The translations under genes and the position numbers were made by a program. From a virus, in IMG/VR virus record IMGVR_UViG_3300046660_000235, positions 1 to 40,286 of that record: 40,286 bases of DNA; one strand, given 5' to 3'. This document shows, one piece after another, positions 1 to 40,286 of this stretch; position 1 is the stretch's first letter; every line of letters begins with the position of its first letter. The notes under the pieces are model-generated. The model was given only the letters and a program-made list of their open reading frames with translations, was not told where the DNA came from and searched no databases.

Positions 1-1
1 G

Positions 2-880
2 TTAATGTTCCCATTTGGGGCATTAGCACAGGGGTTTGCAACATTCAAGCAACCAACAGATACCGTTATAGTAACCACGCCTGGTCAATTTAAATCAGCC
101 ATAGCAAATTCAAAGCCTTTGGTGGTCATAGTTAGAGGCGAATTAAAAGGTACAGGTATATACTACTCAACATCAAATAAGCTAATACGTGGCTTAAAAG
201 GGGCTACTATCACAGGAATTACATTGGGGTTGGCTACAGTTGAAAATATTAAGATACAAAATCTTATTTTTAGGTATCAGGTAAGTGATCCCTGCATTTT
301 GGTAAAGTATAATTCAAAAAACATAACCGTTGATCACTGCGAGTTTTATCACGATAGGTTACATGGATGGGATTATTGGGGCAAACATATTTCTATTACA
401 CGTGGATCTGATATGGTAACCATTTCTTATTGCAAATTCCATGATGCTAATTTATCGGTGCTTATAGGCGGTGGAGATGACGCAGCAAACGTGCAGGATG
501 ACTTTGGTAAACTACACGTTACCATGCATCATAATTATTTTTATTACATAAGTGAGCGTGAACCATCCATTGTTACAGGTAGCCTTCACATGTATAATAA
601 CTATCATCTGAATAATTCAGGATATAGCATAGGTGTTAGAAATAGCGCACAAGCTATCATTGATGGAGATGTATTTTATAACTGTAAGCGTCCTATTACA
701 ACTGTATTCAGCGGCGAAATACCGGGATTTGTTGGCGAAAACAAAACAAATTACACTAATTCAGGAGCAAATCAAATAAGCACTCCGGCATTACTATGGG
801 CTGCACCTTATAAATTTACTATTATGTCATCTACTTATATCAGGGCCTATATCCCTTCACATACAGGAGCAACTTTATGA
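2..880 (+). CDS. Pectate-lyase-like (PL1) right-handed beta-helix protein, 5' partial, active site degraded
   Basis: The first visible Met is at position 5, but the frame is open to the edge and residues 1-9 (MFPFGALAQ) read like the end of a signal peptide with an A-x-A cleavage site, so the real start probably lies left of the window. The PL1 fold is recognisable: VDHCEF (about 108-113), ITRGSDMVTISYCKFHD (131-147), GKLHVTMHHNYF (168-179), HMYNNY (195-200). Compared from memory with Bacillus Pel, one calcium Asp (D110) and the catalytic Arg (R185, in R-x-P) remain. The D-G-x-x-D calcium pair is G126/S130, the substrate Lys is L150 and the second Arg is V190. Fold is sure; pectate lyase activity is doubtful, and a binding or receptor role is an alternative. 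It overlaps the next gene by ATGA. Confidence 0.8.
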   Translation, partial: LMFPFGALAQGFATFKQPTDTVIVTTPGQFKSAIANSKPLVVIVRGELKGTGIYYSTSNKLIRGLKGATITGITLGLATVENIKIQNLIFRYQVSDPCILVKYNSKNITVDHCEFYHDRLHGWDYWGKHISITRGSDMVTISYCKFHDANLSVLIGGGDDAANVQDDFGKLHVTMHHNYFYYISEREPSIVTGSLHMYNNYHLNNSGYSIGVRNSAQAIIDGDVFYNCKRPITTVFSGEIPGFVGENKTNYTNSGANQISTPALLWAAPYKFTIMSSTYIRAYIPSHTGATL

Positions 881-1434
881 AAGTTCACTTTTTAAGTCCA
901 TACCGAACCGATAGAAACATCGGGCTTGCCATTAACCAGGCTATCAACGACATTCACACTAACGATGAAGATTGGATATGCTTAACAGATATGGATGTGC
1001 TGTGGTTAAGACCTGATTCTAAATCCCAATTAATAGAAATACTTTCAAATACCGATTACGACGTATTAGGCGCAACTACTAATAGGTTGGCTAACGACTA
1101 TCAACTATGTTTAACATGGAATGGTGAAAGTGCATTTGATAATACAGATATTAAATATCACCTTGAAATAGCTAATTATTTACATGAAAAAAACTATGCA
1201 ACTGTTATACCTTATGATCATGTATTAGCTGCATTCTGCCTTTGTTTTAGAGTATCAACATGGAAGTTATTGGGTGGATTTGAAGAAAATACAATTACAT
1301 TTGATACTACATTTTCTTTGCATGCGCAACAGCATGCGCTTAAATTAGGGTTGATGACAGGGATATATTTATTTCACGGATATAGGATAGATTCCGCCAA
1401 CCCCCGTTATGATGTTAAGCACCTGATTGCGTAG
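877..1434 (+). CDS. GT-A fold glycosyltransferase (GT2-like)
   Basis: A small nucleotide-sugar-dependent glycosyltransferase is the best reading. The metal/UDP-sugar motif is the DMD at residues 38-40 within WICLTDMDVLWL. An acceptor-side block follows: FRVSTWKLLGGFEEN (124-138), then FDTTFSLHAQQHALKLG (142-158), resembling the GxDxxF..R..GY region of GT2 enzymes, and a late His in LFHGYR (165-170). At 185 residues it is short, with no membrane segment. The start overlaps the stop of the beta-helix gene by ATGA, so the two are probably co-translated as a surface-polysaccharide cassette. Its 3' end overlaps the convergent portal gene by 20 bp. The acceptor is unknown; possibilities include host glycan change that blocks superinfection, or virion glycosylation. 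Confidence 0.7.
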   Translation: MKVHFLSPYRTDRNIGLAINQAINDIHTNDEDWICLTDMDVLWLRPDSKSQLIEILSNTDYDVLGATTNRLANDYQLCLTWNGESAFDNTDIKYHLEIANYLHEKNYATVIPYDHVLAAFCLCFRVSTWKLLGGFEENTITFDTTFSLHAQQHALKLGLMTGIYLFHGYRIDSANPRYDVKHLIA

Positions 1435-2809
1435 TATTATCAGGTATTGTAGGCGGCTGAATTATATCAGTTCCTTCGCTTATTCTTTTTAATGTGGTGA
1501 GGTTTTTATTTACGTAATGCTCATTCATATAAGCCTCAGTCTTTTCACCATATTTTAAAACGGCCCGCATTTCATTAAAAGTAAGTACTCCTGCAGGCAA
1601 TGATTTTAAATATTCGGCAACTGACTTCATGTTAACAGCCATTTCAGGGAGTTGTGTATAATCCCACTCAATAGCATCAACACCATATCCTTCACCTAAC
1701 ATGATAGTAAATGCCTCTCCTATTACATCACATACCGGAGCAATGGCATCATAAATGAATTTGAGTACCTCTGTGCCAACATTATTATCAGTGCTGGCCT
1801 TTTGGTTATGGTAAGATAAAGGCACGTGATATGCCTTATAAACGTCTTCCTCGCTTGCGTTAATAACCTCCAGTAGCTTTAAGTCACCAATCGGTAAGCC
1901 AATATTTTGCCACGCTAATGAAATAGACGAAGGAAATACACGAGACATTTCATCATCTGAACGCCTGGCATCGATCATTTTTTGCTTTAACTGGTCTTTT
2001 TGATCTTTAGTCAGTTGATCTTCTTTATCACGAGGTGAAAGTATACCGAATACGCCGCCGTTCTTTGCTTGCTTTGTTACTTGTGTTTTACCCTCTTTTA
2101 TTGCCCTTAAACCTTCCCCATAAGCACGTAAAGGAGCTACTCCATATAGATATTCCATACGCCTGTCAAAAGGTGCTGGAGTGCCTGTTTTAATATGTTG
2201 TATTTCATCAATGTCAAAACGTGTTCTATTTGTATTTACTAAGATATAGCCACGTATTGGATCTAATAAATCATCAATATCAACAGCTATTTCCATATTT
2301 GGAAAACACCAAAGCTCTTTTGCTTTTTTGCCAACACGATTAGGATGTACGTATGTATTACCTTGAAGTAGATAACTCAGTATCGTAGTCCACATTAATT
2401 GTGTACCTGTCTGATATGGATTTGCAAACCCATTTGTAAGTAAAGTTTTCAATTGTGAAATATCAACTTCCTCGATTGCTTGCATTTTCAATACATGGGC
2501 TTGAACAGGATCGGTTTTGAAAAGTTCTTTTGAGCGTTGGAGTTTTGCTTTATCTTTTATTTTATACCCAACAATTGGGCAATTAAGAACTTTTTTTGTG
2601 ATTAAATCAGTTACTTCATATACAGCACCAATTGTTTTAAAAGTTTGATAGTAATCAATACAATCCGGGTTTATAGATGGCAACGCATCATTTAAACTTA
2701 TGTTAATCATTTGAAGGGCATTAACAAAAGCAGATGATTGCTTTGATGCTATTTGTTCGCTTACCCGCTTACTTATTGTATTACCAAATACAAGATCGAC
2801 AATGCCCAT
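1415..2809 (-). CDS. Phage portal protein (HK97/SPP1-like)
   Basis: The 464-residue protein has the typical portal layout: an N-terminal region with YEVTDLITKKVLNCPI (about 63-78), a clip/wing region with QGNTYVHPNRVGKKAKELWCFPN, then HIKTGTPAPF..YLYGVAPLRAYGEGL (about 205-234), which matches the HK97 portal block before the long helix. The C-terminal half has KLLEVINASEEDVYKAYHVPLSYH. It forms the dodecameric DNA entry ring at the capsid vertex. It follows the terminase genes in transcription order, but an intervening operon and a terminator (2870-2898) separate them. The next downstream gene is convergent, so the expected protease and capsid genes do not follow inside the window. Confidence 0.88.
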   Translation of the reverse strand: MGIVDLVFGNTISKRVSEQIASKQSSAFVNALQMINISLNDALPSINPDCIDYYQTFKTIGAVYEVTDLITKKVLNCPIVGYKIKDKAKLQRSKELFKTDPVQAHVLKMQAIEEVDISQLKTLLTNGFANPYQTGTQLMWTTILSYLLQGNTYVHPNRVGKKAKELWCFPNMEIAVDIDDLLDPIRGYILVNTNRTRFDIDEIQHIKTGTPAPFDRRMEYLYGVAPLRAYGEGLRAIKEGKTQVTKQAKNGGVFGILSPRDKEDQLTKDQKDQLKQKMIDARRSDDEMSRVFPSSISLAWQNIGLPIGDLKLLEVINASEEDVYKAYHVPLSYHNQKASTDNNVGTEVLKFIYDAIAPVCDVIGEAFTIMLGEGYGVDAIEWDYTQLPEMAVNMKSVAEYLKSLPAGVLTFNEMRAVLKYGEKTEAYMNEHYVNKNLTTLKRISEGTDIIQPPTIPDNTTQSGA

Positions 2810-2861
2810 ACTTACATAAAATATTCGTAAAAATAGGTAATTTAAATAACAAATTATAAAA

Positions 2862-2899
2862 ACAAAAAACCTCCGGTAGAAATCACACTACACGGAGGC
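2862..2899 (-). terminator. Rho-independent terminator
   Basis: On the minus strand a 6-bp stem, CCTCCG (2898-2893) with CGGAGG (2875-2870), closes a 17-nt loop and is followed directly by six T. It ends the operon running from 5111 to 2924, before the portal gene. A promoter for the portal would have to lie between about 2810 and 2860; nothing clear is seen there. Confidence 0.8.
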
Positions 2900-2923
2900 T
2901 TAACAAACAAAAGAAAACGGTCT

Positions 2924-3292
2924 TTATTTTAAAGTATTAACGTCAATTGCTAATCCATTTTCAATTAAATTGAATACATCGAATTTATGTTCTATTAGTG
3001 TTTTAACATCCATGTATGACCACAGTTGACATCCTTTAAATTGCACCCAATCCTCACCATAGAAAGTCCAATTTCTGTGGCCACCTAATAAGTCATAATT
3101 AGCTATCTTATCTTTTAATAAATCGCTTATAGGCTTTAATATTGGGCGGTATTTCAGTACTTCAAAATATCTGTACCAATATTTATCAGTTAGCATTTTC
3201 CCATTTAAGATGGTTGTATCAGATTTGTCCTCACTTTGAATTTGTAATGAATAAGGTAAGTATTCAGACAAATGGTTTAATTCTAATTTCAT
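2924..3292 (-). CDS. Unknown protein, paralogue of the 20671-21201 product
   Basis: This 122-residue protein is not a known enzyme to me, but it is clearly related to the 176-residue product of 20671-21201. Both start MKLEL followed by YLPY, both share a central block (ILKPISDLLK here, VLRPMNDIFK there), and both end FDVF.LIE.GLAID.NTLK. This copy is shorter, lacking much of the middle. Its start overlaps the stop of the upstream gene by ATGA (3289-3292), and it is the last gene before the 2870-2898 terminator. I recall similar MKLEL..YLPY proteins as common in Bacteroidota prophages, without an assigned function. Confidence 0.75.
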   Translation of the reverse strand: MKLELNHLSEYLPYSLQIQSEDKSDTTILNGKMLTDKYWYRYFEVLKYRPILKPISDLLKDKIANYDLLGGHRNWTFYGEDWVQFKGCQLWSYMDVKTLIEHKFDVFNLIENGLAIDVNTLK

Positions 3293-3711
3293 TTTGATTT
3301 TATAAAGTTTAAAAAGTAATTATACATTTCATTTTCAGCTTTCAAAAGAGTGGCTGCTTTGCATGATGCGTACACCCGGTCGTAATCATTTTTTGTAACA
3401 TCAGCATATTTCAAATAAGAATAAGCCCTTGTGGGAATTAATTCTCCTGTTACGTACTTATATGAGGTATGCGTTATTTTAATTGATTCTGTGGCCTCTT
3501 TTAGGCATCCTATGGCAAATTCAGATAGTTCATCTACTGTTAAATCACATTCATTAGCAATAAACCACCCTGTTTTAACCAAATCAACACGATCATCCCG
3601 GATTATTTGCTCTAAAGTAATACTGTTACCCTGTGTTATTTCATGTACTAACTCTATTGGTAAGCAGTTGTGCTTTGATATGGCTTCTGAATATGAAAAT
3701 AGGCTCTTCAT
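3289..3711 (-). CDS. Unknown protein, mostly helical
   Basis: A 140-residue soluble protein without recognised motifs. It is predicted mostly helical, with ITLEQIIRDDRVDLVKTGWFIANECDLTVDELSEFAIGCLKEA in the first half; no signal peptide or membrane segment is seen. It starts 2 bp after the upstream stop (3714) and overlaps the downstream paralogue gene by ATGA, so it belongs to the five-gene unit from 5111 to the terminator at 2870. Confidence 0.7.
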   Translation of the reverse strand: MKSLFSYSEAISKHNCLPIELVHEITQGNSITLEQIIRDDRVDLVKTGWFIANECDLTVDELSEFAIGCLKEATESIKITHTSYKYVTGELIPTRAYSYLKYADVTKNDYDRVYASCKAATLLKAENEMYNYFLNFIKSK

Positions 3712-3713
3712 AA

Positions 3714-4106
3714 TTAAATTGCTATCATTTTGCCATCAATTTCCATTGGTTTTTTATAGACATCAGGATATAAACGCCACCCGTATAAATTCTTCCATGA
3801 CCGTATACCTATAAAATCCTTTAACGTGTCTGTTACAATTGACATAAATTCAGCAGGGCTAACTTCAATCGGTACTCCTATTAATTTCGAAGCAGTTTTG
3901 TAGCATTGATATTCATTATGCCAACTCATAGCCTGAGATATATGAACACAAATCATTTCTCCGCCATTTAGAAAGCCAAAATTTTCTTCAATTGGATTGA
4001 TTCCGTGAAGCCTTAGAAAGGCTAACATATCATCTGCTTCTTTTTCAGATTCGCAGAATGTTTTAAGTTCATGTAGAACAGGTAGTAATTTTTCATTTTC
4101 ATTCAT
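3714..4106 (-). CDS. Unknown protein
   Basis: A 130-residue soluble protein, unrecognised. The first 50 residues look helical with acidic patches (CESEKEADDMLAFLRLHG); the second half has mixed strands and helices (WKNLYGWRLYPDVYKKPMEIDGKMIAI). The start overlaps the stop of the 4103-4312 gene by ATGA, which supports the chosen Met and implies coupled translation. Function cannot be inferred from the context beyond membership of the DUF2693-lipoprotein operon. Confidence 0.68.
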   Translation of the reverse strand: MNENEKLLPVLHELKTFCESEKEADDMLAFLRLHGINPIEENFGFLNGGEMICVHISQAMSWHNEYQCYKTASKLIGVPIEVSPAEFMSIVTDTLKDFIGIRSWKNLYGWRLYPDVYKKPMEIDGKMIAI

Positions 4107-4312
4107 GATTCAATAGAGCTTAAAAGGTTTCTTATATACAAATCCCAATCACCACAATTATCATAAGGTATTTGTAATGATATTTTAAATACTGCCGATG
4201 TAAGAAGTACAGTAGCATTCACATCAATAGTACTTACCCTATCATGTGATGATAATATGTAGTCATCATGTTGAATTGCTGAATTTATAATTATCTTTTC
4301 TATTTTCATCAT
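4103..4312 (-). CDS. Unknown small protein
   Basis: A 69-residue protein, unrecognised, with alternating hydrophobic stretches (TIDVNATVLLTSAVFKISLQI) suggesting beta strands rather than a membrane helix. The lipoprotein gene's stop overlaps its start as TAATG at 4312, and its own end overlaps the next gene by ATGA. Two successive ATG codons open the frame; the first gives the overlap. Confidence 0.62.
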   Translation of the reverse strand: MMKIEKIIINSAIQHDDYILSSHDRVSTIDVNATVLLTSAVFKISLQIPYDNCGDWDLYIRNLLSSIES

Positions 4313-4713
4313 TACTTAGTTAATATAAGTTCAAAATAGGCTTCTGAATGGTCAGCATCAAGTATTGTATCAATTGTTTTGGTCTGCATGCCACCTGCTT
4401 TAATGCTTGCGTGAACTTTCTGTGATCCTCCGTATGAACTCCCTATGATGTGTATTGAACCATAATTAATAGGGTGTGTATTTTCCCATGTATAAGTCCA
4501 ATGACCATCAACATTAAAATGCTGTGAGGTTGCATCTGGGCGGTCTGTAGTAGCTGCATTATCCCTATTCCATACAGCATCTTCAATGTAAACAAGGCAA
4601 TAGTCACAGTCAACAGTATAAGTTACTTTTTGAACTGGCTTTGGATCATTGTTTGATTTTGTGCAGCTTGACAAAGCTATGGCAATCGCTGCAAGTAATA
4701 ATAGTGTTTTCAT
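4312..4713 (-). CDS. Phage-encoded lipoprotein
   Basis: The 133-residue product begins MKTLLLLAAIAIALSSC: a short positive start, a hydrophobic core and a lipobox with Cys17, so signal peptidase II processing and lipidation are expected. The mature part has a Cys pair in DCDYC (about 36-40) and beta-rich stretches with repeated polar-aromatic motifs (HWTYTWENTHPINYGSIHIIGSS). Phage lipoproteins are often superinfection-exclusion or conversion factors; here that is inference. A hairpin leader (4751-4804) precedes it with about 38 nt to the ATG, closely matching the leader before the small membrane ORF at 12129-12260. It shares its transcription unit with DUF2693 (4821-5111). Confidence 0.8.
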   Translation of the reverse strand: MKTLLLLAAIAIALSSCTKSNNDPKPVQKVTYTVDCDYCLVYIEDAVWNRDNAATTDRPDATSQHFNVDGHWTYTWENTHPINYGSIHIIGSSYGGSQKVHASIKAGGMQTKTIDTILDADHSEAYFELILTK

Positions 4714-4750
4714 TTTCGTTTGTTTTTAATATTTGTGTGTGTGATTTTAC

Positions 4751-4804
4751 TTTTTAAAAAAGGGGCTTACTCCTTGCGATTGTCGCCCCGATTCACCTAA
4801 ACCT
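4751..4804 (-). promoter_or_regulatory. Structured leader / attenuator-like hairpin (copy 1)
   Basis: On the minus strand the order is a conserved AGGTTTAGGTG (4804-4794), a GGGGC...GCCCC stem (4789-4785 with 4766-4762) around an 18-nt loop, a run of six T, then TTTAAAAA. A second copy at 12302-12358 shares the 5' box, the 3' TTTAAAAA tail and the loop pattern but has GGGAG/CTCCC as the stem, so stem bases differ in a compensating way. Either a terminator or an attenuator; the equal distance to the next start (38 and 42 nt) favours a leader role. Confidence 0.6.
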
Positions 4805-4820
4805 ATCTCAATTATGAGTC

Positions 4821-5111
4821 TTAAAATATTATGTTTTCTGCTTTGGCTGATCTGTATGCTTGAGCATCCAAATCAAAATAAACAACTACACCGTAGTTAA
4901 TATGTCCTGTACCTTTAACTGCAGGAACATTGTCTCTTGTGCCACGTGCTTTACGTATTGAACCGTCAACTTTACGATAAGTAAATTCAACAGTACATAA
5001 ACACAATTCCATCTGCAATTTTATTATTTTCCATGCTCTTGCCAAAGCTTCACCGAAAGTTGAGAATTGACCTTTGATTGAATGTGCGATGTGGAATAAG
5101 CGACTTTTCAT
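4821..5111 (-). CDS. DUF2693 / WYL_2 Sm-like SH3 beta-barrel protein
   Basis: The 96-residue product has an N-terminal helix (LFHIAHSIKGQFSTFGEALARAWKIIKLQ) then a beta-barrel with FTYRKVDGSIRKARGT and a C-terminal GVVVYFDLDAQAYRSAKAENII. This is the signature of the DUF2693 family common in Bacteroidota mobile elements, related to WYL/Sm-like SH3 barrels that may bind nucleic acid or ligands. It is the first gene after promoter and operator boxes at 5151-5207, with a leader of roughly 33 nt, and is a reasonable candidate for a regulatory protein. Confidence 0.75.
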   Translation of the reverse strand: MKSRLFHIAHSIKGQFSTFGEALARAWKIIKLQMELCLCTVEFTYRKVDGSIRKARGTRDNVPAVKGTGHINYGVVVYFDLDAQAYRSAKAENIIF

Positions 5112-5150
5112 GATTTTGTGATTTAATTTGTTTTGCTTTTGTTTGATGAT

Positions 5151-5207
5151 GTAAATGTATGAAAACTATTTTATATTAATGCAACTTTTTATAAAATTAT
5201 TTTCATT
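5151..5207 (-). promoter_or_regulatory. Minus-strand promoter with operator boxes (site a)
   Basis: The -7 element reads TACATTTA (5159-5152), close to TAnnTTTG. Box 1, ATGAAAACTATTTTAT from 5159, covers the spacer towards -33. Box 2, ATAAAATTATTTTCAT at 5191-5206, is the same palindromic sequence in opposite orientation. It drives the DUF2693-lipoprotein operon starting at 5111 and lies directly after the terminase large stop. Confidence 0.6.
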
Positions 5208-5212
5208 TATTT

Positions 5213-6661
5213 TTACCAGCCTATATCAAACTCCTTTTGTACAGCTAATTCAAAGTAGTAACGCATCATAAAAACATCTCTCCAATCCGGTGACCGACCA
5301 ATATTTTCTTTTACTTTTTCTTTTGGCAATACCCTTAGCTTTCTTTCATCGTCTGATTTAAATGTTTTCATCCACGAAAGTTCTGTTGCAATATCTTCTT
5401 TATCTTGACCTGTTAATTCACATTCAATGTAAAATTCATGCTTATTTATCTTTTCGGCCAATCCGTAAATACATTGCGCTTGTAAATTGGCATAGTTTTC
5501 TTTTTCCTCTTTATTCTGTGGATTGTCCTTGCTCTCTTTTGTTCTTATTGGTGTAGCATTATTTATAAATCCTATGATTTCACAATTGTCAATTACACCG
5601 CCTCCTACGCCATCAGCATCACCCAGGCAATTCTTTTTGGGAATACCATGCTTTAAACGTAAAGCCATGATAGCATCCTGTATATCCGTTGTAGCACTTA
5701 TATCAAATGAAATTTGTTCTACCACTACCCATCCATAAAAAACACATATACGGGCTTTGTCAGAGCCGAAACGGGCAATATCAGCTATTATATATTTATC
5801 ATCAGTTTTTAAAACATGATTATTTGAAAATATAGATATAATATCGTCATACGAACACATTGCATTCGGGTCATCGTCATATTCCCAATTGCCCTTTAGT
5901 AACCTTTCTTTCTTTGCCTTATCTTTAGTCCTTTCAAGGCGCTCAATGTATCCGCTGTCAATATGTGGGTTATCCTGTACCAAAGCAACTAAGTATCGTT
6001 GTATGGGCAGTAAAACACCTTTCTTTGCAGGTAGATAGAAAGTTGTATAGAGCCAATTCTTTTTAGGGTTTGCGGTAATGAATAACTTACCTAACAATCC
6101 GTATTTATCATTGTATTGCCTGCCTATACGGGTTTTAAGAACTTCGTAAGCACCAAAGTCAATTTCACCACCTTCTTCAATCCATCCTCCGGTATATTCA
6201 GTAGATCCAAAACGTTCATATAAGGGATCACGAGGTAAAAACTTTAATTCTAAAAGGTCAATCCGGCTTCCATTTCTAAATTGAATGAAATTCTTTTGCC
6301 CATTGTATTTGAAATCAACATTTGATTTGAAGCCATATTCTAATGCTACTTTGAAAAATGTAATTAAAGTTGATTCAGTTATACGCTTTAATTCCTCCCT
6401 TCCAATGAACCATCGAGTGCCAGGGAATAACATACACATAAATAAAAGCCAAACGCAGCCTGTCCACGATTTAGCCCCTCCAGCAGCACCCCCGTAAAGA
6501 AATTCCTCTGTAACATTGTCACGCAATATTTCTAATGCTTGCCTTTGTTTTTCGTGAATCCCTTTTTTAGTAATTACAATAAAATCAAAAAGCCCTCTTT
6601 TGAAGGCTTCTATTCGTAATTTAACTAAATCTATTCTATTTATAATCTCATTTAGTTGCAT
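5213..6661 (-). CDS. terL: Terminase large subunit
   Basis: The DNA-packaging motor and nuclease, 482 residues. ATPase motifs: Walker A GGAAGGAKS (57-65), Walker B-like WIEEGGE (160-166) and a coupling motif ITANP (194-198). The C-terminal RNase H-like nuclease has Asp in IIADIARFG (D293), in LGDADGVGGG (D347) and in SPDWRDVF (D458/D461). It overlaps the small subunit gene by 14 bp, supporting a coupled pair. The next transcription unit (5111) starts from its own promoter just past the stop. Confidence 0.95.
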   Translation of the reverse strand: MQLNEIINRIDLVKLRIEAFKRGLFDFIVITKKGIHEKQRQALEILRDNVTEEFLYGGAAGGAKSWTGCVWLLFMCMLFPGTRWFIGREELKRITESTLITFFKVALEYGFKSNVDFKYNGQKNFIQFRNGSRIDLLELKFLPRDPLYERFGSTEYTGGWIEEGGEIDFGAYEVLKTRIGRQYNDKYGLLGKLFITANPKKNWLYTTFYLPAKKGVLLPIQRYLVALVQDNPHIDSGYIERLERTKDKAKKERLLKGNWEYDDDPNAMCSYDDIISIFSNNHVLKTDDKYIIADIARFGSDKARICVFYGWVVVEQISFDISATTDIQDAIMALRLKHGIPKKNCLGDADGVGGGVIDNCEIIGFINNATPIRTKESKDNPQNKEEKENYANLQAQCIYGLAEKINKHEFYIECELTGQDKEDIATELSWMKTFKSDDERKLRVLPKEKVKENIGRSPDWRDVFMMRYYFELAVQKEFDIGW

Positions 6662-7100
6662 TCAATATGTCGTTAATTGCATCTGTTGAAAGTTTTGAAA
6701 TGTCAATTTCATTTTTTGGACGTTGTTGTTCATTGTCCTTTTCAAATACGCCAAATATTTTACCTAACATTTCAGTTGCTTTATTGGCTCCTGCACTATC
6801 AAATTTGTATTCTCCTGATTCAACCCATTTTTCACCATTATGAATGAGTACTGGTATTACAGTCATACAACGATCTGATATATTCTTAAATCGCTTTGTA
6901 ATCCAAATAGAATCAATTTCAGCTTCTTTTGAAACCTCTCTTAATCTATCTTCAATGTAAAGTGAAATTTCATCTTCAGCTAAAATTTGAGATGCTTGTA
7001 TTCTGGCTGTCTTTTCACTATACCCGGCTTTTATAGCTGCTGCGGTTGCATTAAAGCACCTTAAATATTCATCGCAAAAAGCTTTTCTTTGTTCGGTCAC
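6648..7100 (-). CDS. terS: Terminase small subunit, GTG start
   Basis: The 150-residue product matches Terminase_2: TEQRKAFCDEYLRCFNATAAAIKAGYSEKTARIQASQIL is the DNA-binding helix-turn-helix, followed by helices for oligomerisation (DRLREVSKEAEIDSIWITKRF) and a C-terminal tail that contacts TerL. The only conventional start in frame is GTG at 7100-7098; a stop lies 39 bp upstream, and homology starts right after the GTG. Three TGTTAAGT repeats lie just before the gene (7103-7132) and a promoter at 7141-7148. It recognises the pac or cos site and overlaps terL by 14 bp. Confidence 0.9.
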   Translation of the reverse strand: MTEQRKAFCDEYLRCFNATAAAIKAGYSEKTARIQASQILAEDEISLYIEDRLREVSKEAEIDSIWITKRFKNISDRCMTVIPVLIHNGEKWVESGEYKFDSAGANKATEMLGKIFGVFEKDNEQQRPKNEIDISKLSTDAINDILNATK

Positions 7101-7102
7101 TT

Positions 7103-7132
7103 TGTTAAGTATTGTTAAGTTGAATGTTAAGT
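7103..7132. repeat. Three direct repeats TGTTAAGT before terS
   Basis: Copies at 7103-7110, 7113-7120 and 7125-7132, spaced 10 and 12 bp start to start (about one helical turn). They lie in the 40-bp leader between the -7 element and the GTG start of terminase small. Such spacing suits a multimeric DNA-binding protein; TerS itself or a late regulator is possible. Confidence 0.7.
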
Positions 7133-7140
7133 CTAAATAT

Positions 7141-7165
7141 CAAATATACATTCAAATAATTACAA
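7141..7165 (-). promoter_or_regulatory. Promoter for terminase genes
   Basis: The -7 element is TATATTTG (7148-7141), a perfect match to TAnnTTTG. Several TTTG matches lie further upstream on the minus strand, one at about the right -33 spacing. The start site would fall near 7135, inside or just before the TGTTAAGT repeats. Confidence 0.55.
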
Positions 7166-7187
7166 ATTCAAAATTCATTTTTTTTGC

Positions 7188-7394
7188 TCAATGATAATCG
7201 GAGCATTCATCCAACAATCTTAATGCAGTTGTTAGTACTAATCCTGTAAATAATGGGCAACATTCAAGTAAATCGCATTCGCAATTTTCTACGTATGATT
7301 TCAATGCAATTTTCATTTCATGCCTATTTGTGCCATTGTACATTCTTTCTGTGTTTGTTAGCCATCTTAGGGCCTCATTGTTTATTTGTTCCAT
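7188..7394 (-). CDS. Unknown small Cys-containing protein
   Basis: A 68-residue helical protein with four Cys in a short stretch (CECDLLECC, about 38-46) plus one later. It is isolated between a terminator (7429-7453) and the terminase promoter, so it probably has its own promoter in the 7395-7428 region, where the -7 element is not clear. Function unknown. Confidence 0.6.
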   Translation of the reverse strand: MEQINNEALRWLTNTERMYNGTNRHEMKIALKSYVENCECDLLECCPLFTGLVLTTALRLLDECSDYH

Positions 7395-7420
7395 ACTTAT
7401 ATAAATACTTTGAGGTTACA

Positions 7421-7453
7421 AAACAAAAAAGCCTCAATTATTAGTTGAAGCTT
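7421..7453 (-). terminator. Rho-independent terminator
   Basis: Minus-strand stem AAGCTTCAA (7453-7445) with TTGAGGCTT (7437-7429), eight pairs plus one wobble, then a T-rich tail TTTTGTTTTG. It closes the early unit whose last gene is 7474-7752. Confidence 0.75.
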
Positions 7454-7473
7454 ATAAGTTTAATTTTATTATT

Positions 7474-7752
7474 TCATTCACCAAATGGGCGTGTAATTTC
7501 TTCTACCATTGGCCGAATGTGGTTATGTTCGAATCTTAATTGCTTCAATTCGTCAATTCTTTTTTCAAGTGTGTAAATAATTGAATCCAATGCAAAACCT
7601 CTATAATCGAAATCCTCTGCTAATTCCATTTTCTTCATGACCTCACTATTGCCATTCCCAAATTCTTCAACGTCTTTAAACGTATTTTTGTTAAAGGTAT
7701 TTAGCATTGATTTGAATTGGATCAATTGTATTATTGTTGGCTTTTTCCTCAT
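7474..7752 (-). CDS. Unknown helical protein
   Basis: A 92-residue charged, mostly helical protein ending in a probable coiled coil (ALDSIIYTLEKRIDELKQLRFEHNHIRP). It is the last gene before the 7429-7453 terminator. No family recognised. Confidence 0.62.
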   Translation of the reverse strand: MRKKPTIIQLIQFKSMLNTFNKNTFKDVEEFGNGNSEVMKKMELAEDFDYRGFALDSIIYTLEKRIDELKQLRFEHNHIRPMVEEITRPFGE

Positions 7753-7775
7753 TGCTTTTTAAATTATTCTATTTT

Positions 7776-8252
7776 CTATTTGAGTTTATTAAATGCTTGT
7801 TCTAAATCTTCTTTGCTGTCAAAAAATACTGTTATTGATTTTGAGTTTATGAAAGTGATTCCTATTCTAAAGCTATCTTTCATTTCGGGGTAGCCTGGCA
7901 ATTTTCTTATTTCATAATAGATTTCAGCAGTACAAATTTGATTTATGTTTACCAATGTGCTATTTAAAAGTATCATTTGCGAATTTGAATTTTGAATTTC
8001 AATATTTGAATTTCCGATTAAAGTCTCTTTTGAAAACTGATTTACTAATTTGAAATTCGAAAGTGATTGAAAGTCATTGAACCAAACTTTTTTGCCTTCA
8101 TCGTTTTGTATCTTGATAAAGGTTCTAATACCAATACCATACCTAATATTCAAAATTGAATACTCTTTACCTAAAGTTATGTGTCGTTGGTTGCCTGTGA
8201 TATATTCAGGCGTTACTATATCTCCTATTTTTAAATTGCTGTAGTTTATCAT
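7776..8252 (-). CDS. Unknown protein with SH3-like start
   Basis: A 158-residue protein. The first 60 residues (YSNLKIGDIVTPEYITG...LGKEYSILNI...FIKIQNDEGKKVWF) look like a small KOW/SH3-type barrel; the rest is beta-rich and ends with a helix (FDSKEDLEQAFNKLK). The central part has repeated Asn/Ser-rich strands. Not assigned to a family with confidence. It follows a strong hairpin (8272-8300) in the 5' leader. Confidence 0.62.
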   Translation of the reverse strand: MINYSNLKIGDIVTPEYITGNQRHITLGKEYSILNIRYGIGIRTFIKIQNDEGKKVWFNDFQSLSNFKLVNQFSKETLIGNSNIEIQNSNSQMILLNSTLVNINQICTAEIYYEIRKLPGYPEMKDSFRIGITFINSKSITVFFDSKEDLEQAFNKLK

Positions 8253-8271
8253 TGATTTGGTTTTTAAATTG

Positions 8272-8300
8272 AATAGCCTGGTTATTACACACAGGCTATT
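8272..8300. terminator. Perfect 9-bp hairpin in the 8253-8358 gap
   Basis: AATAGCCTG (8272-8280) pairs perfectly with CAGGCTATT (8292-8300) around an 11-nt loop. No T run follows on the minus strand and only four T on the plus strand, so it may be a processing or pausing hairpin rather than a terminator. The rest of the gap is AT-rich with nothing else clear. Confidence 0.5.
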
Positions 8301-8358
8301 TTCTCAAAATCGTACTTATCATAATTTATACGGTTGATTCACTTTTTATAAATATAAG

Positions 8359-8463
8359 TTAATATTCAGTTAACCAATCTTTCCATTCAGGTTCTTTAAA
8401 TTTAGATTTCAATTCCCAAATAAGTCCTTTTGGCGTTTGTTTTTTATTATACCAAAATCTCAT
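8359..8463 (-). CDS. Small ORF, 34 residues
   Basis: Reads MRFWYNKKQTPKGLIWELK then a Trp-rich acidic end (EPEWKDWLTEY). It fits between 8474 (10 bp upstream) and the hairpin at 8300, keeps the operon spacing and has no competing ORF. Unknown function; could be chance, but the tight packing around it supports it. Confidence 0.45.
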   Translation of the reverse strand: MRFWYNKKQTPKGLIWELKSKFKEPEWKDWLTEY

Positions 8464-8473
8464 TGCTTTTTTT

Positions 8474-8677
8474 CTATTTCTTGCTTGCTTGGTCATAATC
8501 TTTAAACTTTTCAAATCCTACTCCGTGCGGATCACATAAAGGTATCCATTTTATATGTTTCGGCCAATGTTTGAAGCTTTTTCGTTTGAACAACTGAACG
8601 CCTCCTGTTACCTCTCCATCATTTATACACCGTTCACAATAGTAATAACCTTGTTTTCTTATTAGTGGTGGTAGCAT
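8474..8677 (-). CDS. Small putative zinc-binding protein
   Basis: A 67-residue basic protein with CERC (about 14-17) and a later CDPH (48-51), a likely C2CH zinc site, and a Lys/Trp-rich middle (FKRKSFKHWPKHIKW). Its ATG overlaps the stop of the upstream small membrane ORF as TAATG, suggesting coupled translation. No family assigned. Confidence 0.6.
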   Translation of the reverse strand: MLPPLIRKQGYYYCERCINDGEVTGGVQLFKRKSFKHWPKHIKWIPLCDPHGVGFEKFKDYDQASKK

Positions 8678-8790
8678 TAGTTTCTATTATGAAGTATTTC
8701 GTAATTGGACTGTTTAATATCAGGTAGTAAAAACCACAGCAAAATAAGTATCACAACAAGGATAAATAAGAGTATGGCGGTGGCTTTCAT
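8677..8790 (-). CDS. Small single-pass membrane ORF, 37 residues
   Basis: MKATA followed by a continuous hydrophobic segment ILLFILVVILILLWFLL (6-22) and a polar tail. The stop overlaps the next ATG by one base (TAATG at 8677), and the start is 3 bp after the stop of 8794-8979. The strong membrane helix and the overlap support a real gene. Role unknown. Confidence 0.6.
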   Translation of the reverse strand: MKATAILLFILVVILILLWFLLPDIKQSNYEILHNRN

Positions 8791-8793
8791 TTG

Positions 8794-8979
8794 TTAAATG
8801 GTAAACGTTAATTGTGGCACTATTTTTAGACTTATAGCAGCCTCTTGCCACGTTATACCACATCTCTTAAAGATATATTCATGGTCATACTCTGGTTGAA
8901 AATAACCATTGAGTTTTATCAAAAACTGGTAAGTAGGTGTTATTGATATTTCGATTACATCGCCTTTATGTATTTTCAT
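8794..8979 (-). CDS. Unknown small protein
   Basis: A 61-residue beta-rich protein (GDVIEISITPTYQFLIKLNGYFQPEYDHEYIFKRCGITWQEAAISLKIVPQLTF). No motif recognised. It lies between the DUF551 gene and the 37-residue membrane ORF in the same direction, with short gaps. Confidence 0.58.
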   Translation of the reverse strand: MKIHKGDVIEISITPTYQFLIKLNGYFQPEYDHEYIFKRCGITWQEAAISLKIVPQLTFTI

Positions 8980-9004
8980 CTTCTTACTTCTTTAAAAGGT
9001 TAAA

Positions 9005-9364
9005 TTATTGTTTAGGTGGTGCAGGAAGTGGCATCCAATGGGTAGCGTTAATAGCACTTTCACTATCATCAACAAAGCATTTGCTTCCATCTTTTCGTGT
9101 ATATACCTGCCCGGGTTCACATCTGTAATAATAATTGCTTTTATAGCACGTTAAATAAAATTGCCCATCTGTAGGCAACCTATCTTTTACACTCACCCAT
9201 TGTTCCTGCTCTGAATAACTGTGTTGCTCTTTCCAGTTAGCGCCTGCTTTAAATGATTGCCGATGTGATTTTATTTCTACAAACTCATTTGTCACATAAT
9301 CGTATGACGCCTGATCAAGTTCCGTTTCCGTTTTGGAAATTGTTTGTTTGGGTTGTGGGTTCAT
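9005..9364 (-). CDS. DUF551-containing protein
   Basis: The C-terminal half, WVSVKDRLPTDGQFYLTCYKS through THWMPLPAPPK, is the DUF551 pattern found in many phage accessory proteins. The N-terminal part (YVTNEFVEIKSHRQSFKAGANWKEQ) is also common in phage proteins of this kind. An upstream in-frame Met (9418) would lie inside the methyltransferase gene; MNPQPKQ at 9364, 2 bp after that stop, is preferred. 119 residues. Function of the family is unknown. Confidence 0.75.
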   Translation of the reverse strand: MNPQPKQTISKTETELDQASYDYVTNEFVEIKSHRQSFKAGANWKEQHSYSEQEQWVSVKDRLPTDGQFYLTCYKSNYYYRCEPGQVYTRKDGSKCFVDDSESAINATHWMPLPAPPKQ

Positions 9365-9366
9365 GG

Positions 9367-10032
9367 TTAAAACAATGTTGTTTGTTCTAAAATTGGATTG
9401 AGAATATATTCGCCCCACTGCATAGCCATGGCTTTGGCAATACCTGGGAATGTTTTAGATCGATGCTTTTTAAATTCATCAGTGTGGTATCCGTATTTTT
9501 TACCATCAATCACCAATTGCCTGGCATTCCATTCTGACATTTTTGCTCCGGATTTGCTCGTATAATATTTAACTTCATCTTCAACATTTTTTGTTTCTGT
9601 CAGTAGGGGTAATCCCTTTAGCCATAGACAAGTTGTTTTTTTAACTGGATTACCAAACATGTATGGTTGAATAACCTGATCGGGCTTTCTATATTCCGAT
9701 GACATTATACCTACAGGATTTTCAATTGAAACATACTTGCAATCAACATTGGTGAATAAATTAAAAAAATCAATCCCCTGTTGCTGCCGTCCGTCTAACC
9801 GTTTTTGAGCAAAGTGCTTTGCACCGCTAACACATAAATGAGTACATGGGGGGAATGCTATTATTAAATCCCAATGTTGATTTAAAAGTTCAGAAACATC
9901 TTGCTGTAAATGCCACTCAGGGTGGCCACCCGAACATGGTAATATATCACAACTATAAGCCTCAAGCCCTAATTTTCTAAATTCTATGCATACGGCCTGG
10001 CTTTCTTCGCAGGCTATTAAAATTCTTTTCAT
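9367..10032 (-). CDS. Phage C5-cytosine DNA methyltransferase-like protein
   Basis: The 221-residue protein matches the compact phage family often annotated as cytosine methyltransferase. SAM site: ILIACEESQAVCIEFRKLG; catalytic motif IV: AFPPCTHLCVSG with Cys63 after PP (61-63); motif VI-like IENPVG (103-108). Then PDQVIQPYMFGNPVKKTTCLWLKGLP and a C-terminal SKTFPGIAKAMAMQWGEYI. A large target-recognition domain is missing, as in the family. Likely protects phage DNA from host restriction; true activity is inferred. Its start overlaps the upstream stop as TAATG. Confidence 0.8.
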   Translation of the reverse strand: MKRILIACEESQAVCIEFRKLGLEAYSCDILPCSGGHPEWHLQQDVSELLNQHWDLIIAFPPCTHLCVSGAKHFAQKRLDGRQQQGIDFFNLFTNVDCKYVSIENPVGIMSSEYRKPDQVIQPYMFGNPVKKTTCLWLKGLPLLTETKNVEDEVKYYTSKSGAKMSEWNARQLVIDGKKYGYHTDEFKKHRSKTFPGIAKAMAMQWGEYILNPILEQTTLF

Positions 10033-10574
10033 TATTGAATAATTTTAAGTATGTCTGATAATTTATTTAATAACCCTTTGTGATGATTTTCCATTAATGG
10101 CCATTTTTCTTCCCTGTATTTATCAATTAATAATTGCTGTTCGTTAATTTCCTTTTTAATAACCTCAATGGGATTGGTTTTGAATTGGGACGCGTTACTG
10201 TTGGGATGTTGATAACCAGAAATAAACCCCTTTCTCAACTGGATAATCATGTTATTTAATGATTCATTGTCAGGGCCTTTACCTATTCTAAAAGGATAAG
10301 CCTTTTCCGCAATTTCCTCTGCTGACTTAACCGGAACGCTTTCTACCTCTTTACTTTCAGGCTTAAATGATATGTTGTATTCTGATTGAATACGCAGCAA
10401 TAATTGCCTACCTGTTTCATTTTTATGCGGATCACCATAAAAGTTCTCAACCTCACCCCACAGTTTCAAAATAGGCATATCAATACCATCCTGTTCTTTG
10501 CCTGGCACGTTTGACAATATTTCAAAGTGAGAGGCATCGCGCATATCCTTTTCAGGTTTATTTTCGTTTTTCAT
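10032..10574 (-). CDS. Unknown phage protein
   Basis: A 180-residue hydrophilic protein. A middle block, SAEEIAEKAYPFRIG...LNNMIIQLRKGFISGYQ, resembles a segment I recall from unannotated Bacteroidota phage proteins, and the C-terminal third is helical (VIKKEINEQQLLIDKYREEKWPLMENHH). It sits between the DUF3850 gene and the cytosine methyltransferase, overlapping the latter by TAATG. Confidence 0.62.
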   Translation of the reverse strand: MKNENKPEKDMRDASHFEILSNVPGKEQDGIDMPILKLWGEVENFYGDPHKNETGRQLLLRIQSEYNISFKPESKEVESVPVKSAEEIAEKAYPFRIGKGPDNESLNNMIIQLRKGFISGYQHPNSNASQFKTNPIEVIKKEINEQQLLIDKYREEKWPLMENHHKGLLNKLSDILKIIQ

Positions 10575-10576
10575 GG

Positions 10577-11215
10577 TTAATCCTTATAATTTGTAATTTT
10601 TAATGACAGGATACAAAATCCATCCTTAAGGCCAAATGGCTCGACATCGGTTAATACATAGGTTATTAAAGCTTCAACTTCACGGCCGGTGTAGCCAGTT
10701 GATGGTAAGTATTCTTTAAGCAATAATGTATCTAATGATTTATAATCCCTGTCGTTTTTTCTTAATTCAAAACCTTTCATGCCATCCCATATTTGCTCAA
10801 AATAAGCAGGCCATACTTTCAGTTCATGATTAGTATGTTCTTTCACTTCGTTTGGCACAGGCTGCTTTAGTTGCAGATATTCGGGATTAAGTGGTAAATA
10901 ATTTCTGTAAGTATATCCTGCTTTATTCTTAATAGCTATACTCCACGAACCGTCAATCTCATTATACCGCTGCAATTCCGGTTCACCGAAAGTATCAGCC
11001 GGATACTCCCCTGCTACCAATGAGGGTGAGCAATGGTATTTGTGTTGCTGTGCAAATTGTTCGAATTTCAACTTGACAATTCTTTCGCGGCTTTTAGCAA
11101 GCTGCAATTCAACTTCGCCAATAATTAACGAAATATCTTCTTTGGTGCGCATGTCCTTCGGCCTCGCTTTATGGTCGGGAGATATAACCCATGTTTTAAT
11201 ATCTTTAAATTCCAT
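10577..11215 (-). CDS. DUF3850 (ASCH/PUA-like) protein with long N-terminal extension
   Basis: The C-terminal part, HELKVWPAYFEQIWDGMKGFELRKNDRDYKSLDTLLLKEYLP..GYTGREVEALITYVL, is the DUF3850 signature, an ASCH-like PUA fold expected to bind RNA or a modified base. It is preceded by about 130 residues of unassigned sequence; typical DUF3850 proteins are 70-100 residues, so this is an extended form. The first 30 residues include ISPDHKARPKDMRTKEDISLIIGEVE. 212 residues in total. It lies 2 bp from the next gene. Confidence 0.78.
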   Translation of the reverse strand: MEFKDIKTWVISPDHKARPKDMRTKEDISLIIGEVELQLAKSRERIVKLKFEQFAQQHKYHCSPSLVAGEYPADTFGEPELQRYNEIDGSWSIAIKNKAGYTYRNYLPLNPEYLQLKQPVPNEVKEHTNHELKVWPAYFEQIWDGMKGFELRKNDRDYKSLDTLLLKEYLPSTGYTGREVEALITYVLTDVEPFGLKDGFCILSLKITNYKD

Positions 11216-11219
11216 GATC

Positions 11220-11411
11220 TTAATTATAAAATTCAGCCAATATATTTTGCACCGCTTGCAACTCCATTTCGAGTTTCTTTTTTTCTTTTGGTTGATATGT
11301 ACCTGATAACTCTATTTCGGTTATATCGTTTTCAATTTCCTTGATTACTTCAGGCAATCCTGCCATTTCATCTATTTTTGGAAATTCACGTAGGTCTATT
11401 AAGTGATTCAT
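11220..11411 (-). CDS. Unknown small acidic helical protein
   Basis: A 63-residue acidic protein, largely helical, with a coiled-coil-like C-terminal half (PKEKKKLEMELQAVQNILAEFYN). The start overlaps the upstream stop by ATGA (11408-11411). Unknown. Confidence 0.58.
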   Translation of the reverse strand: MNHLIDLREFPKIDEMAGLPEVIKEIENDITEIELSGTYQPKEKKKLEMELQAVQNILAEFYN

Positions 11412-11638
11412 GATGCTAATGAGTTTGTGTAATCAATTATTTCCATGGCACCGTATACATGTTCCATTTTTATAATTAAATGCGCTGCGTAGGTTATTGT
11501 GGTTGCCTGCGTGATTCTCGCTACAGACCAAAATCTAAATAGCCATAAAAAGAAACATTCTTGTTCAATCTTTATTTCATAACCGGAATGCCTGCCTCTG
11601 CTGACTTTAACTCTGTAATTTGTTGTACTTGAAAGCAT
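11408..11638 (-). CDS. Unknown small protein with hydrophobic aromatic segment
   Basis: A 76-residue protein with an aromatic stretch (CFFLWLFRFWSVARI, about 28-42) that may be membrane-associated, followed by another moderately hydrophobic segment (TITYAAHLII). Basic N-terminus (YRVKVSRGRHSG). No family known. Confidence 0.55.
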   Translation of the reverse strand: MLSSTTNYRVKVSRGRHSGYEIKIEQECFFLWLFRFWSVARITQATTITYAAHLIIKMEHVYGAMEIIDYTNSLAS

Positions 11639-11664
11639 GATTTATTTTGGTTTAATTGGTTTAA

Positions 11665-11790
11665 TTAATTTTGTTTAATGAGAGTATTGAAAAATTTACT
11701 CGCCTCATTTAATGCCTCACATGGCAAATACCCGTTGCTTATATATAAATCATAAACAATTTTAAACATACTATTTACTAACTGGTACAT
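11665..11790 (-). CDS. Small ORF, 41 residues
   Basis: MYQLVNSMFKIVYDLYISNGYLPCEALNEASKFFNTL..., an amphipathic helical peptide. It starts inside the last codons of the preceding small ORF (20-bp overlap) and fills most of the 11639-11790 interval. Supported mainly by direction and packing. Confidence 0.45.
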   Translation of the reverse strand: MYQLVNSMFKIVYDLYISNGYLPCEALNEASKFFNTLIKQN

Positions 11791-11911
11791 GATTTTTTAA
11801 TTTTAATAATTGGTTACTTATTGATTCTAAACGTGCTTTTGATTCTCTTATAAGCCTATCATTTATGGCTATATTTTGAGTTGTTTTGCGTATTCTTTCT
11901 TCGTGTGACAT
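11771..11911 (-). CDS. Small ORF, 46 residues, coiled-coil-like
   Basis: MSHEERIRKTTQNIAINDRLIRESKARLESISNQLLKLKN..., a basic helical peptide with heptad-like spacing. Its ATG shares one base with the upstream stop (TAATG at 11911), a strong sign of a real, translationally coupled gene. Ends with TAG. Confidence 0.58.
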   Translation of the reverse strand: MSHEERIRKTTQNIAINDRLIRESKARLESISNQLLKLKNHVPVSK

Positions 11912-12126
11912 TATATTTTTATCCAATTATTAACTATTTTTTCAACTGATGCACCTTGCAATAAGGTATCAACATTAACAGTAAACCAATGAAATCCATT
12001 ACTCCCGTCATATTCAAAATCAAACTTTTCGTTTGTCAGGGTTTGATATATCTTTTCTTGATGAAATTTCTCAACCACCATAAATTTAACCTCAAATGGA
12101 TTGCCTATATAAATTTGATTTTCCAT
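11911..12126 (-). CDS. Unknown small protein
   Basis: A 71-residue protein with beta strands and aromatic residues (KFMVVEKFHQEKIYQTLTNEKFDFEYDGSNGFHWFTVN). It starts 2 bp after the small membrane ORF ends and overlaps the next ORF as TAATG. Unrecognised. Confidence 0.6.
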   Translation of the reverse strand: MENQIYIGNPFEVKFMVVEKFHQEKIYQTLTNEKFDFEYDGSNGFHWFTVNVDTLLQGASVEKIVNNWIKI

Positions 12127-12128
12127 AA

Positions 12129-12260
12129 TTAATATCCAAAAGCATGAGCATGATAATTACCATTAGCTATTTGTACAACTGCAATTACAATCGCAACTGC
12201 TAAAATTGTGCTTGCTATAATCGGTAAGTAATTTACTTTTAAAAATGTTAGTGCTTTCAT
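12129..12260 (-). CDS. Small single-pass membrane ORF, 43 residues
   Basis: MKALTFLKVNYLP then a hydrophobic helix IIASTILAVAIVIAVVQIA (14-32) and a His-containing tail (GNYHAHAFGY). It lies 42 nt downstream of a hairpin leader (12302-12358) that is the second copy of the element preceding the lipoprotein gene at 4713. The shared leader suggests the two envelope-directed genes are controlled alike. Confidence 0.62.
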   Translation of the reverse strand: MKALTFLKVNYLPIIASTILAVAIVIAVVQIANGNYHAHAFGY

Positions 12261-12301
12261 GATTTATAAATTTAATGTTTTTGTTTTGCTTTTAATTTTT
12301 G

Positions 12302-12358
12302 TTTTTAAATAAAGGGAGCTTCGTTCTCGCAACTCATTTCTCCCTTCAACCTAAACCT
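12302..12358 (-). promoter_or_regulatory. Structured leader / attenuator-like hairpin (copy 2)
   Basis: On the minus strand AGGTTTAGGTTG (12358-12347), a 7-bp stem AAGGGAG/CTCCCTT (12346-12340 with 12318-12312) around a 21-nt loop, then TTTATTTAAAAA. It aligns with the 4751-4804 element; the stem differs at paired positions while flanks are kept. Confidence 0.6.
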
Positions 12359-12373
12359 CTTATCACAATGCTT

Positions 12374-12450
12374 ATACCTTGTGCCACCAAAAGCGCAAGG
12401 CTCAAAAACCGTTGCGCTGGTAGCCTGCAAAACTTAGCAGGTAAAACAGG
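12374..12450 (-). terminator. Two successive hairpins downstream of 12454-12747
   Basis: On the minus strand, CCTGC...GCAGG, then AGCGCAA...TTGCGCT with an inner GG/CC and four T after it. The second could be a weak terminator. Together with the leader element this explains the roughly 190-base gap from 12261 to 12453, which holds no other gene on the minus strand. Confidence 0.45.
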
Positions 12451-12453
12451 ATT

Positions 12454-12747
12454 TTATTTTATACAAATATCTCCATCTATAACATATCTGCATGAATGTC
12501 TATCGCGGCAATTATCACATTCACCAATAACATTTATTTTTTCGCCTAAATGATTTTCATTTTTGGATATATAATTAACAAGTTTGGCTCTATCCATCTG
12601 TTTAAATTTAGATAATTCACTGTTAAAGTAATTCTCATTGAACGATCCTATATTCCCAACTATTTCACGGTACTTCTTAAATCCGTGAATCTTACCGTAT
12701 GCTATCTTGGCAATTACGGTAAGATGAAATGTTATTTTAAGGCTCAT
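12454..12747 (-). CDS. Unknown protein with C-terminal Cys cluster
   Basis: A 97-residue basic protein. The C-terminus has CDNCRDRHSCRYVIDGDIC (about 77-95), a likely zinc-binding knuckle, while the N-terminal part is helical (GFKKYREIVGNIGSFNENYF). It overlaps the upstream gene by ATGA (12744-12747). No known family. Confidence 0.6.
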   Translation of the reverse strand: MSLKITFHLTVIAKIAYGKIHGFKKYREIVGNIGSFNENYFNSELSKFKQMDRAKLVNYISKNENHLGEKINVIGECDNCRDRHSCRYVIDGDICIK

Positions 12748-12956
12748 GCTAGGTAAAAATCTTTTAAAAATCTTTTTGTTGGCACTAAATAAACACTCAT
12801 GTGCCTGCCTGTGCTTGTGATGCTTATTGAATCATCTTTCAAACTAACCTTTGATTTTGAAGCCTTAATAAACTTAAAAGATGTGTTGTGGGCTTTATAG
12901 AAGTCAGATGTTACCATCGTCCCGGCTGCCAGTGTTGTTAAATCTAAATTGTTCAT
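12744..12956 (-). CDS. Unknown small basic protein
   Basis: A 70-residue, Ser/Lys-rich, beta-type protein (TMVTSDFYKAHNTSFKFIKASKSKVSLKDDSISIT), possibly a small barrel. First gene after promoter site b (12998-13052), with a leader of about 35-40 nt. Confidence 0.6.
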   Translation of the reverse strand: MNNLDLTTLAAGTMVTSDFYKAHNTSFKFIKASKSKVSLKDDSISITSTGRHMSVYLVPTKRFLKDFYLA

Positions 12957-12997
12957 AACTGCTAAGTTTAATGTTGTGCCTTATTGCTTTCAACACT

Positions 12998-13052
12998 GTA
13001 AAGGTATGAAAACATTTTTATAATCCAAATAAAAATGAAAATAATTTTATAA
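12998..13052 (-). promoter_or_regulatory. Minus-strand promoter with tandem operator boxes (site b)
   Basis: The -7 is TACCTTTA (13006-12999); 19 bp upstream is a perfect TTTG -33. Box 1, ATGAAAACATTTTTATAAT from 13006, fills the spacer; box 2, ATGAAAATAATTTTATAAT from 13035, is the same sequence 29 bp away. This is the clearest example of the repeated operator arrangement. Confidence 0.65.
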
Positions 13053-13057
13053 TAATT

Positions 13058-13324
13058 TTACGATGCCTTTTTGATTCTATTTATCTCTTTTAATTCGGCT
13101 TCTTGTTGGCGGCATGGGCATGGCTTATTTTTTATTTCCAGCCTCTTTTTAAGGTTTCTATTTTCAATATGCAGGTTTACTCCTTCAAAACTTTTTAATG
13201 CGTGAAAGAGGGTTAAACATGCGATATTGAAGCCTTTGGCGTTGGGGTTGTTGGTTTCATGGAGTTCATCGTTCATTGAAACCATTTTGTCGTATATGTT
13301 TATGATGTTGGTGTATTGGCTCAT
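13058..13324 (-). CDS. Unknown helical protein
   Basis: An 88-residue helical protein with a basic C-terminus and a CPC pair (KNKPCPCRQQEAELKEINRIKKAS). It is the last gene of the long unit starting at 18945, ending just before promoter site b. It overlaps the ASCH gene by ATGA (13321-13324). Confidence 0.6.
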   Translation of the reverse strand: MSQYTNIINIYDKMVSMNDELHETNNPNAKGFNIACLTLFHALKSFEGVNLHIENRNLKKRLEIKNKPCPCRQQEAELKEINRIKKAS

Positions 13325-13644
13325 AAATTTATCTGATTTAAATTACCTTTTTGTACTATTTCTCCTAATTGTATTATAAAATCACCATCTTTTATTTCAA
13401 CAACTAATCCATTTGAAAATGTTTTGGTTGAATCCTGATGTGTTCTATAAAATCCTAAATATTTTGCAATAAAATATGGCTTATCAAATCCATAACCATT
13501 TACACACTTAACTAAATCATAAGTTTTTTCAAACAACCTTGATTTAATCCAATTGGATGGTATTCTGTATTCTTTTGTTTTTTCTCCTGTTACCATTACA
13601 TCGAATGGTTTTTTCTTTAAAGATAAGTGTAGTGTTCGTTTCAT
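13321..13644 (-). CDS. ASCH-domain protein
   Basis: A 107-residue protein with the ASCH pattern: LHLSLKKKPFDVMVTGEKTKEYRIPSNWIKSRL (5-37), where G-E-K-T-x-E-x-R is the hallmark, then a beta-barrel (YDLVKCVNGYGFDKPYFIAKYLGF). ASCH domains are PUA-like and bind RNA or nucleosides; some hydrolyse modified cytidines. A role in phage RNA or modified-base metabolism is inferred. It is the second PUA-like protein in the window (with DUF3850 at 10577). Confidence 0.75.
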   Translation of the reverse strand: MKRTLHLSLKKKPFDVMVTGEKTKEYRIPSNWIKSRLFEKTYDLVKCVNGYGFDKPYFIAKYLGFYRTHQDSTKTFSNGLVVEIKDGDFIIQLGEIVQKGNLNQINL

Positions 13645-13656
13645 TTTTGGTTATTT

Positions 13657-13881
13657 TTAGTGAAAGTGTTGTTGGCAAGTATCCGCAAGCCATTTCTCCA
13701 TTAGCTTCAACGATTCCATGATAGTATTTGCTGTCTTATCTATTTCAGGATTATTAAAGTTTGGAATGTTATTGCTGATGGCTTGTATTGCTCTGTAAAG
13801 GGTTATCATTTTGTTTCTGTCATCTTCTTTTGCATCGGCAATGAGTTGGAGTTCTTGTTGCCTGGTTATGGGTTGCTCCAT
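13657..13881 (-). CDS. Unknown helical protein
   Basis: A 74-residue helical acidic protein ending QQHFH. Gaps of 2 and 12 bp to its neighbours keep it in the operon. No motif recognised. Confidence 0.58.
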   Translation of the reverse strand: MEQPITRQQELQLIADAKEDDRNKMITLYRAIQAISNNIPNFNNPEIDKTANTIMESLKLMEKWLADTCQQHFH

Positions 13882-13883
13882 AA

Positions 13884-14216
13884 TTATGATTTATATACCT
13901 CATTTAAAGTATCCTGAAATCTATTCATGATGTCCCTAATATTAATTTCGTCTACGGTTTTATCATTTTGTTTATAGTCTTCACCTCTAATTTCTATTGT
14001 AAAATGAATCTTCGTTGTACCATCTGACCAACTTGATAAATCACTGCTGCAATCAGATTTTTTAATTCCATAGACGATGTTTATTTTTTCAACTTCTTCA
14101 AGTGCATTGCTGTGAATACCTGCATCATACCACGTTGCAGAGCGATAAGATTTTGTAGCATATTTCTTATCAAAGAATTGAATTGCTTCTTTTTTAATTC
14201 TAAATAGTTTTTCCAT
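13884..14216 (-). CDS. Unknown protein
   Basis: A 110-residue protein with a basic N-terminus (RIKKEAIQFFDKKYATKSYRSATWYDAGIHSNALEEVEKINIVYGIKK) and an acidic C-terminal helix (IRDIMNRFQDTLNEVYKS). No known family. It lies 15 bp after a 40-residue ORF. Confidence 0.6.
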   Translation of the reverse strand: MEKLFRIKKEAIQFFDKKYATKSYRSATWYDAGIHSNALEEVEKINIVYGIKKSDCSSDLSSWSDGTTKIHFTIEIRGEDYKQNDKTVDEINIRDIMNRFQDTLNEVYKS

Positions 14217-14231
14217 TATTTTTAGTTTTAT

Positions 14232-14354
14232 TTATTCGTATTGTTTGGTTTTTAATTTCTTATCGTAAACACAAAAAGGCACATGGCAATTAGGATAATG
14301 GTAGTTGATGTGGTTATCCTTGAAGATTATTTTTATTTTGCCTTTTAGTTTCAT
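14232..14354 (-). CDS. Small ORF, 40 residues
   Basis: A very basic peptide (MKLKGKIKIIFKDN, then HYPNCHVPFCVY with two Cys and two His) that could bind a metal. The start overlaps the upstream stop by ATGA (14351-14354). Confidence 0.5.
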   Translation of the reverse strand: MKLKGKIKIIFKDNHINYHYPNCHVPFCVYDKKLKTKQYE

Positions 14355-14527
14355 TTTTTTAGATTTCTATAAGCTTGAGCCCATGCCCATGATTCACGAG
14401 GTTGATGATTTGATAATGATGTATCACCATTAATAGGAGGCATCCCATCAAGTATTCTATAACCCCATTTATTTACATTAGCAAACGCTGTTGGCCTTAA
14501 ATTCAATACTTTTTCTTTGGCTCTCAT
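14351..14527 (-). CDS. Small unknown protein, 58 residues
   Basis: MRAKEKVLNLRPTAFANVNKW, then a segment GYRILDGMPPINGD and a Trp-containing C-terminus (ESWAWAQAYRNLKK). It overlaps the genes on both sides by ATGA, which strongly supports it. No family known. Confidence 0.6.
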   Translation of the reverse strand: MRAKEKVLNLRPTAFANVNKWGYRILDGMPPINGDTSLSNHQPRESWAWAQAYRNLKK

Positions 14528-15087
14528 AATCCTAAATATTTATCAGCCGAAACGATTTCAGCATCAGTTAAAAATTCTTTTAATAATTCATATCGTTGTA
14601 AAGCCAATATATATACATTCATTCTTTTACGATTACTTACCGACCGATCCCAAAAATCATGATCGCTACATCCTCCTAAAAAGTCAGCACCCATATATAA
14701 AATATTCAACTCATTAGTTGCAATACTTTCAAATTTAAATTTTGGTAGGATATGGCAGCAGCAAGACCTTTTAGCAAATTTATTAAATGCCATAAGCATA
14801 TCGCCACACTCTTGGCATCGTTGAGGCATAGCCAGTGTATCAAAGAATATATTTAAGGCATTCTTATCGGTTTGCTGTACCTCTGTAAGCTTCTTTGGCT
14901 TATTACTGATACTTGATACCTTATTTTGTTTTTGTTCGCTTAAATCGCTTCTATCAAAGGAATCATAACTGCCATTTTCAAAATCAACGAAATACCGGCC
15001 ATCGCTTTGTATTCTGTTAAGCTTGACGTTTTCACCGCTTTCAATAACTGTAAAAAGCTTTCCCCTTTTATCTTTTGGTTGGTTCAT
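14524..15087 (-). CDS. Unknown protein with Cys-rich zinc-like centre
   Basis: A 187-residue protein. The N-terminus has a small Tudor/SH3-like stretch (VIESGENVKLNRIQSDGRYFVDFENGSYDSF). The centre has CQECGDM (about 91-97) and SCCCH (about 108-112), a probable zinc site, followed by LNILYMGADFLGGCSDHDFWDRS. Function unknown, nucleic-acid contact plausible. The start is 11 bp after the upstream gene. Confidence 0.62.
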   Translation of the reverse strand: MNQPKDKRGKLFTVIESGENVKLNRIQSDGRYFVDFENGSYDSFDRSDLSEQKQNKVSSISNKPKKLTEVQQTDKNALNIFFDTLAMPQRCQECGDMLMAFNKFAKRSCCCHILPKFKFESIATNELNILYMGADFLGGCSDHDFWDRSVSNRKRMNVYILALQRYELLKEFLTDAEIVSADKYLGL

Positions 15088-15098
15088 TTTTTTAGGTT

Positions 15099-15446
15099 TT
15101 AATAATCAGACCAACGTGTCCTGTTAATATTCGGTTTAGATTTCATTTGTTGACCATAGGCAACAGGAGTGCGTGCAGGCGATTTTATAACCATTGTTTT
15201 GCGTAGGTTGTATATTTGTGTAAAGATTGCGCCACGGCTTTTATTTAATGCTTTAGCCGTGGCGTTTATTGGTTGCTTCTCGTAATTTTCAATCAGATAT
15301 TTTATTTCGTTCGGTGTCCATCCATTTTTTCGCAATGCTTCATCATCTGTTCTCGTTGGTCTATTCATTACATCACAGAAATAACAATCATATTCTTTTT
15401 TGCAAGTGTATTCGAAACTTCCTGGACTTTGGTGTTCTATTTTCAT
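15099..15446 (-). CDS. Putative DNA-binding protein (SANT/Myb-like HTH)
   Basis: A 115-residue protein. Residues about 42-82, GWTPNEIKYLIENYEKQPINATAKALNKSRGAIFTQIYNLRK, have the W-T-x-x-E...L..NY...A..L..S..AI...NL pattern of Myb/SANT-like helix-turn-helix domains. A CxxC pair (CYFC, about 21-24) precedes it and the tail is basic. It is a candidate regulator for the repeated operators. One base separates it from the upstream ORF. Confidence 0.65.
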   Translation of the reverse strand: MKIEHQSPGSFEYTCKKEYDCYFCDVMNRPTRTDDEALRKNGWTPNEIKYLIENYEKQPINATAKALNKSRGAIFTQIYNLRKTMVIKSPARTPVAYGQQMKSKPNINRTRWSDY

Positions 15447-15447
15447 G

Positions 15448-15606
15448 TTAAAATAGTTCTAATTGTACATTTAGTTTAGTTTCATACTTAAAATCTTTAA
15501 CGACCTGTTTAACATTAGCCAAAATAACCTTCTGCAGCGTTTTTAAATTGTGTTTTACTGCATATTCATATTCTTGTCTGCGTATGGCTAAATATTGCTC
15601 AATCAT
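15448..15606 (-). CDS. Small helical protein, 52 residues
   Basis: MIEQYLAIRRQEYEYAVKHNLKTLQKVILANVKQ... is a charged helical peptide. Its ATG directly follows the methyltransferase stop (TAAATG), and one base separates its stop from the next ATG. The tight fit supports a real gene that is easily missed. Confidence 0.62.
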   Translation of the reverse strand: MIEQYLAIRRQEYEYAVKHNLKTLQKVILANVKQVVKDFKYETKLNVQLELF

Positions 15607-16545
15607 TTAAAAAAGCTGTGTTTTAATTGGCGAGCCTTTGCCGTTCCAAAATATCTTTTCAATAGTTTTCTTTTTGTTATTGGTTGCAGATAATGAACTG
15701 CGATGTGTGAAAGCCATTACTTCAGTAAATGGAGTACCGTATTCAGAAATATAAACCGGATGTGGGCAATAGTTAGCCCATTTATAAAACTTTTCGTGAT
15801 CAAATCCCCCTTCTTTATATTCCCCAGTTCCTTTATATGGAATATCACAATAAATAACAGGATATTTTGAATTAATTAAAACATTTTCGTAACTACCATT
15901 TGTGATCTGTAGATTCTGTAGATTCTGTAGATTCTGTAGATTCTGTAAGTGATGTATGCGCTCCAGTTGAACAAATCGTTCTAAATTTTGCATGTCGAAT
16001 CTGCCTTTGGTTGTTTTGCCTATGTAATCACAAAAGTAAATTCGCCTTTGTTGAACATCTTTAATATTTAAAAGTTCAGGCAAATCAATTTCTAATTCAT
16101 GCATTGAATCTAAACATCCAAATACAACAAACTGATGTGCCATCCTTTTAATATTTTCAATATCTATTCCATATAAATAACCCTTTTCACTATTGTTACC
16201 AAAGCTCCAGCAACTCATTACATAGCCTGAATACCAGTCAGCATCTGTTCTATTACATTGTTCAAAGAATACCTCACGTGTTACCCATTCAAAAAATTTA
16301 GGCTCAAGTGTTTTGTTGTTTTTGAGATACTCCACCAAGTAATAAATATGACTGTTTAACTCATTGTAATGGACATTAAATCTATAATCCCGGATTGCGG
16401 TAAATGAAACAGATCCGCCACCACCGAACAAATCATAAAAATCTGTAATTTCAGGATGGCGACTCGTTATGAAGTGTAAAATACGAGACGCAAGCTTCCT
16501 TTTGGACCCCATGTACGGAATTGAGGGCGCATTTTTATCCAACAT
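15607..16545 (-). CDS. DNA adenine-N6 methyltransferase, D12 class (Dam-like)
   Basis: A 312-residue D12-class methyltransferase. SAM site: PYMGSKRKLASRIL (10-23) and DLFGGGGSVS (38-47). Catalytic motif IV: YCDIPYKGTGEY, with DIPY (234-237) replacing DPPY, a variant I recall from other phage enzymes. A helix after residue 190 carries four LQN triplets (200-211). Transfers methyl to adenine N6, probably to escape host restriction or mark phage DNA. It overlaps the HNH gene by 11 bp and is followed at once by a 52-residue ORF. Confidence 0.88.
   Translation of the reverse strand: MLDKNAPSIPYMGSKRKLASRILHFITSRHPEITDFYDLFGGGGSVSFTAIRDYRFNVHYNELNSHIYYLVEYLKNNKTLEPKFFEWVTREVFFEQCNRTDADWYSGYVMSCWSFGNNSEKGYLYGIDIENIKRMAHQFVVFGCLDSMHELEIDLPELLNIKDVQQRRIYFCDYIGKTTKGRFDMQNLERFVQLERIHHLQNLQNLQNLQNLQITNGSYENVLINSKYPVIYCDIPYKGTGEYKEGGFDHEKFYKWANYCPHPVYISEYGTPFTEVMAFTHRSSLSATNNKKKTIEKIFWNGKGSPIKTQLF
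15907..15947. repeat. 9-bp tandem repeat inside the adenine methyltransferase
   Basis: Four exact copies of CTGTAGATT (15907-15942) plus a partial fifth. On the coding strand they give Leu-Gln-Asn four times. The unit keeps frame, so changes in copy number would change length without breaking the protein. Confidence 0.85.
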
Positions 16546-17176
16546 CTTTATATGTTTTAAAATATTCGATTACTTTATTTATATCTTTCAATACTATTAG
16601 TCGATAGCGAATTTTACCATATGATATATTTAAAAGGGCGGGTAAATCTTTTAGAATTACTTTTTCACCATTATAAATAAAATGCACATTATTTCTTCTA
16701 TTTCTTTGTTGTTCCGATATTGTTACCCATTTACAATTAGATGGCTCATAATTACCATTCACATTTATTCTGTCTATTGTATGTTTAGGAGTTGGCTTGA
16801 ATCCCATATCGTCAATGAAATTTTGAAATGAATTAATCCACCTATCACATATTTTTATTCCTCTTCCACCATAGTGATGATATACGTGTGAGTTAATATT
16901 ACAGCATCTTGCTTTCATGTGTTGCCACGAAGAATATTCAGATGACCCATATAAATTATGTTTTATGACCGGCTTTATTATTGTCAAGCATCCACATGAT
17001 TTTAGCTTTTTACATTTAACTCGAGTACCTAACAACATCATTTCTCTACCACAAATACACCTAACATTATACTGCGTACCTCCATATCTATCCCGCTCAA
17101 CAAGTTCATTCAATATAGTAAAATTGCCATAAATTTCACCTGGTAATAAATTTAGTTTATGTGGATTACTTACCAT
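16535..17176 (-). CDS. HNH-type endonuclease with zinc ribbon
   Basis: A 213-residue homing-type nuclease. The N-terminal zinc-ribbon-like part has C40, C42, C61 and C63 (VRCICG..KSCGCL). The core YSSWQHMKARCCN (81-93), HYGGRGIKICDRW (101-113), DRINVNGNYEPSNCKWVT (135-152) and EQQRNRR (155-161) is the common phage HNH-like pattern. A C-terminal helix-turn-helix (VILKDLPALLNISYGKIRYRL) may set DNA specificity. The start overlaps the upstream stop as ATGGTAA and its end overlaps the methyltransferase by 11 bp. Confidence 0.78.
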   Translation of the reverse strand: MVSNPHKLNLLPGEIYGNFTILNELVERDRYGGTQYNVRCICGREMMLLGTRVKCKKLKSCGCLTIIKPVIKHNLYGSSEYSSWQHMKARCCNINSHVYHHYGGRGIKICDRWINSFQNFIDDMGFKPTPKHTIDRINVNGNYEPSNCKWVTISEQQRNRRNNVHFIYNGEKVILKDLPALLNISYGKIRYRLIVLKDINKVIEYFKTYKDVG

Positions 17177-17391
17177 TTTTTGACAAAATTTAAAGCTTCA
17201 TTAAGCCATTTAGTCATTGATTTTTTAATCTCTTCTTTTTCTAAATCAGTTACAGATGTACGACTATCTTTTTTAGTAGCTGGTTTCCCCATAATATGGC
17301 AGCTTAGATTTGATCCGTACTTTAAGTTAGTTCTTTTTTCTATGAACTTTTTCAATGATAAAAATTCGAAAATGTGTTTTAGTTCTTGCAT
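17170..17391 (-). CDS. Unknown small basic protein
   Basis: A 73-residue, Lys-rich protein ending ALNFVKKW. It overlaps the HNH gene by 7 bp. No family known. Confidence 0.55.
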   Translation of the reverse strand: MQELKHIFEFLSLKKFIEKRTNLKYGSNLSCHIMGKPATKKDSRTSVTDLEKEEIKKSMTKWLNEALNFVKKW

Positions 17392-17423
17392 ATTGTTTTT
17401 TGTTTTTTAAGTTTTTAGTTTGT

Positions 17424-17750
17424 TTAATTTCCTAATGCTTTGTTAATTGCCTTTTTTGCCTCTATAACTTGTGCCCATTCATCATTTGCACCGAACGATA
17501 TTAACGCAGATAAACAGTTCTGTAATGCTTCCAGTAATTCAGGTGCGGATGATATTAAGTATGCGTTAGCTTCACATGTTTGCCTATCATCATAATCAAC
17601 ATGAGCCCATATACCGCATATATTTGGGTCATGCCAAACTCCTTTACCCTTTTCAACATCCGCAGAACTATCGCCAGTATGAATGCTAATCATGTCTTTT
17701 TTCAACTCAACATTCCATTTACCTCTTGTTCCTTTAAATTTATTTTTCAT
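17424..17750 (-). CDS. Common phage hypothetical protein
   Basis: A 108-residue protein of a widespread phage family: an N-terminal GTRGKWNVELKK, then NICGIWAHVDYDDRQTCEANAYLISSAPELLEALQNCL, matching the recurring pattern ANA.LI..APELLEAL. The family lacks an established role. Part of the 18945-13058 unit. Confidence 0.68.
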   Translation of the reverse strand: MKNKFKGTRGKWNVELKKDMISIHTGDSSADVEKGKGVWHDPNICGIWAHVDYDDRQTCEANAYLISSAPELLEALQNCLSALISFGANDEWAQVIEAKKAINKALGN

Positions 17751-17782
17751 TTTAGTTTGTTATGTGGTTTTATTTATTGGTT

Positions 17783-17971
17783 TTAAATCGAAAATTCTTT
17801 TTGTTTTTTCAGATGCTCAATGATTGCATCAATATTGCTGATATTAATATAGCAAGTCGTTTCTTCGCCATAGTCAATTATATCAATAGCTATGTCTCCC
17901 TCACTATCCATTTCACCAAATCTTATATTTGGGCCTATTGAACTTTCAATTAATAAATTTACTGCACTCAT
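17783..17971 (-). CDS. Unknown small acidic protein
   Basis: A 62-residue acidic beta-rich protein (IRFGEMDSEGDIAIDIIDYGEETTCYINI) ending in a helix (NIDAIIEHLKKQKEF). No family recognised. Confidence 0.58.
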   Translation of the reverse strand: MSAVNLLIESSIGPNIRFGEMDSEGDIAIDIIDYGEETTCYINISNIDAIIEHLKKQKEFSI

Positions 17972-18007
17972 GATTTTAAATTTTAGCTTCCAGTTCCCTA
18001 AAAGCAG

Positions 18008-18214
18008 TTAAACTGTTTGTTTTTTATTTTCTTCAGGAATAGTATAATCCAAAGTTGGATCAATTTCGGCTGAAATTAGTTCTGTATCGAACCATATTTT
18101 CATGCTATTCATTGCAGCGGTTATCCCCTGTTTAAAGCTAACCGACACGTTATCTTTAGCTTTAAGTCCTTCAAGTGATTTAAACACTTTTTCAAGTTTC
18201 TGTTCAGTAGTCAT
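18008..18214 (-). CDS. Unknown helical protein
   Basis: 68 residues from MTTEQKLEKVFKSLEGL. A further upstream Met at 18256 would overlap the previous gene by about 30 bp and adds only a Leu/Lys-rich extension, so the downstream start is preferred. Unknown. Confidence 0.55.
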   Translation of the reverse strand: MTTEQKLEKVFKSLEGLKAKDNVSVSFKQGITAAMNSMKIWFDTELISAEIDPTLDYTIPEENKKQTV

Positions 18215-18224
18215 TTTTTTAGTT

Positions 18225-18500
18225 TTAAATAAATTTAATATTAAGTTCCATTTCAACTTCTGTTTCTATCCACATTCCAGCATAACGATGCATGGTATCA
18301 TCACTAAATTCACATAAATACATAACAGATGTTTTGGTTTCATTTGTACCATCAACCTTAATGGATTTCAATGACATACCGAAATGATTTTTCTTACTTC
18401 TTAGTCCCTGCATATATTTGCAAGTTGTTTTTTCAAAATTCAATTTTGAAATATCACCGCCTAATCTTTGGTATTCATTTAAATCAATAACACGTTTCAT
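18225..18500 (-). CDS. Unknown protein
   Basis: A 91-residue protein with mixed strands (VMYLCEFSDDTMHRYAGMWIETEVEMELNIKFI). No motif. Gaps of 10 and 28 bp to its neighbours. Confidence 0.58.
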   Translation of the reverse strand: MKRVIDLNEYQRLGGDISKLNFEKTTCKYMQGLRSKKNHFGMSLKSIKVDGTNETKTSVMYLCEFSDDTMHRYAGMWIETEVEMELNIKFI

Positions 18501-18528
18501 TTTTTTATTTGGTTATAGGAGTTAAAAA

Positions 18529-18945
18529 TTAAATATTTGTACTGCTTATTTCATTCTCAACAATTTGAATTAAAACATTTTTTAATATTGCCTCTCTTGC
18601 CCATTGTTGTTCAATGTTTGAAGCATCTTCATTGTACCATTTTATAGGTTCATTTATTTCAATACGAGCCTTATATACAAAGTTTTTTGTTGGATGCATT
18701 TTAGTTCCTTCATATGAATTTAAATTGTCAGCTTTGATAATATTTGAAAAATTTTTTCTTGTTATGAATAACTCCAAACATTCATCAATTGTATTTTTAA
18801 AATCATTTTTATCTTCCAACCAAATAGTGATACCATCATCAGTAATATTATGATCAGCTATAGATATGCGTGAATAATCATAATCAACTGAAATGATTAA
18901 CCACCATAAATTTTCAATTGTTTTTTTGTCTAATGTAATTTTCAT
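18529..18945 (-). CDS. Unknown protein, first gene of unit from promoter site c
   Basis: 138 residues from MKITLDKKTIENLWWLII; a nine-residue upstream extension to 18972 would run into the promoter and is rejected. It contains aromatic and acidic strands (DGITIWLEDKNDFKNTIDECLELF). It follows promoter site c closely (leader about 18 nt) and begins an almost 6-kb unit ending at 13058. Unrecognised. Confidence 0.6.
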   Translation of the reverse strand: MKITLDKKTIENLWWLIISVDYDYSRISIADHNITDDGITIWLEDKNDFKNTIDECLELFITRKNFSNIIKADNLNSYEGTKMHPTKNFVYKARIEINEPIKWYNEDASNIEQQWAREAILKNVLIQIVENEISSTNI

Positions 18946-18969
18946 TTTGGTTTGCTTTAAAATCTTATA

Positions 18970-19025
18970 CAATTATATGAAATGTTTTTTATAATAAAAG
19001 AATTTATTTGAAAATAATTTTATAA
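18970..19025 (-). promoter_or_regulatory. Minus-strand promoter with tandem operator boxes (site c)
   Basis: The -7-like element is TATAATTG (18977-18970). Box 1, ATGAAATGTTTTTTATAAT from 18977; box 2, TTGAAAATAATTTTATAA from 19008, 31 bp away. Box 2 and its flanks are nearly identical to those at 29863. Confidence 0.58.
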
Positions 19026-19058
19026 ATAAAAACCACCCTACATTTCTATAGGATGGTT
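19025..19058 (-). terminator. Rho-independent terminator
   Basis: Minus strand AACCATCCTA (19058-19049) pairs with TAGGGTGGTT (19040-19031), nine pairs plus one wobble and an 8-nt loop, then TTTTATTTATAAA. It isolates the gene 19079-19417 from promoter site c just downstream. Confidence 0.75.
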
Positions 19059-19078
19059 AAAAAATAAAAAAAAGTATT

Positions 19079-19417
19079 TTAAGCTACTTTGAGTTCCTTT
19101 TGATAGGTAAGCTTTAATTGATTTAGATGTGCAATCCTTGTATTAACTTTTTGGACCGCATATCTCAACAATAAATTGAAAGCTGCATTACGGTCTAATT
19201 GTTTATTTGCAAAAATCATAAACTCTTTACCTGTATCGAATATCTTCATCTTATTTAGGTATTCCCATTTTGAAAGTATATAATCACCTGATTTTAATTT
19301 CAATTCTAATTGGTTTGTTTGGTGATTTTCAAAGTCAGTGAGGCAATTGGTTAAGTCTATTGATAGAAAAGACTTCCCATTCTTATCAGAACGCAAAGAA
19401 TAAATTAAAACCCTCAT
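19079..19417 (-). CDS. Unknown protein encoded on its own transcription unit
   Basis: A 112-residue basic protein (VLIYSLRSDKNGKSFLSIDLTNCLTDF..., C-terminus helical: VNTRIAHLNQLKLTYQKELKV). It is monocistronic: a perfect TATCTTTG -7 element (19450-19443) with an operator-like box upstream, and a strong terminator (19031-19058) 20 bp after the stop. This isolated, regulated arrangement is typical of phage regulators or of highly expressed early proteins. No domain recognised. Confidence 0.65.
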   Translation of the reverse strand: MRVLIYSLRSDKNGKSFLSIDLTNCLTDFENHQTNQLELKLKSGDYILSKWEYLNKMKIFDTGKEFMIFANKQLDRNAAFNLLLRYAVQKVNTRIAHLNQLKLTYQKELKVA

Positions 19418-19442
19418 GACTTTTTGTGCCTATCATATACAA

Positions 19443-19475
19443 CAAAGATAAAGATAATTTCATAATAACAAAAAC
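19443..19475 (-). promoter_or_regulatory. Minus-strand promoter (site d)
   Basis: The -7 element is TATCTTTG (19450-19443), a perfect TAnnTTTG. Upstream AT-rich sequence (ATTATGAAATTATC on the minus strand) matches the operator box in both sequence and spacing from the -7 element. Leader about 20 nt to ATG at 19417. Confidence 0.62.
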
Positions 19476-19511
19476 TAAGCCATTTAAATGACGTATAAAC
19501 GATTATTTTAT

Positions 19512-19769
19512 TCAGAAAGGTAAGTCATCAGGCAAACTAAATCTGTCGCATTGTGGCTTTGCTATGTGCCTTTCACGGTAAAACTGTTCCGCGTTCTTTA
19601 CCGCATCTAAATCACATGGAGTTTCAGGGGGCAAAGCATCAAGTAATGCGCTTATAATATCACATGCTCTTTGCATTTCATTTTCAAGATGTGGCATATC
19701 AACCGATCTGATATAATCCAATTCACCTAATATCTGCTCATAGCCACAATTGCATTTTTCGTTTTTCAT
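19512..19769 (-). CDS. Unknown protein with SSB-like C-terminal tip
   Basis: An 85-residue acidic protein. It starts with CNCGYEQILGELDYIRS, has a helical centre, and ends FSLPDDLPF (77-85), very close to the DDDIPF tip of single-strand binding proteins that docks onto RecQ, PriA, RecO and other repair proteins. There is no OB fold, so it is not an SSB; a decoy or adaptor is possible. Overlaps the upstream gene by ATGA (19766-19769). Confidence 0.6.
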   Translation of the reverse strand: MKNEKCNCGYEQILGELDYIRSVDMPHLENEMQRACDIISALLDALPPETPCDLDAVKNAEQFYRERHIAKPQCDRFSLPDDLPF

Positions 19770-19951
19770 TTTATCTTTCTTAAAGTACGTGCCATAATAA
19801 CAACCTGGATGCCATTTTCAAACTCCACAAGCATGTTTGAGTTCTTTCCTCGTATACACTTACCATTTTCTTTTCTAACTGCTTTACATGGCTTCTTTTT
19901 GAATAAAACATCAGTTAGTTTGTCTCCATGATATATATAATCCATTTTCAT
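19766..19951 (-). CDS. Unknown small basic protein
   Basis: A 61-residue Lys-rich protein (KLTDVLFKKKPCKAVRKENGKCIRGKNSNMLVEFENGIQVVIMARTLRKIK), likely a small beta-barrel of KOW/SH3 type. ATGA overlaps at both ends (19948-19951 and 19766-19769). Confidence 0.6.
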   Translation of the reverse strand: MKMDYIYHGDKLTDVLFKKKPCKAVRKENGKCIRGKNSNMLVEFENGIQVVIMARTLRKIK

Positions 19952-20178
19952 ATTGCTTTAAGTTTATTTAACGGTGGGAAACAATATTCATAGCTTACCC
20001 ATACATCATTATATTCATAATTTACTTTATCAAATTCAATAGGTGACATCCTTAAAGTACCATTATCAAAGTCAACGGCGGTTATCATGCATTCTATTCG
20101 CTTACCTGTGCGTTGATTTAAAATATCATATGGCTGGCTATGTCCAAACTTTCGCTTCTTAAATTCCTGTTCAGTCAT
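19948..20178 (-). CDS. Unknown small protein
   Basis: A 76-residue protein, beta-rich (YDILNQRTGKRIECMITAVDFDNGTLRMSPIEFDKVNYEYNDVWVSYEYCF). First of three genes joined by ATGA overlaps. Not recognised. Confidence 0.6.
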   Translation of the reverse strand: MTEQEFKKRKFGHSQPYDILNQRTGKRIECMITAVDFDNGTLRMSPIEFDKVNYEYNDVWVSYEYCFPPLNKLKAI

Positions 20179-20216
20179 ATTTTCATTTTGTTTGTTGTTT
20201 ATTAGGGTTTAAAAAT

Positions 20217-20528
20217 TCAGTCTTGATTAGCCATTTTTAGTAAAATATCGGCATGGCATGGTTGATCAATCGCGCAAAAACACATAAGATTTTTACCTTT
20301 CAATGGTTTTATATATGCTTCAAATATCCCTAATTCATGTTTTGAATCTAACATTTGTTCAAACAATTCAACGGAGTGTTCTGCGTCTATTATCATATTG
20401 TAATTATTTGGGCTTCTATCGCCAACCTTAAACGGGTTACCCCATTTGCCAGGCCTGGTAACGCTTATAGTATTTTCGGGCGCTTTCCATCCCTTAATAC
20501 GCTTCCTTTGTATTCTTATTGGTTTCAT
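20217..20528 (-). CDS. DUF4326 protein
   Basis: A 103-residue protein with the full DUF4326 signature: IRIQRKRIKGWKAPENTISVTRPGKWGNPF (4-33) and a C-terminal LKGKNLMCFCAIDQPCHADILLKMAN (76-101), where C-x-C and C-H are conserved. The family is found in phages and bacteria, often next to DNA-metabolism genes; it may act on nucleotides or nucleic acid, but its reaction is not established. Confidence 0.88.
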   Translation of the reverse strand: MKPIRIQRKRIKGWKAPENTISVTRPGKWGNPFKVGDRSPNNYNMIIDAEHSVELFEQMLDSKHELGIFEAYIKPLKGKNLMCFCAIDQPCHADILLKMANQD

Positions 20529-20531
20529 ATT

Positions 20532-20678
20532 TCAATTTTTAATTAGCCATTCATAAAAGAGTTTCATATCATCCTGGTCGTTTTCATCTAATCTCCACGT
20601 TTTAGTTTTCTTTTGATACTCACTTATTAGCTTCCATTTCTCGGGTTGAGTGAGGGCTTTATATTCTGTTTCAGTCAT
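20532..20678 (-). CDS. Small ORF, 48 residues
   Basis: MTETEYKALTQPEKWKLISEY then basic and acidic stretches and a C-terminal MKLFYEWLIKN. Its start lies inside the last codons of the MKLEL paralogue gene (ATGACTGA, 8-bp overlap), and it ends 3 bp before the DUF4326 start. Packing supports a real gene. Confidence 0.58.
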   Translation of the reverse strand: MTETEYKALTQPEKWKLISEYQKKTKTWRLDENDQDDMKLFYEWLIKN

Positions 20679-21201
20679 TTTTTAAGGTGTTGAGGTCAAT
20701 GGCTAATCCCTGTTCAATCAATCCGAATACATCAAAATGATGTTCAAAAAGGAAATTAATTGCTGATAAAATTCTATGTAAATCAATTCTATAAATTGAT
20801 GCGTGGTATGTTTCAAATTCAAATGAAAAATCTGAATCTAAATCAACATTAAATTCATGTTTAGCAAAAGAATAAAAACTTATTTCTGTGTCAGGCATCC
20901 ACTTAAATATATCATTCATTGGCCTTAAAACTGGTTTAAAGTCAAACCCATTATGAAATGATTTTAATGCTCTCCCCTTATTCCCAATATAAGCACGCCA
21001 ATAGTTTTTAAAGATAAGTATCTCTTTTAATTCGCCATGTTTTATGCCTGTTATTGGCTCAATGTTAAAATCAAATGGCATACCATCTTTTTTAAATGCC
21101 TTGTCTTGCTCTGATAAGTCTTTACCGTTTATTATGCCTATGTATTCGCATTTTAGATTGTAAGGCAAATAAGGCGTTATATTACTTAGTTCTAATTTCA
21201 T
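20671..21201 (-). CDS. Unknown protein, long paralogue of 2924-3292
   Basis: A 176-residue protein sharing MKLEL..YLPY at the N-terminus, the block VLRPMNDIFK and the ending FDVFGLIEQGLAIDLNTLK with the 122-residue product at 2924-3292. The extra residues are in the first 60 and in the middle (about 110-150). The conserved ends with a variable centre suggest a fold with an exchangeable middle. Function unknown. Confidence 0.75.
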   Translation of the reverse strand: MKLELSNITPYLPYNLKCEYIGIINGKDLSEQDKAFKKDGMPFDFNIEPITGIKHGELKEILIFKNYWRAYIGNKGRALKSFHNGFDFKPVLRPMNDIFKWMPDTEISFYSFAKHEFNVDLDSDFSFEFETYHASIYRIDLHRILSAINFLFEHHFDVFGLIEQGLAIDLNTLKND

Positions 21202-21231
21202 ATTTTAACTTTCTATTTGTATCATGATGCT

Positions 21232-22008
21232 TTAAAATAAATCTTCAATTTCAGATCCAATTTCTACAAGTTCTTTGAAGAAATGATTTAACGCTACTTT
21301 TTTAGCCTCTGAAATTAACCTTGCATTATCAGGGCTTCCATTTACCTCGGCCAATATCTTTTTGTTTTCAAGCATTTTAATTGAATTATTGATGCTGTTT
21401 ATAGGGTTAAACTCTCGGTTAAGGTTTGACTTTGCTATTCGTTTAAAATCTGCCCGTTGTTCTTCAGTATAATTTATCTTACCATTTAAAACAAGCATCT
21501 TATAAATTGAGTTACCAAAGTCATTATAAAAACCATGTTCTTTATATTTAGCCCATGCGTTTAACATGTTATTCCATGCAAGTGCCTTTAGTTCTTCATC
21601 TGATGGTATCGTCGTATCCCTATTTTCTTTTTCAATCGTTGTAACGACTTCTTTTCGCTCTAATGACTGTACATATGCATAAATCCAATTATAGGCATCC
21701 TTAGGCGCAAATCCTATTACATCTCCATAATTACCATGTGATCCTAATTCAATAGCAACAGCTATTTCGCTTACTGTCAGAGAAGGAAAATATTGTTTAA
21801 CATCTTCCATGATATTAACCTTTATCAAATCCCTGTCACTCTCTATTAATTTTAAACCTAAATAGAAAATTACTTTTTCAACTGATGCGGAAACTATCCG
21901 GCCTAATTCATTTATAGACGCATCTTTAACCTTTACAGATTGTAATGCTCGTTTTATTAATTCGTTTTTTGACGGCTTATTACCATCACCTATTTTTAAT
22001 GTGTTCAT
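21232..22008 (-). CDS. Replication-module protein, unknown
   Basis: A 258-residue, mostly helical protein that follows the replication initiator with an ATGA overlap (22005-22008). A central block, MEDVKQYFPSLTVSEIAVAIELGSHGNYGDVIGFAPKDAYNWIYAYVQS, is one I recall seeing beside initiators in Bacteroidota phages. It may help load a helicase or act as a co-initiator; this rests on position only. Confidence 0.65.
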   Translation of the reverse strand: MNTLKIGDGNKPSKNELIKRALQSVKVKDASINELGRIVSASVEKVIFYLGLKLIESDRDLIKVNIMEDVKQYFPSLTVSEIAVAIELGSHGNYGDVIGFAPKDAYNWIYAYVQSLERKEVVTTIEKENRDTTIPSDEELKALAWNNMLNAWAKYKEHGFYNDFGNSIYKMLVLNGKINYTEEQRADFKRIAKSNLNREFNPINSINNSIKMLENKKILAEVNGSPDNARLISEAKKVALNHFFKELVEIGSEIEDLF

Positions 22009-22793
22009 GGTTGTAATCTATTAACAAAACTTTCGTGACTATTTATTGCAATTTCACCTTTGCCTTTTGCTTCTGATCCGGTTTCTTTTAATGGGTAAAC
22101 ATCTTTCCAGTTATTAATTGTAGACCTATTGAAAATTTCGATTATTGATATTTCATCCCCTTTGGCTAATTGATTAGCTTTTGTTTTAATCATAGCTAAT
22201 GCCTTTGATGTTACAGGATTTTTTATCTTTTTCCTCATTTCCACAAAATCATCAATTGCAATTTGAAATGGTGTTTTAATATTTTCGATTTGTGCTTTCA
22301 TTATTAAAACATTATCAATTATATTTTCATTTACATCTTCATTTTCAGTGTTTGCTACTTGTTTTGCTACTGTTTTTGCCGCAGCAAATTTATTGTTTTT
22401 AGGTTTTGATTTATTTGTTTCTTCTCCACCTTTTTTACCAGCTAAAGCCCGTTTTTCGCTAATGCATGCGTCCTTTACCATTCGTTTCTGTATTAGCAAA
22501 TCACCTTCTATTAGCATTACAGATTCTTCAATCAATTCTGTTAATGCATCCTCTATGCAAGCAAAGTCATAAGGAAATATCTTAGCAAGTTGCAAAGCAA
22601 AATTTTTAATTTGCTTATCTGTTTGCTTGAACTTTTGCCGCAGCAAAATACAGCCATATTGGTCTGACTTATGCAAGAAGCACATCAATCTTATATATAC
22701 TCCAGTTGTTGCAGCTGTGCATTGTATAAGCTTTTCATCAGTTAAAAAGTCCTGCACATATAATGGCAAATAAGGCTGATCTCTAAGAGCCAT
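22005..22793 (-). CDS. Phage replication initiator (DUF1376-like N-terminus)
   Basis: 262 residues from MALRDQPYLPLYVQDFLTDEKLIQCTAATTGVYIRLMCFLHKSDQYGCI, which is the N-terminal winged-helix pattern of DUF1376-type phage initiators. A Lys-rich linker (about 118-150) and a C-terminal helical domain (FQIAIDDFVEMRKKIKNPVTSKALAMI...IFNRSTINNWKDVYPLK), reminiscent of DnaT/O-like helicase-loading regions, follow. A TTG two codons earlier is less likely than the ATG at 22793. It overlaps the upstream gene by 11 bp. Confidence 0.78.
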   Translation of the reverse strand: MALRDQPYLPLYVQDFLTDEKLIQCTAATTGVYIRLMCFLHKSDQYGCILLRQKFKQTDKQIKNFALQLAKIFPYDFACIEDALTELIEESVMLIEGDLLIQKRMVKDACISEKRALAGKKGGEETNKSKPKNNKFAAAKTVAKQVANTENEDVNENIIDNVLIMKAQIENIKTPFQIAIDDFVEMRKKIKNPVTSKALAMIKTKANQLAKGDEISIIEIFNRSTINNWKDVYPLKETGSEAKGKGEIAINSHESFVNRLQP

Positions 22794-23283
22794 AATCAAA
22801 TGATTTTATAAATTCAATATCTGATTCAGTTAATTTGAACCATTCTCCCCTAACCCGTTTTTCAGAAAATATTCTGTGTAGCTTGTTTTCATTGCCTTGA
22901 AATGTCAATTTAGAAATAAATACTTTAACTATTGATGGCATTTGTGATTGCAAAGTCTTTTCTCTGTATTCAGGGTTTAAACTTCTACCTATTTTATATA
23001 ATCCATCAATCTGATTCAGCATGAGATAAACATGAGAAAGTTTAAGATTTACAATATCATATTTTCTATGTTTTTTAAGCCCATATGATATTTCTAATTT
23101 CTCACGGTACAGCCCTAAATTAGTTATTAGATTATCTATATAATCAATGGCATTAATATTTGAATCAATACCATTAACTTCAACCAAATAATTACCTTCA
23201 TAATTAAATGTTAATTGTTCTCCATATGTATTTTCAATATTTTTCCAAATCTGCAATGCCTGGAATTTATGATGCTCACCCAT
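22783..23283 (-). CDS. GIY-YIG/T5orf172-type domain protein
   Basis: A 166-residue protein. Residues about 85-150, VYLMLNQIDGLYKIGRSLNPEYREKTLQSQ...GNENKLHRIFSEKRVRGEWFKL, match the T5orf172/Mug113 branch of the GIY-YIG nuclease superfamily, with the variant GIY at VYLML, YKIGRS as YIG, a following Arg and Glu, and GEWF. The first 80 residues are helical and unassigned. Could be a homing nuclease or a regulator. The 15-bp palindrome at 23295-23309 lies just upstream. Confidence 0.75.
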   Translation of the reverse strand: MGEHHKFQALQIWKNIENTYGEQLTFNYEGNYLVEVNGIDSNINAIDYIDNLITNLGLYREKLEISYGLKKHRKYDIVNLKLSHVYLMLNQIDGLYKIGRSLNPEYREKTLQSQMPSIVKVFISKLTFQGNENKLHRIFSEKRVRGEWFKLTESDIEFIKSFDYGS

Positions 23284-23294
23284 ATTAATATAAA

Positions 23295-23309
23295 TTTACA
23301 AGTTGTAAA
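23295..23309. promoter_or_regulatory. 15-bp perfect palindrome (operator candidate)
   Basis: TTTACAAGTTGTAAA, 7-1-7, located 12 bp upstream of the GIY-YIG start and 21 bp downstream of the small HTH gene's stop. Likely a dimeric protein's binding site. Confidence 0.55.
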
Positions 23310-23330
23310 ATGTATAAAGCCTAAAAAAAA

Positions 23331-23489
23331 TCATGGCTTAATATACTGCCTGCCTGAAATAGTTACTACTTTCAAATTCTTTTCTTTGTCTGCTATCCAA
23401 TTATAAACCGTTTGCCTTGTTATACGCATAAGTTTAGCATAATCAGTAATAGAGTAAAGCTTTGTAATATCTTGTTTGATTGTTTCCAT
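23331..23489 (-). CDS. Small HTH protein (excisionase/MerR-like)
   Basis: 52 residues: METIKQDITKLYSITDYAKLMRITRQTVYNWIADKEKNLKVVTISGRQYIKP. YSITDYAKLMRITRQTVYNWI is a winged-helix/MerR-type recognition motif and ISGRQYI the wing, as in excisionase-like and small phage regulators. Too short for many gene callers. A very strong promoter (TTGACA, 17 bp, TATATTTG) ends 5 bp before the ATG, so the transcript probably starts at or next to the start codon. Confidence 0.75.
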   Translation of the reverse strand: METIKQDITKLYSITDYAKLMRITRQTVYNWIADKEKNLKVVTISGRQYIKP

Positions 23490-23493
23490 TATC

Positions 23494-23524
23494 CAAATAT
23501 AGTTATTATTTTACTAAGTGTCAA
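23494..23524 (-). promoter_or_regulatory. Strong promoter for the small HTH gene, near-leaderless
   Basis: TTGACA (23524-23519), 17 bp, then TATATTTG (23501-23494), a perfect Bacteroidota -7. The expected start site lies at the ATG (23489). The -35 half overlaps the stop codon of the upstream DnaA-like gene. Confidence 0.65.
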
Positions 23525-23829
23525 TTAAAATTGCCCAATTTTGAATTATTATATTCGGCAACCATTTCTTTAAATACAGGTGTTGAAAATAATAAATCTT
23601 CATATAGGTTTTGATAGTAAATTGTCATGCAATGATTGCTACCTGAAAAGATATGTGCTATATTGGTTAAATTAAGCCCTGTGTGCTTTCGTATTTCATG
23701 CGCACATATTAGTCTATAGAAAAGAAATTTGGCTTTCCTTGTGGTTGTTTTAACCTCTTTTGGATCTACCTTAAACAGTCCGCATACATCATTAATTATT
23801 TTGTATGCTAATATGTAATCTTCGTTCAT
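23521..23829 (-). CDS. Free-standing DnaA domain IV-like protein
   Basis: A 102-residue protein that aligns with the C-terminal DNA-binding domain of DnaA: IINDVCGLFKVDPKEVKTTTRKAKFLFYRLICAHEIRKHTGLNLTNIAHIFSGSNHCMTIYYQNLYEDL. The SGSNHCMTI stretch corresponds to GRDHTTVIH and LTNIAHIF to LPEIGREFG. There is no ATPase or domain I. It should bind DnaA-box-like DNA, either as a phage replication factor or by competing with host DnaA at its boxes. It lies in the replication module upstream of the initiator. Confidence 0.8.
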   Translation of the reverse strand: MNEDYILAYKIINDVCGLFKVDPKEVKTTTRKAKFLFYRLICAHEIRKHTGLNLTNIAHIFSGSNHCMTIYYQNLYEDLLFSTPVFKEMVAEYNNSKLGNFN

Positions 23830-23833
23830 GGTC

Positions 23834-24094
23834 TTATTTTGAGTTTAGAAATGTTTCGAGTTGTTCTAATGTGAATTTTTGTTTTAGTTCAGGCCAAAGA
23901 TCATCCTTCCATTGATCAACCTTAGACGTATTAGGTTCACCTTCATCTTTTCGGATACCTCCTAACTCTTTTTTCATTGATAATATTGTTTTTCTATCTC
24001 GCTCGTGATTGCGTTTTGCCTTGTTAACAATGTAATTAGTTATATCTTCCAACTGAAATTCTGAAAGATCAACATCGATATTTATGTATGCCAT
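23834..24094 (-). CDS. Unknown helical protein
   Basis: An 86-residue charged helical protein (INIDVDLSEFQLEDITNYIVNKAKRNHERDRKTILSMKKELGG) between the DnaA-like and SPFH genes; gap of 4 bp to the former. Not recognised. Confidence 0.6.
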   Translation of the reverse strand: MAYINIDVDLSEFQLEDITNYIVNKAKRNHERDRKTILSMKKELGGIRKDEGEPNTSKVDQWKDDLWPELKQKFTLEQLETFLNSK

Positions 24095-24123
24095 TTTATT
24101 TAGTGTTTAGTTAGTGATTAAAA

Positions 24124-24669
24124 TTATTTTGATTCTGTAAGATTAATTCCACGATCTGACCAACTTTGATCTTGAATTAATCTATAAGTCCTTACTACTG
24201 CAAAATTTAATAGTTTAAAATAACTTATTCTTATTCCATATTTTTCAGTTTCCTTTAAAGTATTAAGCACCATTTTTTCAATTTCGATTGCTGATATAGA
24301 TGCCATATCGTTTTGATAAATAAAATCTGATATTGCACCCATAGCAATATTAGATACCGTTAATTCTGGATGAACCATGTTGTTATAAAGTAATTCAACA
24401 TTTGAAATCTCATATCCTATGCTCCCGTTTAAAGTTACCGTTTTTATATCCTTAGATGTTAAGGTTTGAATGGGCATACTTATAACCCTTAATCTGATAC
24501 ATTGGATGTAAAACGTATCTAAAAATGGTATCCTGAAATGTACACCTCCGCTTAATAATTTCTGATTCTTGCCAAATCTAACTCTTATACCTCGCTCCCA
24601 CGGCTGTATGACAATCCAAAACTTTACTATGTTTAATAAATACTCAATTAACCCTTTTATGCTTTCCAT
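24124..24669 (-). CDS. SPFH/Band-7 (stomatin/prohibitin-type) membrane protein
   Basis: A 181-residue protein. A short hydrophobic N-terminus (YLLNIVKFWIVIQP, about 10-23) may anchor it, followed by a classical SPFH core: ERGIRVRFGKNQKLLSGGVHFRIPFLDTFYIQCIRLRVISMPIQTLTSKDIKTVTLNGSIGYEI, and the late EIEKMVLNTLKETEKYGIRISYFKLLNFA. The long C-terminal coiled coil of flotillins/HflK is missing. SPFH proteins form membrane microdomain rings and can control proteases such as FtsH. In phages, a role in host membrane remodelling, lysogeny control or counter-defence is possible. Confidence 0.82.
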   Translation of the reverse strand: MESIKGLIEYLLNIVKFWIVIQPWERGIRVRFGKNQKLLSGGVHFRIPFLDTFYIQCIRLRVISMPIQTLTSKDIKTVTLNGSIGYEISNVELLYNNMVHPELTVSNIAMGAISDFIYQNDMASISAIEIEKMVLNTLKETEKYGIRISYFKLLNFAVVRTYRLIQDQSWSDRGINLTESK

Positions 24670-24671
24670 GT

Positions 24672-25289
24672 TTATTTTACTTTAAAAAACTTATTAAACA
24701 AATCTTCTGTAGCGTCAATGGCAATATTAGTCATTTCAGGAGTGCAATACCTCTCTGTAAAATATTGATTCCCATAAATACCCCCAACAATTACTTTCAA
24801 CAACTCAAACTTTTTACTTTCATCATTTTCAACTTTACTGAATAAGTGATTGCCTGGGTTTTGTTCTGCTTGATTTAATGCTTTACCCAACATGCTTGTT
24901 TTAAAGCCCTGTGTTGAATCGTTTTGTTTGTTGGCGTTACTTATCAAGTGATCGTGTATAGCTTTGATATAGCCTTTCGTGTCCTCGTCTAAACCGGCAA
25001 TGGGCGTCACTATTTGTTTCTTGTTTAATTCAAGCAAATAATTTAATACCTCAAGGGCCAACGTTTTATTTGCATCACCTTTAAACCAATCCCATGTATA
25101 GTCATCAATTAAATGAATAATTTCAAGTTTTCTTAATGCTATAAGAATTGATTTATTTATTGAGTTGTCTTTAATTCTTTGCTGAATTGTTTTATAATTG
25201 GAAGTGTTAGGCAAAGCATAAGAATGAATTTCTTTGAGGAAATCAATGTATTTCAATACAGTTGACTCCAAAGGTTTTTTTTGTCTCAT
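24672..25289 (-). CDS. Unknown helical protein
   Basis: A 205-residue mostly helical, charged protein in the middle of the recombination/replication unit; 2 bp before the SPFH gene and an ATGA overlap with the upstream small ORF. No domain recognised. The N-terminal third contains SINKSILIALRKLEIIHLIDDYTWDWFK. Confidence 0.62.
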   Translation of the reverse strand: MRQKKPLESTVLKYIDFLKEIHSYALPNTSNYKTIQQRIKDNSINKSILIALRKLEIIHLIDDYTWDWFKGDANKTLALEVLNYLLELNKKQIVTPIAGLDEDTKGYIKAIHDHLISNANKQNDSTQGFKTSMLGKALNQAEQNPGNHLFSKVENDESKKFELLKVIVGGIYGNQYFTERYCTPEMTNIAIDATEDLFNKFFKVK

Positions 25290-25453
25290 GATTGCGACAT
25301 TTCATTTTTAATAAAATGCCTTATTTCTTGAAAGGCTTCAATTTTGCCATCATAAAAACTTTTGTCTTCGATGTCTTCACGCCAACATCCTTTTCGTTTT
25401 TCCTTTGCCAAATTAAGTTCAATCTCAATTTGATCTAAAATTTCTTTTTTCAT
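25286..25453 (-). CDS. Small ORF, 55 residues
   Basis: MKKEILDQIEIELNLAKEKRKGCWREDIEDKSFYDGKIEAFQEIRHFIK..., a charged helical peptide. Overlaps the next gene by ATGA and is the first gene after promoter site e (25503-25540). Likely real. Confidence 0.62.
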   Translation of the reverse strand: MKKEILDQIEIELNLAKEKRKGCWREDIEDKSFYDGKIEAFQEIRHFIKNEMSQS

Positions 25454-25502
25454 TGTTTTTTGCTTTAAAGTATTTTAGTTATTCTGTTTTTAAAAATCTA
25501 CA

Positions 25503-25540
25503 CAATTATATGAAATATATTTTATAATAAAAAATAATTA
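25503..25540 (-). promoter_or_regulatory. Minus-strand promoter with one operator box (site e)
   Basis: The -7-like element is TATAATTG (25510-25503), and box 1 is ATGAAATATATTTTATAAT from 25510. Same layout as site c, without a clear second box. It starts within the 3' end of the exonuclease gene (stop at 25538). Confidence 0.55.
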
Positions 25541-26344
25541 ATGTGTTTTAGCAAGCTCATTTAGATATGCACGTGCTTTCATTACTTTATCTTTTATATA
25601 TACTTCATCATCTTCATGTTTTTCAACCTTAAATGACATTACTCGCTCTGAAAGTGGTATATCATAATGCCAATCTTTGCAATCAAAGTTAAAATATGGG
25701 TGATCTTTTTTGAACTGTGGCATATCAAAAATCATGTTTTTTTCCACTTCAATGCACTTATCTATGTATTCAGCATAGTTTTCGTGCTGTTCATCTTCAG
25801 GACAATCAAGTTTAAACCAAATATTTTTCTTTTCATTTAAGATTAAAGTATCCGGGGCGTTTACCAAACAGTAGTGTGTATACCATTCATCAGCCATTGT
25901 TAAATACAAATAGATTTTGTTTTGCCAATAGTAAGCAATATCTAAAGGGTCATCATAAAAAGGGAATGTAAATATTGACCAACTACATTTAACATCGCCA
26001 CCTATTTTACATCCTATAAGTTTATCGCCTTGATAAATGTCAGGCTCACCCTGTGTATAATGGTTTCTTATCCTGACTGTGTTCTTTTTATAGAAAAGCT
26101 TTGTTTTACGGCTTACAAGACTTATGGCATCATTTTCTTTAAGCTTCCCTTTTATAGTATGCTTACTTTCAAATTCTTCATATCGTTCATATTTTATTTC
26201 ACGAAATACTTTACGCAAATAGGTTTTAGTTGTTTGGCTTAAATTACCAACTTCTTTATCAGCCTTTAATTTAGGCTCTGTAACGAGGTTATGGAATGAT
26301 GATGCACGACATAGCCAATTATCGAAATTAAGTTCTTTAGCCAT
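25538..26344 (-). CDS. PD-(D/E)XK exonuclease (YqaJ-like), partner of the Rad52-like protein
   Basis: A 268-residue nuclease. The active-site pattern is E100-P-D102 in GEPDIYQGDKLIGCKIGGDVKC and D117-V-K119, the D-x-K pair of PD-(D/E)XK enzymes, followed by WQNKIYLYLT. It should degrade one strand of duplex DNA so that the annealing protein next to it can load. The start overlaps the Rad52-like gene by 8 bp (ATGGCTAA), and both lie before the replication genes. Confidence 0.8.
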   Translation of the reverse strand: MAKELNFDNWLCRASSFHNLVTEPKLKADKEVGNLSQTTKTYLRKVFREIKYERYEEFESKHTIKGKLKENDAISLVSRKTKLFYKKNTVRIRNHYTQGEPDIYQGDKLIGCKIGGDVKCSWSIFTFPFYDDPLDIAYYWQNKIYLYLTMADEWYTHYCLVNAPDTLILNEKKNIWFKLDCPEDEQHENYAEYIDKCIEVEKNMIFDMPQFKKDHPYFNFDCKDWHYDIPLSERVMSFKVEKHEDDEVYIKDKVMKARAYLNELAKTH

Positions 26345-27053
26345 TAGATAAGCCCTCCAATTCAGTCATTTTCTCATTGAATAGATGTTGTAATGATTCA
26401 GGAACGTTATTTCTGAATAAAAGCAGATCCTTTAGAGTTTCAGCGTCTTGAATTAGATAAATGATTCGTTCCTCTTCTTTTTGTTCGGTCGTGGTCTTTT
26501 TATTTTCCATATATGATGCTGAAAAAGCTAATGTATCGCGCCGCGAAAGATCCTTTCCAAATAGCTTACCAAACTTTTCAGCAGCGTCTTTTATGGCATA
26601 GCTTTCAGCAGCCGGTAAAGCTAATTGAACAGCATTTGATTTTATTGCAGCTAAGTCAGCAGCAGACTTACCACTATCCGTTTGTACAGGACAAGCCCCT
26701 ACTCCATATTGATGTTTCTTTTCCCCTGTCAATGGATTAGTTACAGTAAGCTTTATAGTTACGTAAATCGACTGAAACATTACACCCTCACGAATTATTT
26801 CAACTTCCCAATCCTGAAATATCTTAGTTAAAAGAAATTCAACTTTATCAATAGGGATATATGGCAAAGGAACACTTTCGCCTTTATCGTTTTTAACTTT
26901 TGCGGTTGGATGATGCTTTATCCATTTGGCAGGAACTTCCTGATTAAGCAATAAATTAAGCTGATCATTTTTAAATGCAATATCAGGCGCATGGTGCAAT
27001 TCTGCCAATGTTGGCAATGTGTTGTGGTTTGATTTCTGTATTTCTTTACTCAT
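26337..27053 (-). CDS. Rad52-like single-strand annealing protein
   Basis: A 238-residue protein with the Rad52/Sak-like core: YIPIDKVEFLLTKIFQDWEVEII (65-87), VYVTIKLTVTNPLTGEKKHQYGVGACPVQ, then KSNAVQLALPAAESYAIKDAAEKFGKLFGKDL, the helix-AAEKFG-LFG pattern typical of the family. The C-terminus is acidic (KTTTEQKEEERIIY). It anneals complementary strands in phage recombination. Partner nuclease is encoded directly downstream; an HNH-AP2 nuclease lies 6 bp upstream. Confidence 0.82.
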   Translation of the reverse strand: MSKEIQKSNHNTLPTLAELHHAPDIAFKNDQLNLLLNQEVPAKWIKHHPTAKVKNDKGESVPLPYIPIDKVEFLLTKIFQDWEVEIIREGVMFQSIYVTIKLTVTNPLTGEKKHQYGVGACPVQTDSGKSAADLAAIKSNAVQLALPAAESYAIKDAAEKFGKLFGKDLSRRDTLAFSASYMENKKTTTEQKEEERIIYLIQDAETLKDLLLFRNNVPESLQHLFNEKMTELEGLSNG

Positions 27054-27058
27054 GATTC

Positions 27059-27559
27059 TTAAATTGTTTCAGATATTATATTAAGGTTTGCAAATTCACC
27101 ATGAAGTTTTACCGCAGATTTGTTATAAGCAAGTGCTGCTTCAGTTTCTGTATTAAATGTACCTAAATGGAATTTTTTACCTTCTTTTGAAATTGCACCT
27201 TGCCATTTTCCACAATGTTTACTAACTCCTCTGTATTTAGATATACATCCTTTATTGGGGTTTCTGTTAAACATATTTTCACCATGGGTTGCTGCCCGTA
27301 GGTTTTCAATACGATTGTCATAAGGATTTCCATTTATGTGGTCTACCTCTTCGGGTAAATATCCGTTATGCCAAAGGAAAATTATTCTTGAAATAGGATG
27401 AGATTTCCCAGCAACTCCAATATAAAACCTATTAAGTTTATGATTGAAATAACCTGCTATTTCACCAATTTTTATATTATTTGAAGTCCTTACCTTCCTA
27501 AGTAATAAGCCAGCCCTGTATTCAAATAATTCCTTTACTAATTCTTGTGTGATTTCCAT
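27059..27559 (-). CDS. HNH homing endonuclease with AP2 DNA-binding domain
   Basis: 166 residues from MEITQELVKELFEYRAG; a 14-residue extension to 27601 would run through a predicted RNA hairpin and is rejected. HNH core: RIIFLWHNGYLPEEVDHINGNPYDNRIENLRAATHGENMFNR (58-99). C-terminal AP2: SKYRGVSKHCGKWQGAISKEGKKFHLGTFNTETEAALAYNKSAVKLHGEFANLN (107-160). A typical free-standing mobile nuclease. Its leader holds two interleaved inverted repeats (27571-27679). Confidence 0.88.
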   Translation of the reverse strand: MEITQELVKELFEYRAGLLLRKVRTSNNIKIGEIAGYFNHKLNRFYIGVAGKSHPISRIIFLWHNGYLPEEVDHINGNPYDNRIENLRAATHGENMFNRNPNKGCISKYRGVSKHCGKWQGAISKEGKKFHLGTFNTETEAALAYNKSAVKLHGEFANLNIISETI

Positions 27560-27570
27560 AATAAATGAAA

Positions 27571-27679
27571 TTCCGGACAATTGATGTGCTACAAAACTCA
27601 ACCCGAAGGGAATTTATCATCAATTGCCGGAACTATATTTCTAAGTGGTGATTGTCATTTGAAAGTTGAATTTTGTAGC
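27571..27679 (-). promoter_or_regulatory. Two interleaved 15-bp inverted repeats before the HNH-AP2 gene
   Basis: Arm A (27571-27586) pairs with A' (27618-27632), 15 pairs and one bulge. Arm B (27588-27602) pairs with B' (27665-27679), 15 pairs including one wobble. The order is A, B, A', B', so the hairpins cross. Only one base separates A and B, so both full stems cannot form together in one RNA; a two-state switch is plausible. A small CCC-UUC-GGG hairpin sits between. No minus-strand ORF spans this region. Confidence 0.72.
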
Positions 27680-27692
27680 GTAACAAATATAA

Positions 27693-28124
27693 CTAAATTT
27701 TGATTCTTTTAGAATATTTTCGCTTAGGTTTATCCTCTTTCATTGCAGAGCCCCTTTTAGCATATTTCCGTTTTTTAAACAGGTTTTCAATAGGTTCAAT
27801 ATCTCCTGCATTGGCTTCTTTAATTCCTTTTTTTAATGACGTTTTTTCTTTTGATGTTAAGCTTTCTTTGATAAAAACAGGTTCAGATTGTTGAACTGTA
27901 TAGAATGATTCAGCCTCTGTATTATCAATTTTAATTGCGCCTTTGGCTTTATTTACGCCTCCTATCACCTCAACTTCATGGTAAAAGAATTGCCAAATTC
28001 CATTTGGATCTAAATCAACTTTTAATTGCTTGTTTGATTCAGGATTATTTGTTATAATAGTTCCTACCAAGCCGTCGAACATACTGTTTGGTTTATTTAT
28101 TAAAATCTTATCGCCTGGTTTCAT
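27693..28124 (-). CDS. Putative KOW/SH3-like protein with basic tail
   Basis: A 143-residue protein. N-terminus MKPGDKILINKPNSMFDGLVGTIITNNPESNKQLKVDLD..WQFFYHEVEVI fits a KOW/SH3-type barrel. The C-terminal 40 residues are very basic (KKRKYAKRGSAMKEDKPKRKYSKRIKI), so nucleic-acid binding is likely. Start overlaps the upstream stop by ATGA (28121-28124). Confidence 0.62.
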   Translation of the reverse strand: MKPGDKILINKPNSMFDGLVGTIITNNPESNKQLKVDLDPNGIWQFFYHEVEVIGGVNKAKGAIKIDNTEAESFYTVQQSEPVFIKESLTSKEKTSLKKGIKEANAGDIEPIENLFKKRKYAKRGSAMKEDKPKRKYSKRIKI

Positions 28125-28348
28125 AATCCAAATAATGATTTAAAGAATGTGCTTTTAGTTTTTGTCTTGAACTCGTTTTTGTTCGTTGATGGCTGCGAAA
28201 GGCTGGTTAAAACGCTTTCCAATGTTCGGCCGGTTTTTGATTCAGCCAGTTCAACCTTAAATATTGGGGGGTTTAATTTTTGCTTTTCGTATGTCCTGTT
28301 TATTGTGCCCTCAATTATTGGTTTCGGTGTTGGGTTAAAGTCTTTCAT
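28121..28348 (-). CDS. Unknown small basic protein
   Basis: A 75-residue protein, low in hydrophobics, ending KTKTKSTFFKSLFGL. Possibly disordered with an amphipathic end. It starts 1 bp after the upstream gene. Confidence 0.55.
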   Translation of the reverse strand: MKDFNPTPKPIIEGTINRTYEKQKLNPPIFKVELAESKTGRTLESVLTSLSQPSTNKNEFKTKTKSTFFKSLFGL

Positions 28349-28349
28349 T

Positions 28350-28553
28350 TTAATATCCGATTAAAATATCCAATTGATTAACTCTATTTCTTAAATACTC
28401 AACCTCGCTGCCCAATTGGTTAATTTTTGCTATCAAAAGCCGTGCAATGTCATTTAAGCCACTTTCATCAAGTGCGTGGTTATCTCCCTCACAAAGCCAT
28501 TTCAAAGCTTGTTGTGCATCGTGAGACGTTGGTTGTGGTGTTATTCTTTCCAT
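28350..28553 (-). CDS. Unknown helical protein with coiled coil
   Basis: 67 residues from MERITPQPTSHDAQQALKWLCEGDNHALD; the C-terminus, LLIAKINQLGSEVEYLRNRVNQLDILIGY, has heptad spacing. A 14-residue upstream extension to 28595 would overlap the previous gene and is not preferred. Confidence 0.58.
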   Translation of the reverse strand: MERITPQPTSHDAQQALKWLCEGDNHALDESGLNDIARLLIAKINQLGSEVEYLRNRVNQLDILIGY

Positions 28554-28579
28554 TTTAATATTTGATTTATTTGCTTTAA

Positions 28580-28777
28580 TTAGCAGGCTAAACACTGAAG
28601 CCCACGTGACATAAATTCCTCACTTATTATAAATTTTTTTGTGTGGAACGGATTGGATGCAGAAACATATTTACACATTTCTGAAACTGATTCTTTTTCA
28701 TCCAATAATTCAGACGTACTCATGAAAGATAATTTGTTTTGATAATCTCTTTCGGCTTTAGTTAAATAGGTTTTCAT
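28580..28777 (-). CDS. Unknown small protein
   Basis: 65 residues from MKTYLTKAERDYQNKLSFMSTSELLDEKE, ending RGLQCLAC. The longer frame up to 28840 is less likely because the MKTY start follows a normal A-rich leader and resembles the MKTY start of the 29776 gene. No family known. Confidence 0.57.
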   Translation of the reverse strand: MKTYLTKAERDYQNKLSFMSTSELLDEKESVSEMCKYVSASNPFHTKKFIISEEFMSRGLQCLAC

Positions 28778-28884
28778 TGTGTTTTGCTTTAAATGGTTTT
28801 TATTGTAATTTTGACTTCGAAGTTCTAAGCTTCTTAACACTTTTCTTTTTATGCTTTAAAAGATATGTGTTGTTGTTTTTAAAA

Positions 28885-28919
28885 TCTATAAGCCCGTGTG
28901 ATTCTCAATCAGCGGGCTT
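28885..28919 (-). terminator. Hairpin terminator candidate
   Basis: Minus strand AAGCCCG (28919-28913) pairs with CGGGCTT (28896-28890), with an inner TGATT/AATCA stem, then an AT-rich stretch rather than a pure T run. Follows gene 28926-29162. Confidence 0.65.
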
Positions 28920-28925
28920 TATTTA

Positions 28926-29162
28926 TTAATAAAATCCGCAATCGGAAAGTATTTTTTGTGTTTGTTCTGAATTGTCAAGCGGCGTGTCATGCTCTGTGTC
29001 TTCCCAAACAATAACAAGATTTCCAAACTTTAGTTCAACCTTGCCTTGAGATCGATTTTGCAGCCCATTGCCATAATACTCAATTTCAGTTCCTTCAACG
29101 ATTTCTTTTGTTTCCGTGTGTGATTTGTATTCAATCCAACGTTGTGTTAATGTTAATTCCAT
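28926..29162 (-). CDS. Unknown small acidic protein
   Basis: A 78-residue acidic protein, beta-rich in the middle (GTEIEYYGNGLQNRSQGKVELKFGNLVIVWEDTEHDTPLD), resembling a small SH3-like barrel. It precedes the terminator at 28890. Not recognised. Confidence 0.58.
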   Translation of the reverse strand: MELTLTQRWIEYKSHTETKEIVEGTEIEYYGNGLQNRSQGKVELKFGNLVIVWEDTEHDTPLDNSEQTQKILSDCGFY

Positions 29163-29234
29163 TTTGCTTAATTTTTAGTTCCTGTAAAAGCTACGATACT
29201 TTTAACGCTTCAGACAAGCTAACAGGAGATATGG

Positions 29235-29471
29235 TTATATATAATAATTAAATTCATTTATTCTTTTTATGACCTCGTCCATTGTATTATGATTAGTGGT
29301 CTTAACTTTTTTACCAATTCTTTTAACAGAATATGAATCTACTTTTTCAGGTTGAAAATTAATTACACAATCACAATTTTTAAAACATTGACATCCGTTA
29401 AATTCAGTTTGTCCAGTATAATGATATACTTCATATTGGTATCCAGTCTCAATAAGTTCCTTATGTATCAT
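29235..29471 (-). CDS. Unknown small protein with Cys cluster
   Basis: A 78-residue protein with GCQCFKNCDC (about 26-35), four Cys likely to bind zinc, then a basic strand and C-terminal helix. No family assigned. Confidence 0.58.
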   Translation of the reverse strand: MIHKELIETGYQYEVYHYTGQTEFNGCQCFKNCDCVINFQPEKVDSYSVKRIGKKVKTTNHNTMDEVIKRINEFNYYI

Positions 29472-29533
29472 AACATTGATTTATTTAAGGTGTTTATAAT
29501 TTATGATGATGATTAAGATAGGACCGTGCATTA

Positions 29534-29776
29534 TTATAGTTTTTCGATTATTATAAATTGACAGTCTGAAATTCTATCTCCCATTAAAAATGAGTTGAAA
29601 ATTAATGATTCAAACTTCAAGCATATATCTTTGGCGTTTGAATATCCTGATTTTTTCAATTGCCTATACACTTCATTGCCATATTTTTCAGGAGTATCTA
29701 TAGTTGAAGCATATTCAGTATGTGCTGATAACTGATTTTGAAACGCTTCGTATTGTGCTCTTTCGTAAGTTTTCAT
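29534..29776 (-). CDS. Unknown small protein, first gene after promoter site f
   Basis: 80 residues from MKTYERAQYEAFQNQLSAHTEYASTIDTPEKYG. A 34-residue extension up to 29878 would run through promoter site f and encodes only low-complexity sequence, so the internal Met is chosen. Leader about 40 nt. Function unknown. Confidence 0.6.
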   Translation of the reverse strand: MKTYERAQYEAFQNQLSAHTEYASTIDTPEKYGNEVYRQLKKSGYSNAKDICLKFESLIFNSFLMGDRISDCQFIIIEKL

Positions 29777-29823
29777 AATAATGATATTAAATGTGTTTAA
29801 ATTATTTGCTTTTTTTTGATGAT

Positions 29824-29881
29824 GTAAATATAAAAACATTTTTATAATAAAACCAAATTTATTTGAAAATAATTTCATAAA
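29824..29881 (-). promoter_or_regulatory. Minus-strand promoter with tandem operator boxes (site f)
   Basis: The -7 is TATATTTA (29832-29825), with TTTG 21 bp upstream. Box 1, ATAAAAACATTTTTATAAT from 29830; box 2, TTGAAAATAATTTCATAA from 29863. It begins the early region right after the lysis-unit terminator. Confidence 0.6.
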
Positions 29882-29912
29882 TAAAAAAGCCTTATATTTC
29901 TATAAAGCTTTT
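29881..29912 (-). terminator. Rho-independent terminator after the lysis unit
   Basis: Minus strand AAAAGCTTTAT (29912-29902) pairs with ATAAGGCTTTT (29895-29885), ten pairs plus one wobble and a 6-nt loop, then a T-rich tail. Ends the unit with endolysin and holin-like genes. Confidence 0.75.
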
Positions 29913-29978
29913 AGTAAATGAGTTGCCTACCCTTTTTATTCGGATCTCCCGGCAATTGAATAGGTCTTGGTAGTATTT

Positions 29979-30227
29979 TTATTTCGTGTCTGACTTTGTA
30001 GTTTCTTTGACCACGCTTGCATCACTTGGCACATTCGCTACAGTTCCACCTGTAACATTATAATCTTTTGCTAAGAAACCGAAACCGGCCACCAATGCAG
30101 CATATATAAGTTGTTTCCAATCCCTATCAAATACAAAGTCTCCTTTGCTTATTAATGGTTGTACAACTACCCACACAGCCCCCAATAGGCCAATGATAGT
30201 TGTTTTGTAATTTCCTAAAGTTTTCAT
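29979..30227 (-). CDS. Holin-like small membrane protein
   Basis: An 82-residue protein with two hydrophobic segments, TTIIGLLGAVWVVVQPLI (about 9-26) and LIYAALVAGFGFLA (about 40-53), then a polar tail. Its pattern (NYKTT..GL..A......W..A..AG.G..AKDYNVTGG) is like small holin-type proteins common next to phage endolysins. It lies 11 bp downstream of the endolysin gene and just before a terminator. Confidence 0.65.
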   Translation of the reverse strand: MKTLGNYKTTIIGLLGAVWVVVQPLISKGDFVFDRDWKQLIYAALVAGFGFLAKDYNVTGGTVANVPSDASVVKETTKSDTK

Positions 30228-30238
30228 TTTTTATATTT

Positions 30239-30811
30239 TTAGTGATTAATTAAGTTGTGATTATAAGGCTTCAATCTTGCAAGCCATGTTTTTAAAAATT
30301 GCCTTTTATTTGGCTCTGCATTTGCAATATCAATATACCTATCCCGGCGAAGTTCATTAAGTTGGTTATAAACATCTTCTCCGTTTAATGAATTGATAAC
30401 AGTTAATGTTTGGTTGCCAATTATTCCGTCCACTATCAATGCGCCGCTTTTAAGCGCATTACAGGCACGTTGCATGAATTTGGCTGCAATGCCTAACCCC
30501 ATGTTTACAGATGCGTCATAAGCGCAGTTTGCCACGTTCTGGTCAATAATTTGCGATAGCTTCAACGGATTCCAGTAATTATCTAAATAGAATTTAATTA
30601 TTTTAGCCTGTAACTCCTTTTCATGACTTAAAGCCAGGTTCATTGCAGGTACTAAAGCAGGCTTATGTTTATCAATTATAGCCCATCCACTCCAATTGGG
30701 ATTAGCCGAACGATCAATACCGGCATACGTCTCGGACATAGCACTTGTTTTCGGGGCATATAACCCTTCGTTAGCTTTGCGTATTTGATCAGCGTCATTA
30801 AAACTTGCCAT
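30239..30811 (-). CDS. Endolysin, GH108 N-acetylmuramidase with PG-binding_3 domain
   Basis: A 190-residue lysozyme. The N-terminal GH108 pattern: ANEGLYAP with the likely catalytic Glu15, SETYAGIDRSANPNWSGW (26-43). The C-terminal PG-binding_3 pattern: ANCAYDASVNMGLGIAAKFMQRACN...VDGIIGNQTLTVI (about 94-139). No signal peptide, so it needs a holin. The ATG shares one base with the stop of the upstream micro-ORF (TAATG at 30811). Confidence 0.87.
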   Translation of the reverse strand: MASFNDADQIRKANEGLYAPKTSAMSETYAGIDRSANPNWSGWAIIDKHKPALVPAMNLALSHEKELQAKIIKFYLDNYWNPLKLSQIIDQNVANCAYDASVNMGLGIAAKFMQRACNALKSGALIVDGIIGNQTLTVINSLNGEDVYNQLNELRRDRYIDIANAEPNKRQFLKTWLARLKPYNHNLINH

Positions 30812-30903
30812 TACATTATATTATCTAAAAAGTAAAACAAAGGTACAGTTACCAAAATAAAAATTATCCAACATATTAATGCTGCTTTGTCGTGTTTATT
30901 CAT
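30811..30903 (-). CDS. Micro-ORF 5, single-pass membrane peptide, 30 residues
   Basis: MNKHDKAALICWIIFILVTV, then PLFYFLDNIM: one hydrophobic helix of about 20 residues with a charged N-terminus. Its start overlaps the previous ORF by ATGA and its stop overlaps the endolysin ATG (TAATG). Candidate holin, antiholin or spanin part. Confidence 0.65.
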   Translation of the reverse strand: MNKHDKAALICWIIFILVTVPLFYFLDNIM

Positions 30904-31007
30904 GGTAAAAGTAGTTTATATGCTTTGCACCGCATCTTTTCAATTTCTTCTGATGTTATTCTCACCAAATTCACTTTCGTCTTTACTGGCTTTAATTTTT
31001 TATTCAT
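30900..31007 (-). CDS. Micro-ORF 4, basic soluble peptide, 35 residues
   Basis: MNKKLKPVKTKVNLVRITSE, then EIEKMRCKAYKLLLP: highly basic, no membrane segment. Overlaps the previous ORF by 8 bp and the next by ATGA. Real-gene support comes from the chain of overlaps. Confidence 0.55.
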   Translation of the reverse strand: MNKKLKPVKTKVNLVRITSEEIEKMRCKAYKLLLP

Positions 31008-31101
31008 GGTCTGCAATTATTAAGGCTATCAAAAGTAAAGTAGCTGCTATTATTAACAGTACCATGTCGGAGCATTTCCAGCGATTATAACACATCGCCA
31101 T
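31000..31101 (-). CDS. Micro-ORF 3, membrane peptide, 33 residues
   Basis: MAMCYNRWKCSDMVLLIIAA, then TLLLIALIIADHE: a basic, Cys-containing start and one membrane helix. Starts on the stop of micro-ORF 2 (TGATG at 31101). Confidence 0.6.
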   Translation of the reverse strand: MAMCYNRWKCSDMVLLIIAATLLLIALIIADHE

Positions 31102-31193
31102 CAAGTTCCGATTATATATGCCAACAAAAAGCAAAGTGCAATAGCAGCCACATACGCACTCACAAGCCATTTAACTGAATCTTTTATGTCCAT
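31101..31193 (-). CDS. Micro-ORF 2, membrane peptide, 30 residues
   Basis: MDIKDSVKWLVSAYVAAIAL, then CFLLAYIIGT: an amphipathic start and a strong membrane helix. Follows micro-ORF 1 by 4 bp and overlaps micro-ORF 3 as TGATG. Confidence 0.6.
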   Translation of the reverse strand: MDIKDSVKWLVSAYVAAIALCFLLAYIIGT

Positions 31194-31197
31194 AACA

Positions 31198-31278
31198 CTA
31201 ATCTTTTTTAAACATTTCTGATCTGATAGGAGCAAGGCATATAACAATTATCATAAACCAACCCACTACTTCTATCAT
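31198..31278 (-). CDS. Micro-ORF 1, membrane peptide, 26 residues
   Basis: MIEVVGWFMIIVICLAPIRS, then EMFKKD: a short hydrophobic N-terminal helix and a charged end. Opens the micro-ORF cascade. A possible -7 element TAACTTTA (31295-31288) lies directly upstream, giving a very short leader. Confidence 0.5.
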   Translation of the reverse strand: MIEVVGWFMIIVICLAPIRSEMFKKD

Positions 31279-31340
31279 TTTTTATTTTAAAGTTACTATT
31301 TTAAAATGTGAAAATAAAAAAGCCTCGCAAGAGTTATAAA

Positions 31341-31631
31341 TCACTTTTTTGTTTTGATGTATAAGTATAATCTTAATTTAGTTACAAAGGTTGGTATGTT
31401 AATCGTAAAGAACACCCATGCCAAATGTAGTCCATTGAGGTATCCTAATACAACTAAGAGATAATAAATAGCATAGGCGATATATAAATAGGCTTTAGAT
31501 AAGAATAAATCAATCCATAATGACCGCATTTTACCATGATCTGTTGATTTATGAAACTCATACCCGATTAATGATGATATGATAGCCATAGCAAAAAGAA
31601 TGATGAATACTATAATATCATTTGCACTCAT
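31341..31631 (-). CDS. Small polytopic membrane protein
   Basis: A 96-residue protein with about three membrane segments: IIVFIILFAMAIISSLIGY, AYLYIAYAIYYLLVVLGYL and LHLAWVFFTINIPTFV. It overlaps the upstream BhlA-like gene by ATGA. Possible holin or antiholin; not assigned to a family. Ends before a weak CTC-TTGC-GAG hairpin with a T run. Confidence 0.65.
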   Translation of the reverse strand: MSANDIIVFIILFAMAIISSLIGYEFHKSTDHGKMRSLWIDLFLSKAYLYIAYAIYYLLVVLGYLNGLHLAWVFFTINIPTFVTKLRLYLYIKTKK

Positions 31632-31831
31632 CTTTTGTGAAGTATAGTTTTAATCTCAGATAGTAAACTTCGTGTTTCTTTATTGGATTCATTAGCATGA
31701 TCAAATTGTCTTTCTGTAGTTTGCTTCCATTCATCACGCTCTTTTTTGTGTTCTTTTATAAGGTAAAGAACAAACCAAGACAGTCCGGCTATTACAATTC
31801 CAGGTAAACCATATTGAGTTAATTCAATCAT
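31628..31831 (-). CDS. BhlA/UviB holin-like protein
   Basis: A 67-residue protein: a membrane segment near the N-terminus (YGLPGIVIAGLSWFVLYLI, about 7-25) followed by a charged coiled coil (KEHKKERDEWKQTTERQFDHANESNKETRSLLSEIKTIL). This N-terminal helix plus basic coil is the BhlA/UviB layout of holin-like proteins. ATGA overlaps on both sides. Confidence 0.68.
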   Translation of the reverse strand: MIELTQYGLPGIVIAGLSWFVLYLIKEHKKERDEWKQTTERQFDHANESNKETRSLLSEIKTILHKR

Positions 31832-32139
31832 GGTTTTCTGATCTCTGAATAGATTTCAATTACGGTTCTGTTGAAATGAGCGACCTCTCCTGACATTTCC
31901 TTTTTAAAATCTTTAAACTCATTTTTATATTCTAATAAAGAACTTTCAATTGTAGCCTTAACTACATTCGCTATAAATTCTTCTTTTTCTTTTGCCTTAT
32001 TTGCAAAGTACTTATTTACAGTATAAATAACGGTACTTACAATACCGCATGTTGCTATAACAAATTGCCACAATAAAGTGTAATCTATGTGATCAGGCGG
32101 TATTACGTTTGTCAATGTTCTATTTTTTAAAGATTCCAT
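31828..32139 (-). CDS. Membrane-anchored coiled-coil protein
   Basis: A 103-residue protein with one membrane segment (LLWQFVIATCGIVSTVIYTV, about 22-41) and a C-terminal coiled coil (KEKEEFIANVVKATIESSLLEYKNEFKDFKKEMSGEV). It resembles the following BhlA-like protein in layout, so the two may be diverged copies or partners. It overlaps the upstream gene by 20 bp. Confidence 0.63.
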   Translation of the reverse strand: MESLKNRTLTNVIPPDHIDYTLLWQFVIATCGIVSTVIYTVNKYFANKAKEKEEFIANVVKATIESSLLEYKNEFKDFKKEMSGEVAHFNRTVIEIYSEIRKP

Positions 32140-32494
32140 GCTTTGTTCCGATTACTAAGACAATTAAAGTAGTAACTAAAACAGAGCCATTATAAATAAA
32201 AAAATACAATAAAGGGATATTAATTATATTATATAAAGTTAACATAATTATTATAAAATTTATAATAACTGCGTATTCCGTTATTGAATGAAAATCTTTA
32301 TTTAAATGTGAACTATTAGTTAATTTTTTATCTATATTTAACCAAATTAAAGTTAGTATAGTTAATAAATAATAAAATCCCTTTGCATTAACTGAGTACC
32401 AAGACCCATAAAATAATTCCCATAGATAGAAATTAAATCCAGTAGAGTAACAAATTAACACAAATATGCTTATATAAATTCTTTTATCCAACAT
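32120..32494 (-). CDS. Small four-helix membrane protein
   Basis: A 124-residue, very hydrophobic protein with roughly four membrane segments (IYISIFVLICYSTGFNFYL, GFYYLLTILTLIWL, YAVIINFIIIMLTLYNII, PLLYFFIYNGSVLVTTLIVLVI). A lysis or membrane-effector role is possible from position. Overlaps the upstream gene by 11 bp and the next one by 20 bp. Confidence 0.62.
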   Translation of the reverse strand: MLDKRIYISIFVLICYSTGFNFYLWELFYGSWYSVNAKGFYYLLTILTLIWLNIDKKLTNSSHLNKDFHSITEYAVIINFIIIMLTLYNIINIPLLYFFIYNGSVLVTTLIVLVIGTKHGIFKK

Positions 32495-33050
32495 CTTTTA
32501 CGCACTGTGATCCGTTCCATACATATCCTTGAGGACAATTATGTGGATCATTTTGAGGTTTAACTTTTATATCTTCTACATGTGGCTTAACAAACACCTG
32601 ATAAATATATTCAGCTACAGCAGTAAATTTCTGTACAGGAGTTCCGGGAGAAAGCAAAACGGCTAATGCGCTACCTACACCAGAGCTAATAGTTTTCCAA
32701 ACATCCCCATCAAGTTTAGACAGATACGTTTTTAAGGCTTCTAAAGCATCTTCAAGAGTTAGTGGTATCTTATTATCAACCGCCTTTAAATCGTTTAGTA
32801 ACCGGTCTAAAAAGCCGTGTATTAAATCAGGAGACAAGTCTGGATACTTATCTGCAATAATTTCCTTAATTTCAGCAGGCACTTTGTCCAGATTGGCATT
32901 TACAACTGCAATTACGCCATATGCCCATTCCGCTGCTTTTTTTTCTTCGTCTGTTAACTTTTCGTAAAGTTCCTCTGAATGTTTAAATATGTCTGCGAAC
33001 CAATCGCCAAACTTTTTTACTAAATCGGCTAAAAAATCAAAAATGCTCAT
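32484..33050 (-). CDS. Tail-end/lysis-region protein with Cys-containing C-terminal knot
   Basis: A 188-residue mostly helical protein, N-terminus amphipathic (FDFLADLVKKFGDWFADIF), central hydrophobic patch (TISSGVGSALAVLLSPGTPVQKFTAVAEYIY) and a short C-terminal CPQGYVWNGSQCVKDVG motif with two Cys. I recall such C-P-x-G-Y...C endings in Bacteroidota phage proteins near the lysis genes. Not assigned; membrane-active or virion component are both possible. Confidence 0.6.
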   Translation of the reverse strand: MSIFDFLADLVKKFGDWFADIFKHSEELYEKLTDEEKKAAEWAYGVIAVVNANLDKVPAEIKEIIADKYPDLSPDLIHGFLDRLLNDLKAVDNKIPLTLEDALEALKTYLSKLDGDVWKTISSGVGSALAVLLSPGTPVQKFTAVAEYIYQVFVKPHVEDIKVKPQNDPHNCPQGYVWNGSQCVKDVG

Positions 33051-33070
33051 AGTTATATATGTTTAAATTT

Positions 33071-34639
33071 TTACGTAATAATTCCTGATAAAATTGATTG
33101 CTTTGTTGTTGTGATTACTCCACATCTGAAATCATTACCGGTTGCGCCGGTTATATCAAATGTATGCGTAGTTTGTTGAACATTGTCCCTGGCGTGAAGT
33201 ATTGAGGTATTCTCGTTAGCTCCGGTAGTAGCTTTAAACAATGCAGCCTTAGTCGGCTGATCTGTAACTACAGTAACAACATTACCTACCTTTGATGAAC
33301 TTGTAATAACTGGTAGCGCTAATGAGATATAAGCAGGTGATACGGTTTCTGATAATTCAACCGCGCCAAATCCTTCCTGTGCATTACCGTAGGGAATCTG
33401 TATAACATACACATTACTGCCCTTGCTTAAAATTGTACCATAATTGGCTGCAATACTTTTTCCTGCCAAATAGGTCCCGGTTAGATCAATTCTGATGGAA
33501 ATGGAAACTCTTAATAAGTCATACTTTATACGCTCACTTATTCCGGAATTTAAATTTGATTTATATGGATCTGTTTTCTCAATAACTACACGAACCATGT
33601 TATTATGCTCAAATGCAGTAACCCGGCTGATCATTTCCCGGTAAAAAAGGTATTCGATAGCATTAGCATAAGAAGTACACCAAACAAAATTACTGCCCAT
33701 AGCAGTACGCTGAGAGGCTATAAACGTTCCAAAGTGCGCACGCTGTGAAGCGGTACTATACTGATACCGATGTATAAAATCATTATAAAAACCTTTGTTG
33801 GCAATTGTAGTGGTCATTTGCCCTTGAAGATAAGTTAATATTTGCGCTTCAGTTCCCCATGTACCTGCTACAGTTGCGTCAACCATATCTTTAAAACGAC
33901 TGGTTGATTCAGAGCTAATGCGTAATTCACGTGTAGTTGATTGTGACGGAATTCCCAAATAAGCTAATCCTGTGTCTTTTGATCGGCCATAATCCGTTTT
34001 GCCATTGGTGGCAGTATCGGCCTGTATAAGTTCCGAATTACGTCCGCCTAAAAAATAAGGCAACATCATTTTTGAACATCCCTTTTGACCATTACGATAA
34101 CTGAAAGCAGATGGATAGCGGCCAAGGTTGCTAAACATGTAAGCTCTAACGGTATCAATCAGGCCAAATAATTCATTACCCTGATTAGTTCCTGCAACTC
34201 CATTGATATAATCCCAACCTAAACGACCGCTTGATGATGCATACATTTCCTGTCCGTGATTTGGATACCGTGTTACTTTAGTTGCACCTATAGTTACATC
34301 AAAGAAAGCAGCCCCGGCACTTGTCCAAGCTGTTGCCACGTAATCAGGTATAAGTTCAATAACTCCAGTGGTCGGGTTTTTCCATCTGTCAGTTGGGAAA
34401 TAAACATTATATTGCACACGCCCTGTTGCTTCAGTTGTATTTATATCTGATAACGGGCCGTCATAGGCATTTGTATTATCGGTAAGCTGTATATTACTTC
34501 TAAAAGCATACATTTCCATTACCCAACGTTCCACATCGGGTTTATCTGTATCCTGTACAAATATACCAGTAGCATCGTATAAAGCATTACACACGAATAC
34601 TGCTATTGATGTAGCTGCTGGAAAAGCTTTAATATCCAT
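33071..34639 (-). CDS. Tail-associated protein, possible polysaccharide deacetylase-like (NodB-type) region
   Basis: A 522-residue protein. The middle has features that recall CE4-type deacetylases: YPNHGQEM (125-132, a His block), PSAFSYRNGQ (176-185), then FIHRYQ and SYANAIEYLFYRE (about 334-347). The usual N-terminal catalytic TFDDG is not seen, so activity is uncertain. The C-terminal 150 residues are beta-rich with GNVVTVVTDQPTKAALFKATTG, like an Ig-type or receptor-binding domain. It follows the fibre gene by 1 bp, so a virion location and glycan contact are likely. Confidence 0.55.
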   Translation of the reverse strand: MDIKAFPAATSIAVFVCNALYDATGIFVQDTDKPDVERWVMEMYAFRSNIQLTDNTNAYDGPLSDINTTEATGRVQYNVYFPTDRWKNPTTGVIELIPDYVATAWTSAGAAFFDVTIGATKVTRYPNHGQEMYASSSGRLGWDYINGVAGTNQGNELFGLIDTVRAYMFSNLGRYPSAFSYRNGQKGCSKMMLPYFLGGRNSELIQADTATNGKTDYGRSKDTGLAYLGIPSQSTTRELRISSESTSRFKDMVDATVAGTWGTEAQILTYLQGQMTTTIANKGFYNDFIHRYQYSTASQRAHFGTFIASQRTAMGSNFVWCTSYANAIEYLFYREMISRVTAFEHNNMVRVVIEKTDPYKSNLNSGISERIKYDLLRVSISIRIDLTGTYLAGKSIAANYGTILSKGSNVYVIQIPYGNAQEGFGAVELSETVSPAYISLALPVITSSSKVGNVVTVVTDQPTKAALFKATTGANENTSILHARDNVQQTTHTFDITGATGNDFRCGVITTTKQSILSGIIT

Positions 34640-34640
34640 T

Positions 34641-36203
34641 TTAAACCGTTCTTACTTTTAATACATTACCATTTGCAGTATCAATCCACATACCACCAAT
34701 AGCAGCCCCGGCGCTTGTAGTTGGTAAGCCTAACACAGATAAAGCGGCTGTTGTAACGCCTGCAAATGTAACTGAATTAGTAGTATTCAATGACTGATCA
34801 AATGAACCGCCACCTGCAGATGAACCTACCAATGCATTACCTTTTATCTTTTGAACAAGTCCACTCCAAGAAACTACAGCATTTGCATAAACGGCGGAAC
34901 TATCGCCTGGTGCTTGTATATCAATATCAAATTCAACAGCAGTTGCAGGTACGGGTACGCTAAATGCTGTATTCGATGTAAAACTACCAAATGTGAGTAA
35001 TCCACTGGAAGCATCAATAAACCGCCAATAAATAGCTGTTGGTAATGAAGGTCTTGCAGCTATACCTGATATGTAAATTATAGTATGAGACGCAGCTGTG
35101 AAAAGGAAACGTGCGTATTTCCATCCGGCTGTAGCAGACGCGCCTCCTGATGAACTTATTAAGCCGGGATCAACAATAATACCAGTCGAAAATATGTTAG
35201 CAGTAGAATCAGCTATTAAAGTTAAATCCGGTGTTTTTATTAAAGTCGTACCATCACCAACTATAGTATTTAATATACTAACCTGTGGCGTTAATCCTGG
35301 ATCTGTAACGGTAAATTCAATACCCCATTCTGTATTTGATGAAGTAACCGTTTGTGGCGAATTAGCGCTGGATAAACTACCTACAAAAGCAAATGCTCCT
35401 GAAGCTAATACTTTATTGCCTATTTTACCAGCTGTAGACATATATCCACCTCCTACATCACCTGCGGTAACATTTAAAGCCGCGAAGTCAGTTCCTACAT
35501 TAAATGTATTTAAGCCTAAAGCACAAACTAATGTAATAGCTGTATTATAAACTGTAACTGAACTACCTGTTTTATGTCCAATGCGAACAGAAACATTACC
35601 AGCTGTAGTGCACCAAATCTTAATTTGTTTTAAAGCTCCACCTCTTATAAATGGTTTATTATTAAAAAATGTAGTGGATGTACTTGTATAATTAGTTGTA
35701 TAGGTTGATAAGGCATCGGTAGGTGTTGAAACTACCAAATCACCTCCATTTACTGTAAGTGCTAAAGCATCAACAGGAGCTTTAAGAGAATAGGATGATA
35801 GGTCAACACTGACAACTATTGATATGACAACAACCCAAGATGGAACACTCCAAAATATAACGTTAAATGTATTGGCAGCTAAAACTAAGTCAGCCCCGCC
35901 GCCTACAGGCTGGTGGTAAGTTCCTGCCGGAAGTATCATTATTTTGCCAGAGCTGGCAGGAGCTGGTAATGTACCCCCATCGGCTATACTTGCAACTACA
36001 ACTGTACTGGCGTAATCAATAAGGTAGGGTAAATCAACAAATGCTTTATTACTTGTCTGTGCGCCCATTTTAAAATTAATAGGTGCGCCCGTACCATCAA
36101 CCACTATAGCCATTTCACCGGATAATAACAATAAGGGGTTTGCTAACCAGTTAGTCTCTGTATCGGCTTTTTGCCTAAGTCTAGCGTCAAGTTGTATGCT
36201 CAT
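34641..36203 (-). CDS. Tail fibre / receptor-binding protein
   Basis: A 520-residue beta-rich protein. The N-terminus, LDARLRQKADTETNWLANPLLLLSGEMAIVVDG, is the capsid/tail-attachment pattern found in many fibre proteins (the Mtd-N-like R..T...W....LL.GE..). The centre consists of Ser/Thr/Gly-rich strands, and the C-terminus, FDQSLNTTNSVTFAGVTTAALSVLGLPTTSAGAAIGGMWIDTANGNVLKV, is the typical fibre tail. Determines host adsorption together with the proteins at 33071 and 36230. Confidence 0.82.
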   Translation of the reverse strand: MSIQLDARLRQKADTETNWLANPLLLLSGEMAIVVDGTGAPINFKMGAQTSNKAFVDLPYLIDYASTVVVASIADGGTLPAPASSGKIMILPAGTYHQPVGGGADLVLAANTFNVIFWSVPSWVVVISIVVSVDLSSYSLKAPVDALALTVNGGDLVVSTPTDALSTYTTNYTSTSTTFFNNKPFIRGGALKQIKIWCTTAGNVSVRIGHKTGSSVTVYNTAITLVCALGLNTFNVGTDFAALNVTAGDVGGGYMSTAGKIGNKVLASGAFAFVGSLSSANSPQTVTSSNTEWGIEFTVTDPGLTPQVSILNTIVGDGTTLIKTPDLTLIADSTANIFSTGIIVDPGLISSSGGASATAGWKYARFLFTAASHTIIYISGIAARPSLPTAIYWRFIDASSGLLTFGSFTSNTAFSVPVPATAVEFDIDIQAPGDSSAVYANAVVSWSGLVQKIKGNALVGSSAGGGSFDQSLNTTNSVTFAGVTTAALSVLGLPTTSAGAAIGGMWIDTANGNVLKVRTV

Positions 36204-36229
36204 CTCGTTATAAAGATAAATAAAAATTA

Positions 36230-38530
36230 CTAATTAGATAAAATAGAATCATTCGTGCCAAAATGCTTTTCATTTAAGACTATATCATCACTTCTGCATT
36301 CTATTGCTATTAAGTTATTTACGATGCCTGTTTCTGTATTATATGATGCTGCCAAAGGCAAGAATTTTTTCCCGGTTAAACTATCGATGGTATAGATTTC
36401 ATCCATAGTCCAGTTGTTTGATCCGATGTACATACTGCCATTATAAATTTCACTTGATTTATATAGAAATCTCATAATTGCATTCGCTGTCATTCCTGTT
36501 AATGTGCCGGTATAAACACCATCTGTATAAAAACATTCCGTATCAGATTGCTCCCAATAAGTCATATAATTAGATAACATATAACCACCAAATGAACTTG
36601 AAATTTCTAACTCGCGTTCGTCCGTAGCTGTATTTTCGCTTTCGTAAGTTGATTCGAATACGTCAAAATTTTCATCTGTGGTAATATAAATATAGTCTAC
36701 TGTAAATTTTTGCCCATCATTCAATTGCAATCTATATAATAATTCACACACATCACCAGCTTCTAATTCTGCTGGAGGCTGTGGTAATATTATCCCCTTG
36801 CCTCTATTAAAATCAACTGTTGCAATATCAAATGGCTTCATACCCGGGACAGAAATTGATATTTCAGTATTTGTGGTTACCCAATATCCATTCTCATTAA
36901 GCCAATATGTAGTTGCTCCCATTTGATATTGAATAATTATATGCAATGGATCTGATCCCGCCCAATCAATAAAGCCACTACCATCAACAGGAAAACCATC
37001 GTTACTTGGAGAAAAAGTAAATCCTAATGAAAATCGTTTAATTAAGGCGAACGCATCTATAGGAAGATAACCGTATGTTCCATCTGTTTTTGTTGGATAG
37101 TAATAAGATGATGTCCCAAATCCTGAAAAATTAGTCAATTCAGTCCCGTTTCCTATTCTCCCATCAATACTTGCAACTGTTTGATAATCGGTAGAAGGAT
37201 AAAATAAAGTATACCAGTAATACGGTTTATTAGTCAGGCTATTTGATAAATCCTGATTGCCATTTGGTAAAATATTTTCCCTTACTGTTGCATTATAAGT
37301 TACTTTACAAGATTTAACGCCTTTACGAACCGTTGTTAATTGATCCTCATTTATAAATGGATATCCTGCAGTTCCTATAACCTTATTAACATCAATTGTT
37401 TCGGTAACCAATACCATAATATCCTGATCGGCTGCAATAGTATGTGATTCAAAACTACCACTTACTATATCATTAACCCTGCGTATTATCCATTTGCCAT
37501 TAGATTGCATTAACCTGCCCTGTATTGACTTAACTATACCACGTAGTATATAATCACATGTTTTCAATACCAATCCGCCTGAAGGGTCTGATGGGTTATC
37601 TGATTGATAACTTGACCAGGCTTCTCCTAATTGCCCCCATTGTACTGATTCTGTAAACATTTCATCATTAAATGCTGTACATTGTAGTGTATTTGTCCAT
37701 GTAATGGGCAATGATAAGCCTAAATTATTATGATTGAATAGTATTAACCTAATAAAATTCATTGGACACCTGCTTGCTGTAGCCGTAGTTCCAGGCAAAT
37801 TATCAGCATAAACAAAAGGCATATCAGCAAGCAAAGAAAGACCATCAGTGCAATTAAATGTAACTGTTGGAACTGCTTTCATTGGGTTTTGTATGCCATC
37901 TGGTATTAAAAATCCGGCCCAAATCAGATCTCCTAAAATTATATCACGTACTGAAAATGTCGCCCAACTTGCTAAAACAACTGTAGCACGTAAATAATGC
38001 GCCCCTGCAGGTGCTAATTGTATCGGATTTGTATCTGTTGAATTACTACCACTAATATATACTTTTGCTTCATCATACCATGCTATTTGATGCTTATAGC
38101 TAAATTCGTAAGATTCACCAGCGATAACTGGCATAAATCCTGTGGCATTATAAGCAGCATTCACATGTAAATTTCCTGTATTGTACTCAATAAAATTTCC
38201 TAACGTTACATCAGGATCAGCCACATTGAATAAATTAGGTGCAGGCGTGTCAGCATTTCTATAAACTTCCACTTTAAAATCCCTATCCTGTGCATTTTGC
38301 AGCTCAACAATATCAATATTTAGTTGATTATAAACTGAAAGAGTAGCACTTGATTGAATGTATTCTGAATAAGGATCATCAGTATTATCAGGTTCATAAT
38401 CAATTACACATGCCTGTTCTGAAACACCACGTAAAACAATAGTATCACCCACATAAGAATCAAGCAGAATATCCACCCTAAAAGGAATGTCAGCATGTGA
38501 CCGATATGGTATTTGATATTTAACGCCCAT
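36230..38530 (-). CDS. Tail-tip / central hub protein with inserted carbohydrate-binding-like domain
   Basis: A 766-residue protein following the tape measure (11-bp overlap, ATGGGCGTTAA). The N-terminal Dit-like part (YQIPYRSHADIPFRVDILLDSYVGDTIVLRGVSEQACVIDYEPD) is interrupted by a beta-sandwich-like segment of about 95-200 (NLFNVADPDVTLGNFIEYNTGN...YEFSYKHQIAWYDEAKVYIS...APAGAHYLRATVVL), then continues with FNCTDGLSLLADMPFVY and YILRGIVKSIQGRLMQSNGKWIIRRVND, a pattern of tail-hub proteins. It forms the tail tip and probably binds host glycans. Confidence 0.75.
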   Translation of the reverse strand: MGVKYQIPYRSHADIPFRVDILLDSYVGDTIVLRGVSEQACVIDYEPDNTDDPYSEYIQSSATLSVYNQLNIDIVELQNAQDRDFKVEVYRNADTPAPNLFNVADPDVTLGNFIEYNTGNLHVNAAYNATGFMPVIAGESYEFSYKHQIAWYDEAKVYISGSNSTDTNPIQLAPAGAHYLRATVVLASWATFSVRDIILGDLIWAGFLIPDGIQNPMKAVPTVTFNCTDGLSLLADMPFVYADNLPGTTATASRCPMNFIRLILFNHNNLGLSLPITWTNTLQCTAFNDEMFTESVQWGQLGEAWSSYQSDNPSDPSGGLVLKTCDYILRGIVKSIQGRLMQSNGKWIIRRVNDIVSGSFESHTIAADQDIMVLVTETIDVNKVIGTAGYPFINEDQLTTVRKGVKSCKVTYNATVRENILPNGNQDLSNSLTNKPYYWYTLFYPSTDYQTVASIDGRIGNGTELTNFSGFGTSSYYYPTKTDGTYGYLPIDAFALIKRFSLGFTFSPSNDGFPVDGSGFIDWAGSDPLHIIIQYQMGATTYWLNENGYWVTTNTEISISVPGMKPFDIATVDFNRGKGIILPQPPAELEAGDVCELLYRLQLNDGQKFTVDYIYITTDENFDVFESTYESENTATDERELEISSSFGGYMLSNYMTYWEQSDTECFYTDGVYTGTLTGMTANAIMRFLYKSSEIYNGSMYIGSNNWTMDEIYTIDSLTGKKFLPLAASYNTETGIVNNLIAIECRSDDIVLNEKHFGTNDSILSN

Positions 38531-40286
38531 TTGAGTTCCTGTCTAAAACAAATTGTAAATCTTTCCCTGAAACTTTGGCCGTTAATTCTCCAAAGGCATT
38601 TATATCGACCCCTGTAATAATTCCATTTGTAGTCATTTTACCAGTTATAGCTGATGTATATGCCAATGCCTGTTGTCTTAATAATTCTGTTTGTTTTTTT
38701 GCTTCATCTAATTGCTTTTGTTGTAGCTCCTTTTCCTGTTTCCGCGCCTTTTTAGAGCCAAATAAACCGCCAATTGCTCCAACAACGCCACCAATCGCCC
38801 CGCCTATTAATGCTGTGGCAGGTGCAGCGGGGCCGCCAATTGCGGCACCTATCAAAGCTCCAGATCCAGCTCCAGTTAATGCTCCCCCTACACCCTGTCC
38901 TATGCTTGATGTTTTAGGTGTTAAGCTACTTACTAACCCTCCTGCTGCCAATAGCCCCAATCCTGCTGCTGCTCCGGTTGATATTCCGTTTTTAAATATA
39001 TCAGATAAATTTCCAGTGCCATTTGTTATCCCCTTTTTAAGGGCATCCCCTAAATAATCTGTTGCAAACTTCGTAACAGTAGAAACAAGTGATTTTGAAA
39101 TATCTTTTTGTAGATTACTAAATATATCACTAAAAGTTCTATTGCCCTCTTGACCTATGGTGGTAATAGTATTTGAAAATGAATTACCTAATTGCCTAAT
39201 ACTTTGATCAAATGTTTTATTAAATACCTGTGCTAAGTCAGAAACTCCTTTTACGCCTTTATCTTCACCTTGTGTGATGGATGTATTGGTTGCGCCCTTT
39301 GCGTTAGTTAGGCGTGCTGCTGTGATGCCCTGTAAGCCTTGTGCTACTGATGGAACATTACCTGCAGGGCCGGTAACATCCATATTGGCATTAAGCTTTA
39401 ATAACTCATCATAATATTTATTTGCAGCTTTGCGTCTTTCCTCCCACTCATTTATTACTTTTTGCGTTTGAGATGCTTCTTTGCCTGTTATAGCAGCATT
39501 GGCCGTATCATTTATGGTGTTTAGCTTATCATATAAATCTTGTTGAATAGCTATATACTTATCATTAACAGCTTGTACTGCCTCATTTTTACCATTTTCA
39601 ATAGCTTTCTTTAAATCTGCATTGCCTTGCGCTTTAACTATTTCAGCATCATACATTTTCTGTATGGATGCCAGTTCCTTATCCCTGCTTGTAGATGATT
39701 TTACCCCAAATTCATCATTTATACGCTGAATTTCGTTTGATACTCTTGTAGCCTCGGCTATACGTGCATCAGATAGCTGTTTATCTCTTGAATCTGTAGC
39801 CGATTTTATATCTCTGGTAGCCTTACCTTGAACAACTGAATTTTTAGGGGCTTTGGCCGAAATAGTGTTTATTTGGTCTATAGTTTTCTTATATTCATCA
39901 TTTATCTTCTGAACATCTAACTTATATCCCGTTAATCCACTTTGCGCACCTAAAGCATTTGTTTTATTGAATATATTGTCAAGTTGTGTACCTAATGATA
40001 TAGTTGGATCAACTGTCTTTTTAAGTGATCCTGAAATGCTATCTAATCTTGATCTTAGTTTTTCAATTCTACTAACAAATTGGTCAGCATCATCAGGATT
40101 TGCAAGTGCTTTATTTTGCAAATCTGCTATCCTTGCCCGTATCGCTTTAGTAGTTTTTAATTCTGAATCCTGTAACTCTTGATTTGCATTTGAATTAGCT
40201 TTTTTAGTATCGAATAAATCCCTGTATGCTTGACGCATCAGTATTAATACTTTTTGCTCATCATTATAAGCACTGATTTGCTTACG
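38520..40286 (-). CDS. Tail tape measure protein, 5' partial
   Basis: The C-terminal 588 residues are visible; the frame stays open past the first Met at 40238 to the window edge (RKQISAYNDEQKVLIL before it), so the real start lies outside. It has long coiled-coil stretches (about 1-300 from that Met), then a Gly/Ala-rich hydrophobic part (AAGLGLLAAGGL and GAGSGALIGAAIGG..LIGGAIGGVVGAIGGLFG) forming membrane-spanning glycine-zipper helices, and an end with KQEKELQQKQLDEAKKQTELL. It sets tail length and is probably ejected to form a channel in the host membrane. Confidence 0.86.
   Translation of the reverse strand, partial: RKQISAYNDEQKVLILMRQAYRDLFDTKKANSNANQELQDSELKTTKAIRARIADLQNKALANPDDADQFVSRIEKLRSRLDSISGSLKKTVDPTISLGTQLDNIFNKTNALGAQSGLTGYKLDVQKINDEYKKTIDQINTISAKAPKNSVVQGKATRDIKSATDSRDKQLSDARIAEATRVSNEIQRINDEFGVKSSTSRDKELASIQKMYDAEIVKAQGNADLKKAIENGKNEAVQAVNDKYIAIQQDLYDKLNTINDTANAAITGKEASQTQKVINEWEERRKAANKYYDELLKLNANMDVTGPAGNVPSVAQGLQGITAARLTNAKGATNTSITQGEDKGVKGVSDLAQVFNKTFDQSIRQLGNSFSNTITTIGQEGNRTFSDIFSNLQKDISKSLVSTVTKFATDYLGDALKKGITNGTGNLSDIFKNGISTGAAAGLGLLAAGGLVSSLTPKTSSIGQGVGGALTGAGSGALIGAAIGGPAAPATALIGGAIGGVVGAIGGLFGSKKARKQEKELQQKQLDEAKKQTELLRQQALAYTSAITGKMTTNGIITGVDINAFGELTAKVSGKDLQFVLDRNSNGR

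Follow-up and report, generated by a model that had tools for sequence, protein, structure and literature searches.

A chain of five coupled micro-ORFs leading into the endolysin gene of a tailed phage

Introduction

Does the apparently empty DNA that precedes the endolysin gene of a tailed phage contain genes, and if so might they take part in lysis? Genes of 26-35 codons are below the usual size for annotation, and are commonly missed in phage genomes as a result. A preliminary description of the DNA studied here noted a 470-bp gap between a cluster of membrane-protein genes and a GH108 endolysin gene, and proposed that it contains a chain of five such ORFs that could together form a set of holin, antiholin and spanin. 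We have analyzed this chain, its neighbors and its possible relatives.

Results

The phage and its lysis region

The window, meaning the whole stretch of DNA analyzed, is the 40,286-base virus record IMGVR_UViG_3300046660_000235, from a tailed phage. Its structural landmarks are as follows.

5213-6661, minus strand: terminase
1415-2809, minus strand: portal
38530 down to 33071: tail genes, assigned by position and size

The best relatives of the terminase are 60-67% identical. Sphingobacterium species are among them, and Pedobacter provides a looser match, so that the host is likely to belong to the Sphingobacteriales. The nearest relatives found have mainly the terminase in common with this phage, at an identity of no more than 67%, and their lysis genes differ.

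Some other parts of the window are unusual in themselves. At the left end two ORFs (5-1434, plus strand) lie on the strand opposite to the phage genes; one encodes a pectate-lyase-like beta-helix protein (Pfam E = 2.8e-26), and the other looks glycosyltransferase-like by eye, with no match in Pfam. A protein with an SPFH/Band 7 (stomatin-like) domain is encoded in the early region (24124-24669, minus strand; Pfam E = 8e-16). Within the gene for a D12 DNA adenine methyltransferase there is a perfect 9-nt tandem repeat of 4.7 copies (15906-15947) encoding LQN repeats in frame, such that changes in copy number would alter the length without a frameshift. Upstream of the lysis region, a 522-aa protein (33071-34639, minus strand) has one match in INPHARED, at 29%, in a record named Staphylococcus phage IME1318_01, which is odd for a Bacteroidota phage.

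Following the tail genes there are genes for proteins of 188, 124, 103, 67 and 96 aa, then a 62-nt gap, the micro-ORFs (m1-m5), the endolysin and an 82-aa protein. The five genes upstream of the gap overlap one another, at distances of -11, -20, -4 and -4 nt.

32484-33050, minus strand: 188-aa soluble protein, heading the lysis region
32120-32494, minus strand: 124-aa multi-pass membrane protein with three hydropathy segments
31828-32139, minus strand: 103-aa holin candidate, a membrane helix with a charged tail; weak match to phrog_2073, holin (E = 0.01)
31628-31831, minus strand: 67-aa holin candidate, an N-terminal membrane helix with a charged tail
31341-31631, minus strand: 96-aa protein with at least two membrane segments and no family match; -4 overlap with the 67-aa gene
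31279-31340, minus strand: 62-nt gap between the membrane cluster and m1
31198-31278, minus strand: m1, 26 aa, MIEVVGWFMIIVICLAPIRSEMFKKD; one short membrane segment and a basic C-terminus
31101-31193, minus strand: m2, 30 aa, MDIKDSVKWLVSAYVAAIALCFLLAYIIGT; one membrane segment; starts 4 nt past the m1 stop codon
31000-31101, minus strand: m3, 33 aa, MAMCYNRWKCSDMVLLIIAATLLLIALIIADHE; one membrane segment; TGATG with m2
30900-31007, minus strand: m4, 35 aa, MNKKLKPVKTKVNLVRITSEEIEKMRCKAYKLLLP; basic, net charge +7, no membrane segment; 8-nt overlap with m3
30811-30903, minus strand: m5, 30 aa, MNKHDKAALICWIIFILVTVPLFYFLDNIM; one membrane segment; ATGA with m4 and TAATG with the endolysin
30239-30811, minus strand: endolysin, 190 aa, Glyco_hydro_108 and PG_binding_3; no signal or membrane segment
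29979-30227, minus strand: 82-aa holin candidate, 11 nt past the endolysin stop codon

The endolysin matches Glyco_hydro_108 and PG_binding_3 of Pfam (E = 1.3e-9 and 8.1e-10), in both cases above the curated cut-offs (38.9 vs 21.2 bits and 39.2 vs 24.6 bits), and a PHROG endolysin family with E = 4.3e-25. Glu15, which corresponds to the catalytic glutamate, is invariant in the alignment. We found neither an export signal nor a SAR helix in this protein. An endolysin without an export signal requires a membrane-permeabilizing partner of the holin type, and thus one is needed here.

The genes on either side offer candidates for this partner. The 82-aa protein has two hydrophobic segments by eye, of which one is scored by hydropathy. 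It has no PHROG, Pfam or NCBIfam assignment, and its homologues in the Sphingobacteriaceae (50-54% over about 54 aa, E = 1e-9 to 3e-10) adjoin endolysin genes. At one such locus (L261) the order is a membrane/coiled-coil protein, a lysozyme-like protein, the 82-aa homologue, and a protein that combines a lipobox with a membrane segment at its C-terminus. This arrangement makes the 82-aa protein a good candidate for the main holin, and weakens the case for the micro-ORFs in that role. The L261 locus (763-2132, reverse complement) is itself a compact Sphingobacteriaceae lysis cassette, in which the lipobox protein resembles a one-piece spanin. Upstream of the chain, the 67-aa protein matches phrog_9829, of unknown function, with E = 0.0014, and the holin family phrog_9316 weakly (E = 0.054). 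Homologues of the 188-aa protein stand at the head of similar cassettes; in Sphingobacteriaceae genome G165 they are 28-30% identical and lie directly upstream of genes for a putative cell-wall enzyme and membrane/coiled-coil proteins.

Structure of the chain

All five ORFs lie on the minus strand where the preliminary description had placed them, begin with ATG and end as claimed, and they fill the stretch that looks empty. The distances are +4 nt between m1 and m2, -1 between m2 and m3, -8 between m3 and m4, -4 between m4 and m5, and -1 between m5 and the endolysin, whose ATG is at 30811. The TGATG, 8-nt overlap, ATGA and TAATG junctions described earlier are thus all present; m1 and m2 are separated by a 4-nt gap, with no overlap. 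On geometry, m1-m5 and the endolysin form a coupled gene cluster of the short-overlap type, for which -4 or -1 nt is typical.

A choice of start codon was made for m3 alone among the five. In its frame an ATG further upstream, at 31170, would give a 56-aa product and a 70-nt overlap with m2; the upstream part of this longer reading, MACECVCGCYCTLL..., covers m2 and looks non-coding. The coupled internal ATG was chosen.

The sequence just upstream of m1 contains sigma70-like hexamers (TTCACA-17-TAAAAT, 31312-31284, 10/12 matches). Such matches occur near chance density in the region (22 vs 17.2 ± 4.2 expected), and we have not accepted this as a promoter. The TAnnTTTG motif of Bacteroidota is absent from the 62-nt gap. 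The G+C content of the region is 31%.

The chain compared with chance

In 275,507 trials, dinucleotide-preserving shuffles of the 529-nt region never produced a chain in which five or more coupled ORFs each had 25 codons or more, a frequency below 4e-6, where coupling at this strict setting means ATG ORFs at distances of -10 to +6. The thresholds were fixed after the chain had been seen, and looser P values for a chain of five are the safer guide: 1.3e-5 (at least 20 codons, ±10 nt), 1.2e-4 (at least 20 codons, ±20 nt) and 2.6e-3 (at least 15 codons, ±20 nt). The contention that a series of overlaps of this kind is unlikely by chance is supported. On the plus strand of the window, opposite the genes, the longest coupled chain never exceeded two.

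We found no other five-ORF chain in 1.06 Mb of Bacteroidota phage sequence, comprising the terminase-matched contigs and the window. There were two chains of four outside the window and one elsewhere inside it. The latter (11665-12163, minus strand) is in the early region and encodes soluble products of 23-56 aa, at distances of +10, -1 and +1.

Membrane and coding signals

Mean hydropathy over 17 residues is 2.44 for m1, 2.38 for m2, 3.30 for m3 and 2.72 for m5. In composition-matched random ORFs of 25-40 aa the median is 0.96, and just 1.4% reach 2.38. The expectation of one membrane helix in four of the peptides is thus borne out, as is the highly basic character of the remaining one, m4, which has no such segment. 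Across the 1.06 Mb, gene-free sequence contains 21 membrane micro-ORFs of 20-45 aa, seven of them in the window, including three in the chain. One other of these is coupled to a gene: in a terminase relative (L182, 19346-19447) a 33-aa single-helix ORF has a 4-nt overlap with a 117-aa gene, the sole further pair of this kind in the survey.

Scored in frame by codon usage, with the genes of the window itself as the training set, m1 gives 0.236, m2 0.173, m3 0.124, m4 0.084 and m5 0.213, where a typical gene scores 0.28 ± 0.12. The values of m1, m2, m3 and m5 lie within the range of 30-codon pieces of real genes and above 96-98% of open off-frame pieces. The signal of m4 is the weakest and is equivocal, while another frame of the same stretch scores 0.177. 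When the synonymous and amino-acid components are scored separately, each micro-ORF taken singly gives a modest signal. Cys makes up 3.9% of residues in the micro-ORFs vs 1.3% in the window's genes, three times as much and closer to random sequence, and Trp is also elevated.

The folding of the RNA is ordinary (z = -0.88). An RNA element was considered and rejected; Rfam gave just a sub-threshold chance match to a snoRNA, located elsewhere. Taking together the chain statistics, the independent evidence of hydropathy, the codon statistics and the ordinary folding, m1-m5 are very likely to be genuine micro-genes, and that most of the five are translated seems to us highly probable.

Searches for relatives

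The micro-ORFs have no homologues in PHROGs, NCBIfam, INPHARED, IMG/VR pattern scans or the phage relatives, and no significant match to a holin family in PHROG or NCBIfam. There was no match to Pfam for m2, m4 or m5; m5 gave a marginal match to phrog_369, of unknown function (E = 0.011). IMG/VR pattern scans with the endolysin, the 522-aa, 766-aa and 82-aa proteins, the joined micro-peptides and the m5-endolysin junction revealed no close relative of the lysis region, nor did INPHARED searches with the region DNA, m4, m5, the joined peptides, and the 82-aa and 67-aa proteins find a relative. The joined micro-peptides matched none of 50 terminase relatives.

GH108 homologues are present in 40 of 401 Sphingobacteriaceae genomes, most of them chromosomal-looking rather than prophage. 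Other genes stand beside the endolysin there, with no comparable chain upstream. The loci that carry homologues of the 82-aa protein likewise have no chain of this kind. Matches of the region by blastn in 102 Sphingobacteriaceae genomes were set aside as relatives, being mostly short and AT-rich (23-76 nt); one, at 30460-30416, falls within the endolysin coding sequence.

By eye, we saw no sequence shared between the micro-ORFs and the neighboring membrane proteins. Like holins, which have between one and three helices and are encoded beside an endolysin, m1, m2, m3 and m5 each have one strong hydropathy segment and adjoin the endolysin; m4 lacks such a segment. With no homologues, no family matches, and better holin candidates adjoining the chain, a holin or antiholin role for the micro-ORFs is a conjecture. 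The suggestion of a spanin fails. A regular-expression scan of 28000-33200 gave no lipobox, and each Cys in the micro-ORFs is preceded by I, L, M, K, R or I where a lipobox needs Gly, Ala or Ser. An i-spanin has an N-terminal helix and a periplasmic coiled coil; at most about 15 residues lie outside the helix in m1, m2, m3 and m5, and none of the five has a periplasmic domain.

Discussion

It is important to ask whether the chain might be something other than a set of genes. The low G+C content, the raised Cys and Trp, the weak codon score of m4 and the failure to find homologues would all fit chance ORFs in an AT-rich spacer. Such ORFs would very seldom form this chain in the shuffles, they would not explain the independent hydropathy result, and the opposite strand of the same DNA has chains of two at most; we regard this as very improbable. 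A larger gene, decayed or mis-assembled and broken by frameshifts, might leave frames that alternate between two registers as these do, and the sequence comes from a single virus record. This would need four indels together with a chance in-register ATG at every new junction, yet three-frame translation gives no recognizable protein and there are no family matches, so that such an origin is extremely improbable.

The ORFs, their junctions, their non-randomness, the hydrophobic helices and the operon context are all direct observations, and the assignment of the chain to a lysis-type operon is supported. Being adjacent to an endolysin does not itself prove that m1-m5 act in lysis. Our best reading is that the chain provides accessory membrane peptides in a fixed ratio with the endolysin, and/or forms a reinitiation relay that limits the endolysin dose. 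More specifically, we tentatively favor coupled micro-genes heading the endolysin transcription unit, with the membrane peptides as accessory lysis factors, and give this slightly less than an even chance. Translation, reinitiation, membrane insertion and any lysis role are what we infer for m1-m5. The geometry classically associated with termination-reinitiation is -4 or -1 nt; coupling falls steeply with distance and is incompletely efficient (PMC10666635), and Bacteroidetes reinitiate without a Shine-Dalgarno sequence (PMC6728339). On both grounds a ribosome entering at m1 could pass by serial reinitiation through the five cistrons into the endolysin. Four single-pass membrane peptides and one basic cytosolic peptide would then be made in fixed ratio with the endolysin, and the output of the latter would be kept low. 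The most likely task of the membrane peptides would be to weaken or depolarize the inner membrane or to tune the main holin. The main holin itself is probably one of the neighbors (the 82-aa protein downstream, or the 67- or 103-aa protein upstream).

Other roles deserve consideration. The cistrons might be translated as an attenuator in which the peptides matter little, the relay lowering and delaying endolysin synthesis as ribosomes are lost at each step. The unbroken coupling from m1 to the endolysin and the strongly distance-dependent, inefficient nature of reinitiation (PMC10666635) are consistent with this. A pure relay would not need strong membrane helices in four of five peptides, far beyond random expectation, and since these are too consistent to be by-products we prefer accessory peptides and judge the pure relay unlikely. 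Real small membrane peptides without a lysis role (for example superinfection exclusion, host take-over or small-toxin-like) might simply happen to sit in a late operon, and the existence of toxins with a single helix and about 29 aa, such as TisB, lends this idea some weight. Small phage proteins are abundant and functionally diverse (PMC11323111), and no homologues tie m1-m5 to lysis. The tight coupling to the endolysin and the placement within a cluster of membrane-protein and endolysin genes argue for the accessory peptides over unrelated membrane functions, which we consider rather unlikely. The complete holin/antiholin/spanin set first proposed would be in keeping with single helices adjoining the endolysin, and we recognized no other spanin candidate nearby. 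Established holins are larger than 26-33 aa, separate holin candidates exist, and the features of a spanin are missing from every micro-ORF, which together make the full set quite improbable. Finally, the four helices of 26-33 aa and the basic peptide might form a multi-peptide lysis clock, made from one relay, that acts as holin or holin regulator and sets the endolysin dose, so that no cistron of the lysis module would exceed 35 codons; this is decidedly unlikely.

Returning to coupled micro-genes with accessory peptides, the locus provides a clear and statistically strong case of a coupled micro-operon that occupies 470 bp of apparently empty DNA ahead of an endolysin. Few known lysis proteins would be as small as these peptides, should they act in lysis.

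Comparison with known systems

The holins, antiholins and pinholins such as lambda S, phage 21 S and T4 T are small membrane proteins encoded beside an endolysin without an export signal. The micro-ORFs likewise encode small membrane proteins adjoining a signal-less endolysin. In contrast to the known holins, which are longer and experimentally recognized, they are single helices with almost no extramembrane domain and have no sequence relation to them. Unlike the spanins (lambda Rz/Rz1) they have no lipobox or periplasmic coiled coil. TisB, Ldr and Fst are single membrane helices of about 30 aa able to depolarize membranes, and the membrane peptides are like them in size and form, whereas m1-m5 are coupled within a late phage operon. 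Disruptins are small cationic proteins that attack the outer membrane. As m4 is also small and cationic (+7), an analogy with the proteins so named (PMC9239132) might be drawn for m4 only; it is speculative, and m4 has no homology.

Gordonia phages have multi-gene holin-like cassettes of up to four genes encoding 1-4 helices, an organization stated to be undescribed for Gram-negative hosts (PMC9671378). As in those cassettes, which are partly overlapping, diverse and poorly conserved (PMC9671378), a run of small membrane-protein genes lies beside the endolysin. They differ in having an actinobacterial host, whereas the present phage, of Sphingobacteriales type, has four peptides of 26-33 aa with one helix each and a fifth that is basic, in addition to other membrane genes. 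The known multi-gene holin-like cassettes are thereby extended to peptides of 35 aa or fewer, and should these act in lysis, cassettes of the actinobacterial-phage type would also occur in phages of Gram-negative hosts. The -4 and -1 overlaps, in Bacteroidota without Shine-Dalgarno sequences, resemble those of coupled gene pairs (PMC6728339, PMC10666635). Such pairs usually join genes of normal size, whereas in this phage there are five junctions in succession, linking five tiny cistrons to one another and to the endolysin. The chain offers a simple system in which to see whether termination-reinitiation can proceed serially over five very short cistrons where Shine-Dalgarno sequences are not used.
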